Below, piece by piece: positions 1-43,814 of a DNA stretch of 43,814 bases; within the stretch, counting starts at the first letter, position 1; every line of letters starts with the position of its first letter. The stretch covers positions 1-43,814 of the forward strand of contig JACADV010000028.1 of NCBI GenBank assembly GCA_013388425.1, in the 5' to 3' direction. The notes under the pieces are model-generated. The model saw nothing but the letters and a program-made list of their open reading frames with translations, had not been told where the DNA came from and searched no databases. Origin of the DNA: Thermoanaerobaculaceae bacterium (GTDB lineage: Bacteria; Acidobacteriota; Thermoanaerobaculia; Thermoanaerobaculales; Thermoanaerobaculaceae). The position numbers and the translations under genes were made by a program.

Positions 1-1
1 C

Positions 2-613
2 CACTGGCCCACGGCGGCGCTGGGGTGGGGAGCGGCGGGGGTGGCCCTGGCGGTGCTGCTGTGGGGGGTGCGTGGTGGCAGCGCCAGCGCTGCCGCCGCG
101 GTGGTGGGCGGCGCCTCGATGGGGTGGTTCTTGCTCCTCCTCTCGGCGTGGCAGGGGCGGGAAGGATCCACCTACGCGGCCGTTGGTGCCCTCACCGCTG
201 CCTTCATGGCCGGGCTCGTGGTAGGTTCTCTGGTCACGCGGGGTCGCGAGGCCAGTGCCGGACGGTGGCTTCCCGCCCTGCTGGCAGGGGGGGCTGCCTT
301 CTCGCTCCTGCTTGCGGGGACGGTGACGCTGCGGCCCAGCGGGGCAGCGATCGTGGCTGCTCTCGTCCTGGCCGGTACCCTGACCGGCGCGGCGTTTCCG
401 GGCCTTGCTTGCCGCATCGCCCCGCAGCAGCCGCGCCGCGGCGCCGGGTGGGGCTTTGCCGCCGACGAACTGGGGGCGGCGGTGGGAGCGCTGCTCTTTG
501 GCGTGCTGCTCACCCCCTGGGTGGGAATGACCGCGGGCGCTGCAGCGCTGGCCGTGGTGCAGCTTGCCGCGGCAGCGGGGCTGGGGTGGGGGCAGCCAGG
601 CCGCAGGGGGTGA
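2..613 (+). CDS. Spermidine-synthase-like integral membrane protein (5'-truncated)
   Basis: This is the C-terminal end of a polytopic membrane protein; the frame is open from the first bases, so the true start lies outside the window. About five hydrophobic segments are visible. Two stretches resemble the membrane domains attached to spermidine synthases: the FMAGLVVGSLV segment, and a late ADELGAAVGALLFG segment followed by a Pro-Trp-Val-Gly turn, like the ADxLGAxxGAL signature of that family. No aminopropyltransferase catalytic domain is present in the visible part. Whether the complete protein has one cannot be judged here. The stop lies 2 bases before the first ATG of the next gene, suggesting co-transcription. 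The family call rests on these two motifs only. Confidence 0.55.
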   Translation, partial: HWPTAALGWGAAGVALAVLLWGVRGGSASAAAAVVGGASMGWFLLLLSAWQGREGSTYAAVGALTAAFMAGLVVGSLVTRGREASAGRWLPALLAGGAAFSLLLAGTVTLRPSGAAIVAALVLAGTLTGAAFPGLACRIAPQQPRRGAGWGFAADELGAAVGALLFGVLLTPWVGMTAGAAALAVVQLAAAAGLGWGQPGRRG

Positions 614-627
614 GGATGGAGGTGTCC

Positions 628-1092
628 ATGGAGCGGGAGCGAAAGTTGCAGCGGTACCGGAGGATCGGCGAGCAGCTCGCCTCGTTGCTGAGCAAGACCA
701 AGGACCCAGTGGCGCGGATGGCCACCGCGGCGGCCCTCCTGCACGCCAAGATGCCGGGCTTTTCCTGGACGGGTTTCTACCTGCTCCGCGACGGCGAACT
801 GACCGTGGGCCCCTACCAGGGCCCCCTTGCCTGCCTCGTCCTCGAGCCCCACCGGGGGGTGTGCTGGGCAGCGGTGGACCGGGGCGAGACGGTGGTCGTG
901 GAGGACGTGCACGCCTTCCCCGGCCACATTGCCTGCGACCCGCGCTCCCGCTCGGAGATCGTGGTGCCGCTGCGCCGGCCCGACGGGAGGGTGGTGGGCG
1001 TTCTGGACATCGATTCCTACCACCCGGCCCACTTCGACGCGGCCGACCGGGAGGGGCTGGAAGCAATCGTGGCGCAGCTCCTGGCGGGTTAG
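628..1092 (+). CDS. msrC: Free methionine-R-sulfoxide reductase (GAF domain, fRMsr/YebR type)
   Basis: This 154-residue single GAF-domain protein should reduce free L-methionine-(R)-sulfoxide in the cytoplasm, using thioredoxin or a similar donor. The family signatures are clear: GPYQGPLAC, HRGVCW, EDVHAFPGHIACD, SEIVVPL and GVLDIDS. The three cysteines of the catalytic and resolving relay are present at Cys69, Cys79 and Cys103; their spacing of 10 and 24 matches E. coli YebR (Cys84, Cys94, Cys118). I chose the ATG at 628 because GGAGG sits 5 bases upstream; an in-frame ATG at 616 would add four residues with no good ribosome site. The TAG stop overlaps the stop of the convergent AmrS gene by two bases, so there is no room for a separate terminator. 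Confidence 0.88.
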   Translation: MERERKLQRYRRIGEQLASLLSKTKDPVARMATAAALLHAKMPGFSWTGFYLLRDGELTVGPYQGPLACLVLEPHRGVCWAAVDRGETVVVEDVHAFPGHIACDPRSRSEIVVPLRRPDGRVVGVLDIDSYHPAHFDAADREGLEAIVAQLLAG

Positions 1093-2228
1093 CTCCACAC
1101 GCCGGGGATGGCGCGGCCGCAGGTAGGGCACGCCCCCTTGGCGAGCCGGTTTTCCAGGACCGAGAACCCGAAGCGGCGGACGAGCACGGCGCCGCACCCT
1201 GGGCAGACCGTGTTTTCGCCAGCGTGCCCCGGCAAGTTGCCCACGTAGACGTAGGACAACCCCTCCGCCAGGCCGATGCTCCGGGCCCGCTCCAGGGTGG
1301 CCACCGGCGTCACCGGCAGGTTGGTGAGGCGGTAGGTGGGGTGGAAGCGCGTAAAGTGCACCGGCACCTCGTGACCGAGCGTGGCCTTGACCCACCGGGT
1401 GAGATCGCGGATCTCCTCCTCCGAGTCGTTCATGGTGGGGATGAGCAGGACGACGATCTCCAGCCACACGCCCGCGGCGCGGATCGTCTCCAGGGCCTTG
1501 AGCACCGGCTTGAGCTCGCCCCGCACCAGGTCGCGGTAGAACGCGTCGCGAAAGCTTTTGAGGTCCACCTTCACCGCCGCCAGGTACGGCAGGACCTCCT
1601 TGAGCGGCGCCTCCTGGATGTAGCCGTTGGACACCACGGTGGTGCGCACCCCTACCCGCCGGGCGGCCAGCGCCGTGTCGCGCACGTACTCCCAGAACAC
1701 CACCGGCTCGGAGTAGGTGGCGGAGAGGAGTGGTACGCCCCGCTGCCGCGCCAGGGCGGCCAGGGCGTCGGGGGGCAGGTATTGCGACGGCACCTGCTCC
1801 GGCCGGAACTGGGAGATCTCCCAGTTCTGGCAGAACTTGCACTCTACGTTGCAGCCGGCGGTGGCAAAGGACAGGGCCTGGGCCCCGGGCAGAACGTGGA
1901 AGAACGGCTTCTTTTCGATGGGGTCCACGTGCACCGAACAGGCGGCACCCCAGACGAGGGTGAAATAGGTGCCGCCACGGTTTTCGCGCACACCGCAGGC
2001 CCCCCGTTCCCGGTCGGCTACCTGGCACCCCCGCGGGCAAAGCTGGCACTCCACCCGCCCCTCGCCCAGCGACTTCCACCAAGAGGCTTGGCGGGCTGGC
2101 AGGTCGTCCCCCTCGAGCGGGCTCCCCACCGGCGGGGTGCGCCCCCGAGCCGGGCGGGGCATGGCGCTGGCGAGAAGGGCCGCCGCCCCCAGGCGGGCTG
2201 CCTCGCGGCGGTCGAGGCGGTGCCTCAC
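1089..2228 (-). CDS. amrS: AmmeMemoRadiSam-type radical SAM protein (AmrS) with Tat signal
   Basis: The 379-residue product has a radical SAM cluster motif CNVECKFC (Cys126, Cys130, Cys133). Before it lie the AmrS cysteines CxxCxxxC (61, 64, 68) and Cys78, then VDPIEKKP and FHVLPG; a zinc-ribbon-like CPGC...CPTC pair lies at the C-terminus. The AmrS family is linked to AMMECR1 and MEMO1 homologues by co-occurrence; its substrate is not firmly known. The start is GTG at 2228, overlapping the TGA of the upstream DUF362 gene as GTGA, with GGAGG 7 bases upstream. Starting here gives a twin-arginine-like leader (LDRREAARLGAAALLAS) followed by Pro-Arg-Pro-Ala-Arg. Export of a radical SAM protein would be odd, because SAM and low-potential electrons are cytoplasmic. 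No AMMECR1 or MEMO1 gene is in the window. Confidence 0.85.
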   Translation of the reverse strand: MRHRLDRREAARLGAAALLASAMPRPARGRTPPVGSPLEGDDLPARQASWWKSLGEGRVECQLCPRGCQVADRERGACGVRENRGGTYFTLVWGAACSVHVDPIEKKPFFHVLPGAQALSFATAGCNVECKFCQNWEISQFRPEQVPSQYLPPDALAALARQRGVPLLSATYSEPVVFWEYVRDTALAARRVGVRTTVVSNGYIQEAPLKEVLPYLAAVKVDLKSFRDAFYRDLVRGELKPVLKALETIRAAGVWLEIVVLLIPTMNDSEEEIRDLTRWVKATLGHEVPVHFTRFHPTYRLTNLPVTPVATLERARSIGLAEGLSYVYVGNLPGHAGENTVCPGCGAVLVRRFGFSVLENRLAKGACPTCGRAIPGVWS

Positions 2229-3202
2229 CCGGCCACCTCCTGGATCGCCGCCGGGTCGCCCACGCCCAGGCCGTAGCGGGCAGCGGTGGCAATGAAGCGG
2301 GGCGCCCGCTTGGCTGCCGCCAGGGTGGGCAGGCCGCGCCTGCTCCGTTCCGCGTCGATCACCCGCCACGCCCAGGCGTCAGCAGCCACCGGGTCGGTGG
2401 ACGCGGCCACCACGCCCAGGGGGAAGGTGGCATCGGAGCGGAACGCCGGTCCGCCGTGGCACTGGGCCACGAGGCCGTCCAGGAGGGTGAGCCGGAGCTT
2501 GTCGCGCAGGAAGGGGTGGTTGCACACGTCGGCCACGTAGGGGTCGCAGTTGGTGTCGTGGTACTTGTTGGGGTTGTGGATCACCCCGTACCAGTTCTTG
2601 AGGCTGGCGGAAACGCCCGCAAGATCGTGGTCCTTGACCACGCCAAAGCCAATCAGGGCGCTACAGGTGGTGGAGACGAGGCGCGCAAAGCAGGAACCGA
2701 TGGCGCCCGAGGTGGAGGGGGTGGGATCGTAGTCGTTGTCCACGCCAAAGCAGCGGTAGGACGCACCGTCGCGGCGAACGACGAAGCCGGCCCGCTGGAG
2801 CTCCCGGCTGGAGCGCTCGAAGACGACGATGCGCTCGGCGGCCACCCCCGCCTCCACCAGCAGCTGGACCAGCGCCTCCACGAGCTCCGGGTGGGGGGAG
2901 AGGTGCCGGCCGCCCAGGCAGTTGAGCTTGATGCCCACGGTGTCCGAGGGCTTGAAGAGGGCAGCCAAAGCGACGCGGGCCGAGGCGGCGCCGGTGGCGG
3001 CCACGATGGCTCGGGCCACGGCGGTGCGGGCGAGGGCCGGATCCAGCGCCCCCCCGGCGGCGGGCGGGGCCAGCTTGGCCACACCGACGCGGCCCCGGAA
3101 CGTGTTCTGGCCTCCTCTGGCGGCCCGGCCAGCCCAGGGCAGGACCAGGGCGGAAAGTCCGGTGATGCGGGCTAGCTCGCGGCGAGTAAGCGTCCGGGGC
3201 AT
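2225..3202 (-). CDS. DUF362 domain protein with Tat signal
   Basis: This 325-residue protein opens with a twin-arginine leader (TRRELARITGLSALVL, then GRAARG), so it is probably exported folded. The body matches the DUF362 family in the segments VGIKLNCLGGRHLSPHPELV, LKNWYGVIHNP and the late ASTDPVAADAWAW, a DPVAxD signature typical of the family. DUF362 proteins often sit beside redox or radical SAM genes and some carry ferredoxin domains; I see no CxxCxxC cluster motif here. ATG 3202 was chosen because GGAGGAGG lies about 5 bases upstream; the longer frame to 3259 has no such site. It is the first gene of a two-gene unit, its stop overlapping the amrS start by 4 bases, so the two proteins are probably made in a fixed ratio and may work together outside the cytoplasm. 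Confidence 0.8.
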   Translation of the reverse strand: MPRTLTRRELARITGLSALVLPWAGRAARGGQNTFRGRVGVAKLAPPAAGGALDPALARTAVARAIVAATGAASARVALAALFKPSDTVGIKLNCLGGRHLSPHPELVEALVQLLVEAGVAAERIVVFERSSRELQRAGFVVRRDGASYRCFGVDNDYDPTPSTSGAIGSCFARLVSTTCSALIGFGVVKDHDLAGVSASLKNWYGVIHNPNKYHDTNCDPYVADVCNHPFLRDKLRLTLLDGLVAQCHGGPAFRSDATFPLGVVAASTDPVAADAWAWRVIDAERSRRGLPTLAAAKRAPRFIATAARYGLGVGDPAAIQEVAG

Positions 3203-3262
3203 CGTGCCTCCTCCCGTCACCGTACAGGAATAGCGCCCCCGGGGGCAAACGGCAAGCAACGG

Positions 3263-3628
3263 CTAGGGTAGATCTTCCTCGGCGACGCCGAAGTAGTGGC
3301 CCACCTCGTGGATCACCGTGTCCCGGATTTCCCGCACCAGCTCCGCCCGGTCCTCGCAAGCCTCCAGGAGGGGGAGGCGGTAGATCACGATGCGGTCGGG
3401 CAGCACGTTGCCGTAGGACGCGCCCCGATCGAGGAGGTTCACCCCCTGGTAGAGGCCGAAGAGGGTTTCCGTCTCGGGGTCTAGGCCCGCCTCCACGAGG
3501 TCCTCCTCGGTGGGTTCGTCCTCCACTACCACCACCACGTTCTCCAGGAGGCTCGCGAACCGTTCCGGCAGCCGGTCCAGGGCCTGGGCCACCAACTTTT
3601 CGAACTCGGCACGGCTCATCCGCAGCAT
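3263..3628 (-). CDS. Small zincin-like metallopeptidase (Pfam Zincin_1 type)
   Basis: The 121-residue protein carries the zinc motif HEVGHYFG at residues 107-114, followed by Glu-Glu-Asp; this is the HExxHxxGxxE pattern of small metzincin-like proteins of the Zincin_1/DUF197 group. Upstream lie the conserved segments FxxLLENVVVVVEDEP and LFGLYQGVNLLDRG, also typical of that group. Length is normal for the family. The substrate is unknown, and many members have no demonstrated peptidase activity. Two starts are possible (3628 or 3619), neither with a clear ribosome site; the palindromic -10-like box at 3634-3644 would place transcription only a few bases ahead of 3628. It is divergent to the nucleoside transporter gene. 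Confidence 0.8.
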   Translation of the reverse strand: MLRMSRAEFEKLVAQALDRLPERFASLLENVVVVVEDEPTEEDLVEAGLDPETETLFGLYQGVNLLDRGASYGNVLPDRIVIYRLPLLEACEDRAELVREIRDTVIHEVGHYFGVAEEDLP

Positions 3629-3633
3629 TCGCA

Positions 3634-3644
3634 GGTATGATACC
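3634..3644. promoter_or_regulatory. Palindromic divergent -10 box (candidate)
   Basis: The perfect 11-base palindrome GGTATGATACC lies between two divergent genes. Read on plus it gives TATGAT 30 bases before the nupC-type start; read on minus it gives TATCAT 9 bases before the zincin gene start. No convincing -35 box is visible on either strand. It may instead be a small operator. Confidence 0.35.
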
Positions 3645-3670
3645 CGCTACGGCCGGGGGAGGGCGGCGAT

Positions 3671-4921
3671 ATGGAACGAATCGTTTCGGGGCTGGGCCTG
3701 GTGGTGTTTCTCGGCCTGGCTTACGTCTCATCCGCGAACCGGCGCGCCATCCGCTGGCGCACCGTGCTGTGGGGCCTTGCCCTCCAGGTCGCGCTCGCCC
3801 TGTTCATCATCAAGTCGCCACTGGGTTTTGCCGCCTTCCAGTTCGTGGGCGGCCTGGTGAAGAAGTTCCTGGACTTCACCGACGCGGGGTCTTCCTTCGT
3901 CTTCGGCGAGCACTTCGCGGACCACTTCTTTGCCTTCAAGGTGCTTCCCACCATCATCTTCGTTTCCTCCTCCATGACCCTGCTGTACTACTTTGGGGTG
4001 CTGCAGAAGGTGGTGGAGTGGGCGGCCTGGGTGATGATGAAGACCATGGGCACCTCGGGGGCCGAGTCGCTGTGCGGGGCCGCCAACATCTTCGTGGGGC
4101 AGAGCGAGGCGCCGCTCTTCATCCGCCCGTACGTGCCACGGCTCACCCAGTCCGAGCTGGGGGCAGTGATGGTGGGCGGGTTTGCCACCATTGCCGCTGG
4201 GGTGATGGCGGTGTACATCGACTTTGGCGTGCCGGCGGTGCACCTGCTGGCGGCTTCGGTGATGGCGGCTCCAGCGGGGCTGGCGGTGGCCAAGCTGATG
4301 TTCCCGGAGGAGGGCGAGCCGGAGACGCGCGGCCACGCTCGGGCCGCCATCGAACGCCCGTGGGTGAACCCGGTGGATGCGGCGGCTGCTGGCGCCGCCG
4401 ATGGCATGAAGCTGGCCTTGAACGTGGGTGCCATGCTCATCGCGTTCTTGGCGCTCCTCGCCCTGGTCAACGCGCTGCTGGGGTATGTGGGCGGTCTCGT
4501 GGGCGTGCCGGCGCTGTCGCTGGAGTGGCTGTTCGCGCGCCTCCTGGCTCCGGCTGCCTGGCTCATGGGGATCCCCCTGGAGGATTGTGGCCGCGTCGGC
4601 ATCCTCCTCGGCAAGAAAACGGTCCTCAACGAGTTCATCGCCTACCTGGACCTGAAGACGTTGTTGGACAACGCCCGCGCGGTGGCAGCGGGGACGGTGC
4701 CGGCTGCATCGGTGGCGGTGCTTTCCGACCGCGCCGTGGTGCTGTCCACCTATGCGCTGTGTGGCTTTGCCAACATTGGTTCGATCGCCATCCAGATCGG
4801 TGGCATCGGCGGGTTGGCCCCCAACCGGCAGGGCGACCTGGCAAAGCTCGGCCTGCGGGCGCTCGTGGCGGGTACCCTGACCAACTGCATCAATGCGTGC
4901 GTTGCCGGCATACTGCTGTAG
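3671..4921 (+). CDS. nupC: Concentrative nucleoside transporter (NupC/CNT family)
   Basis: This 416-residue inner-membrane protein should import nucleosides with a cation (H+ or Na+). Family hallmarks are the re-entrant-loop signature GTSGAESLCGAANIFVGQSEAPL at residues 127-149 (GQSE carrying the substrate-binding Gln and Glu) and KKTVLNEFIAYLDL followed by an ALCGFANIGSIAIQIGG segment near the C-terminus. Both contain the charged and amide residues that bind nucleoside in vcCNT. Length and 8-10 membrane segments fit the family. A purine-rich stretch (GGGGGAGG) precedes the ATG. A lipoprotein gene follows after 13 bases, in the same orientation. The substrate (pyrimidine or purine nucleosides) cannot be decided from sequence alone. 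Confidence 0.9.
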   Translation: MERIVSGLGLVVFLGLAYVSSANRRAIRWRTVLWGLALQVALALFIIKSPLGFAAFQFVGGLVKKFLDFTDAGSSFVFGEHFADHFFAFKVLPTIIFVSSSMTLLYYFGVLQKVVEWAAWVMMKTMGTSGAESLCGAANIFVGQSEAPLFIRPYVPRLTQSELGAVMVGGFATIAAGVMAVYIDFGVPAVHLLAASVMAAPAGLAVAKLMFPEEGEPETRGHARAAIERPWVNPVDAAAAGAADGMKLALNVGAMLIAFLALLALVNALLGYVGGLVGVPALSLEWLFARLLAPAAWLMGIPLEDCGRVGILLGKKTVLNEFIAYLDLKTLLDNARAVAAGTVPAASVAVLSDRAVVLSTYALCGFANIGSIAIQIGGIGGLAPNRQGDLAKLGLRALVAGTLTNCINACVAGILL

Positions 4922-4934
4922 AAAGGGGACAAGG

Positions 4935-6254
4935 ATGGGCCGTCGCATCGTTTTCCTCGCGTTGGTACCACTTCTGGGGTGCGCCCTGCAGGATCCCACC
5001 ACGCCCGTACCGCAGCCGGACACGTTGATCCTCGGCCGACTGGTGGCGGTCCGAGAGGTGCCGCAGGAGCCGGGGGTGTGGGAGGTGGAGATCCGGGCCG
5101 GCCTGCCGGAGACGCTGGTGGCGGTGATGCGGCGCGAGGGGCGCCCGGTGCCACAGCTGGAGAAGGATCTCGCGGTCAAGGTGCGGGTCACGCGCGACAC
5201 CGTCTGCATCGTCGAAGGCGTGCCTACCGAGCTGGCCGCCTTCCGGGTGGGGCAGGAGCTTGCCGTGGTGCCAAAGCCAGGTACCTGTGCCATGGTGGGC
5301 AGCAAGCTGCTGCTGGCCGAGGCGGGGGAGTTCTACCACTTTGCCTCCTACGAGGTGCACCACCTCCCCCGCGCCCTTCAGACCCTGCCGCCCAGCGTCA
5401 CTTCGCGCACGGATCCAGCCAGGATCAACTCGGCCGGGCAGGAGCAGACCCCCCTGCCGCTGGCCGACGGGCGGGTGGTGTACTTTGCGGCGGGGCTGCT
5501 GCCACCGGTGCAGGAGGGTGGCGAACCGTTGGGGGCGGTTCGACCCGGGATGCGACAGGCGGGTGGTGCTCTGGCGCGGTGGGCTGTGGGCGGGGTGCGA
5601 CCGTACCGCGTCGTCTGGCAGGAGGGACGCTGGAGCTCCCCCGAACCGGTGGTTTTCCCCGGCCTTGCCGAGGACGCCAGCGCACGCATCACCTGGGTCA
5701 ACGAGAGCGAGACGGAATGCCTGGTGGAGGTGGTGACGCCAGGCGCGCCCACGTTCCTGGCGGAGGCACGCCGGGAGAAGGCGGGGGCGCCGTGGGGCAA
5801 GCTGGTGCGCAGCCCCTTGGCGACGGGAGCCCAAACGGGCGGTGGGCAGCGCTTTGGGCGGGAGGGCAAGTCCCTGGTGTGGACGGTGATGACGGCCAAC
5901 GGCAGCGATCTGTGGCTGGCGGTGGGGGGGGCTACCGGGCAGCCGTTGGAGCCCAGGATCAATACCCTGGGTTCCGAGTGGGCACCGCGCGTGGGGCCGG
6001 GGAACACCCTGTACTTCTGTCGGGAGCAGCGGCAGCTACTGTTCGCCGGCGGCATCGTCCAGGACGTGCGCCTGGCCGGTACCCAGCGTCGGCCACTCCT
6101 GGAGGCCACTCCGGCCCGGGGCGGAACGCTGCTGTTCTTCCGCGTGCCCCGCTACGCCCCTGGCCAGGTGGAGTGGGACCTGGCCGTTGCCACGCGGGTG
6201 GGGGAGGGGTGGGGTCCGCCGGTACCTCTCGACGAGTGGCGGCCGGCGGCGTGA
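4935..6254 (+). CDS. Lipoprotein with beta-propeller-like repeats, unknown function
   Basis: The 439-residue product begins with a short signal and a lipobox (LVPLLGC), so it is probably a lipid-anchored envelope protein. After an N-terminal region of about 150 residues the sequence contains repeated units of the kind GxxLVWTVMTANGSDLWLA and GNTLYFCREQ, which look like WD40-like beta-propeller (PD40/TolB) blades. I do not recognise a specific family. AGGGG lies 6 bases before the ATG. It lies 13 bases after the nucleoside transporter gene and is probably co-transcribed, but the sequence suggests no shared function. Its stop is 6 bases from the stop of the convergent epimerase-like gene. Confidence 0.7.
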   Translation: MGRRIVFLALVPLLGCALQDPTTPVPQPDTLILGRLVAVREVPQEPGVWEVEIRAGLPETLVAVMRREGRPVPQLEKDLAVKVRVTRDTVCIVEGVPTELAAFRVGQELAVVPKPGTCAMVGSKLLLAEAGEFYHFASYEVHHLPRALQTLPPSVTSRTDPARINSAGQEQTPLPLADGRVVYFAAGLLPPVQEGGEPLGAVRPGMRQAGGALARWAVGGVRPYRVVWQEGRWSSPEPVVFPGLAEDASARITWVNESETECLVEVVTPGAPTFLAEARREKAGAPWGKLVRSPLATGAQTGGGQRFGREGKSLVWTVMTANGSDLWLAVGGATGQPLEPRINTLGSEWAPRVGPGNTLYFCREQRQLLFAGGIVQDVRLAGTQRRPLLEATPARGGTLLFFRVPRYAPGQVEWDLAVATRVGEGWGPPVPLDEWRPAA

Positions 6255-6260
6255 CGACCG

Positions 6261-6818
6261 CTACTCCCGCGTGACCTCCCAGAGGTGGCGCACCGCCGGG
6301 TGGTCCCAGGGGATGCGGTACTCGTCGGGGTGCGCCGCGTCGAAGCAGCGCGTCACCAGGTAGAAGAGCCCACAGGGGACGGTGAGGGGGCGGTAGCCGT
6401 GGGCCACCCCCGCGGGGATCCGAACCCAGGCGTCGCGCCCTTCGCCGAGGATCACGACCTGCGTCCCGCCGGCGGTGGGGGAGGCGCGGCGCAGGTCCAG
6501 GAGGACCACCTTCATCTTGAAGGGCGGCGGGCAGAACCACAGGTCGTCCTGCCCGAGGTGCACGTGCAGCCCCTTCACGTGGTCGCTGGCCGTGACCAGG
6601 GAGTAGTTGAGCTGGGCCAGGGCAACACCGGCCGAGAACTGCGCCAGCTTCTCGGAGCCGGGGTGCGTCTGGGCGGTGCGGAAGAGTTCGAGGAAGAGCC
6701 CGCGATCGTCCACGTGGCGGGTGAGGGGGAAAACTTCCACGCCGTGGATGGGCGGGGAGGCGCTGTACTCCTTCTGTTTCCCAGGCTCCAGCAGGTCCTC
6801 GCGCCGCAGCTCGCCCAT
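6261..6818 (-). CDS. dTDP-4-dehydrorhamnose 3,5-epimerase family (RmlC-like) protein
   Basis: This 185-residue cupin-type protein resembles RmlC: DDRGLFLELFR near the start, LNYSLVTASDHVKGLHVHLGQ with the catalytic-type histidine, MKVVLLDLR, and IPAGVAHGYRPL. The family converts dTDP-4-keto-6-deoxyglucose to the 4-keto-rhamnose isomer for surface polysaccharide, but close relatives act on other nucleotide sugars and no rmlA, rmlB or rmlD is in the window. GGAGGAGACC precedes the ATG. It lies downstream of the Kdo operon and the folded RNA region, on the same strand. The shared theme would be cell-surface sugars. The exact substrate is uncertain. Confidence 0.75.
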   Translation of the reverse strand: MGELRREDLLEPGKQKEYSASPPIHGVEVFPLTRHVDDRGLFLELFRTAQTHPGSEKLAQFSAGVALAQLNYSLVTASDHVKGLHVHLGQDDLWFCPPPFKMKVVLLDLRRASPTAGGTQVVILGEGRDAWVRIPAGVAHGYRPLTVPCGLFYLVTRCFDAAHPDEYRIPWDHPAVRHLWEVTRE

Positions 6819-6851
6819 GGTCTCCTCCGGCAGCGCAAGGCTAGCACATGA

Positions 6852-7145
6852 CGTTGCCCCTCGCGGCTGCCGCGCTCGGACCTTGCGGCTCCCCAGCCGC
6901 TGCGGCCCGAGAGGCCGTCGCGCGCGACCCCGTAGCTGGTCTCGTCGCGGGGCCCCTCGCCGTTCCCGGCGTGCCGCCGGGCCGGCGACACCCCGTTCCA
7001 TTCCCGGCGCGAGGTGCCCGCGCCCTCGGCGTGATGGCGGCGTAGCGCGAGGGGCGCTCTTCCCCTGGCGGCAGGCCTGCTGCTCGTTGGCGACGCGTTC
7101 CTCGTGGCGGGGGTTGTTCGCTGGGTAGCCGTTGCCCTTCGCGGC
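6852..7145 (-). ncRNA. Highly structured RNA candidate (HEARO / omega-RNA-like)
   Basis: The 341 bases between kdsA and the RmlC-like gene hold no convincing gene but many strong hairpins: 6885-6900 (6 bp, 4-base loop), 6903-6917 (5 bp), 6958-6987 (7 bp inside 5 bp, 3-base loop), 7006-7024 (6 bp) and 7050-7066 (5 bp). Near-identical 16-base direct repeats (15/16) bound it at 6852-6867 and 7130-7145. Read on minus, the 5' part runs GGCAACGGCUACCC, then GAACAACCCC, then CGCC. To my recollection this resembles the start of HEARO RNAs, the guide RNAs of IscB/IsrB elements, which are about this long. That family match is from memory, not a search. It does not match tmRNA, RNase P RNA or SRP RNA hallmarks. 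No iscB gene is nearby, so it would be a stand-alone copy. Confidence 0.45.
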
Positions 7146-7159
7146 CGAAAACAGAGCGC

Positions 7160-9779
<2,620 letters not shown>

Positions 9780-10508
9780 CTACCCTTTCCCCATCTTCAA
9801 AAGAGCGGCTTCGGCCCGGGGGATGTCCTCGGGGACGTCCACCGCCACCGATTCGCCCGCCGCGTCGAGAACCTGGATTGCCATACCGTGGTAGAGCGCG
9901 CGGAGCTGTTCGAGCCCCTCGCACCGTTCCAGCTCGCACTCGGGCCAGGCCGCAAAGGCGAGCAACGCCTCCCTCTGGAATCCGTAGAGCCCCACGTGCT
10001 TGCGGTGAATCCCTGGGACCGGTTGCCGCGGGTAGGGGATGACCGAGCGGGAGAAGTAGAGGGCCCGACCCGCTGCATCGCACACCACCTTGACCACCGT
10101 CGGGTTGGCGAGATCGGCGGCGGTGGCCGGGAGGGCCAGCGTCGCCATCGGGACCGACGGCTGGGCCAGCAGGAAGCCCACGAGCCGGCGCAGGCTCTCG
10201 GGGGGGAGGGCCGGCTCGTCCCCCTGGACGTTCACGACCACGGTGGCGTCCAGGGAGCGGGCCGCCTGCGCCACCCGGTCGGTTCCCGAGGCGGCCTCGC
10301 CGGTCATGACCACCGTGGCCCCCGCCCCGCGGGCAACGGCAGCGATCCGCTCGTCGTCGGTGGCCACCGCCACCGCGGCAAAGCACCCAGCCTCCTGCAC
10401 CCGCCGCACCACGTGCACGACCATGGGCTCGCCAAGGATCGGCGCGAGCGGCTTGCCTGGAAAACGCGTCGATCCGAAGCGTGCTGGGATCACGCCGACG
10501 GCGTCCAT
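9780..10508 (-). CDS. kdsB: 3-deoxy-manno-octulosonate cytidylyltransferase (CMP-Kdo synthetase)
   Basis: KdsB activates Kdo with CTP to CMP-Kdo for transfer to lipid A. Family motifs are clear: VIPARFGSTRFPGKPLA at the N-terminus, ATDDERI, TGEAASGTDRV, VNVQGDEP, YFSRSVIPYPR and HVGLYGF. Length (242 residues) is normal. I chose the ATG at 10508: it aligns with other KdsB starts and has GGGGAG close upstream, and the promoter at 10529-10557 would leave about 14 bases of leader. The in-frame ATG at 10517 would be only about 5 bases from the start of transcription. First gene of kdsB-pyrG-kdsA. Confidence 0.95.
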   Translation of the reverse strand: MDAVGVIPARFGSTRFPGKPLAPILGEPMVVHVVRRVQEAGCFAAVAVATDDERIAAVARGAGATVVMTGEAASGTDRVAQAARSLDATVVVNVQGDEPALPPESLRRLVGFLLAQPSVPMATLALPATAADLANPTVVKVVCDAAGRALYFSRSVIPYPRQPVPGIHRKHVGLYGFQREALLAFAAWPECELERCEGLEQLRALYHGMAIQVLDAAGESVAVDVPEDIPRAEAALLKMGKG

Positions 10509-10528
10509 GCTCCCCATCCTGTGTGGGC

Positions 10529-10557
10529 ACTCTACGCGAGCCCGCCGGCGCTGTCAA
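10529..10557 (-). promoter_or_regulatory. Sigma-70 promoter of kdsB-pyrG-kdsA
   Basis: On the minus strand a perfect TTGACA (10557-10552) is followed after 17 bases by TAGAGT (10534-10529). Transcription would begin near 10522, giving a short leader before kdsB. Spacing and hexamers are textbook. Confidence 0.75.
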
Positions 10558-10583
10558 CGAACACCTGCACTGGGCCGGCGCGC

Positions 10584-10610
10584 TTGAGGGCAGGTGGTGG
10601 TTGCTACACT
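10584..10610 (+). promoter_or_regulatory. Extended -10 promoter for leaderless GTG gene
   Basis: TGCTACACT (10602-10610) is an extended -10 box; a TTGAGG lies 15 bases before the hexamer. The predicted transcript start is 10617, which is the first base of the GTG start codon. It is back-to-back with the kdsB promoter. Confidence 0.5.
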
Positions 10611-10616
10611 CGCACC

Positions 10617-11609
10617 GTGGGCCAGCACCCCCGCTACCGCCGCGTGACCCTCGCCGTGCTGCTGCTGGGCTTGGGGGTGGGGTGGCTGTCGGTCCACCGC
10701 TTCTGGATGCGGACGCTCCTGCACCTGACCGGTGACGCCGAGTGGATCTGGGTCACCGACTCGTTGAACCGCGTCTTCCCGGTGGCCGGGTTGTTCGTGG
10801 CCCCCCTGGAGCTGGACGAACCCCCCACCCACGCCGTGCTCAAGGTGTGCGGCGACCGCGAGTACGTGGTCTACCTCAACGGCTCGGCCGCAGCGTGCGG
10901 GTGGAGCCGGCCGGGTTTCCGCCTGGACCTCTACGACGTGACCCACCTGCTGCGGCAGGGGAGCAACGTGGTGGCGGTGGAGGTGCGCTCGCCCACCCCC
11001 GCCGGGGGTGTGTTGCTGGCGCTGGACGTGGGGGGGCGGGGCGAGAACGTGCTGGTGAGCGGGCCAGCGTTTCGACTCCGCCGCGTCTTCTCCCTGGAGG
11101 GGGAGCGCCCCGACGACCGGCCGCCACCCGTGCGGTGGGGGCGTCCGCCCCGCTTCCCCTGGGCCTATCCGGTGGCCATATCGCGCCCGCGCACCCTGGA
11201 CCAGACGGTGGTGGAGGAGCCGGTGCGGGTGGAGGGAGCAGCGGCCAGGCCCCTGCCGGGAGGCGGAGTGGTGTTTCCCCTCCCGACTCGCACCTTTGGC
11301 TACCTCTGGCTCGAGTTCGAAGGGGACGGTGCCTGCTACCTCGCGGTGGTGGACGGGGCCGACCCCGAGGACCTGGCGGCTCTGCGGCAATCGGCACAGC
11401 CGGTGGTGCGCCTGAGCGGGCAAACCCACTGGCTCGACCCGGAGCCGCGCTGGGTCACCCACGTCTTCACCTTTGGTCGGCGCCTGCCTCGGGCCGTGGA
11501 GGTGCACCCCGTGGTGGAGGAGTTCAGGTCAGCTGCGCCAGGAGTTGTGCTAGGGAAGCACGGGCCTGTGCCACGCACGCGTTGGACGACTCGAACCCCC
11601 CCAGAATGA
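10617..11609 (+). CDS. Membrane-anchored protein with galactose-binding-like beta-sandwich
   Basis: The 330-residue product has one N-terminal membrane segment (VTLAVLLLGLGVGWLSV) and then an extracytoplasmic region. Residues about 70-140 contain VCGDREYVVYLNG, a Gly-Trp-rich turn, LDLYDVTHLLRQGSNVVAVEVRS and a Gly-Gly turn. This is the pattern of galactose-binding-like sandwich domains at the front of alpha-L-rhamnosidases and family 2 glycosidases; no catalytic domain follows. It may bind or scaffold surface polysaccharide, but that is inference. The GTG start has no ribosome site, yet an extended -10 box sits 6 bases before it, suggesting a leaderless message. The last 86 bases overlap the 3' end of the opposite TPR-like gene, so the final 30 residues may be poorly constrained. 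Confidence 0.65.
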   Translation: MGQHPRYRRVTLAVLLLGLGVGWLSVHRFWMRTLLHLTGDAEWIWVTDSLNRVFPVAGLFVAPLELDEPPTHAVLKVCGDREYVVYLNGSAAACGWSRPGFRLDLYDVTHLLRQGSNVVAVEVRSPTPAGGVLLALDVGGRGENVLVSGPAFRLRRVFSLEGERPDDRPPPVRWGRPPRFPWAYPVAISRPRTLDQTVVEEPVRVEGAAARPLPGGGVVFPLPTRTFGYLWLEFEGDGACYLAVVDGADPEDLAALRQSAQPVVRLSGQTHWLDPEPRWVTHVFTFGRRLPRAVEVHPVVEEFRSAAPGVVLGKHGPVPRTRWTTRTPPE

Positions 11610-11862
11610 GCACCTTCTGGAAGCAGGAAACGGCGGTGCTGGGGGCGTCCAGGTAGCGCCAGGCCAGGTGACCCTTGATGAGCCAGGTCTGCAGGTCGTT
11701 GGGTTCCTCGGCCAGGATCCGGTCGCAAAACCGGTCGGCGAACCGCCAGCGCTTCTCGGAGAGGGCGCGCTCCACCTGACGGCGCAGCGCGGCGATGAAA
11801 GCGGCCCGCTCCTCCCGTTTCCCCTTGCCATTTACGACCTGACGGAGAAGAACACTCACCAT
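11524..11862 (-). CDS. Small TPR-like protein
   Basis: The 112-residue protein is alpha-helical with two TPR-like helix pairs: RWRFADRFCDRILAEEPNDL then WLIKGHLAWRYLDAPSTAVS, and CFQKVLILGG near the C-terminus. The Ala/Leu periodicity and the EPND turn are TPR features. No partner can be named. ATG 11862 was chosen because the promoter at 11874-11902 puts transcription about 5 bases before it; no ribosome site is visible. Its 3' end overlaps the convergent gene ending at 11609 by 86 bases. Confidence 0.6.
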   Translation of the reverse strand: MVSVLLRQVVNGKGKREERAAFIAALRRQVERALSEKRWRFADRFCDRILAEEPNDLQTWLIKGHLAWRYLDAPSTAVSCFQKVLILGGFESSNACVAQARASLAQLLAQLT

Positions 11863-11873
11863 CTGTCGAGGAG

Positions 11874-11902
11874 AGTATCGGTGCTGGTCGGCGAATTTGC
11901 AA
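11874..11902 (-). promoter_or_regulatory. Sigma-70 promoter of the TPR-like gene
   Basis: On minus, TTGCAA (11902-11897), 17 bases, then GATACT (11879-11874). The transcript would start about 5 bases before the ATG at 11862, nearly leaderless. Confidence 0.55.
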
Positions 11903-11962
11903 GTGGTACCTGCGTCGCCCGTGCCACGTCCGGCCACGACGGCGCTCGCTACGGGCTGGGTC

Positions 11963-12979
11963 TCACGAGCGACGGTTGAGAACCAACGTCGGGGCTGCTG
12001 CCAGAAGCCTCCGCTCGGGGCTGTCGGGGAGCGGTTCGAGGGCCTCCACCGCGGCCCGTCCAAACCCTTCGGCAACGGCTCTGGACTGCTCCAGGGCACC
12101 GCTCCGCTCCAGCCAGGAGCGCAGCTGCTCCTCGCTGGCCCCGGTGAGCTGGCCGGTGGTGAGGACCCGCTCGATGGCACCGCGCCGCTCCGTGTCCAGG
12201 TGGGGGAGCAGCAGGATGAAGGGGAGGGTGAGCTTGCCCTCCCGCAGGTCGGAAAACACTGGCTTGCCCAGGCTCGCCTCCGAGGCGGTGACGTCCAGGA
12301 GATCGTCCACGATCTGGAAGCACACGCCCAGATTGCGGCCGAAGCGCGCCAGCGGCTCGCGGTACGCCGCGTGGGCGGGCGAGAAGTGGGCCGGGGTCGT
12401 GCAGCAGGCGGCAAAGAGCTCCGCGGTCTTGCGCCGCACGATGTCCAAGTACTGGTCGCGGGTAACGCTCATGGAGCCTTTGAGCTCCAGGCCGAGGATC
12501 TCGCCCTCCACCATCTCGACGGTGGCGCGAGAGAGGAGCCGCATGACCTCCTGGTCGCCGAGGGCCAGGGCAATCTCCATGGAGCGGATGTACAGCCAGT
12601 CCCCGAGCAACACCCCCAACTGGTTGCCCCAGCGGTTGTTGGCCGTGACCCGCCCGCGGCGCACGTCGGCGTGGTCGATGATGTCGTCGTGGACCAGGGT
12701 GGCGGTGTGGATCATCTCCACCACCGCTGCGTAGGCAATGTCCAGGTCTCCCTCGTAGCCGAGGAGCCGGGCCACGGTGAGGAGCATCGCTGGGCGCAGG
12801 CGCTTCCCACCCCCCTCGAGCACGTACGCACCAGCATCGCGAACGGTGGGCGGGCCGTTGCCAATCTGCTGCTCCAGCAGCCGCTCCACCTCCGCCAGGC
12901 GCGGCCGGATGAGCTCGAAGGCATCGCCCAGGCTGGTGGTCCGCGGATTGGCGTTCAGGGGTCCCTCCTCATACTCCAA
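11963..12979 (-). CDS. ispB: Trans-polyprenyl diphosphate synthase (IspA/IspB family)
   Basis: This enzyme extends isoprenoid chains with isopentenyl diphosphate, probably for the quinone side chain. The first aspartate-rich motif is in TLVHDDIIDHADVRRG and the second in FQIVDDLLDVTA; GGGKRLRPAML and GKPVFSDLREGKLTLP are also typical. Length (up to 338 residues) matches octa/heptaprenyl synthases; product length cannot be read from sequence, but small residues before the first DDxxD suggest a long-chain type. The start is uncertain: TTG at 12979 gives the full frame with no ribosome site, while CTG at 12958 follows AGGAGG by 5 bases. No ATG lies before the conserved core. It is the fourth gene of the minus operon starting at 15889. 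Confidence 0.9.
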   Translation of the reverse strand: MEYEEGPLNANPRTTSLGDAFELIRPRLAEVERLLEQQIGNGPPTVRDAGAYVLEGGGKRLRPAMLLTVARLLGYEGDLDIAYAAVVEMIHTATLVHDDIIDHADVRRGRVTANNRWGNQLGVLLGDWLYIRSMEIALALGDQEVMRLLSRATVEMVEGEILGLELKGSMSVTRDQYLDIVRRKTAELFAACCTTPAHFSPAHAAYREPLARFGRNLGVCFQIVDDLLDVTASEASLGKPVFSDLREGKLTLPFILLLPHLDTERRGAIERVLTTGQLTGASEEQLRSWLERSGALEQSRAVAEGFGRAAVEALEPLPDSPERRLLAAAPTLVLNRRS

Positions 12980-13012
12980 CCGCGGTCATGGTAGTCGCAA
13001 CGGGGCGCGATG

Positions 13013-13618
13013 TCACCTCTCGTCGGGTCCACAGGCGGGCGAGCCGGGCAGGTGGGGGCGAAACGGCTCGATACCCGGGTCGGCCACTGCCGTCCAGCCG
13101 GAGAGCTGGAACTCGTTCCGGTTGCCCAGCGAGTCGCTGATGCGCACGCTGATCGGCAGCGACTGTGGGCCCACCACCACGACGATCTCGGCCACCTCGA
13201 AGGCCGCGTCGGTGGGCACGAGGCGCAGCTGGTCCACGCCCGCTTCCACCAGGAAAGCGTGACGCGCCGCCTGTGGATCCAGGAGGGCCGTGAGCGGCAA
13301 CCGCCCCCACTTCCCCTGGTCCAGGGCCACGGCCTCGCAGCTTCCCGCCGCTGCCTCCACCAGGCGGGCCACCGCGCCGTCCACTGCAAACACGCGTGGG
13401 TTGGTGCCGGAATAGTCGAAGCGCAGGCGTGCCGGCGGGGCCAGGAGCAGCGTCCCGGTATCGCGTGTGCCGGTATCGAGGCCGGCAGGAACGTAGTTCT
13501 GGACGAACTCCACCCGCCAGGCCGGGGCACTGGCGAGGGCGCGGTGGAGGGTTTCCAGGTCCACCGCGGGGGGGGCTGGGGGCGCTGCCAAGGCCAGGGC
13601 GAGGAGAGCGCCGGTCAT
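13013..13618 (-). CDS. LolA-like outer membrane lipoprotein carrier domain protein
   Basis: The 201-residue product has a short signal peptide (TGALLALALAAP) and then the LolA/LppX-type pattern: WRVEFVQNYVPA, GTLLLAPPARLRFDYSG, VFAVDGAVARLVE, and later ISVRISDSLGNRNEFQLSGW. LolA carries lipoproteins through the periplasm to LolB; related proteins bind other lipids, so the precise cargo is open. It starts 2 bases after the purH stop and is co-transcribed; there is no separate ribosome site, suggesting coupling to purH translation. The C-terminus has a Cys in a PACGPDE tail. Confidence 0.7.
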   Translation of the reverse strand: MTGALLALALAAPPAPPAVDLETLHRALASAPAWRVEFVQNYVPAGLDTGTRDTGTLLLAPPARLRFDYSGTNPRVFAVDGAVARLVEAAAGSCEAVALDQGKWGRLPLTALLDPQAARHAFLVEAGVDQLRLVPTDAAFEVAEIVVVVGPQSLPISVRISDSLGNRNEFQLSGWTAVADPGIEPFRPHLPGSPACGPDER

Positions 13619-13620
13619 GG

Positions 13621-15156
13621 TCAGTGCCGGAAGTGGCGCCGCCCGGTGAACACCATGGCGAGGCCGAGTCGGTCGGCTGCGGCCACCACCTCGGCGTCGC
13701 GCAGCGAACCTCCGGGCTGGGCGATGGCGGTGATCCCAGCTTCGGCCAGGACTTCCACGCCGTCGGGGAACGGGAAGAAGGCGTCGCTGCCAGCGGCGCT
13801 GCCCGCCAGCTCCAGCCCGGCCGTGCGCGCCTTGGCCACGGCAATCCGGCACGAATCCACGCGGCTGGGCTGGCCACCACCCACCCCCAGCGTGGCCTGC
13901 CCAGAGGCGAGCACGATGGCGTTGGAGGGGGTGTGCTTGGCGACGCGCCAGGCGAGGGTCAACGCCCGCTCCTCCTCAGGGGTGGGCGCGCGCCGGGTCA
14001 CCACCCGCCACGTTTCGTCCCACCCCGCATCGGCAGTCTGTACCAGCAGGCCACCATCGATCACCCGCAACCGCGGTGCCGGCGCAGCGGGGGGCGGAGC
14101 CAGGAGCACGCGCAGGTTCTTCTTGGCGGCAAACACCTCCCGTGCCGCGGGGTCAATCTCCAGGGCCACCACCACCTCGGCAAAGAGCTCGGTCATGGCG
14201 CGGGCGGCCGCCCCGTCCACGGGGAGCGTGGAGGCGATCACCCCCCCAAAGGCCGACACGGGGTCGCAGCGGAGAGCGGCCTGGTAAGCGCTCAGCGCGT
14301 CCTCTCCCAGCCCCACGCCACTGGGGCCAGCGTGCTTGATGATCGCCACCCCCGGCGCGGGCAGGTCGTGCACCAGCCGCCAGGCCCCGTCGGCATCCAT
14401 CAGGTTGTTGTACGAGAGCTCCTTGCCCTGGAGCTGCTGGAAGGCGGCGAGTCCCGCGCCCCCCTTCTGGCGGAGGAGGAGCGCCTGTTGGTGAGGGTTT
14501 TCACCGTAGCGCAGCGGCGTTGCCTCCGCCTCCAGCCACGGCGCCAGTGCCTGCGCGGCCAGGTCCTCGGGCAACCCCAGGTGGGGGGGCAGGAGCGCTG
14601 CAATGGCCGCGTCGTAGGCAGCCGTGTGCCGGAAGGCCTTGAGGGCGAGGCGACGACGCTCGGCCAGGGAGGTGCCGCCAGTGGAAAGGGCGGTGGCCAC
14701 GCTCTCGTAGTCGGCAGGGTCGGCAACGACCGTGACGTGGCGGTGGTTCTTGGCGGCGGCGCGCAGCAACGACGGTCCGCCGATATCGATGTTCTCGATC
14801 ACCTCCGCAGCGCTCACGCCGGCGCGCGAGGCGGTGGCGGGAAACGGGTAGAGGTTGACCACCACCAGGGAGATAGGCGGCACCCCCAGCTCGGCCAGGG
14901 TCTGCTGGTGGGAAGGGTCGTCGAGATCCGCGAGGATCGCGGCGAACACCTTGGGGTGGAGGGTCTTGACGCGGCCGCCCAGGATTTCGGGGGAACCCGT
15001 GAACTGGGCGATGTCGGTGACGGGGATGCCGGCCCCGCGCAGCACCTGGGCGGTCCCCCCCGTCGAGAGGATGCACACGCCGAGCTGGACGAGCCTGGCG
15101 GCAAAGGGTTCCAGACCGGACTTGTCAGAAACGGAGACGAGGGCGTGATCGGTCAC
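13621..15156 (-). CDS. purH: Bifunctional AICAR transformylase / IMP cyclohydrolase
   Basis: PurH performs the last two steps of de novo IMP synthesis. The N-terminal IMP cyclohydrolase (MGS-like) domain shows [41 protein letters not shown] and [18 protein letters not shown]. The AICAR transformylase part shows [53 protein letters not shown] and a late [12 protein letters not shown]. Length 511 is normal. GTG 15156 aligns with known PurH starts; it overlaps the end of the preceding gene by 32 bases. A loose GGAG lies about 12 bases upstream. Confidence 0.97.
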
Positions 15157-15889
15157 GGGGTGTGGGTTCTCCAATCCAGACGAGGATCGCTCCCGGAGGA
15201 GCGTCGAGGCGTGGCACCAGACCACCGCCCTGGTACCACACCCAGGAGGCCAGGTTAACAAAATCGCTCATGGCGTGGTTGAGGGAGATCGACGCGGCGC
15301 CAAAGGTGGAGGAACGGTCGTCCGCCTCGCGCCAGTTGTGCGCCCCCCCCAGGCGTTGGAAGTCGTCCCGCACGATGCTGGCAAGCCCTTGCGCCTGGCG
15401 ACGGCGCTCGTGCAGGGCAGGGGGGAGGCCGCTGGCCGGGCCCTCGATGAGGCTGCGGTTCTGCCCGTAGAACACCGCTGGGATGCGCGGTGCCACTCCC
15501 TGCAAGTAGGCGGAAAAAGCAGCTGCATCGGCATCTTGGCCGTGGGCATCGGCAAAGGGACCGGCAAGATCGGCACACAGGTGGGCGAGCGCTCCGAGCC
15601 CCGCCACCACTTCACCCATGGGTGCTTGCCGCTGCAGCGCCGTGGCCAGGCGCTGGCACTGTGCGAGGATGGCCTGCTCCAGGCCGTCCTTCCCACCCGG
15701 TCGGTGGAGCGACGCCGGCCATTGCCGGGCTGCCGCGATCCCCCGAGCAAAATCCCGGGGGCGCCTGGCCACCTGGCGTGCCAGGTCGGGGGGGAGCCAG
15801 GGCATAGCCCGGCGGCCAATTTCCGCATCCAGGGCGGGGACGGCAGCGAGGCAGGAGGCCATGAGGGCGGGAGCGAGGATGGCAAACAC
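15125..15889 (-). CDS. Zinc-dependent phospholipase C / S1-P1 nuclease-like secreted protein
   Basis: The 254-residue product begins with a hydrophobic signal ([21 protein letters not shown]). The body is helical and Ala-rich and contains [19 protein letters not shown], the His-x3-Asp arrangement of zinc-dependent phospholipase C and S1/P1-like folds, plus a second histidine-bearing helix late in the protein (GAHNWREAD). I cannot confirm all zinc ligands, so catalytic activity is not assured. The start is GTG 15889; TACAAT lies 6 bases upstream with TTGGCA 17 bases before that, so the message is predicted to be leaderless. First gene of an operon continuing into purH, the LolA-like gene and the polyprenyl synthase. 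Confidence 0.55.
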
Positions 15890-15895
15890 CCGGGA

Positions 15896-15924
15896 ATTGT
15901 ACGGGGTGTAGGCGCCGCTGCCAA
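15896..15924 (-). promoter_or_regulatory. Sigma-70 promoter for leaderless gene 15889 and purH operon
   Basis: On minus, TTGGCA (15924-15919), 17 bases, TACAAT (15901-15896). The predicted transcript start is 15889, the G of the GTG start codon. Confidence 0.7.
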
Positions 15925-15928
15925 CCGG

Positions 15929-15937
15929 TGCTACCCT
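15929..15937 (+). promoter_or_regulatory. Extended -10 box for the macrodomain gene
   Basis: TGCTACCCT, an extended -10 form, lies 15 bases before the macrodomain ATG and is interleaved with the divergent promoter at 15896-15924. No clear -35 box. Confidence 0.4.
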
Positions 15938-15952
15938 CGGGCGGAGGTGCGC

Positions 15953-16492
15953 ATGGACGAACTGTTGTGGCACGAACGGGTAGCGGGGCGGGACCTGCTG
16001 GTGCTCCGGGGTGACCTCACCGAGCAGCGGGTGGAGGCCATCGTCAACGCCGCCAACTCCCACCTGTCCCACGGTGGGGGGCTGGCGGCGGCCATCGTGC
16101 GCAAGGGCGGGCAGGAGATCCAGACCGAGTCGTGGAGCAAGGCACCGGTTGCCGTGGGGGAGGCCACCGTCACCGGGGCGGGGCGACTCCCCTGTCGCTA
16201 CGTGATCCACGCCGTGGGACCGCGCTGGGGCGAGGGCGAGGAGGAGGCCAAGCTGCGGCGCGCGGTGCGGAGCGCTCTGGCTCGCGCGGAGGAGCTGGGG
16301 CTGGCCTCGGTGGCGCTCCCGGCCATCTCCACCGGCATCTTCGGGTATCCCAAGGCGGAGGGGTGCCGGGTCATCGTGGAGGAGGTGCGCTCGCACCTGG
16401 CCCAGGACCGTGGCACGGTGCGGGAGGTGCGCCTGGTCAGCCTGGACGAGGAGACGGCAGCAGCTTTTGTGGCCGGCGCGCAAAACTCGTGA
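15953..16492 (+). CDS. Macrodomain ADP-ribose hydrolase (MacroD/YmdB type)
   Basis: The 179-residue protein is a single macrodomain that should remove ADP-ribose or act on O-acetyl-ADP-ribose. It shows the ligand motifs [22 protein letters not shown] (binding Asn and Gly loop), [10 protein letters not shown] and [11 protein letters not shown] (the phosphate-binding loop). These match the MacroD-type order. ATG 15953 has GGAGG 6 bases upstream. Its TGA is part of the TGATACAAT box that probably starts the next gene. Confidence 0.88.
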
Positions 16493-16498
16493 TACAAT
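16490..16498 (+). promoter_or_regulatory. Extended -10 box for the M17 peptidase gene
   Basis: TGATACAAT overlaps the macrodomain stop codon; transcription would start near 16505, about 37 bases before the ATG. No matching -35 at 17 bases. Confidence 0.45.
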
Positions 16499-16504
16499 TC
16501 TTTT

Positions 16505-16521
16505 GCGCCCGAATCGGGCGT
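16505..16521 (+). terminator. Short hairpin between macrodomain and M17 genes
   Basis: CGCCCG-AAT-CGGGCG gives a 6-bp stem with a 3-base loop (extendable by a G-T pair), followed by TCTTCCT. It could end the macrodomain message or sit in the leader of the next gene. Confidence 0.3.
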
Positions 16522-16541
16522 CTTCCTGCGTGGAGGGTGGG

Positions 16542-18035
16542 ATGGCTGACCTACTGCAGTACCGAAGTGCGCCGGAAGATCCGCTCGACTGCCTGTACCT
16601 GGCGGTGGCAGCCGGGCAGAAGCCACTTGCCGGTCTCGACCTGCCGGGGAGCGACCGGGCCCGTGTTGCCAAGACGCTGGACGAGCTGGGGGTGCGCGGT
16701 CTCGAGGGAGAGGTGCTGGTCACCGCGAGCCCGGTGCGCTCGTTCCACCGGCTAGCCTGTTTTGGCATTGGCAAGGCAGAGGCGTTCAACGTACTCTCCC
16801 TGCGCAAACTGCTGCGCCGGGTCCTGGAGCAGGCCGGTCGCAACCACGAGTACCAGATTGCCGTGGGCATTCCCGTGGCCCTGGAGGATGTGGAGGAGGG
16901 GGAATCGCGCGCCGTGGTCCTGGCCGAACTGGCCCTGGCCGACTACCGGTTCGACCGCTTCCGCTCGCGGCCCGACGAGTCCACGAAGGTGGACGGTGTG
17001 CACGTGGTGCCGCTGGCGGGCGAGTCGGAGGAGGAGCTGGGCGAGAAGCTTGCCGTGGCGCAGCGGGTGGACAGCCTCGTGCGCCTCGCCCGCGATCTGG
17101 GGAACCGCCCCCCCAACGACCTCACCCCAGCGGTTTTTGCCGCCGAACTCCAGAGCCTCTTTGCCGGTTCGGCGGTGCGGGTCACCGCCATGGGGGCGAA
17201 GGAGCTCCAGAAGGAGGGGCTGCGGGGCATCCTGGCGGCAGGTGCGGGCTCTGGGCAGGAGCCGCGCCTGGTCCGTCTGGAGTACCGGGCCAAGAAGCCC
17301 AAGCGGGCGGTGGTCCTGGTGGGGAAGGGGATGACCTTGGATGCTGGGGGCTTTGCCTCCCGGCCCTGGCGGGAGGCGGCGGAGAGCAAGTACGACGTGG
17401 CGGGGGCTGCTGCCGTGGTGGCCGCCATGAAGACGGTGGCCGAGGACGAGCCCCCGCTCAAGGTGGTGGGGCTCCTCCCCATCGTCGAGGCCATGCCCTC
17501 GGGCACGGCGCTGCGGCCCGGGGACATCCTCGCCCTGGCCAACGGCACCACCGTGGAGGTGGGGGACGCCCACGCCGACGGACGGCTCTTGGTGGCGGAT
17601 GCCCTCGCCTACGCCGCCCACTTCCACCCCCAGGTGATGGTGGATCTGGCTGGCCTCTCCGGCGGGTGTGCCGAGATCCTGGGCCACGAGATAGCGGGCA
17701 TGTTTTCCAACGACGATGCGCTGGCGGCGCAGTTGAGCGTTCTCGGGCGGCGCACCGGCGATCGGGTGTGGCGCTTGCCGCTGCCCAGCGACACCCGCGG
17801 GGTGCTGGAGAGCGACCGGGCGGACCTGCGGAGCACGCCCCTGGTGGGGGGTTCGCTGCCGGCCTCGGCGGCGTTCCTGCACCACTTCGTGCCGGAAGGG
17901 GTGAGCTGGGCGCACCTGGATCTGGCTGGCGTGGGCCACCTGCCCTTCCGGTACAACGGTCTCCCCGCTGGCGCCACCGGTTTTGGTGTACGGCTCCTCA
18001 CCCGCTTCCTGCGGGAGCTGGCGGAGAGCGCCTAG
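16542..18035 (+). CDS. M17 leucyl-aminopeptidase-like protein with altered active site
   Basis: The 497-residue product has the PepA architecture: an N-terminal macro-like domain and a C-terminal M17 domain. Using E. coli PepA as the frame, Lys262, Asp267 and Asp285 correspond to the metal ligands Lys270, Asp275 and Asp293. However, the NTDAEGR loop reads DAHADGR, so ligand Asp352 is His344 and ligand Glu354 is Asp346; Arg348 keeps the catalytic Arg356. The catalytic Lys282 position is Arg274 (GFASRPW instead of GISLKPS). The spacings 82 and 12 are identical, so the alignment is firm. It may be a divergent peptidase or a non-catalytic relative with another role (PepA also binds DNA). GGAGGG lies a few bases before the ATG. 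Confidence 0.85.
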   Translation: MADLLQYRSAPEDPLDCLYLAVAAGQKPLAGLDLPGSDRARVAKTLDELGVRGLEGEVLVTASPVRSFHRLACFGIGKAEAFNVLSLRKLLRRVLEQAGRNHEYQIAVGIPVALEDVEEGESRAVVLAELALADYRFDRFRSRPDESTKVDGVHVVPLAGESEEELGEKLAVAQRVDSLVRLARDLGNRPPNDLTPAVFAAELQSLFAGSAVRVTAMGAKELQKEGLRGILAAGAGSGQEPRLVRLEYRAKKPKRAVVLVGKGMTLDAGGFASRPWREAAESKYDVAGAAAVVAAMKTVAEDEPPLKVVGLLPIVEAMPSGTALRPGDILALANGTTVEVGDAHADGRLLVADALAYAAHFHPQVMVDLAGLSGGCAEILGHEIAGMFSNDDALAAQLSVLGRRTGDRVWRLPLPSDTRGVLESDRADLRSTPLVGGSLPASAAFLHHFVPEGVSWAHLDLAGVGHLPFRYNGLPAGATGFGVRLLTRFLRELAESA

Positions 18036-18086
18036 CCCCCGGGGGGAGAGGGGGAGCGGCACGACGCCGCGCGGCGAGGGGAACCA

Positions 18087-18797
18087 GTGTGCGTGCTGGT
18101 GGCCATTCGCTTCGATGACCCCCCCCGCCTGCTGTTGGGAGCCAACCGGGACGAGCGGCTCGATCGCCCCTGGAGGCCCCCCCACCTCCTCCTGGACGAG
18201 CCCCCCGTGTTCGGCGGCCAGGACCTGGTGGGTGGGGGGAGCTGGTTGGCGGTCAATTTGGCGGCGGGGGTGGTGGTGGGTGTCACCAACGCGCGGTTGG
18301 GGGCACCGCCGGGGGAGCGATCGCGGGGGGAGCTCGTGGTGAGCGTGGCCCGGGAGGGTGGGGTCGCCGAAGCCCTCGCGCTTGTGGCGGAGCTGGACTT
18401 GAACCGGTACGGCCCCTTCAACCTCTTGATTGCCGACGTGCACACCCTGTGGACCGCCACCAACCTGCCAATCCCCTCCCTGCGGCGCGAGGAGGGAGCG
18501 GTGGTGGTGATTGGCAACACCCCTATGGGGACCGCCGAGGTGCGGACGCACCGGGCGCACCGTGCGGCCCTCTCCCTGGCTCGGCTCGGAGGGGAACGGG
18601 CAGGCTCGGTGCTGGGGAAGTTCCTGGCCGACCACACCGGCGAGGATCCGCTGTGTCGCCACGGGCAGGGGTACGGCACGGTGTGCTCCACCATTCTGGA
18701 GCTGGCCCCAGGTGGTGTTCGCAGCTACCGCTTTGCCGCCGGCCCGCCCTGCACGACCCCCTTTACCGAGCTGTTACTGCCCAGTCGCTACTCGTAG
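18087..18797 (+). CDS. NRDE (TANGO2-type) family protein
   Basis: The 236-residue protein has the family signature GANRDERLDRP at residues 23-33, then GGQDLVGGGSWLAVN and VTNARLG. Cys2 follows the initiator directly (GTG TGC), as in Ntn-hydrolase-like NRDE proteins, where an N-terminal Cys could be the nucleophile after Met removal. Human and yeast relatives are linked to Golgi organisation and haem trafficking; the bacterial role is unknown. GTG 18087 follows GAGGGG. Its end overlaps the convergent permease gene by 10 bases. Confidence 0.85.
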   Translation: MCVLVAIRFDDPPRLLLGANRDERLDRPWRPPHLLLDEPPVFGGQDLVGGGSWLAVNLAAGVVVGVTNARLGAPPGERSRGELVVSVAREGGVAEALALVAELDLNRYGPFNLLIADVHTLWTATNLPIPSLRREEGAVVVIGNTPMGTAEVRTHRAHRAALSLARLGGERAGSVLGKFLADHTGEDPLCRHGQGYGTVCSTILELAPGGVRSYRFAAGPPCTTPFTELLLPSRYS

Positions 18798-20014
18798 CGG
18801 AGCGCCTCGATGGGGTTGAGGCGGGCTGCCTTGGCCGCCGGGTAGATGCCGAAGAAGATCCCCACGAGGCCCGCAAAAATGAACGCTGCCACCACGACCT
18901 GGGGTTGCACTAACGTGGGCCACCCCGCGAAGCGGGCGATGAGGCGCGCCACCAGGATGCCAAGGCCAATCCCCACCGTGCCCCCAAGCCCCGAGATGAG
19001 CGAGGACTCGATGAGGAACTGGGTGCGGATGTCGGAGCGGCGGGCGCCCAGGGCGCGGCGGACGCCGATCTCGCGGGTACGCTCGGTGACCGACACCAGC
19101 ATGATGTTCATGATCCCAATTCCGCCCACGAGCAGCGACACCGAGGCGATGGCACCCAGGAGCATGGTGAGCACGCTGGACATCTGCGTGGCGGCCGCGG
19201 CAATTTCCTGCTGGGAGCGGATCACGAAGTCGTCTTCCTGACCGCTCCCCAGGCGGTGGCGCTGGCGCAGCAGCCTGGTGATTTCCTCCATGGCCGCGTC
19301 GATGCGTTCGGGAGAAATCGCCGACACCATGATGGTCTGGATGTAGGTGATACCCATCAGGCGCTTCTGGGCAGTGGTGTAGGGGACGCAGACCACGTCG
19401 TCCTGGTCCTGCCCCATCATGCTGCCCCCCTTGCGTTCCAGCACGCCAATCACCCGGAAGGGAGCCCCCTTGATGCGAATGATCTGCCCCACCGGGTTGG
19501 CGTCGGCCGAACCGAAGAGGTTTTCCACCACGGTGGTGCCCAGGACCGCCACCTTGGTGGCAGCTTTCACGTCCGCCGCGCTGAAGTACGCCCCCTTGGT
19601 GATTGCCCACGCCCGCACCGTGGGGAAGTCGGGTCCCGTCCCCTGAATCGAGGAGAACCAGTTCTGATTGCCGGCCACCACCTGGGCCGCGGTACGCACC
19701 CCTGGTTCGGCCACCGCCACCGAGGGGCACTCGCGTGCAATGGCCTCCGCGTCCTCCACGGTAAGGGTCTGCACCGAGCCAATGCCGTGCCGCACGCCGC
19801 CGGCGGCGCGCGAGCCGGGGAAGATGATCATGAAGTTGGTGCCGAGTGCCCCAATTTGGCTCTGGATGGCCGCGGTGGCCCCTTGGCCGATGGCCACCAT
19901 GGCCACCACGCACCCCACGCCAATGAGTACCCCGAGCATGGTCAGGGCCGAGCGCAGCGGGTTGCGACGCAGCGCCGTCAACGCCACCTTGTAGGTCTGC
20001 ACGAGGTTGATCAT
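18788..20014 (-). CDS. MacB/FtsX-type ABC transporter permease
   Basis: The 408-residue protein has the MacB-permease layout: one membrane segment after ALRRNPLRSALTMLGVLIGV, a large periplasmic domain (about residues 45-280), and three C-terminal membrane segments around LLVGGIGIMNIMLVSVTERTREIG, a signature of the family. It ends with YPAAKAARLNPIEALRYE, also canonical. Such proteins pass signals or substrates between a cytoplasmic ATPase and a periplasmic adaptor rather than forming a channel. The upstream gene encodes the adaptor; no ATPase gene lies between or beside them. GGAGGG lies about 6 bases before the ATG. Confidence 0.92.
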   Translation of the reverse strand: MINLVQTYKVALTALRRNPLRSALTMLGVLIGVGCVVAMVAIGQGATAAIQSQIGALGTNFMIIFPGSRAAGGVRHGIGSVQTLTVEDAEAIARECPSVAVAEPGVRTAAQVVAGNQNWFSSIQGTGPDFPTVRAWAITKGAYFSAADVKAATKVAVLGTTVVENLFGSADANPVGQIIRIKGAPFRVIGVLERKGGSMMGQDQDDVVCVPYTTAQKRLMGITYIQTIMVSAISPERIDAAMEEITRLLRQRHRLGSGQEDDFVIRSQQEIAAAATQMSSVLTMLLGAIASVSLLVGGIGIMNIMLVSVTERTREIGVRRALGARRSDIRTQFLIESSLISGLGGTVGIGLGILVARLIARFAGWPTLVQPQVVVAAFIFAGLVGIFFGIYPAAKAARLNPIEALRYE

Positions 20015-20057
20015 CCGACCCTCCGCAACGACACGCTGCGAGCGGGCGCGGGGCCGC

Positions 20058-21281
20058 TCACCGCCGCCTCCCGAAGGGGGACATGCCCGCGATGCCTCCC
20101 ACCTCCTGGCTCGTGGCCGTGGCCAGGCCGACCGCCACCAGGTTGCCCTCGGCCAGCGGTCCTTCCCTCACTTCCACGTACTGGCCGTCAGTGAGGCCGG
20201 GGAGGAAGTCCACCGCCTGCAGCCGGGTCCCGTCGCTGGTGGGGCTCAGATAGACCCGAGCGCGGGACGTGCCCAGGGCCTGGGGCCTTCTCTCGCCCCC
20301 CGCACCGTTGCCCTGTCGCTCGCCCCCGCTCCTGGCCCCCGGACGCTGCCCGTTGCTGCCCAGAAGCTCTGGCCGGAAGCGCAGGGCAGCCGCCGGCACC
20401 CGCAGCACGTCCACTGCCTGTGCCACCTGGATGTGCACCTCGGCGGTCATACCGGGGAGGAGCGCCAGGTCGGGGTTCTCCACCTCCACGATCACGGGGT
20501 AGGTGACCACGTTGTTGGCCACCTTGGGGGAGAGGCGGATCTGCGCCACCTGGCCGCTGAACTCACGCTCGGGGTAGGAGTCCACCGAGAACCGCACCGG
20601 CTGCCCCAGTTTGACCTGGCCGATGTCCGCCTCGTCCACATCGCAGGCCAGCTGCATGCGGGTGAGGTCCTCGGCAATGGTGAACAGGGTCGGTGCCTGG
20701 AAGGAGGCCGCCACGGTCTGGCCCACGTCGTAGTCGCGTGATACGACCACGCCATCGATGGGCGAGGTGATGACCGAGTAGCGGAGGTTGGTGGTGGCGC
20801 GCTCCAGCGCCGCCTCCAGCTCGCTCACCTGGGCCACCGCCTGGTCGTAGACCGCCTGGGCCGAATCGAGCTGGTCCTGGGAGGTCAGGTTGGCAGCAAA
20901 CAGCGCCTTCTGCCGCTTGAGCTTGGCCTCGGCATCCAGAGCGCCAATGCGGGCCCGCTCGAGTTGCGCCTTGGTCTGGTTGACGGCGGCCTCGAAGGGG
21001 GTCGGGTCGAGGGTCGCCAGGACCTGCCCGCGCCGCACCCGGTCGTTGAAGTCGGCGTGCAGCGAGGCGATGATGCCCGACACCTGCGAACCCACCTTGA
21101 CGGTGGTGACGGCGGAGAGCGTGCCGGTGGTGGACACGCTCTGGATCACCGTGCCACGGTCGACGGCAGCGGTAAGCACCCGGCCGCCGGCAGCTTCCCG
21201 GCGCGGCAGCACCTTCCACCCAACCACGGCCACCGCTGCCACGCCTACAGTGGCGAGTACGATCTTTGTGGTCTTTTGCAC
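20058..21281 (-). CDS. Periplasmic adaptor (MacA/HlyD-type membrane fusion protein)
   Basis: The 407-residue protein has an N-terminal membrane anchor (KIVLATVGVAAVAVVGW), a biotinyl-lipoyl-like half (VKVGSQVSGIIASLHADFND, VRRGQVLATLDP), a coiled-coil hairpin of about 70 residues (AQLERARIGALDAEAKLKRQ and ALERATTNLRYS), the second half-motif SPIDGVVVSRDYDVGQTVAA, and beta-barrel and membrane-proximal domains. It would bridge the permease to an outer membrane channel. A Gly/Arg-rich insertion (about residues 320-345) interrupts the C-terminal domain. GTG 21281 was chosen because no in-frame ATG precedes the anchor. The permease gene follows after 43 bases. Confidence 0.9.
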   Translation of the reverse strand: MQKTTKIVLATVGVAAVAVVGWKVLPRREAAGGRVLTAAVDRGTVIQSVSTTGTLSAVTTVKVGSQVSGIIASLHADFNDRVRRGQVLATLDPTPFEAAVNQTKAQLERARIGALDAEAKLKRQKALFAANLTSQDQLDSAQAVYDQAVAQVSELEAALERATTNLRYSVITSPIDGVVVSRDYDVGQTVAASFQAPTLFTIAEDLTRMQLACDVDEADIGQVKLGQPVRFSVDSYPEREFSGQVAQIRLSPKVANNVVTYPVIVEVENPDLALLPGMTAEVHIQVAQAVDVLRVPAAALRFRPELLGSNGQRPGARSGGERQGNGAGGERRPQALGTSRARVYLSPTSDGTRLQAVDFLPGLTDGQYVEVREGPLAEGNLVAVGLATATSQEVGGIAGMSPFGRRR

Positions 21282-21295
21282 GCTCCATCCCCCCA

Positions 21296-21313
21296 CCGCC
21301 GGAAAACCGGCGG
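21296..21313 (-). terminator. GC hairpin between the 152-residue protein and adaptor genes
   Basis: A perfect 7-bp stem, CCGCCGG with a 4-base loop, sits just ahead of the adaptor start. No T-run follows, so it may act in the leader instead of as a terminator. Confidence 0.35.
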
Positions 21314-21354
21314 GAGGTAAGGGTACGCCACTCGCCCCGCAGAGAAAAGCCCGG

Positions 21355-21813
21355 TCAGGGGGTCGGTTCCGGTGGGGGAGGGGAAGGCCGCGCCTTGAGG
21401 ACCAGTTCCCGGATGCGCTGGGCGAGCTGCACGAAGCGCTGGGGTGGCGGCGGCGAGCCGTGGCGGTAGGCGGTGACCGAGTGCCTACCACTGTCCGTGC
21501 CAACCTCCAGGGTGGTGGAAAAGGCGGCCACGGCACCCGTAGCCTCGTTCAGGAGCTCAGGAAACTCGAAGAACTGGGCCTCGGCGATGGCCGCCGCCAC
21601 CGCTTCCACCACGGCTGGCCCAACAGCCCAGCGTTCCTCCCGGGGGCTGCCCTGGGAGAGGCGCCAGCTCCGCACCAGCACCGAGCCGTCCTGGTCGAGG
21701 GTGATGCGCTCCTCGCCAGGGTTGATCCCGCCTTCGGTGCTGAGGAGCACGAGCTGAAAGCTGGCGAGACCAGCGCCGAGCAGGAGGGCGAGCAGGTTAC
21801 ACGGGGCGTTCAC
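21355..21813 (-). CDS. Small secreted protein, emfourin-like pattern
   Basis: The 152-residue product has a short signal (NLLALLLGAGLASFQ), then STEGGINPGEERITLDQDG, a helix ending AQFFEFPE, and a strand-rich part GTDSGRHSVTAYRHG before LAQRIRELV. The order (Gly-Gly start, Gln-Phe-Phe-x-Phe-Pro helix end, His-x-Val strand) is reminiscent of emfourin-type protease inhibitor domains, but I hold this loosely. GTG 21813 has GGAGG 5 bases upstream. A two-membrane-segment small gene lies just upstream on the same strand. Confidence 0.5.
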   Translation of the reverse strand: MNAPCNLLALLLGAGLASFQLVLLSTEGGINPGEERITLDQDGSVLVRSWRLSQGSPREERWAVGPAVVEAVAAAIAEAQFFEFPELLNEATGAVAAFSTTLEVGTDSGRHSVTAYRHGSPPPPQRFVQLAQRIRELVLKARPSPPPPEPTP

Positions 21814-21873
21814 AGCATCCTCCCTGCCGTCCTCGCGACGGCTCGGTGGGCGCGCACCGGTGTGGCGCCGGTT

Positions 21874-22053
21874 CTAGGCGCGGCCGCGATCCAAGAGCTG
21901 CAGCGCCACGGCGAAGAGCAACAGGCCGACGGCACCGCGCCAGTACGTGACCGGCGGTTTCCCCAACACGAGGGCGTTCCCGAACGCCTCGTAGGCGCCC
22001 ACCACGAAGGCGAGGGCGGCCAGGACGACGAGGACAATGGCCAAGGTGCGCAT
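21874..22053 (-). CDS. Small two-helix membrane protein (59 aa)
   Basis: A short frame on minus encodes 59 residues with two hydrophobic helices: LAIVLVVLAALAFVVGAYEAF and YWRGAVGLLLFAVALQLL, ending DRGRA. AGGAGG lies 8 bases before the ATG, which strongly supports translation. It lies 12 bases after the stop of the DUF255 gene and is probably co-transcribed. No family recognised; the helix-Tyr-Glu-Ala-Phe-Gly-helix layout is common in small membrane proteins of unknown role. Confidence 0.6.
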   Translation of the reverse strand: MRTLAIVLVVLAALAFVVGAYEAFGNALVLGKPPVTYWRGAVGLLLFAVALQLLDRGRA

Positions 22054-22065
22054 CTTCCGTCCCTC

Positions 22066-24099
22066 CTAGGGCTCGCGGAGTACCTCTTTCAATATAGCAC
22101 CTTCTGCCACCGGTGCAAGGCAACTCCCGCCGCGGCAGACGAAGGCCAGGGCCACCCCCTCCGCCGCGGCCGACTTCCCCTGGAAGAGGGGCGCAGCCAG
22201 CCCCGCCTCGTGGGGGTGGGCGGCCACGGCGACCACAGCGCCCGGCGGTCGGCTGCAGAGGGCGGCGCGGTGGAGGGCAGCGGTGGCAGGCCAGCTCCAC
22301 TCGCCGAGAACCGCCACCGTGACGGGTGGCCTTTCCAGGACCCGGGCAGCGGCGAGGAGCGAGCTGCACGCCTCTGGCACCTGCGCCAGGAGGGTGCCAA
22401 CCGCGGCGACGAGGCGGCTGGCGAGGGTGCGGAACTCGGTGCTATCGGTGAGGGAGGCGAGGCGCGCCAAGGTTGCCGCCAGCACGCCAGCCGGGGCAGG
22501 GGTGGCACCGTCCACGAGCTCGCGCGGGCGCAGACAGAGCGCCTCGCCGTCGTCGGGGGTGGAGAAGACGCCGCCCGCGGCGTCCAGGTAGTGGGGGAGG
22601 CGGGGACGGAGGAGGCGGGCCGCCACCTCGAGGTACGAGGAGCGCCCCGTCGTCTCGTACAGCTCCACGAACCCAGCGCTCAACCAGGCCACATCCTCCA
22701 GGGTCTCCGCGCCGGAGTGCACCCCCTCCCGCCACGAGCGGGCGATGCGGCCGTCGGCACCGATCAGGTGGGCCTCCACAAAGGCAGCGGCGCGCTGGGC
22801 GGCCTCCAGGTAGCGGGGCACATCGAGTGCCCGCCCCAGGAAGGCCAGAGACCACATGGCCATGCCGTTCCACCCCGCCAGCCGCTTGTCGTCCAGGGCT
22901 GGTGGGACGCGGCGCGAGCGCGCCGCCAGCAGCTGCTGCCGGGCGGCGCGCAGCTGGGGCTCGTCGCCGGCCACGCCCCCTCTCGGGCGCAGCACGCTGC
23001 GGCCCCCCTCGAAGTTGGGCGGCCCGTTAAGGGCGCACAGCGCCACGATACTCTCGGCTGCGGCAGCGGGCAGCACCTCCCGCACCTCGGCAGGGGTCCA
23101 GGTGAAGAAGAGCCCTTCCTCCCCTTCGCTGTCGGCGTCCGTGGACGAGAAGAACCCCCCTTCCGGGCCCTGCATCTCCCGGAGCAGGTAGTCAGCGGTC
23201 TCGCACGCCACTTCCACCCAGCGGGGGTTCTCCAGGTGGAGGCCCGCCTGGGCGTAGAGGCGGGCGAGGAGGGCGTTGTCGTAGAGCATCTTCTCAAAGT
23301 GGGGCACGAGCCAGCCGCGGTCCACCGAGTAGCGGTGGAACCCCCCACCTACCCAGTCGTACATGCCGCCTGCCGCCATCCCGTCCAGGGTGGTTGCCAG
23401 CATCTCCCGGGCGGTGCGGTGGCCGGGTGCCAGGTCCAGGAGAAAGAACAGGCGCGAGGGAGAGGGGAACTTGGGGGCGGAGCCGAACCCCCCGAACTCC
23501 CTGTCGAAACTCGCCGCAAGCTGCGCCAGCGCGGCTTCGACAGCGCTGCCCACGTCGGTGGCGGCAGGGCTCGGCGTTCCCTCCAGCACGGCCAGTCGGC
23601 GGGTGAGTTCGCGGGCCCCCGCCTCGAGGTGGGAGCGCTGCTCTCTCCAGGCACGCACCACGCCCTCGGCAACCTCGCGGAAGGAGGGGCGCCCCCACCG
23701 CCGCTCGGGGGGGAAGTAGGTACCACCAAAGAACGGCTCTCCCTGGGGGGTGAGGAAGACCGTAAGCGGCCACCCGCCGCTACCGGTCAGGGCCTGCACC
23801 GCGGCCATGTAGACGGCGTCCACGTCGGGCCGTTCCTCCCGATCCACCTTGATGGCGATGAAGTGCTGGTCCAGGAAGGCACCCACCTCGGGGTCGGCAA
23901 AGGTTTCCCGTTCCATCACGTGGCACCAGTGGCAGGCGGAGTAGCCGATGGAGAGGAGCACCGGTTTCCCCTCGGCCTGGGCGCGGGCAAAGGGCTCTGC
24001 TCCCCAGGGGTACCAGCGGACCGGGTTGGTGGCGTGCTGGCGGAGGTAGGGGCTGGGTTCGCCAGCGAGTCGGTTGCGGGGCGGGGCCGCGTCGTCCAT
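22066..24099 (-). CDS. DUF255 thioredoxin-like protein (YyaL / SPATA20 family)
   Basis: The 677-residue protein has the family order: [24 protein letters not shown], a thioredoxin-like domain with the motif SACHWCHVM (about residues 55-63), [33 protein letters not shown], and then a six-hairpin glycosidase-like alpha/alpha barrel with [29 protein letters not shown] and [14 protein letters not shown]. Length matches the family. The function is not settled; a redox or sugar-processing role is possible. ATG 24099 has no ribosome site. First gene of a minus unit with the small membrane protein and possibly the secreted protein downstream. Confidence 0.92.
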
Positions 24100-24190
24100 A
24101 CTCGAAAAACGCCGTGGGGCCCCCGCGGATTCCTCGCGTGTGCCTGTGAGGTAGCAAGGTGGCTGGGCTTCGTGGCGTGGGGAGGAGACG

Positions 24191-24799
24191 ATGGAGGAGA
24201 CGAGCCACGCGACTCGCCCGGTGTTTGCGGACCCCTCGCCCATGGGATTGATCTGCCTGGCCATTGGCTGCGCGGCCCTGGTGCCGATGGCGTTCGGGGC
24301 TGCCCTGAGCCCCGCCGGGTTGCGCACGGCCGCCATGTTTTGCCTCTTCTTCGGGGCCGGGGGGCAGCTGCTCGCCGGGGTGATGTCCCTGGCCAACCAC
24401 AACCTTTACGGGGGCACGCTGTTCACCGCCTTCTCCTTCAACTGGTTGGTGAACTGGTGGGTGCTGGAGCGGCTGGCGGCGGGGGTGGTGCCCGACCACA
24501 CCGTGATCAGCGCGGTGGACGCTGCGTTCCTGCTGGTCTTCCTGGTCATGACCTACGGCTTCGGGTTCTTCTCTCGAAGTCTGCTCCTGCTGCTCGTGGA
24601 TATCGACCTCATCTACGCCTTCCGACTCGCCAACGCGCTCTTCGCCACCCAGGTGTTCGCCATCCCCATTGGCGTGACGGTGGTCGTGCTGGCCCTGCTC
24701 TCCCTATGGATCGCCTTTGGCGTGCTCCTCAATCCAGTGGCAGGCCGAAGCGTTTTCCCCCTGGGCGGCCCGGCGTGGACGCCACGCAACCCCCGCTAG
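24191..24799 (+). CDS. Acetate uptake transporter family (YaaH/GPR1/FUN34) protein
   Basis: The 202-residue protein has six membrane segments and the family start motif, here [13 protein letters not shown] in place of the usual [26 protein letters not shown] and [10 protein letters not shown] match the conserved filter and pore helices. Members take up acetate or succinate with protons. The Asn-to-Asp change at the signature's first residue is a deviation worth noting. GGAGGAGACG precedes the ATG. The downstream methyltransferase overlaps if its GTG start is right. Confidence 0.82.
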
Positions 24800-25581
24800 G
24801 TACCCGGCGCGCCCCCTCCGGGCGGTTGGCGAGCGAGGCAGTCGAGCAGCAGCGCCGGATCCTGCTTGCTCACCTGCTGGCAACGCTGCCGCCCCCGCCC
24901 GACCCGGTGGGGCTGTACCCCGACGCACCCCGCCTCCAGGAGGAGCTCAGGCGGGCGCTGGGGGGCGGGGACGGGGAGGCGGTGGAGGAGGCACTCCTAC
25001 GCCTGTACGCCCACCTCCACTCCCACGCTGCGCCGTACACCCCCGCGGAACGCGCCGCCCTGGATGCGGCGGGGGGGTACTGGGCGCACGCTGGAGGCAT
25101 CGCGCCGGTGGTGAAGGCGGCGGACTTCCTCGGTCCCGACAGCGTTTCGCTGGATCTGGGGGCGGGGACAGGGCTGCAGCTGCTGCTCCTGCAGAGGCTG
25201 GCGCCGCACCGCCGGAGCATCCAAGTGGAGATCTCGTCGCGCCTGGTGGCGGGGGGCCAGGCGCTCCAGCGCTGGTTGGGGATCGAGCCGGAACGCGTGG
25301 AGTGGCGGGTTGCTGACCTGGTGCACCTGGCCATTCCCGACTGCGACCTCCTGTACCTCTACCGACCGCTGCGACCCGAGGGGGAGGAGGGACGCTCCTT
25401 TTACCAGCGACTGGCTGTGCGCCTGGCAAGCCTGGCGCATCCCGTGGTGATCTTCTCGGTGGCCGACCCTCTCGTCGAGTTCCTCCCTGGGAGCTTCGCA
25501 CGCTTCTACTTCGACGGCCACCTGGCGTGCTTTGCCTCGCCGGGGGGTGCGCCCCCCGGCCCGAGTGCCGGGCCACCCTGA
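24775..25581 (+). CDS. SAM-dependent methyltransferase-like protein
   Basis: The 268-residue product has class I methyltransferase motif I (VSLDLGAGTGLQLL) near its middle, VEIS as the acidic ribose-binding step, VADLVHL as the third, and a late FSVADPLVEF strand. A helical N-terminal half precedes it. The substrate is unknown. The start is uncertain: GTG 24775 overlaps the transporter by 25 bases and TTG 24826 would not; neither has a ribosome site and no ATG is available. The frame is open for several kilobases further upstream, but that extension has the character of an antisense reading of real genes. Confidence 0.6.
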   Translation: MDATQPPLGTRRAPSGRLASEAVEQQRRILLAHLLATLPPPPDPVGLYPDAPRLQEELRRALGGGDGEAVEEALLRLYAHLHSHAAPYTPAERAALDAAGGYWAHAGGIAPVVKAADFLGPDSVSLDLGAGTGLQLLLLQRLAPHRRSIQVEISSRLVAGGQALQRWLGIEPERVEWRVADLVHLAIPDCDLLYLYRPLRPEGEEGRSFYQRLAVRLASLAHPVVIFSVADPLVEFLPGSFARFYFDGHLACFASPGGAPPGPSAGPP

Positions 25582-25608
25582 ACGGCGCCAGCGCCCGCGG
25601 GCACCGTT

Positions 25609-25637
25609 TTGACAGCCGGCGCGTTTCGGCCTACCTT
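25609..25637 (+). promoter_or_regulatory. Sigma-70 promoter of pilT
   Basis: A perfect TTGACA (25609-25614), 17 bases, then TACCTT (25632-25637). Transcription would start near 25644, giving a leader of about 29 bases with GAGGGGG before the ATG. Confidence 0.75.
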
Positions 25638-25672
25638 GGGGTGAGGAGCAACGAGCGCAGCGAGGGGGAACC

Positions 25673-26854
25673 ATGCACATCAACGACATCTTGAAGGTGG
25701 CGGGGGAACGCAAGGCCTCGGACGTGCACCTGAAGGTGGGTGCCCACCCCATCATCCGCGTGGACGGGGCCTTGATCCCACTCGTGGAGTTCAAGCGGCT
25801 GATGCAGGAGGACACCATTGCCATGGCGTTCTCCATGATGTCGACGGGGCAGAAGGAACGCTTCAAACAGTTCCTGGAGATCGACATTGCCTACTCGGTC
25901 CCGGGGCTGGGACGGTTCCGCTGCGCCATCTTCCAGCAGCGGGGGTCGGTGGGTCTGGTGCTGCGCTTGATCCCGGCCCGCATCCTCACCGTCAAGGAGC
26001 TGCTCCTGCCCCCGGTGATCGAGAAGATTGCCGAGGAGGAGCGTGGCCTCGTGTTGGTGACGGGTACCACGGGTTCCGGTAAGTCCACGACGCTGGCGGC
26101 CATGATCGATCACATCAACGCGACGCGGAACTGCCACGTGGTGACCATCGAGGACCCGATCGAATTCCTCCACCGGGACAAGAAGTCCATCATCAACCAG
26201 CGAGAGGTGGACGTGGATACCCGCAGTTTCTCGGTGGCGATGCGCTCCGCCCTGCGCCAGGACCCGGACGTGATCCTGGTGGGCGAGATGCGCGACTTCG
26301 AAACCATCGAGACGGCGCTGCTGGCTGCCGAGACGGGGCACCTGGTGCTGTCCACCCTGCACACCCTGGACGCCACCGAGACGATCAACCGCATCATCAC
26401 GGTGTTCCCCCCCCACCAGCAGAAGCAGATCCGCATCCAGCTTGCCGCGGTGCTCAAGTCCGTCATCTCCATGCGCCTGTTGCCGCGAGCCGACGGGCTG
26501 GGGCGGGTGCCGGCCGTGGAGGTGCTGATCTCCACCGCCTACATCCGCGACTGCATCGAGCAGAAGGAGAAGACGAAGCTGATCCGCGACGCCATTGCCC
26601 AGGGCACTTCGCAGTACTCCATGCAGACCTTCGACCAGTCGCTGTACATGCTCTACAAGCAAGGGCTCATCACCCTGGAGGAGGCGCTGCGGCGCGCCAC
26701 CAACCCCGACGAGTTGCGGCTGCGCATCCAGGGGATTCAGTCCACGGCGGACATGTCGCGGGAGGAGATGGAGCGAGCCCTGGAGGGGCCGGCGGAGACG
26801 GAGCTGCTGGGGGCAGCCAGCCCCTTCGAATTCGGGGGGCGCGACAGTTCGTGA
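25673..26854 (+). CDS. pilT: Type IV pilus retraction ATPase PilT
   Basis: PilT powers pilus retraction and twitching at the inner face of the cytoplasmic membrane. The 393-residue protein shows the N-terminal KASDVHLKVGAHPIIRVDG domain, Walker A GTTGSGKST with Lys137, the Asp box (VTIEDPIEFLH), the Walker B-like DPDVILVGEMRD, the His box (TGHLVLSTLHT), and the PilT-specific C-terminal AIAQGTSQYSMQTFDQSL. Length is slightly long because of a C-terminal tail of about 35 residues. No other pil gene is in the window. Good ribosome site and a strong own promoter. Confidence 0.96.
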   Translation: MHINDILKVAGERKASDVHLKVGAHPIIRVDGALIPLVEFKRLMQEDTIAMAFSMMSTGQKERFKQFLEIDIAYSVPGLGRFRCAIFQQRGSVGLVLRLIPARILTVKELLLPPVIEKIAEEERGLVLVTGTTGSGKSTTLAAMIDHINATRNCHVVTIEDPIEFLHRDKKSIINQREVDVDTRSFSVAMRSALRQDPDVILVGEMRDFETIETALLAAETGHLVLSTLHTLDATETINRIITVFPPHQQKQIRIQLAAVLKSVISMRLLPRADGLGRVPAVEVLISTAYIRDCIEQKEKTKLIRDAIAQGTSQYSMQTFDQSLYMLYKQGLITLEEALRRATNPDELRLRIQGIQSTADMSREEMERALEGPAETELLGAASPFEFGGRDSS

Positions 26855-26960
26855 CAGGAGCGAGCGGTCGGGTGCGGTGGGTCGTGTCGCGCTGGCCCCT
26901 GCTCGCCCCCGCTGCCCGGTGGGGTGGTGGCCGGGGGTGGGTTTGTGACGGCGTTGCCCC

Positions 26961-27467
26961 ATGACGGACGACATTCACGAGGTGGCCTTGAGGATGGTGG
27001 CGCGGCGGTCGCTGTCGGCCCGCGAGGTGAAGGAGCGGCTGGCGAAGCGTGGCTTCTCGGCCCCGGCCGTGGCGGCAGAGGTGCGGCGGCTGGAGCGGGC
27101 GGGATTGCTGGACGATGCGGCGCTGGCCGCGGCCCTCGTGGCAACCGAGGTACGGCGGGGACGGGGGCGGCGAGGGGTGGCAGCCACGTTGCGACGGCGG
27201 CGCCTCGGTCCGCAGGCGGTGGAAGAGGCGCTTGCAACGGTCTCGGAGGAGGAGGAACGGACCGCCTTAGCGGTGGCGGTGGCAGCTGCCACCCGGCGCT
27301 CCCCGGGGTGGTGGCGGCTTCCGGAGGGGCGGCGGAAGGTGGTACGGTATCTGCTCGCGCGCGGCTTCGGCGCTCGCCTAGTGCGGGAGGCGGTCGCCGC
27401 GGCGCGTGAGGGGGGCGCCGACGATGCGGCGAATGTCGAGCCAGGAGTTACGGAAGACCTTTCTTGA
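26961..27467 (+). CDS. recX: RecX family regulatory protein
   Basis: RecX modulates RecA filaments. The 168-residue protein is helical, Arg/Ala-rich, with the repeated RecX three-helix units: ALRMVARRSLSAREVKERLA then FSAPAVAAEVRRLERAGLLDD, and in the middle RGRRGVAATLRRRRL. These are typical of the family. No recA gene is next to it. Its end overlaps the start of alaS by 44 bases, an arrangement common for recX-alaS pairs. No clear ribosome site before the ATG. The preceding 106 bases hold no recognisable element. Confidence 0.85.
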   Translation: MTDDIHEVALRMVARRSLSAREVKERLAKRGFSAPAVAAEVRRLERAGLLDDAALAAALVATEVRRGRGRRGVAATLRRRRLGPQAVEEALATVSEEEERTALAVAVAAATRRSPGWWRLPEGRRKVVRYLLARGFGARLVREAVAAAREGGADDAANVEPGVTEDLS

Positions 27468-30069
27468 TTACTTTGCCTCCAAGGGGCACCGGATCGTGCC
27501 CTCTTCGTCGCTGATCCCGGCCGGTGACGCGACGTTGCTCTTCACCAACGCGGGCATGAACCAGTTCAAGGACGTTTTCCTCGGCCGGGAGGTGCGGGAC
27601 TACACGCGCGCCGCGTCGTGCCAGAAGTGCGTGCGGGCCGGCGGCAAGCACAACGACCTCGACAACGTGGGCTACACTGCCCGCCACCACACCTTCTTCG
27701 AGATGCTGGGGAACTTCTCCTTCGGGGATTACTCGAAGGCGGAGGCAATCCGTTTTGCCTGGGAGCTCGTCACGGAGGTGCTGGGGCTGGAGCAGGAACG
27801 GCTGTGGTTCACGGTCTACACCGAGGACGACGAGGCGGCGCGCCTGTGGCAGGAGGTGGGGGCCCGCCCCGAGCGGGTGCTGCGCTTCGGCGAGAAGGAC
27901 AACTTCTGGGCCATGGGCGAGACGGGTCCCTGCGGGCCGTGCAGCGAGATCCACTACTACGTGGGGGACGATCTCGAGGGGAACCGGCCGGAACTGGTCA
28001 ACGGCAGTGGCGACGACACCATCGAGGTGTGGAACCTGGTGTTCATGCAGTACGAGCGGGATGCCGCCGGGCACCTGCACGCGCTGCCGCGCCCCTGCGT
28101 GGACACCGGTGCCGGTCTGGAGCGGTTGACGGCCGTGCTCCAGGGCGTGAAGAGCAACTACGACACGGATCTCTTCCAGCCGCTCCTGGCGCGGGTGGCC
28201 GACCTGGCGCAGCGACCCTACGAGCGCGACGCGGAAACCGGGCCCGCCTTTCGAGTCATTGCCGATCACGCCCGGGCTGTGGCCTTCCTCCTTGCCGATG
28301 GAGTCGTGCCCTCCAACGAGGGCCGTGGCTACGTGTTGCGCCGCATCGTGCGGCGGGCGTTGCGCTACGGTCGGCAACTGGGGTTCGACGGGGTGTTCCT
28401 GGTGGACGTCGTTCCAGCGGTGATCGAGAGCATGGGCGGGGTCTACCCGGAGCTGGTGGAACGCCGGGCCATCGTGGAGCAGCTGCTGCGCTCGGAGGAG
28501 GAACGCTTCTCGCGGGTGCTCAACGTGGGCACCGATCTGGTGGGGAGGGAGCTCCAGCGCCTCAAGCGCTCCGGTGCCACCCAGGTGTCGGGCGAGAGCG
28601 CGTTCTACTTCTACCAGACCCACGGCATTCCGCTGGAAATCCTCGAGGAGTTTGCCCAGGAGGAAGGGTTGGGGATCGACCGCTCGGGGTTCGAGCGGCA
28701 GCTCGAGGCTGCCCGCTCGCGCGGCCAGGAGAGCTGGAAGGGGGAGCTTCTGGCCCGTTTCCGGGAGGAGTACGAACGGCTGGCCGAGCGGGGTGTCACC
28801 ACCGAGTTCGTGGGGTACGGCGAGCTGTCCGTGGGCGACGCGCGGGTGCTGGCGCTGCTGGGCAAGAGCGGCGAGGTGGACGTGCTCACGGGCGAAGGCG
28901 AGGTGGTGCTGGACCGAACCCCGTTCTACGCCGAGGCTGGGGGGCAGGTGGGAGACCAGGGCGTGCTGCGCTGGAAGGGGGGACGGGCGAGGGTGGTGGA
29001 TACCGAACGACCCCTGGCGGGGGTGGTGGTGCACCGCGTGGTGGTGGAGGAGGGGACGCTGCGTCGCGGCGCTACGGTGAAGGCGGAGGTGGCGCGGGGA
29101 CGGCGACTCGACATCCAGGCGAACCATACCGCCACCCACCTGCTGCACGCTGCCCTCCATCGCGTGCTCGGCCCCGCCGCCCAGCAGGCCGGGTCGCTGG
29201 TCGAAGCGGACCGCCTGCGCTTCGACTTTTCCTGGCATCAAGCCCTCTTGCCCGACCAGTTGGAGGCCATCGAGACCCTCGTCAACCAGGACATCCGTGC
29301 CAACCATGCGGTGACGACGGCTGAGATGGCCCTCGAGGAGGCGAGGGCTGCCGGGGCCATGGCCCTGTTCGGCGAAAAGTACGGGGAGGTGGTGCGGGTG
29401 GTGTCGGTGGCGGACGGGGCCGTGTCGCGGGAGTTGTGCGGTGGCTGCCACGTGCGCCGCACCGGTGATATTGGGTGTTTCAAGATCGTCCAGGAACGGA
29501 GCGTCGCGGCAGGGGTGCGGCGCCTCGAGGCGGTGACCGGTCGGGCTGCCGTCGAACTCTTCCAGTCGTACCACCGGCTCCTCAAGAACGCGGCGGCTGT
29601 GGCCAAGGTGCCGCCGGAGAAGCTCCCCGACTACCTTGCGGAGCAGGAGAACCGGATCAAGGCGCTGGAGGGGGAGGCGAAGCGGCTGAAGCTCAAGCTG
29701 GCCTCCGGCGGAGGGGAGGGGGAGGCCGAGGCCACCCCGGTGGCTGGGGTGCCGGTGTTGGTCCGCGAGGTGGCGGAGATGGCGCCCGCTGAGCTGCGCA
29801 CCCTGGCCGATCGCTGGCGGCACAAGCTAGGTTCGGGAGTGGTGGTCATTGGCATGGCTTCGGAGGAGGCGGCGACGCTCCTGGTGGCCGTGACCGAGGA
29901 CGTGGCGGCACGGGTGCCGGCCGGCGAGGTGGTGAAGCGTTTGGCGCCAATCGTGGAGGGGCGGGGGGGCGGCAAGGCCACACTGGCCCAGGCGGGGGGC
30001 AAGGCACCCGCCAAGCTCGGGGCCGCGCTGGCTGCGGCTCCCGGCGTGGTGGCGGAGCTGTTGGGGTGA
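27424..30069 (+). CDS. alaS: Alanyl-tRNA synthetase
   Basis: AlaS charges tRNA-Ala. The 881-residue protein shows the class II core (RKTFLDYFASKGHRIVPSSS, FTNAGMNQFK, RHHTFFEMLGNFSFGDY), the editing domain with NHTATHLLHAALH and CGGCHVRRTGDIG (zinc-binding His/Cys set), and a C-terminal DHHA1-like part (GGGKATLAQAGG). Length is normal. ATG 27424 has GAGGGG about 10 bases upstream; ATG 27433 would also be possible. It overlaps recX upstream and the transglycosylase gene by one base (TGATG) downstream. Confidence 0.97.
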   Translation: MRRMSSQELRKTFLDYFASKGHRIVPSSSLIPAGDATLLFTNAGMNQFKDVFLGREVRDYTRAASCQKCVRAGGKHNDLDNVGYTARHHTFFEMLGNFSFGDYSKAEAIRFAWELVTEVLGLEQERLWFTVYTEDDEAARLWQEVGARPERVLRFGEKDNFWAMGETGPCGPCSEIHYYVGDDLEGNRPELVNGSGDDTIEVWNLVFMQYERDAAGHLHALPRPCVDTGAGLERLTAVLQGVKSNYDTDLFQPLLARVADLAQRPYERDAETGPAFRVIADHARAVAFLLADGVVPSNEGRGYVLRRIVRRALRYGRQLGFDGVFLVDVVPAVIESMGGVYPELVERRAIVEQLLRSEEERFSRVLNVGTDLVGRELQRLKRSGATQVSGESAFYFYQTHGIPLEILEEFAQEEGLGIDRSGFERQLEAARSRGQESWKGELLARFREEYERLAERGVTTEFVGYGELSVGDARVLALLGKSGEVDVLTGEGEVVLDRTPFYAEAGGQVGDQGVLRWKGGRARVVDTERPLAGVVVHRVVVEEGTLRRGATVKAEVARGRRLDIQANHTATHLLHAALHRVLGPAAQQAGSLVEADRLRFDFSWHQALLPDQLEAIETLVNQDIRANHAVTTAEMALEEARAAGAMALFGEKYGEVVRVVSVADGAVSRELCGGCHVRRTGDIGCFKIVQERSVAAGVRRLEAVTGRAAVELFQSYHRLLKNAAAVAKVPPEKLPDYLAEQENRIKALEGEAKRLKLKLASGGGEGEAEATPVAGVPVLVREVAEMAPAELRTLADRWRHKLGSGVVVIGMASEEAATLLVAVTEDVAARVPAGEVVKRLAPIVEGRGGGKATLAQAGGKAPAKLGAALAAAPGVVAELLG

Positions 30070-30764
30070 TGCAGCGAAGCCTCCTGCTCCTCGTGCTCCT
30101 GTGGCTTCCCGCTGCCGCTTGGGGGGGCGGTGGGGGCGTGATCGTTGTCACCGATCCCGACGGCACCAAGCGTGTCTTCAACGTAGCCGCGGTGGTGCCA
30201 ACGGGGCGCCCAGTTCCCAACGGTTCGGCCGTTCGCCAGGCAGAGCTGTGGCCCAAGGTGCAGGAGATTGCCACCGCCCATGGGGTGGACCCCCGCCTCG
30301 TGGACCTCATGATCCGCATGGAGTCGGGGTACAACCCCACCGCCGTGAGCCCCAAGGGGGCGCGCGGGGTGATGCAGCTCATGCCCGCCACGGCCTCGTT
30401 GTACGGGGTGGCGGACCCCTTCGACCCCTTCGAGAACATCCGCGGCGGCGTGCGCTACTTGAAGGACCTTCTGGAGCGCTTCCAGTACGACCTGTCGCTG
30501 GCCCTGGCCGCCTACAACGCGGGACCCGAGGCGGTGGAGCAGTACCGGGGCGTGCCTCCCTTCGAGGAGACGAGGAACTACGTGGCCAGCATCCTGGCCG
30601 CCTACAACGGCACCGACCGCCCCGTGCTCTCCGGCGGCTTTGGCCGGGTGGCGGGGGTGTACCACCGACCGGTGGAGGTGGTCCGGGAGGGGGGCACCAC
30701 CGTCGTCTCCAACCTCAAGGGCGGTAGCGATTCGTCGCCCGTCCGACGGCTCACCCTGCGCTGA
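30069..30764 (+). CDS. Secreted lytic transglycosylase (SLT domain)
   Basis: The 231-residue protein has a signal peptide (SLLLLVLLWLPAAAW), a short N-terminal strand region, and an SLT/family 23 type domain: the catalytic Glu in LMIRMESGYNP, SPKGARGVMQLMPATA, YGVADPFDPFENIRGGVRYL and LALAAYNAGPEAVEQY. It should cleave peptidoglycan glycan strands in the periplasm. The family order and spacing are intact. It is coupled to alaS through a TGATG overlap. A Ser/Arg-rich tail of unknown role follows the domain. Confidence 0.92.
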   Translation: MQRSLLLLVLLWLPAAAWGGGGGVIVVTDPDGTKRVFNVAAVVPTGRPVPNGSAVRQAELWPKVQEIATAHGVDPRLVDLMIRMESGYNPTAVSPKGARGVMQLMPATASLYGVADPFDPFENIRGGVRYLKDLLERFQYDLSLALAAYNAGPEAVEQYRGVPPFEETRNYVASILAAYNGTDRPVLSGGFGRVAGVYHRPVEVVREGGTTVVSNLKGGSDSSPVRRLTLR

Positions 30765-30793
30765 GTACCCCCAAACTAGCTCCTGGCATCGCG

Positions 30794-30799
30794 TACAAT
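30794..30799 (+). promoter_or_regulatory. -10 box of trpS
   Basis: TACAAT, 19 bases before the trpS ATG; no recognisable -35 box. Leader would carry the GGCGAGGAGG ribosome site. Confidence 0.45.
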
Positions 30800-30818
30800 C
30801 CGCCGGCGAGGAGGTGGG

Positions 30819-31790
30819 ATGCGCATACTCTCGGGTGTTCAACCATCAGGGAACCTCCATATTGGTAACTACTTCGGGGCCATTCGCCAGTTCGTGCGGA
30901 TGCAGGAGGAGGCAGCCGAGTGCTTCTTTTTCGTCGCCGACCTGCACGCCATGACTACGATCCACAACGGCGAGGAACTGCGCGAGAAGGCGTTCTTGGT
31001 GGCGGTGGACTTCCTGTCGCTGGGTCTCGACCCGGCCCGTTCGGTCATCTACCGGCAGTCGGACGTGCCGGAAGTCACCGAGCTGGCGTGGATGCTCTCC
31101 ACGGTCACACCCATGGGCCTTTTGCAGCGGGGGCACTCCTACAAGGACAAGGTGGCCAAGGGGATCGCCCCCAGTCACGGTCTCTTCGCCTATCCGGTGC
31201 TGATGGCGGCTGACATCCTCATCGTGCGCGCGGACAAGGTGCCCGTAGGCAAGGACCAGAAGCAGCACCTGGAGATGACCCGGGACATTGCCGCCGCCTT
31301 CAACCAACAGTACGGTGCCGGCCTGCTCACCATTCCCGAGGAGTACATCCTCCCCGACGTGGCGGTGGTCCCGGGCATCGACGGCCAGAAGATGTCCAAG
31401 TCCTACGGCAACACCCTCGAGATCTTTGCCCCGGAAAACGAGCTGCGCAAACGGGTGATGTCCATCGTCACCGACTCCACCCCGGTGGAGGCGCCCAAAC
31501 CCACCCGCGGCAATACCCTGTACGCGCTTCTGAAGCTCTTCACGCCGCCGGCGGAGTGGCCGGCCACCAAGCGCTGCTTCACCGAGGGGGGGACTGGCTA
31601 CGGGGAGCTCAAGAAGCGCCTCTTTGGCCTCATCCTCGACACGTTCCGCGAGGCCCGGCGACGGCGCGAAGAGCTGCTGCGGGATCGGGGTTACGTGGAG
31701 GCGGTGCTACGCGACGGGCGCGATCGCGCCAAGGCCGTCATCGATGGGGTGATGACCGACTGTCGCCGGGCCTGCGGGATCGGGCGGTAG
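30819..31790 (+). CDS. trpS: Tryptophanyl-tRNA synthetase
   Basis: TrpS charges tRNA-Trp. The 323-residue class I synthetase has the HIGH-equivalent SGNLHIGNYFGA near the N-terminus, the YPVLMAADILIVRADKVPVG segment that lines the Trp pocket, and KMSKS in DGQKMSKSYGNTLE. Length is normal. GAGGAGG precedes the ATG. A strong hairpin follows its stop. Confidence 0.97.
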   Translation: MRILSGVQPSGNLHIGNYFGAIRQFVRMQEEAAECFFFVADLHAMTTIHNGEELREKAFLVAVDFLSLGLDPARSVIYRQSDVPEVTELAWMLSTVTPMGLLQRGHSYKDKVAKGIAPSHGLFAYPVLMAADILIVRADKVPVGKDQKQHLEMTRDIAAAFNQQYGAGLLTIPEEYILPDVAVVPGIDGQKMSKSYGNTLEIFAPENELRKRVMSIVTDSTPVEAPKPTRGNTLYALLKLFTPPAEWPATKRCFTEGGTGYGELKKRLFGLILDTFREARRRREELLRDRGYVEAVLRDGRDRAKAVIDGVMTDCRRACGIGR

Positions 31791-31817
31791 GGAGCGAGGG
31801 GTACGAGGCAGGAGGTT

Positions 31818-31843
31818 GGCCGCCGCCACGGCGGGCGGCGGCC
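31818..31843. terminator. Bidirectional terminator hairpin
   Basis: A perfect 10-bp GC stem (GGCCGCCGCC) with a 6-base loop lies between the convergent trpS and membrane-protein genes. No T-run follows on either strand, as is common in GC-rich genomes. Confidence 0.6.
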
Positions 31844-31862
31844 CAGCCAGATATCCCCGCCC

Positions 31863-32414
31863 TCAGGGGCGAGTTTCCCACTCCTCCTGCCGAGCTCGTT
31901 CTTCCGCCTCGCGGCGCTTCGCCTGTTCTCGGAAGTGCTGGGCGAGGAGGTAGACCCCAAAGAGGATCAGGGCCAGGGGCCACCAGTCCACGAGGAACTC
32001 CAGATCGAGGGGGTAGAACTGGTTGTAGAGGAGCAGGGCGCCCGCCACGACGAGGAACACGCCTAGGGCAAGGTTGCTCCGCTGCTGCAGGGGTCGGGAC
32101 GGTTCGGCAGGTACGCTGCCGCAGCACTGGTTCAGCAGCACCGCCTGCCGGTAGCCATCGATCACTGCGAAGAACCAGACGAAGGCTACGAAGATCCCCA
32201 GGTCGGCGTGCTCGGCCAGCCAGATCGCGGCAGCAAAGGCGAGAAACACGCCAATACCCCGTTGGTACAGGCCCAGGTACAGGTGACCCAGGCCGGGGAA
32301 GAACGACAGCACCAGCGCCAGCCCGGGCGAACGCCTGGGGACAGGGGGCGACGGCAACGGCGGCAGGGGCGGCTGCGGCGCTTGCGGGGTCTCGTGGGTT
32401 GTGGGCTGTTCCAT
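31863..32414 (-). CDS. Membrane protein with TM2-like and LiaF-type segments
   Basis: The 183-residue product has a Pro-rich N-terminus, then LSFFPGLGHLYLGLYQRG, a TM2/DUF5683-like signature, and further hydrophobic segments ending LVDWWPLALILFGVYLL, the pattern of DUF5668/LiaF-type domains that often sit under stress-sigma control. A charged C-terminal helix ends the protein. It is the last gene of the sigma-anti-sigma operon. ATG 32414 has GGAGG 6 bases upstream; the in-frame ATG at 32420 overlaps the upstream stop as ATGA but touches that site. Function unknown. Confidence 0.65.
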   Translation of the reverse strand: MEQPTTHETPQAPQPPLPPLPSPPVPRRSPGLALVLSFFPGLGHLYLGLYQRGIGVFLAFAAAIWLAEHADLGIFVAFVWFFAVIDGYRQAVLLNQCCGSVPAEPSRPLQQRSNLALGVFLVVAGALLLYNQFYPLDLEFLVDWWPLALILFGVYLLAQHFREQAKRREAEERARQEEWETRP

Positions 32415-32416
32415 CG

Positions 32417-33175
32417 TCATCCTCCGTTTCCATTCTCTCTAACGGTGGCAGCGGCTGCACGGTTCGCCTGTCGCGGCCCGAGGAGCCCGCGCACCACCGC
32501 CCATGCGTCACCGGCCAGCTTACCGGCCTCGGAGCGGAGCGTTTCGCCCCACTGGAGGACCGTATCGCTGCACGCCTGGAGGCGATTGGCCACTACCGCC
32601 CGGGCGTACAGGGTCGCCCGGTCGAACCCCTCCGAGCTGGCACGGGCAAGGCGGGCCGGGTCCCCCGCCAGCAGCACCGACACGGCGGCCAGCAGGTAGG
32701 CAGCGGCGGTAGCCAGGCGCAGGTCGAAGACAGCTCGTCGTGAAGGCACGCGCCCGCGCCTGTGGGGGTGGACGCGGGCACGGGCCCGCAGCTGCGGTGG
32801 GGCGACGCTCGCCAACCCCACCTCGCGCAGGGTGGCCGAGGCCTCCCAGCACGCCCGGCAGCGGGGGCACCGGTCCACGTGGTCCAAGAGCGCTGCGCGC
32901 CCCCGCTCCTCCAGTTCCCCCTCGAAGACGGCATCGATCAGCAGCAGCGCCTGCTCGCACTCAGGGGCGAGACGCGGCAGCGTCTTCAGCCGTGCCACCA
33001 ACGCCTGCGGGGCCTGGACCCGACCCACGAAACCAGCGCTCTCGGCAAGGGTGCGGGCGCGCTCCACCGCCGCTCGGCAGCTGGGGCAGGAGTCCAGGTG
33101 AGCGGCAAGCTCACCTTCCAGGGTGCCCGCCACCGCCGCCTCGAGGCGCTCCAACAGGGCCTCGCACAGCGTCAT
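32417..33175 (-). CDS. Anti-sigma factor with two zinc-finger (zf-HC2) modules
   Basis: The 252-residue protein carries two anti-sigma zinc modules: Cys4, His26, Cys30, Cys33 (HLDSCPSC) and Cys73, His99, Cys103, Cys106 (HVDRCPRC). A membrane helix (ATAAAYLLAAVSVLLAG) lies near residues 155-172, so the modules face the cytoplasm and the C-terminal 80 residues lie outside. It should bind and hold the sigma factor encoded upstream. Start codon and sigma stop overlap as ATGA. Two modules in one protein is uncommon and could sense two states or bind two partners; that is inference. Confidence 0.82.
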   Translation of the reverse strand: MTLCEALLERLEAAVAGTLEGELAAHLDSCPSCRAAVERARTLAESAGFVGRVQAPQALVARLKTLPRLAPECEQALLLIDAVFEGELEERGRAALLDHVDRCPRCRACWEASATLREVGLASVAPPQLRARARVHPHRRGRVPSRRAVFDLRLATAAAYLLAAVSVLLAGDPARLARASSEGFDRATLYARAVVANRLQACSDTVLQWGETLRSEAGKLAGDAWAVVRGLLGPRQANRAAAATVRENGNGG

Positions 33176-33762
33176 GACGGCACCTCCCCGGCGACGGTGA
33201 CGGCTTTCGGCACGAGCTGGAGCGAGAGCACCGAGGCCAGTTCGCGGCGCGCCCGGTTGAGGCGCGACTTGACGGTTCCCAGGGGTAGTCCCAGCTCTTC
33301 GGCCAGCTCCTCGTACGACCAGTCGGCAAAGTCGCGCAGGAGCAGCAGGCGCGACAGCTCCTCCGGCAGTCGCGCCAGGGCGGCGCGCGCCAGTTCCAGC
33401 CGCTGCCGACGCACCGCCAGGGCGTGGGGGTCGTCACTGCCCGGGAGCCCTTCCAGGAACTCCGGGTCCACCCACGTGGCCTTCCGCTCGTGGACGGCGC
33501 GCCGGTACGCGTCGATGAAGAGGTTGCGGGCCACCCGAAACGCCCAGGCACGGAAGGAAGTGCCCGCCTCCCAGCGGTGCAGGTTCTGCCACAGCCGCAG
33601 GTACACCTCCTGTGTCAGGTCCTCCGCCTCGCTGCGCCGGCGGGTGAAGCTGACGGCGAGCCGGTAGATATCGTCAGCGGTGCCGTCCACGAGGGCCGCC
33701 CAGGCCTCCTCGTCGCCGTTGCGGCACCGCTCCACGATGGCTTCGAGCTCGCTCCCGCTCAT
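33172..33762 (-). CDS. ECF-type RNA polymerase sigma factor
   Basis: The 196-residue protein has sigma region 2 (DIYRLAVSFTRRRSEAEDLTQEVYLRLWQ and FRAWAFRVARNLFIDAYRR) and region 4 (LPEELSRLLLLRDFADWSYEELAEELGLP, LGTVKSRLNRARRELA). It lacks region 3 and is an ECF sigma of the common type. It is transcribed with the anti-sigma gene, which it overlaps by 4 bases. GGAAGGAGACG precedes the ATG. Its regulon cannot be told from sequence. Confidence 0.93.
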   Translation of the reverse strand: MSGSELEAIVERCRNGDEEAWAALVDGTADDIYRLAVSFTRRRSEAEDLTQEVYLRLWQNLHRWEAGTSFRAWAFRVARNLFIDAYRRAVHERKATWVDPEFLEGLPGSDDPHALAVRRQRLELARAALARLPEELSRLLLLRDFADWSYEELAEELGLPLGTVKSRLNRARRELASVLSLQLVPKAVTVAGEVPS

Positions 33763-33818
33763 CGTCTCCTTCCAACGCGCGCTGCCCTCCTCGAGTTCTC
33801 GTTCGTCGCCACGGCGGC

Positions 33819-33827
33819 ACGGTAGCA
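33819..33827 (-). promoter_or_regulatory. Candidate extended -10 box for the ECF sigma operon
   Basis: On minus the box reads TGCTACCGT about 57 bases before the sigma start. No clear -35; an ECF-type autoregulated promoter cannot be excluded. Confidence 0.3.
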
Positions 33828-33875
33828 GAATTCCGCCGCGCGGGGCGGGGTTGGGAAGTGGTAGGCGAGCCGTGC

Positions 33876-33881
33876 GACAAT
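33876..33881 (+). promoter_or_regulatory. Candidate -10 box of the NifU-like gene
   Basis: TGCGACAAT has the extended form with hexamer GACAAT, 23 bases before the ATG; TTGGGA lies 19 bases upstream, slightly too far. Confidence 0.3.
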
Positions 33882-33903
33882 GCGCGCGGCGGAGGGTGAA
33901 GGC

Positions 33904-34140
33904 ATGGAAGACACCACAGGTTTGGTGGAGCGCGTCAAGGCAGCCCTGGACGAAGTGCGGCCAGCGCTGCAGATGGACGGGGGCGACGTGCAGTTCCTCG
34001 GTTTCGACGACGGGGTGGTGCGGGTGCGGTTGCTAGGGGCCTGTGGGGGGTGCCCCATGGCCGCCATGACCCTGGTGGGGTTCGTCGAGGAGCGGGTGCG
34101 GCAGCGGGTGCCGGAGGTTCGGCAGGTGGTGAGCGCGTAG
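33904..34140 (+). CDS. NifU-like iron-sulfur scaffold (Nfu domain)
   Basis: The 78-residue protein is a single Nfu domain: RVKAALDEVRPALQMDGGDVQFL and the cluster-binding pair in GACGGCPMA, then FVEERVRQRVPEV. Nfu proteins carry [4Fe-4S] clusters to targets, which would suit the radical SAM protein and other Fe-S enzymes. ATG 33904 has GGAGGG about 8 bases upstream; an earlier in-frame ATG at 33880 lies inside the -10 box. Divergent from the ECF sigma operon. Confidence 0.9.
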   Translation: MEDTTGLVERVKAALDEVRPALQMDGGDVQFLGFDDGVVRVRLLGACGGCPMAAMTLVGFVEERVRQRVPEVRQVVSA

Positions 34141-34256
34141 CGTTCTCTCTGTGTTCCGGGGCCCTCAACGGCGGCGGCGGGCGCTCCGTACCACCAGCGA
34201 ACGGCAAGGGGAGCGCTTTAGGTTCCCGGGCTGGAAGAGAAGGAGGATCCACGACC

Positions 34257-35084
34257 ATGAGGCAGGTTCTTGCACTAGCGGTAGCGGGCACTTTGCTGGC
34301 AGCCGGCCTGGAGGCCGGGGTGAACTACACGGCCCAGTTGGAGGTGCACCACGAGTTGGGTGCCGCCACCGATACGAGCACCGTCCACGTGTGGATCGAG
34401 GGCGACAAGGCAAAGGCGGAGTACGTGGAAACCTCGATCCCTGGCGTGGACATCGGCGACTCCCTGCTCACCCGCGACGGGGGCGCCACCGCGTCTCTCG
34501 TGAAGCCGGGAGAGAAGACCGTGTCACCGTGCGAGGTGGAGGGCGTTTTCGGTATCTTGCTGGGGAGCGGCTCGAAGTTCGAGGCGTTTCTTCCCAGTGT
34601 CACCTCCCAGGCCAAGGCCGAACTCCTGGAGAAGGGCGAGGGCGAAGTCGTGGCGGGTCGGCCCACCGTGCGCTACAAGCTGCGCGTGTCGTACCTTGTG
34701 ACACGCTCTACCCGGCGCGGCGACAATGTCACCACCCACGTCATCGAGCAGGAGATCTGGACGGTGGAGGATCTCCCCGTTGGGTCGCCGGCTTCCTGGC
34801 CGGTGCCCATTCCGCTGCGGCTGAAACAGCCAGAGGTCCAGGCCGTGGTGGCTCCGGTGGTGGCCGAGGTGAAGGGGCTGCCCGTCAAGGCGATTACCAC
34901 CCGCACGGCAACCACCAGTGAAGGTCAGGAGCGGGTGACACACGGCCGCTTCGAGGTGGTGAAACTCGAGGTGGAGGAGATCCCCGAGGCGGTCTTTGCG
35001 GTTCCCGACGGGTTCCAGCCGGGTGAGTTTCGCGCCAACATGTTCTCCGATCCAACCTTGAGGATCAAGCGAGGGCCAAGGTAA
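34257..35084 (+). CDS. Secreted protein of unknown function
   Basis: The 275-residue product has a signal peptide (VLALAVAGTLLAAGLEA) and a beta-rich body: VNYTAQLEVHHELG, STVHVWIEGDKAKAEYVE, then a DGGATASLVKPGEKT turn, a middle helix, and FEVVKLEVEEIPEAVFAVPDGF near the end. The order (early VWIxGDKxRxE, later AVFAVPDGFQ) resembles DUF4412-type secreted proteins that act like lipid-binding LolA/LppX folds. No catalytic motif is seen. AGGAGG lies about 10 bases before the ATG. The 116 bases ahead of it hold no clear element. Confidence 0.6.
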   Translation: MRQVLALAVAGTLLAAGLEAGVNYTAQLEVHHELGAATDTSTVHVWIEGDKAKAEYVETSIPGVDIGDSLLTRDGGATASLVKPGEKTVSPCEVEGVFGILLGSGSKFEAFLPSVTSQAKAELLEKGEGEVVAGRPTVRYKLRVSYLVTRSTRRGDNVTTHVIEQEIWTVEDLPVGSPASWPVPIPLRLKQPEVQAVVAPVVAEVKGLPVKAITTRTATTSEGQERVTHGRFEVVKLEVEEIPEAVFAVPDGFQPGEFRANMFSDPTLRIKRGPR

Positions 35085-35094
35085 CGGCAGCAAC

Positions 35095-35111
35095 CCCGCG
35101 CCATGCGCGGG
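35095..35111 (+). terminator. Hairpin after the secreted-protein gene
   Basis: CCCGCGC-CAT-GCGCGGG gives a 7-bp stem with a 3-base loop, 10 bases after the stop codon. No T-run. Confidence 0.45.
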
Positions 35112-35204
35112 CAGGGGTGCGGAGCGCGGGGCGGCCGGAGCGCTGACGGCAGCCCCGTGGTGCGGTTCCGATAGGACCAGCGCAAACGGTCGAGGGGGAG
35201 GAAG

Positions 35205-37478
35205 ATGGCGAGGGCAACGCGGTGGGTGCTGGCGGCAGTGATGAGCTTCGCCCTGCCCGGGTGGGGCGGGGCAGCCGAATTCTTGGATCTGCTCCCGGCG
35301 CCGGCGGGTGCGGCGGCGGCTCTGGACGCTGCCGCCACCTGGGGGTTCGACTGGGGGGAGGACGTGCCGGACGCCGCACAGCTCGTCAATATGGCCCGGC
35401 GTTTCGCGGCGCTCGCCCCGGAGCGCGTGCGGGTGGTGGAGTACGCTCGCTCCCTGGAGGGGCGTCCCCTCGTCCTGGTGCTGGTTTCAGGTGCGGAGAA
35501 TGTGGCCCGTCTCGACGCGCTCAAGGGCGATCTCGGCCGACTGGCTGAGCCGCAGCTGCTGAGCTCGGGTGAGGCGGAGCGCCTCATGGGCACGCTTCCA
35601 GCCGTGGTCTGGATCGCTGGCACCGTGCACGGTGACGAGGCTTCGGGAGCGGACGCGGGGCTGGCCCTGGCGGCCTACCTGGCAAGCGCGGATACGCCGG
35701 AAGCGGAGCGCATCCGGGCCAAGAGCCTCGTCATCGTGGACCCGCTGCAGAACCCCGACGGGCGGGATCGCTTCGTGGCAGCGCTGCGCCAGAGCCGGGG
35801 GCGAGCGCCGGACGCCGAACCGGCCAGCGCCGAACACCAGCAGCCCTGGCCCGGTGGGCGCTTCTCCCACGACCTCTTCGACCTGAACCGCGACTGGTTC
35901 GTGCTCTCGCACCCGGAAACGCGCGGGCGGGTGGCCGCCATGCTGGAGTGGCACCCCACCGTGGTGGTGGACCTGCACGAAATGGACGCGGAGGAGGCGT
36001 ACTACTTCCCCCCGCCGGCGCCGCCGCTCCACCCCTACCTGTCGTCCAGTCACCCGCCCTTGTGGGACGTGCTGGGGCGGAGCGTGGCAGCCGCCTTCGA
36101 CCGCGTGGGCTGGCGCTACTGGACGCGCGAGGTGTTCGACTCCTTCTACCCCGGGTACGGGGAGACCTGGCCCTCCCTGAACGGTGCGGTGGGGATGACG
36201 TTCGAGCAGGCTTCTCCCCGGGGACAGGTCACGCGACTCGAGGACGGGAGCCGCCTCACCCACCGCGACGCAGTGCGCCACCACCTGCTGGCGGCGTTCA
36301 CCACCTGCCTTACCGTGGCCGACCAGCCCAGCCGCTTCCTGCGGGCGTGGCACGACTACCGGCAGGAGGCGGTGCGCAGCGGGGGGCGGCGTGCTGTGGC
36401 CCTGTCCTGTGCCGATGACCCAGGGCGGGCCGCCGAGCTGGCGGCCCTCCTGGTGCAGCAGGGGGTGGAGGTGTGGCGGCGCAGTGGGGAGGGTGGCTCC
36501 GAGGAGTACCTGGTGCCCCTGGGCCAGCCGGCCGGATTCTTGGCGCGCACCCTGCTGGACCGGCGCACCCCCATGGGCGAGGCGTTCGAGAGCGAGCAGG
36601 TGCGTCGCGATGCGCGGCGCCTGCCGGACCAGATCTACGATATCACGGCCTGGTCGTTGCCCCTGCTGTGGGGTGTTGCTCTGCGGGAGATCGACCCCTG
36701 GATCCCCACCCAGGCTTTCACGAAGGTGAGCAGTGGCGAGCTGCGGCACGGCACGGTGAGCGGCGAGGGGCGGGTGGCGTTTGTGGTGCCGTGGACGGGC
36801 ATCGGCTCGGCCAGGGTGCTGGCGGCTCTCCTGGCAGACGGGGTTCGCGTCGGGGTGGCCGGGAAGCCGTTTCGGATTGCTGGCCGTGCGTTCCAGCGAG
36901 GCGCCCTGGTGATCCGCAGCGCCGATCAGCCGGAGGGGCTGCGGGCGCGACTGGAGGCACTCGCCTCCCGCTGCGGGGTGGATGTGCTGGGTGCGGACAG
37001 CGGCTACGCCGAGGAGGGGATCGACCTGGGTTCCACGTCGGTGCGGTGGGTACGGCCCCCCCGCGTGGCAATCCTGTGGGATTCGCCCACCTCTCCCACC
37101 AGCGCTGGGCAGCTGCGCCACGCTCTTGAAACCACCATCGGGTACCCGGTGACGGTGGTGCGCACCGCCACACTGGCCGTGGCTCGCCTGGAAAACTTTG
37201 ACGTAATCGTCATGCCCGACAGCCGGGGCAACAACGGGTACGCGCGGGTGCTGGGCGAGGGTGGGGCCGCGGCCCTCGCCAACTGGGTGCGCCAGGGGGG
37301 CGTGCTGGTGGGGGTGGGTGGGGCTGCCCGCTACCTCGCCGAGGAGAAGGTGGACTTGCTCGCCTCCAACGCTTTGATGCGGACGAAGAAGAGCGGTGGC
37401 GGTGCGGAGGAGGGGGAGCGCAAGCCCAGCGGCGAGGCGCCGTTCGACCTCAACGCGCACGTGGTGCCCGAGGAGTAG
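35205..37478 (+). pseudogene. M14-family metallocarboxypeptidase, main part (ends at in-frame TAG)
   Basis: The 757-residue product has a signal peptide and an M14 catalytic domain. Zinc ligands are His142 and Glu145 (TVHGDEAS) and His258 (DLHEMD); the catalytic Glu is Glu334 (MTFEQAS). DPLQNPDGRDRF and DLNRDWF are typical. A second domain of about 300 residues follows. It ends VVPEE then TAG, while the same frame stays open and continues for 123 more codons as the expected C-terminus of this family. It therefore looks like a complete gene broken by one nonsense codon; the fragment may still be active because the catalytic half is intact. GAGGGGGAGG precedes the ATG. Confidence 0.7.
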
Positions 37479-37490
37479 GAGCCCCCCGCG

Positions 37491-37850
37491 GTGCCGGGCG
37501 CCATCCTGCGGGTCGTGCTGGACCGAGAGCACCTCCTGGCCGCGGGGTTTCCCGCCGGGGAAGTGGACGTGCTTGTGGATTCGCGGCGGGTGTTCCTGCC
37601 GCTCACCCTGGACAAGGGCCGCAACGTGGGAGTGTATGCCCAGGAGGGCGTCATCCTGCAGTCGGGTTTCCTCCTGGAAGCGTCGCGGAAGCTCTTGGCG
37701 CAAAAGGCGTTCTTCATGGTGCAGGGGCACGGCCGGGGTCGGGTGATTGCCTTTGCCGAGGATCCGAGCGCGCGTGCTGTGAGCCGGGCCAGCCTCCTGC
37801 TCTTCGCGAACGCTGTCTTTTTCGGCCCCACCCTCGAGGGGGCGCTCTAG
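37491..37850 (+). pseudogene. M14 peptidase C-terminal part, downstream of the TAG
   Basis: This 119-codon stretch continues the M14 gene in the same frame, with only EPPA between the TAG and its GTG. It contains VPGAILRVVLDREH, LLAAGFPAGEVDVLVDSRRVF, VILQSGFLLEASRKLLAQKAF and GRGRVIAFAEDPSARA, then LLLFANAVFF. I recognise the last as the closing segment of the long M14 proteins. It could be made separately by reinitiation (GGAG lies 9 bases before the GTG), or not at all. Alone it has no catalytic residue. Confidence 0.6.
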
Positions 37851-37863
37851 GGTTCCCTCCTGC

Positions 37864-37893
37864 TTGGCTGCGGGGGCAGGAACACGGTACGAT
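37864..37893 (+). promoter_or_regulatory. Candidate promoter of the TerC-family gene
   Basis: TTGGCT (37864-37869), 18 bases, TACGAT (37888-37893), about 15 bases before the GTG start. A weak 6-bp inverted repeat (TCCTGC/GCAGGA) overlaps it. Confidence 0.4.
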
Positions 37894-37908
37894 TCCCGGG
37901 GGGGATAG

Positions 37909-38835
37909 GTGGCGGAACTGTCGTGGCTCGTGCTGGCGGTGGTGGTGGGGGGGCTCTTGACCCTCGACCTCGTGGTGTTCCACCGCCACGCCCAGCACGA
38001 GGGCATGCGGAAGGCGGCCTGGTGGAGCGTCTTCTGGGTTGGCATCGGGCTCGTGTTTGCGGTGTTCGTGGGCTTCACCAGGGGGAGCGACGCGGCCTTT
38101 GCGTACCTGACTGCGTTTCTCATCGAGAAGTCGCTCTCTGTGGACAACCTCTTCGTCTTCCTTGCCCTCTTTACCTACTTTGGCATCAAGCCCGAATTTC
38201 AGCACCGCGTCCTCTTCTGGGGCATCGTGGGCGCCCTCGTTACGCGGGGAGTGTTCATCGTTGCCGGTGTGGCGCTCCTGGAGACGTTTCACTTCTTCCT
38301 CTACGTGCTCGGGGCGTTGCTGATCGCCACCGGGGCCCGGCTCGGGTTGGGCGAGGAAGGGGAGGTGCACCCCGAGCGCAACTTGGTGGTCCGCTGGGCC
38401 AGCCGCGTCTTGCCCGTCGCTCGGGCCCACCACGGGGAAAAGTTCGTCGTGCGCCTGGACGGGGTCCTGCACGTCACGCCCATGTTCCTGGCGCTCCTGG
38501 CCATCGAGAGTACGGACGTAATGTTTGCCGTGGATTCGGTGCCGGCCGTGCTGGCGGTGAGTCGCGACGTGTTCGTGGTCTACTCCTCGAATGTCTTTGC
38601 CGTTCTGGGCTTGCGTGCCCTCTATTTCGTTCTGGCCGGGGCGCTGCAGGCGCTGCGCTTCCTGCGCCCCGCCCTGGCGCTGATTCTCGTGTTGGTGGGG
38701 GCGAAGATGTTGCTGGCCGACGTGTTCGATGTCCCTACCGCCCTGTCGCTGGTGGTCGTGGCGATCATCCTGGCCGTTGCCACGGCGGCCTCGCTGCTGT
38801 TTCCGCAGCGTGACAGCAAGCCCACCGCGCCGTGA
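37909..38835 (+). CDS. TerC family membrane protein (Alx-like)
   Basis: The 308-residue protein has about nine membrane segments and the TerC pattern: VFVGFTRGSDAAFAYLTAFLIEKSLSVDNLFVF, LFWGIVGALVTRGVFI, ALLAIESTDVMFAVDSVPAVLA and a SNVFAVLGLRALYFVLA signature. TerC/Alx proteins are linked to tellurite resistance, pH response and manganese export, and to metalation of secreted enzymes. The acidic residues in both paired motifs are intact. No yybP-type riboswitch fits in the 58-base gap upstream. GTG start with GGGGGG just before. Confidence 0.9.
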   Translation: MAELSWLVLAVVVGGLLTLDLVVFHRHAQHEGMRKAAWWSVFWVGIGLVFAVFVGFTRGSDAAFAYLTAFLIEKSLSVDNLFVFLALFTYFGIKPEFQHRVLFWGIVGALVTRGVFIVAGVALLETFHFFLYVLGALLIATGARLGLGEEGEVHPERNLVVRWASRVLPVARAHHGEKFVVRLDGVLHVTPMFLALLAIESTDVMFAVDSVPAVLAVSRDVFVVYSSNVFAVLGLRALYFVLAGALQALRFLRPALALILVLVGAKMLLADVFDVPTALSLVVVAIILAVATAASLLFPQRDSKPTAP

Positions 38836-38847
38836 CGTGCAAACCGT

Positions 38848-38872
38848 GCCTTCTCCCGGAGGTGGGGAAGGC
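38848..38872 (+). terminator. Terminator hairpin after the TerC-family gene
   Basis: GCCTTC-(T)-CCC pairs with GGG-GAAGGC: a 9-bp stem with one bulged T and loop GGAGGT. It lies 13 bases after the stop. The loop carries a ribosome-site-like sequence, so a role in the fumC leader is possible. Confidence 0.45.
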
Positions 38873-38951
38873 GGGGGTGCTGGGAACGGGTTGGGGTGGA
38901 GGGGTGCCGGGTCGGGGCGGTGCCAGCGGGGTGGCCATGGAGAGAGGGACC

Positions 38952-40334
38952 ATGCGGATCGAGCGGGACACCATGGGCGAGGTGGCCGTGCCGGCGGAGG
39001 CGCTGTACGGCGCCCAGACGGCGCGGGCTGTGGCCAACTTCCAGATCAGCGGCTGGCGGATGCCGGCTCGGGTTGTCCGGGCGCTGGCCCTCATCAAGCG
39101 CGGGTTTGCTGAGGCCCACGGGGCTGTGGGTGCGCTGCCCGAGCCGGTCGCTGCTGCAATTGCCGCTGCGGCCGATCGGATCTGGCGGGGCGAACTGGCG
39201 GACCAGTTCCCCGTGGACGTGTTCCAGACCGGTTCGGGAACCTCTACCAACATGAACGTGAACGAGGTGGTGGCGCACCTGGCCGAGCGGTTACTGGGCG
39301 ACAGCGGCCAGTGGCGGGTGCACCCCAACGATGACGTGAACCGCGGACAGTCCTCCAACGACGTAGTCCCCTCGGCGGTGCGCATCGCCACCCTGCTGGG
39401 GCTGCGGCAAGAGCTGGCCGGGGCCATGGGGGCGCTTGCCGCCGAGTTGGCCCGGCTGGCGGAAGAGCACCGGACCACCGTCACCCTCGGGCGCACCCAC
39501 CTCATGGACGCGGTGCCCACCACCTACGGACGGATCTTTGCAGGGTGGGCGACGCGGCTTGCGGAGACGCTGGGGGCGCTGGAGCGGGTCGCCGAACGCC
39601 TCCACGAGCTCCCCCTGGGGGGCACGGCCGTGGGCAGCGGGGTGGGCTGCGAGCCGGGGGTGGTGGAGCGGGTGATCCGCCACCTCGTGCAAGCCACGGG
39701 CCTGCCACTGGTGGTGCATGGGCACCCGGTGGCGGCCATTGCCGGTCAGGAGGCGCTCGTGGCCACTGCCGACGCCCTGGCCGGTGTCGGACGGGTGCTC
39801 TTTTCCCTGGCCAACGACCTGCGGCTGCGGGGTTCGGGCCCCTTTGGCGGGTTGGGGGAGCTGCAGCTCCCGGCCGTGCAGCCAGGCTCTTCCCTCATGC
39901 CGGGGAAGGTCAACCCCGTGATCCCCGAAGCGGTGGCCCAGGTGGCGCTGGAGGTGGAGGGGTTGGCGGCGGCCTGTCGGGGCAGCGCTGCCCTGCAACA
40001 GCTCGACCTCTCCCACGCCACACCCCTTCTGGCGTGGAACTTGGACACGATGATGCGCCTCCTGTCGGCGTCGGCGGTGGCCCTGGCCGGGCGCTGCCTC
40101 CACGGGCTCCAGGTCGATGCAGAGCGGGCGCGGGAGCTCGCGGCCCAGAGCCCGGCGCTGGCCACGGCGCTGGCGAGACGCATCGGCTATGAGGAGGCGG
40201 CACGGGTGGCGAGGGCAGCGCAGGCAGCGCGGGAAAGCGTGGCAACTGCAGCGCGCCGCCTGGGGGTGCTGCCGCCGGAGGAGCTGGACCGCCTCCTGGA
40301 TCTCGACGCCCTCGCCGGCGTGGAACGGGAGTAG
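38952..40334 (+). CDS. fumC: Class II fumarate hydratase
   Basis: FumC hydrates fumarate to malate in the TCA cycle. The 460-residue protein starts MRIERDTMGEVAVP and has YGAQTARAVANFQISG, TGSGTSTNMNVNEV, HPNDDVNRGQSSNDVVPSA, GRTHLMDAVPTTYG, and the superfamily signature GSSLMPGKVNP. Length is normal. An aspartase assignment is less likely given the fumC-like TSTNMN and HPNDDVN sequences. I chose ATG 38952 (GAGAGGG just upstream) because fumarases start at this MRIERD; ATG 38937 would add five residues. Citrate synthase lies 2 kb downstream, but with the rhomboid gene between. Confidence 0.93.
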   Translation: MRIERDTMGEVAVPAEALYGAQTARAVANFQISGWRMPARVVRALALIKRGFAEAHGAVGALPEPVAAAIAAAADRIWRGELADQFPVDVFQTGSGTSTNMNVNEVVAHLAERLLGDSGQWRVHPNDDVNRGQSSNDVVPSAVRIATLLGLRQELAGAMGALAAELARLAEEHRTTVTLGRTHLMDAVPTTYGRIFAGWATRLAETLGALERVAERLHELPLGGTAVGSGVGCEPGVVERVIRHLVQATGLPLVVHGHPVAAIAGQEALVATADALAGVGRVLFSLANDLRLRGSGPFGGLGELQLPAVQPGSSLMPGKVNPVIPEAVAQVALEVEGLAAACRGSAALQQLDLSHATPLLAWNLDTMMRLLSASAVALAGRCLHGLQVDAERARELAAQSPALATALARRIGYEEAARVARAAQAARESVATAARRLGVLPPEELDRLLDLDALAGVERE

Positions 40335-40383
40335 GCGCCGCCCAGCGGAGCGGCAGGACCTAGCGCACCCTCCGCCGGTCGCG

Positions 40384-40389
40384 TATCAT
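40384..40389 (+). promoter_or_regulatory. -10 box of the rhomboid gene
   Basis: TATCAT, 23 bases before the ATG; no clear -35 box. Confidence 0.35.
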
Positions 40390-40412
40390 GCCGTGTCGAG
40401 GGAGAGGATCCC

Positions 40413-42278
40413 ATGCTGATCCCCATCGGCCACGACCAGCAGACGGTGAGGCGCCTGCCGTGGGTGAGCCTCGTCATCATTGGCCTCAACATCCTCGTCT
40501 TCCTCCTGAGCTACGGAGTCGCTCGCCGCGTTGAGGAAGAGGGGGTGCGCCACCTGCGGCAGGCCATCGAGTACTGGCAGGAGCACCCCTATCTGGAGTT
40601 CCCCGAGGCGCTGGTGGCGTTGGCCGTGCCACCGGGAGAGCGCAACAAGTTCCGCACCATGGTGGAAGCGCTGCGGGGCGCCGGCGTCGACGTGGACGCC
40701 GAGAAGCGAGAGGAGGAACAGCTCCGTCTCAACCAGATGGCCCGGGCGGTGCTGGAGGCTCACCAGCAGCACCCGTACCTCTCCTTTGGCCTCGTGCCCG
40801 CCCACATCCGCGTGCTGGGTTTTCTCACCAGCATGTTCATGCACGGCGGGTGGCTGCACCTCCTGTCGAACATGTTCATCCTGTTCCTGGCGGGGCCACC
40901 GGTGGAGGATGCCTATGGACGCCCGGGCTTTGCAGCTCTCTACCTGGTCTCCGGCGTGGTTGCCTCCTTGGCCCACATTGCTCGCTTTCCCGACTCCGAG
41001 TCGGCCCTCATTGGGGCCTCGGGGGCGCTGGCCGGCGTCATGGGAGCCTTCCTCGTCCGCTGCGGGCAAACCAAGATCCGCTTCTTCTACTGGTGGTTCC
41101 TGCGCGGCGGGACCTTCGATGCACCCGCCTGGCTCATCCTGCCGCTCTGGCTGCTGCAGCAGATCTTCTACGGGACGCTCACGAAGGGGGAGGGGGGCGT
41201 TGCCTACTGGGCCCACGTGGGTGGATTCGTCTTTGGAGTGCTGGCAGCGGGGGTGGTGAAGTGGTTCAAGCTGGAGGAGCGGTACGTTCACCCCAAGATC
41301 GAAGCGGAGATAACCCTCCAGCAGCACCCCGCCCTGGTGGAGGGGCTGGAGTTGCTGGCCCGTGGCGAGGTGGAACCGGCGCGGGCAAGCCTCGCTCGTG
41401 CCATTGCCGCCGAACCGGCCAACCCGGACGCCCACCTGGCCATGTGGCAGAGCTACCTCCAGGGGGAGGAACCGCTCCACGGCGTTGACGAGATGGTCAA
41501 GGTGATCGAGATCGAGCTCAAGAAGGGGGAGCTGGGACTGGCCCTGGATCACTGGCGGGAACTGGTGGCCCACACCGGTCTGGGGGGGCCTGCCCCCCTG
41601 CGGTTCCGGCTGGCGAGCCAACTGGCCGAGGCGGGGAGGGTCGAGGCTGCCGAGGTGTTCCGTCACCTGGCGGAGGATGCGGAGGCGGGGCTGCTCGCCG
41701 ACAAGGCGAGGCGACGTTTGGGTCTGCCCGAAACGCCGGCGGCCACGGGAGGCGTGGCGCAGGCACCGCCGCCGACCGAAGGGTGGGGTGGTGCCACCGG
41801 GGCAGAGGCGAAACCGGTGCCAACGGAAGCTCCCGTACCCCCGCCCGAGGAGCCTCCCCCAGTGACGCCGGGGCCGCTGTGGGTGGAGACGAGCAGCCTC
41901 GAGCGGCTGGAAGAAGCGGGGGTGGTGCTGCGCGATGCCGCTGGCGTGAGCGAGGTGCTCCTCTATAGCCTGGTGGATGCCGTGGCCGTCGGCGGCATCG
42001 CCGGTGGGGCGAAACCGTACCTGGTGGTGGATCTGGTGGTGGGATTCGCCACCGAGCGCCGACGGGTGTTCCGCATCCCCTCCACGACCATGGACCCGCG
42101 GCAGGTGCTGGGCTGGTTTGACGCTCGCCCCCTCGAGGCGTTCCAAGAGGTGGTGCGGCGCATCGTGGAGGCCTCCGCGGCCACCCTGTTGCCAGGTCCA
42201 GAGGCCATTGCCAAGCTCCGCATGTTCGATTCGCTGGAGGCGTTCGAAGCGGAGGTGTACGGCATCGAGCGGCCCTGA
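40413..42278 (+). CDS. Rhomboid-family intramembrane serine protease with C-terminal extension
   Basis: The 621-residue protein has a first membrane helix (VSLVIIGLNILVFLLSYG), a charged loop of about 90 residues, then the six-helix rhomboid core: MFMHGGWLHLLSNMFILFL, catalytic Ser203 in GASGA and catalytic His268 in AHVGGFVFG. The Ser-His dyad is intact. After the core come TPR-like helices (about residues 305-440), a Pro/Thr/Glu-rich linker (about 445-490) and a final folded region of about 130 residues starting PLWVETSSLERLEE that I do not recognise. The tail probably lies in the cytoplasm and may select substrates or partners. GAGGGAGAGG precedes the ATG. Confidence 0.85.
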   Translation: MLIPIGHDQQTVRRLPWVSLVIIGLNILVFLLSYGVARRVEEEGVRHLRQAIEYWQEHPYLEFPEALVALAVPPGERNKFRTMVEALRGAGVDVDAEKREEEQLRLNQMARAVLEAHQQHPYLSFGLVPAHIRVLGFLTSMFMHGGWLHLLSNMFILFLAGPPVEDAYGRPGFAALYLVSGVVASLAHIARFPDSESALIGASGALAGVMGAFLVRCGQTKIRFFYWWFLRGGTFDAPAWLILPLWLLQQIFYGTLTKGEGGVAYWAHVGGFVFGVLAAGVVKWFKLEERYVHPKIEAEITLQQHPALVEGLELLARGEVEPARASLARAIAAEPANPDAHLAMWQSYLQGEEPLHGVDEMVKVIEIELKKGELGLALDHWRELVAHTGLGGPAPLRFRLASQLAEAGRVEAAEVFRHLAEDAEAGLLADKARRRLGLPETPAATGGVAQAPPPTEGWGGATGAEAKPVPTEAPVPPPEEPPPVTPGPLWVETSSLERLEEAGVVLRDAAGVSEVLLYSLVDAVAVGGIAGGAKPYLVVDLVVGFATERRRVFRIPSTTMDPRQVLGWFDARPLEAFQEVVRRIVEASAATLLPGPEAIAKLRMFDSLEAFEAEVYGIERP

Positions 42279-42285
42279 ACGATGC

Positions 42286-42310
42286 GGCGGCGTGGTGTTG
42301 CAACGCCGCC
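42286..42310 (+). terminator. Hairpin after the rhomboid gene
   Basis: GGCGGCGT pairs with ACGCCGCC: an 8-bp stem with a 9-base loop, 8 bases after the stop. The -35 box of the next promoter begins in the loop. Confidence 0.5.
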
Positions 42311-42326
42311 AAGAGAGGGGTATCTT
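42298..42326 (+). promoter_or_regulatory. Sigma-70 promoter of citrate synthase
   Basis: TTGCAA (42298-42303), 17 bases, TATCTT (42321-42326). The leader to the ATG would be about 90 bases, long enough for control, but I recognise no riboswitch in it. Confidence 0.55.
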
Positions 42327-42421
42327 GTGAGGGTGAGCGCGAGCACAGCACGTCCGTCCGGTGGGGACGAAGCCGCGGTGGCACCGGGACCTACGCGCAC
42401 CGCGGGATAAGGAGGAAGGGC

Positions 42422-43753
42422 ATGTCGAAACTTAAGGAAACCCTGTTTGCCAAGATCCAAGAGCATCGGCCGCGCACCCAGAAGCTCCTGAAGGAGCACG
42501 GGGACGTCAAGATTGGCGAGGTGACCATTGCCCAAGCCATCGGTGGAGCGCGCGGCGTGCGCTGCCTCGTCACCGACATCTCGTACCTCGATCCTTTCGA
42601 AGGGATCCGGTTCCGCGGCAAGACCATTCCGGAGACCCTCGAGGCGCTGCCCAAGCCGAAGGGCCGCGAATACCCCTTCGTGGAGGCGCACTGGTGGTTC
42701 CTGCTCACCGGGGAAGTGCCGACCCAGGAGCAGGTAGCAGAAGTGGTGGAGGACTTCAAGAAGCGGCGCGCCCTGCCCCAGTACGTGATCGACGTGCTGC
42801 GCGCCATGCCGCGCGACAGCCACCCCATGACCATGTTCTCCGCGGGCATCCTCGCGATGCAGCGCGAGTCGATCTTCGTCAAGCGGTACCAGGAGGGGAT
42901 GAAGAAGGACGAGTACTGGGAGCCCACCTACGAGGACGCCACCAACCTCCTCGCCAAGCTGCCCACCCTCGCCGCCTACATCTACCGAATGAAGTACAAG
43001 GCGGACGTCCATATCCACGCTGACAAGGAGCTCGACTTTGGCGGCAACTTCGCCCACCAGATGGGGTTCCCCCAGCCCTACGACGACGTGGCGAGGATGT
43101 ACTTCATCCTCCACTCGGATCACGAGTCGGGCAACGTCTCGGCGCACACCGGCCACCTGGTGGCGTCGGCGCTTTCGGACGTCTACTACGCCTACTCCGC
43201 CGCCATCGACGGGCTGGCCGGGCCGCTCCACGGCCTGGCGAACCAGGAAGTGCTGCGCTGGATGATGAACTTCCAGAAGAAGCTGGGCGGCAAGGAGCCG
43301 ACCGAGGAGCTGGTGCGGGAAGCGTTGTGGGAGACGCTGCGCGCCGGTCAGGTGATCCCCGGCTACGGCCACGCGGTGCTCCGCAAGACCGACCCGCGCT
43401 ACGTGGCGCAGCGTGAATTCTGCCTCAAGCACCTCCCCGACTACCCGCTCTTCAAGCTCATCGACACGATTTTCAAGGTGGCGCCGGGTGTGCTCACCGA
43501 GCACGGCAAGACCAAGAACCCGTGGCCCAACGTGGACGCCCAGTCGGGTGTCATCCAGTGGTACTACGGCCTCACCGAGTGGGACTTCTACACGGTGCTG
43601 TTTGGCATTGGCCGGGCCATTGGCGTGCTCGCCAACATCACCTGGGACCGCGCCCTGGGCTATCCCATCGAGCGGCCCAAGTCCGTCACCACCAAGATGT
43701 TGGAGGACGTGGCGGCGCAGGCGATCAAGGCGGACGACCTGGGCAGCGACTGA
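42422..43753 (+). CDS. gltA: Citrate synthase, mitochondrial-like type
   Basis: Citrate synthase joins acetyl-CoA and oxaloacetate. The 443-residue protein is closer in motif to the mitochondrial enzyme than to E. coli GltA: SDHESGNVSAHTGHLVASAL, the active-site His in AGPLHGLANQEVL, PGYGHAVLRKTDPRY, and the catalytic Asp in WPNVDAQSGV. GRAIGVLANITWDRALGYP follows, as in the pig enzyme. All three catalytic residues are present. This type is expected to be dimeric and not NADH-inhibited, by family knowledge. AAGGAGGAAGGGC precedes the ATG. The last 61 bases of the window hold only a weak hairpin. Confidence 0.95.
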   Translation: MSKLKETLFAKIQEHRPRTQKLLKEHGDVKIGEVTIAQAIGGARGVRCLVTDISYLDPFEGIRFRGKTIPETLEALPKPKGREYPFVEAHWWFLLTGEVPTQEQVAEVVEDFKKRRALPQYVIDVLRAMPRDSHPMTMFSAGILAMQRESIFVKRYQEGMKKDEYWEPTYEDATNLLAKLPTLAAYIYRMKYKADVHIHADKELDFGGNFAHQMGFPQPYDDVARMYFILHSDHESGNVSAHTGHLVASALSDVYYAYSAAIDGLAGPLHGLANQEVLRWMMNFQKKLGGKEPTEELVREALWETLRAGQVIPGYGHAVLRKTDPRYVAQREFCLKHLPDYPLFKLIDTIFKVAPGVLTEHGKTKNPWPNVDAQSGVIQWYYGLTEWDFYTVLFGIGRAIGVLANITWDRALGYPIERPKSVTTKMLEDVAAQAIKADDLGSD

Positions 43754-43814
43754 CGCACCACGGGCAGTGGCTGCGCCCAAACCTGCACGGACGAGGCGGC
43801 CCGGGGCCCCCCGG

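Follow-up and report, generated by a model that had tools for sequence, protein, structure and literature searches.

What occupies the 341 bp that separate kdsA from an rfbC-like gene in a 43,814-nucleotide contig of a Thermoanaerobaculaceae bacterium (the whole of this stretch is called the window here)? An earlier note, made from the sequence alone, had described the largest gene-free gap of the window, packed with hairpins and bounded by direct repeats, and had proposed an inserted sequence carrying an unannotated minus-strand RNA, possibly a stand-alone HEARO/omega-RNA. At 6854-7057, the minus strand has a conserved structure with covarying pairs, which is visible by comparison only (Table 1). 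The best reading of the sequences is that it belongs to a previously undescribed, non-autonomous, dispersed structured-RNA element of Acidobacteriota related to Thermoanaerobaculaceae.

The gap between kdsA and rfbC

Since the gap scored as non-coding in all six frames by codon usage and had no Pfam match inside it, we rejected a protein encoded there; single-base indels among the copies of the element (alignment A6) also argue against a common reading frame. The element lies 102 nt downstream of the kdsA stop codon and 36 nt upstream of the rfbC-like start codon, and kdsA itself was matched in 96 of 100 relatives. The simple gene caller left some longer gaps in the window, several of which we judged from their sequence to contain genes that had been missed.

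When the gap was folded as a single sequence, its energy was ordinary for its composition (z of -1.22 on the minus strand and -0.93 on the plus strand, relative to shuffles) and unexceptional compared with other stretches of the same contig. The hairpins were no stronger than in shuffled sequence, and the same comparison led us to reject a long inverted repeat. The direct repeats are indeed present, with 15 of 16 bases identical, but they do not go beyond chance: a repeat at least this good appeared in 17 of 1,000 shuffles of the gap, the window carries four further pairs of the 15/16 type at comparable spacing, and the 16-mer is no genomic repeat, occurring about as often as its reversed-pattern control. 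We therefore rejected the repeats as a target duplication or a genomic repeat. The element includes the left copy only, within the 3' strand of its closing helix, while the right copy falls among bases 7058-7145, outside the conserved structure. Since neither the fold energy nor the repeat is remarkable, the single sequence alone would have led to the dismissal of the finding.

Comparison with relatives gave a different picture. A DNA search with the gap against 147 genomes of the class returned many copies of approximately 6854-7056 at 69-76% identity (best E 4.6e-20), and these homologues belong to members of the same family. That the gap is an ordinary GC-rich spacer, with hairpins arising from base composition alone, would fit a fold energy no better than that of shuffles and the lack of a second copy in this genome. 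On the other hand, the homologues in relatives, a 127-bit match to a covarying family and the 13 double-changed pairs kept in the window copy (see below) leave this explanation with next to no credibility.

The site itself can be compared across syntenic relatives. From the kdsA stop codon to the promoter-like TGCTAGCC box there are 313 nt in the window and 109-171 nt in these relatives, whose gap up to the box is thus about 150-200 nt shorter, and the element was absent between kdsA and rfbC in every relative examined. Since the distance is longer here and the element is missing there, the window copy appears to have been inserted directly upstream of the rfbC promoter region. This agrees with the proposal of an inserted sequence without a protein of its own, for which the earlier note had asked for just such relatives. 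The TGTGCTAGCCT box before rfbC, which we infer from sequence to be a promoter, is kept in five relatives (L010, L012, L013, L015 and L016) and has one change in a sixth (L021).

In the five loci that keep the box, a palindrome of another kind occupies the gap, made of purine-rich runs such as AGTTGAGAGTTGAGAG and their pyrimidine complement; similar runs recur around rfbC in L012 and, in the GGGGTCAGGGG form, in L010. In G013 (L011:600-1440), kdsA is followed by an apparent transposase with an integrase core in place of rfbC.

Table 1. Features of the kdsA-rfbC region, in window coordinates
Feature	Positions	Strand	Basis
rfbC-like gene (dTDP-4-dehydrorhamnose 3,5-epimerase family)	6261..6818	-	PF00908, E 2.7e-17
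Promoter-like TGTGCTAGCCT box upstream of rfbC, outside the element, marking its downstream border	6841..6852	-	
Direct repeat, 16 bp, 15/16 identical	6852-6867 CGTTGCCCCTCGCGGC; 7130-7145 CGTTGCCCTTCGCGGC		
Solo element copy of 204 nt with its 5' end at 7057 (minus is the model strand)	6854..7057	-	R1, 127 bits
Closing helix P1, 3' strand, also left direct-repeat copy	6856..6865	-	R1 mapping
Side hairpin, model helices 9-11	6875..6911	-	R1 mapping
Long interrupted rod-like arm, model helices 3-8	6913..7031	-	R1 mapping
Closing helix P1, 5' strand (GCCCCTCGCG region)	7046..7055	-	R1 structure mapped on window
kdsA (DAHP synthetase I family)	7160..7999	-	PF00793, E 8e-69

Conserved structure and its strand

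Eighteen copies, aligned on the strand that corresponds to the minus strand of the window (A6), yielded a covariance model, R1, with 202 positions and 58 pairs. Its consensus is a unit of about 200 nt in which a closing helix of 10 bp, a long interrupted rod and a side hairpin meet in a three-way junction, and the match of the window copy spans the full model (1-202). In a set of 73 copies, 44 of the 58 pairs covary, including 23 of 34 pairs in the rod-like arm; 96.0% of pair cells can pair, compared with 76.3% after shuffling, and the covariation score is 0.435, compared with 0.126 (sd 0.005) for shuffles and at most 0.065 with the partners slid, although all these values lean upward because the 73-copy alignment was fitted to the model (A8). 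Covariation was found in 7 of the 10 pairs of P1 and, among copies, in all 11 pairs of the side hairpin. In MAFFT alignments made without structure, 26 of 61 and 25 of 55 of the predicted pairs likewise showed double changes. Double changes far outnumber single, one-sided ones, and this excess indicates that an exchange of whole helices between copies, or correction at the DNA level, contributes to the covariation.

In the window copy, 53 of the 58 pairs form and five are broken. Thirteen pairs differ from the family consensus on both sides and still pair, two of them as pair types found in no other copy of the set. The copy also lacks a terminator-like flanking hairpin and the G-rich leader that directly precedes the RNA in other copies. 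Given the five broken pairs and the missing terminator-like flank, it may be a relic.

Which strand, and which molecule, is under selection? We set aside a choice of strand by alignment energy alone, as alignments of the A4/A5 type differ in detail, and instead counted G-U and A-C cells at paired positions. On the model strand, G-U cells outnumber A-C cells by 131 to 52 in the fitted alignment and by 136 to 62 in a structure-free alignment, in either orientation; 33 pairs favour G-U and 8 favour A-C. In unpaired columns, C>T changes are no commoner than G>A, so mutation bias does not explain the excess. These sequence counts are most simply read as RNA-level selection on the minus strand, and together with the covariation they back the earlier proposal of a structured RNA that had escaped annotation and apparently lies on this strand.

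Alternatively, the element could work as DNA, as a repeat of the REPIN/MITE kind that a transposase recognises in its folded single-stranded form, and the covariation would then arise from this recognition or from quasi-palindrome correction in replication. The predominance of double over single changes and the exchange of whole helices would fit such a mechanism. However, a DNA mechanism predicts no difference between strands, and the roughly 2.3-2.5-fold excess of G-U over A-C on one strand, which persists in unfitted alignments and has no matching mutation bias, counts against it. We consider this explanation possible and rather doubtful, and return to it below with the arrangement of the copies.

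The proposal that the RNA is a stand-alone HEARO/omega-RNA, or its remnant, drew on properties that the element does have: a structured RNA of comparable length on the minus strand, in a dispersed family. The HEARO covariance scan that the earlier note had called for gave nothing at gathering score in the whole window. With permissive filters, neither the gap nor the 601 bases around it matched RF02033 at E<=10, and searches of this genome and of 149 genomes of the class also gave none. Since the same model scores above its cut-off in 5 of 297 Acidobacteriota genomes, and thus works elsewhere in the phylum, these negatives are meaningful. Genuine HEARO RNAs do occur in other Acidobacteriota (G196 and G228, at loci L143 and L146), with seven matches in G196 alone, and R1 does not match these loci. 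The guide had been placed around 7146-7165, immediately 5' of the RNA as then proposed; where a variable guide would be expected, other copies carry the conserved G-rich leader, so the proposed guide finds no support. RRXRR, the N-terminal family of IscB/IsrB, was not found in this genome, an 83% complete assembly, and control genomes also gave no match. On the strength of the RF02033 negatives, the failure of R1 on true HEARO loci and the conserved leader, we rejected the HEARO identity, to which we assign almost no probability.

Dispersal and head-to-head pairs

A search with R1 in eight genomes gave at least 50, 43, 53, 26, 21 and 20 copies, followed by 5 (G007) and 1 (the genome of the window); these are lower bounds, with 145 candidates scored per genome, and the genomes are drafts, apparently metagenome-assembled. 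The genome of the window comprises 2.1 Mb at 83% completeness, and weak matches on its contigs C57 and C107 were rejected as further copies since they fall within ordinary genes. R1 found no copy in nine other genomes of the family, which include congeners of the high-copy species, and none elsewhere in the class. Phages, plasmids and viral contigs gave no match to the element, and we found no description of it in open-licence papers. When the element at 18 loci was compared with Rfam 15, the sole match at E<=2 was a sub-threshold microRNA match outside the unit. A short near-perfect palindrome at L160:1115-1187 has the outer ends of the element (CACTGCGTGAGGC...GCCTCACGCAGTG) without its structured body, and this palindrome matches a microRNA model by chance.

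With genes predicted by a simple caller that relies on codon usage and was trained on the window, all 58 sampled clusters are intergenic, and the gene ends that adjoin them comprise 66 that are 3' and 28 that are 5'. All counts here are over sequences, so copies are not independent events. In G001, the 5' border is abrupt against unrelated flanks. In the family, the 3' end of the element is followed by an A-rich stretch and then by a small hairpin. Terminator-like hairpins in antisense orientation were found in 33 of 66 3' flanks, compared with a mean of 5.6 in shuffles, and none was found in sense orientation.

Nineteen clusters are close pairs, and all 19 are head-to-head, with their 5' ends facing. 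In a tree of full-length copies, whose clades span several species, 12 of 18 pairs join a member of clade A with a member of clade B, and most of the remaining pairs join clade A or B to a third group. On average, the two members of a pair are 63% identical, which is also the identity between higher- and lower-scoring members generally. The different clades and the low identity show that a pair is two different RNAs back to back and no simple palindrome, and that the arms are not homogenised with each other.

Several copies sit at apparently orthologous sites in different species. At one such site (L209/L210, in G010 and G013), one arm is 91% identical between the species, and the other is 62% identical and belongs to a different clade in each, as if replaced. 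In a number of G001 copies (L198-L200, L213, L214 and L221-L225), the 3' tail enters another repeat, GAGATCCTTC(ACTCGCTTC)GCTCGTTCAGGATGACA. Several G001 contigs (L225-L231) have their starts within the element, which suggests an assembly broken by near-identical copies and recent activity of the element in G001.

The units could instead be domesticated structures at gene 3' ends that insulate transcription or stabilise mRNA and have little present mobility. The bias towards gene 3' ends, the antisense terminator-like hairpins and the copies at orthologous sites across species are consistent with such a role. However, the element is absent from members of the same genus, its conserved three-way junction is much bigger than termination or stabilisation requires, and the terminator-like hairpin is missing at the window copy, so that we regard domestication as unlikely.

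To identify what moves the element, we compared its distribution with that of candidate partners. Y1 transposases, at the level of the PF01797 family, occur in genomes with and without the element and do not track it, and no element lay within 1.5 kb of Y1 transposase genes at the four loci examined. The distribution of reverse transcriptases does not track the element either, and none of the neighbouring proteins at the sampled loci recurs between loci. Paired elements have inverted ends, and no transposon was found inside widely spaced copies; an autonomous version there was rejected, as the interiors examined hold unrelated ordinary genes. These observations bear on the DNA-level explanation from both sides. 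A dispersed, intergenic and patchy element with inverted pairs resembles REPINs (PMC3116915), but the arms are not homogenised with each other and the Y1 transposases do not track the element.

A proposed mobile structured RNA and its relation to known systems

Taken together, the sequence comparisons lead us to favour, with some reservation, the reading that 6854-7057 is an old solo member of a new dispersed family of non-coding structured RNAs, transcribed from the minus strand, whose paired form is or was mobilised in trans. In this scheme, the unit would be transcribed from the minus (model) strand, the head-to-head pair would be the present or past mobile unit, and an enzyme supplied in trans would copy the pair by reading either the RNA in its folded form or the corresponding DNA; solo copies like that of the window would have lost their partner and flanks. 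The window RNA is sense to both kdsA and rfbC and, if it acts at all, would most likely either give the kdsA transcript a folded 3' end or serve as a spacer in a kdsA-rfbC transcript. It is conceivable, as a more speculative extension that we think improbable, that a pair consists of divergently transcribed, cooperating RNAs, which would make it a mobile ribonucleoprotein system and a new class of RNA-dependent mobile element, one that lacks its own protein and relies for its spread on an enzyme provided in trans by the host or from a foreign source.

The family adds a large, strongly covarying structured RNA that is missing from Rfam; its copies number in the tens per genome, and its diverged forms are arranged in back-to-back pairs. 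If transcribed, it would be unusually elaborate for an RNA so widely dispersed without its own protein, and it raises the testable question of what copies the element and whether the cell uses it. Energy-based folding missed this real structure in a GC-rich genome, and comparison with relatives found it.

Several known systems share some of these features. HEARO/omega-RNA (RF02033; PMC9755519) is likewise structured, measures about 200 nt and belongs to a dispersed element, but covariance models gave no similarity in either direction, and the 5' flank of our element is conserved rather than variable. The bcr repeats of the Bacillus cereus group are interspersed and intergenic, about half of their copies are transcribed, and they include the MITE-like bcr1 as well as bcr10 and bcr18 with conserved RNA structures (PMC3446304). 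Our element shares the interspersed, intergenic placement and the conserved secondary structure; going by the descriptions, it is set apart by its other host group, head-to-head pairs, three-way junction and flanking antisense terminator-like hairpins. Bacterial MITEs, among them Correia/NEMIS and ERIC (reviewed in PMC10969869), are similarly short, non-autonomous, foldable and dispersed between genes with a patchy distribution, whereas here no related transposon was found, and the covarying internal structure is larger. RAYT Y1 transposases move REPINs, which consist of repetitive extragenic palindromes in inverted doublets (PMC3116915); the palindromes are simple and 20-40 bp long (PMC3733652). 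Like REPINs, the element is intergenic, reaches tens of copies or more, occurs as inverted pairs and singlets and has no protein of its own, with the inverted arrangement found in all 19 pairs of the family and the window copy itself being solo. Unlike REPINs, its unit is branched and about 200 nt long, the members of a pair mostly come from different clades, and Y1 transposases do not track it.
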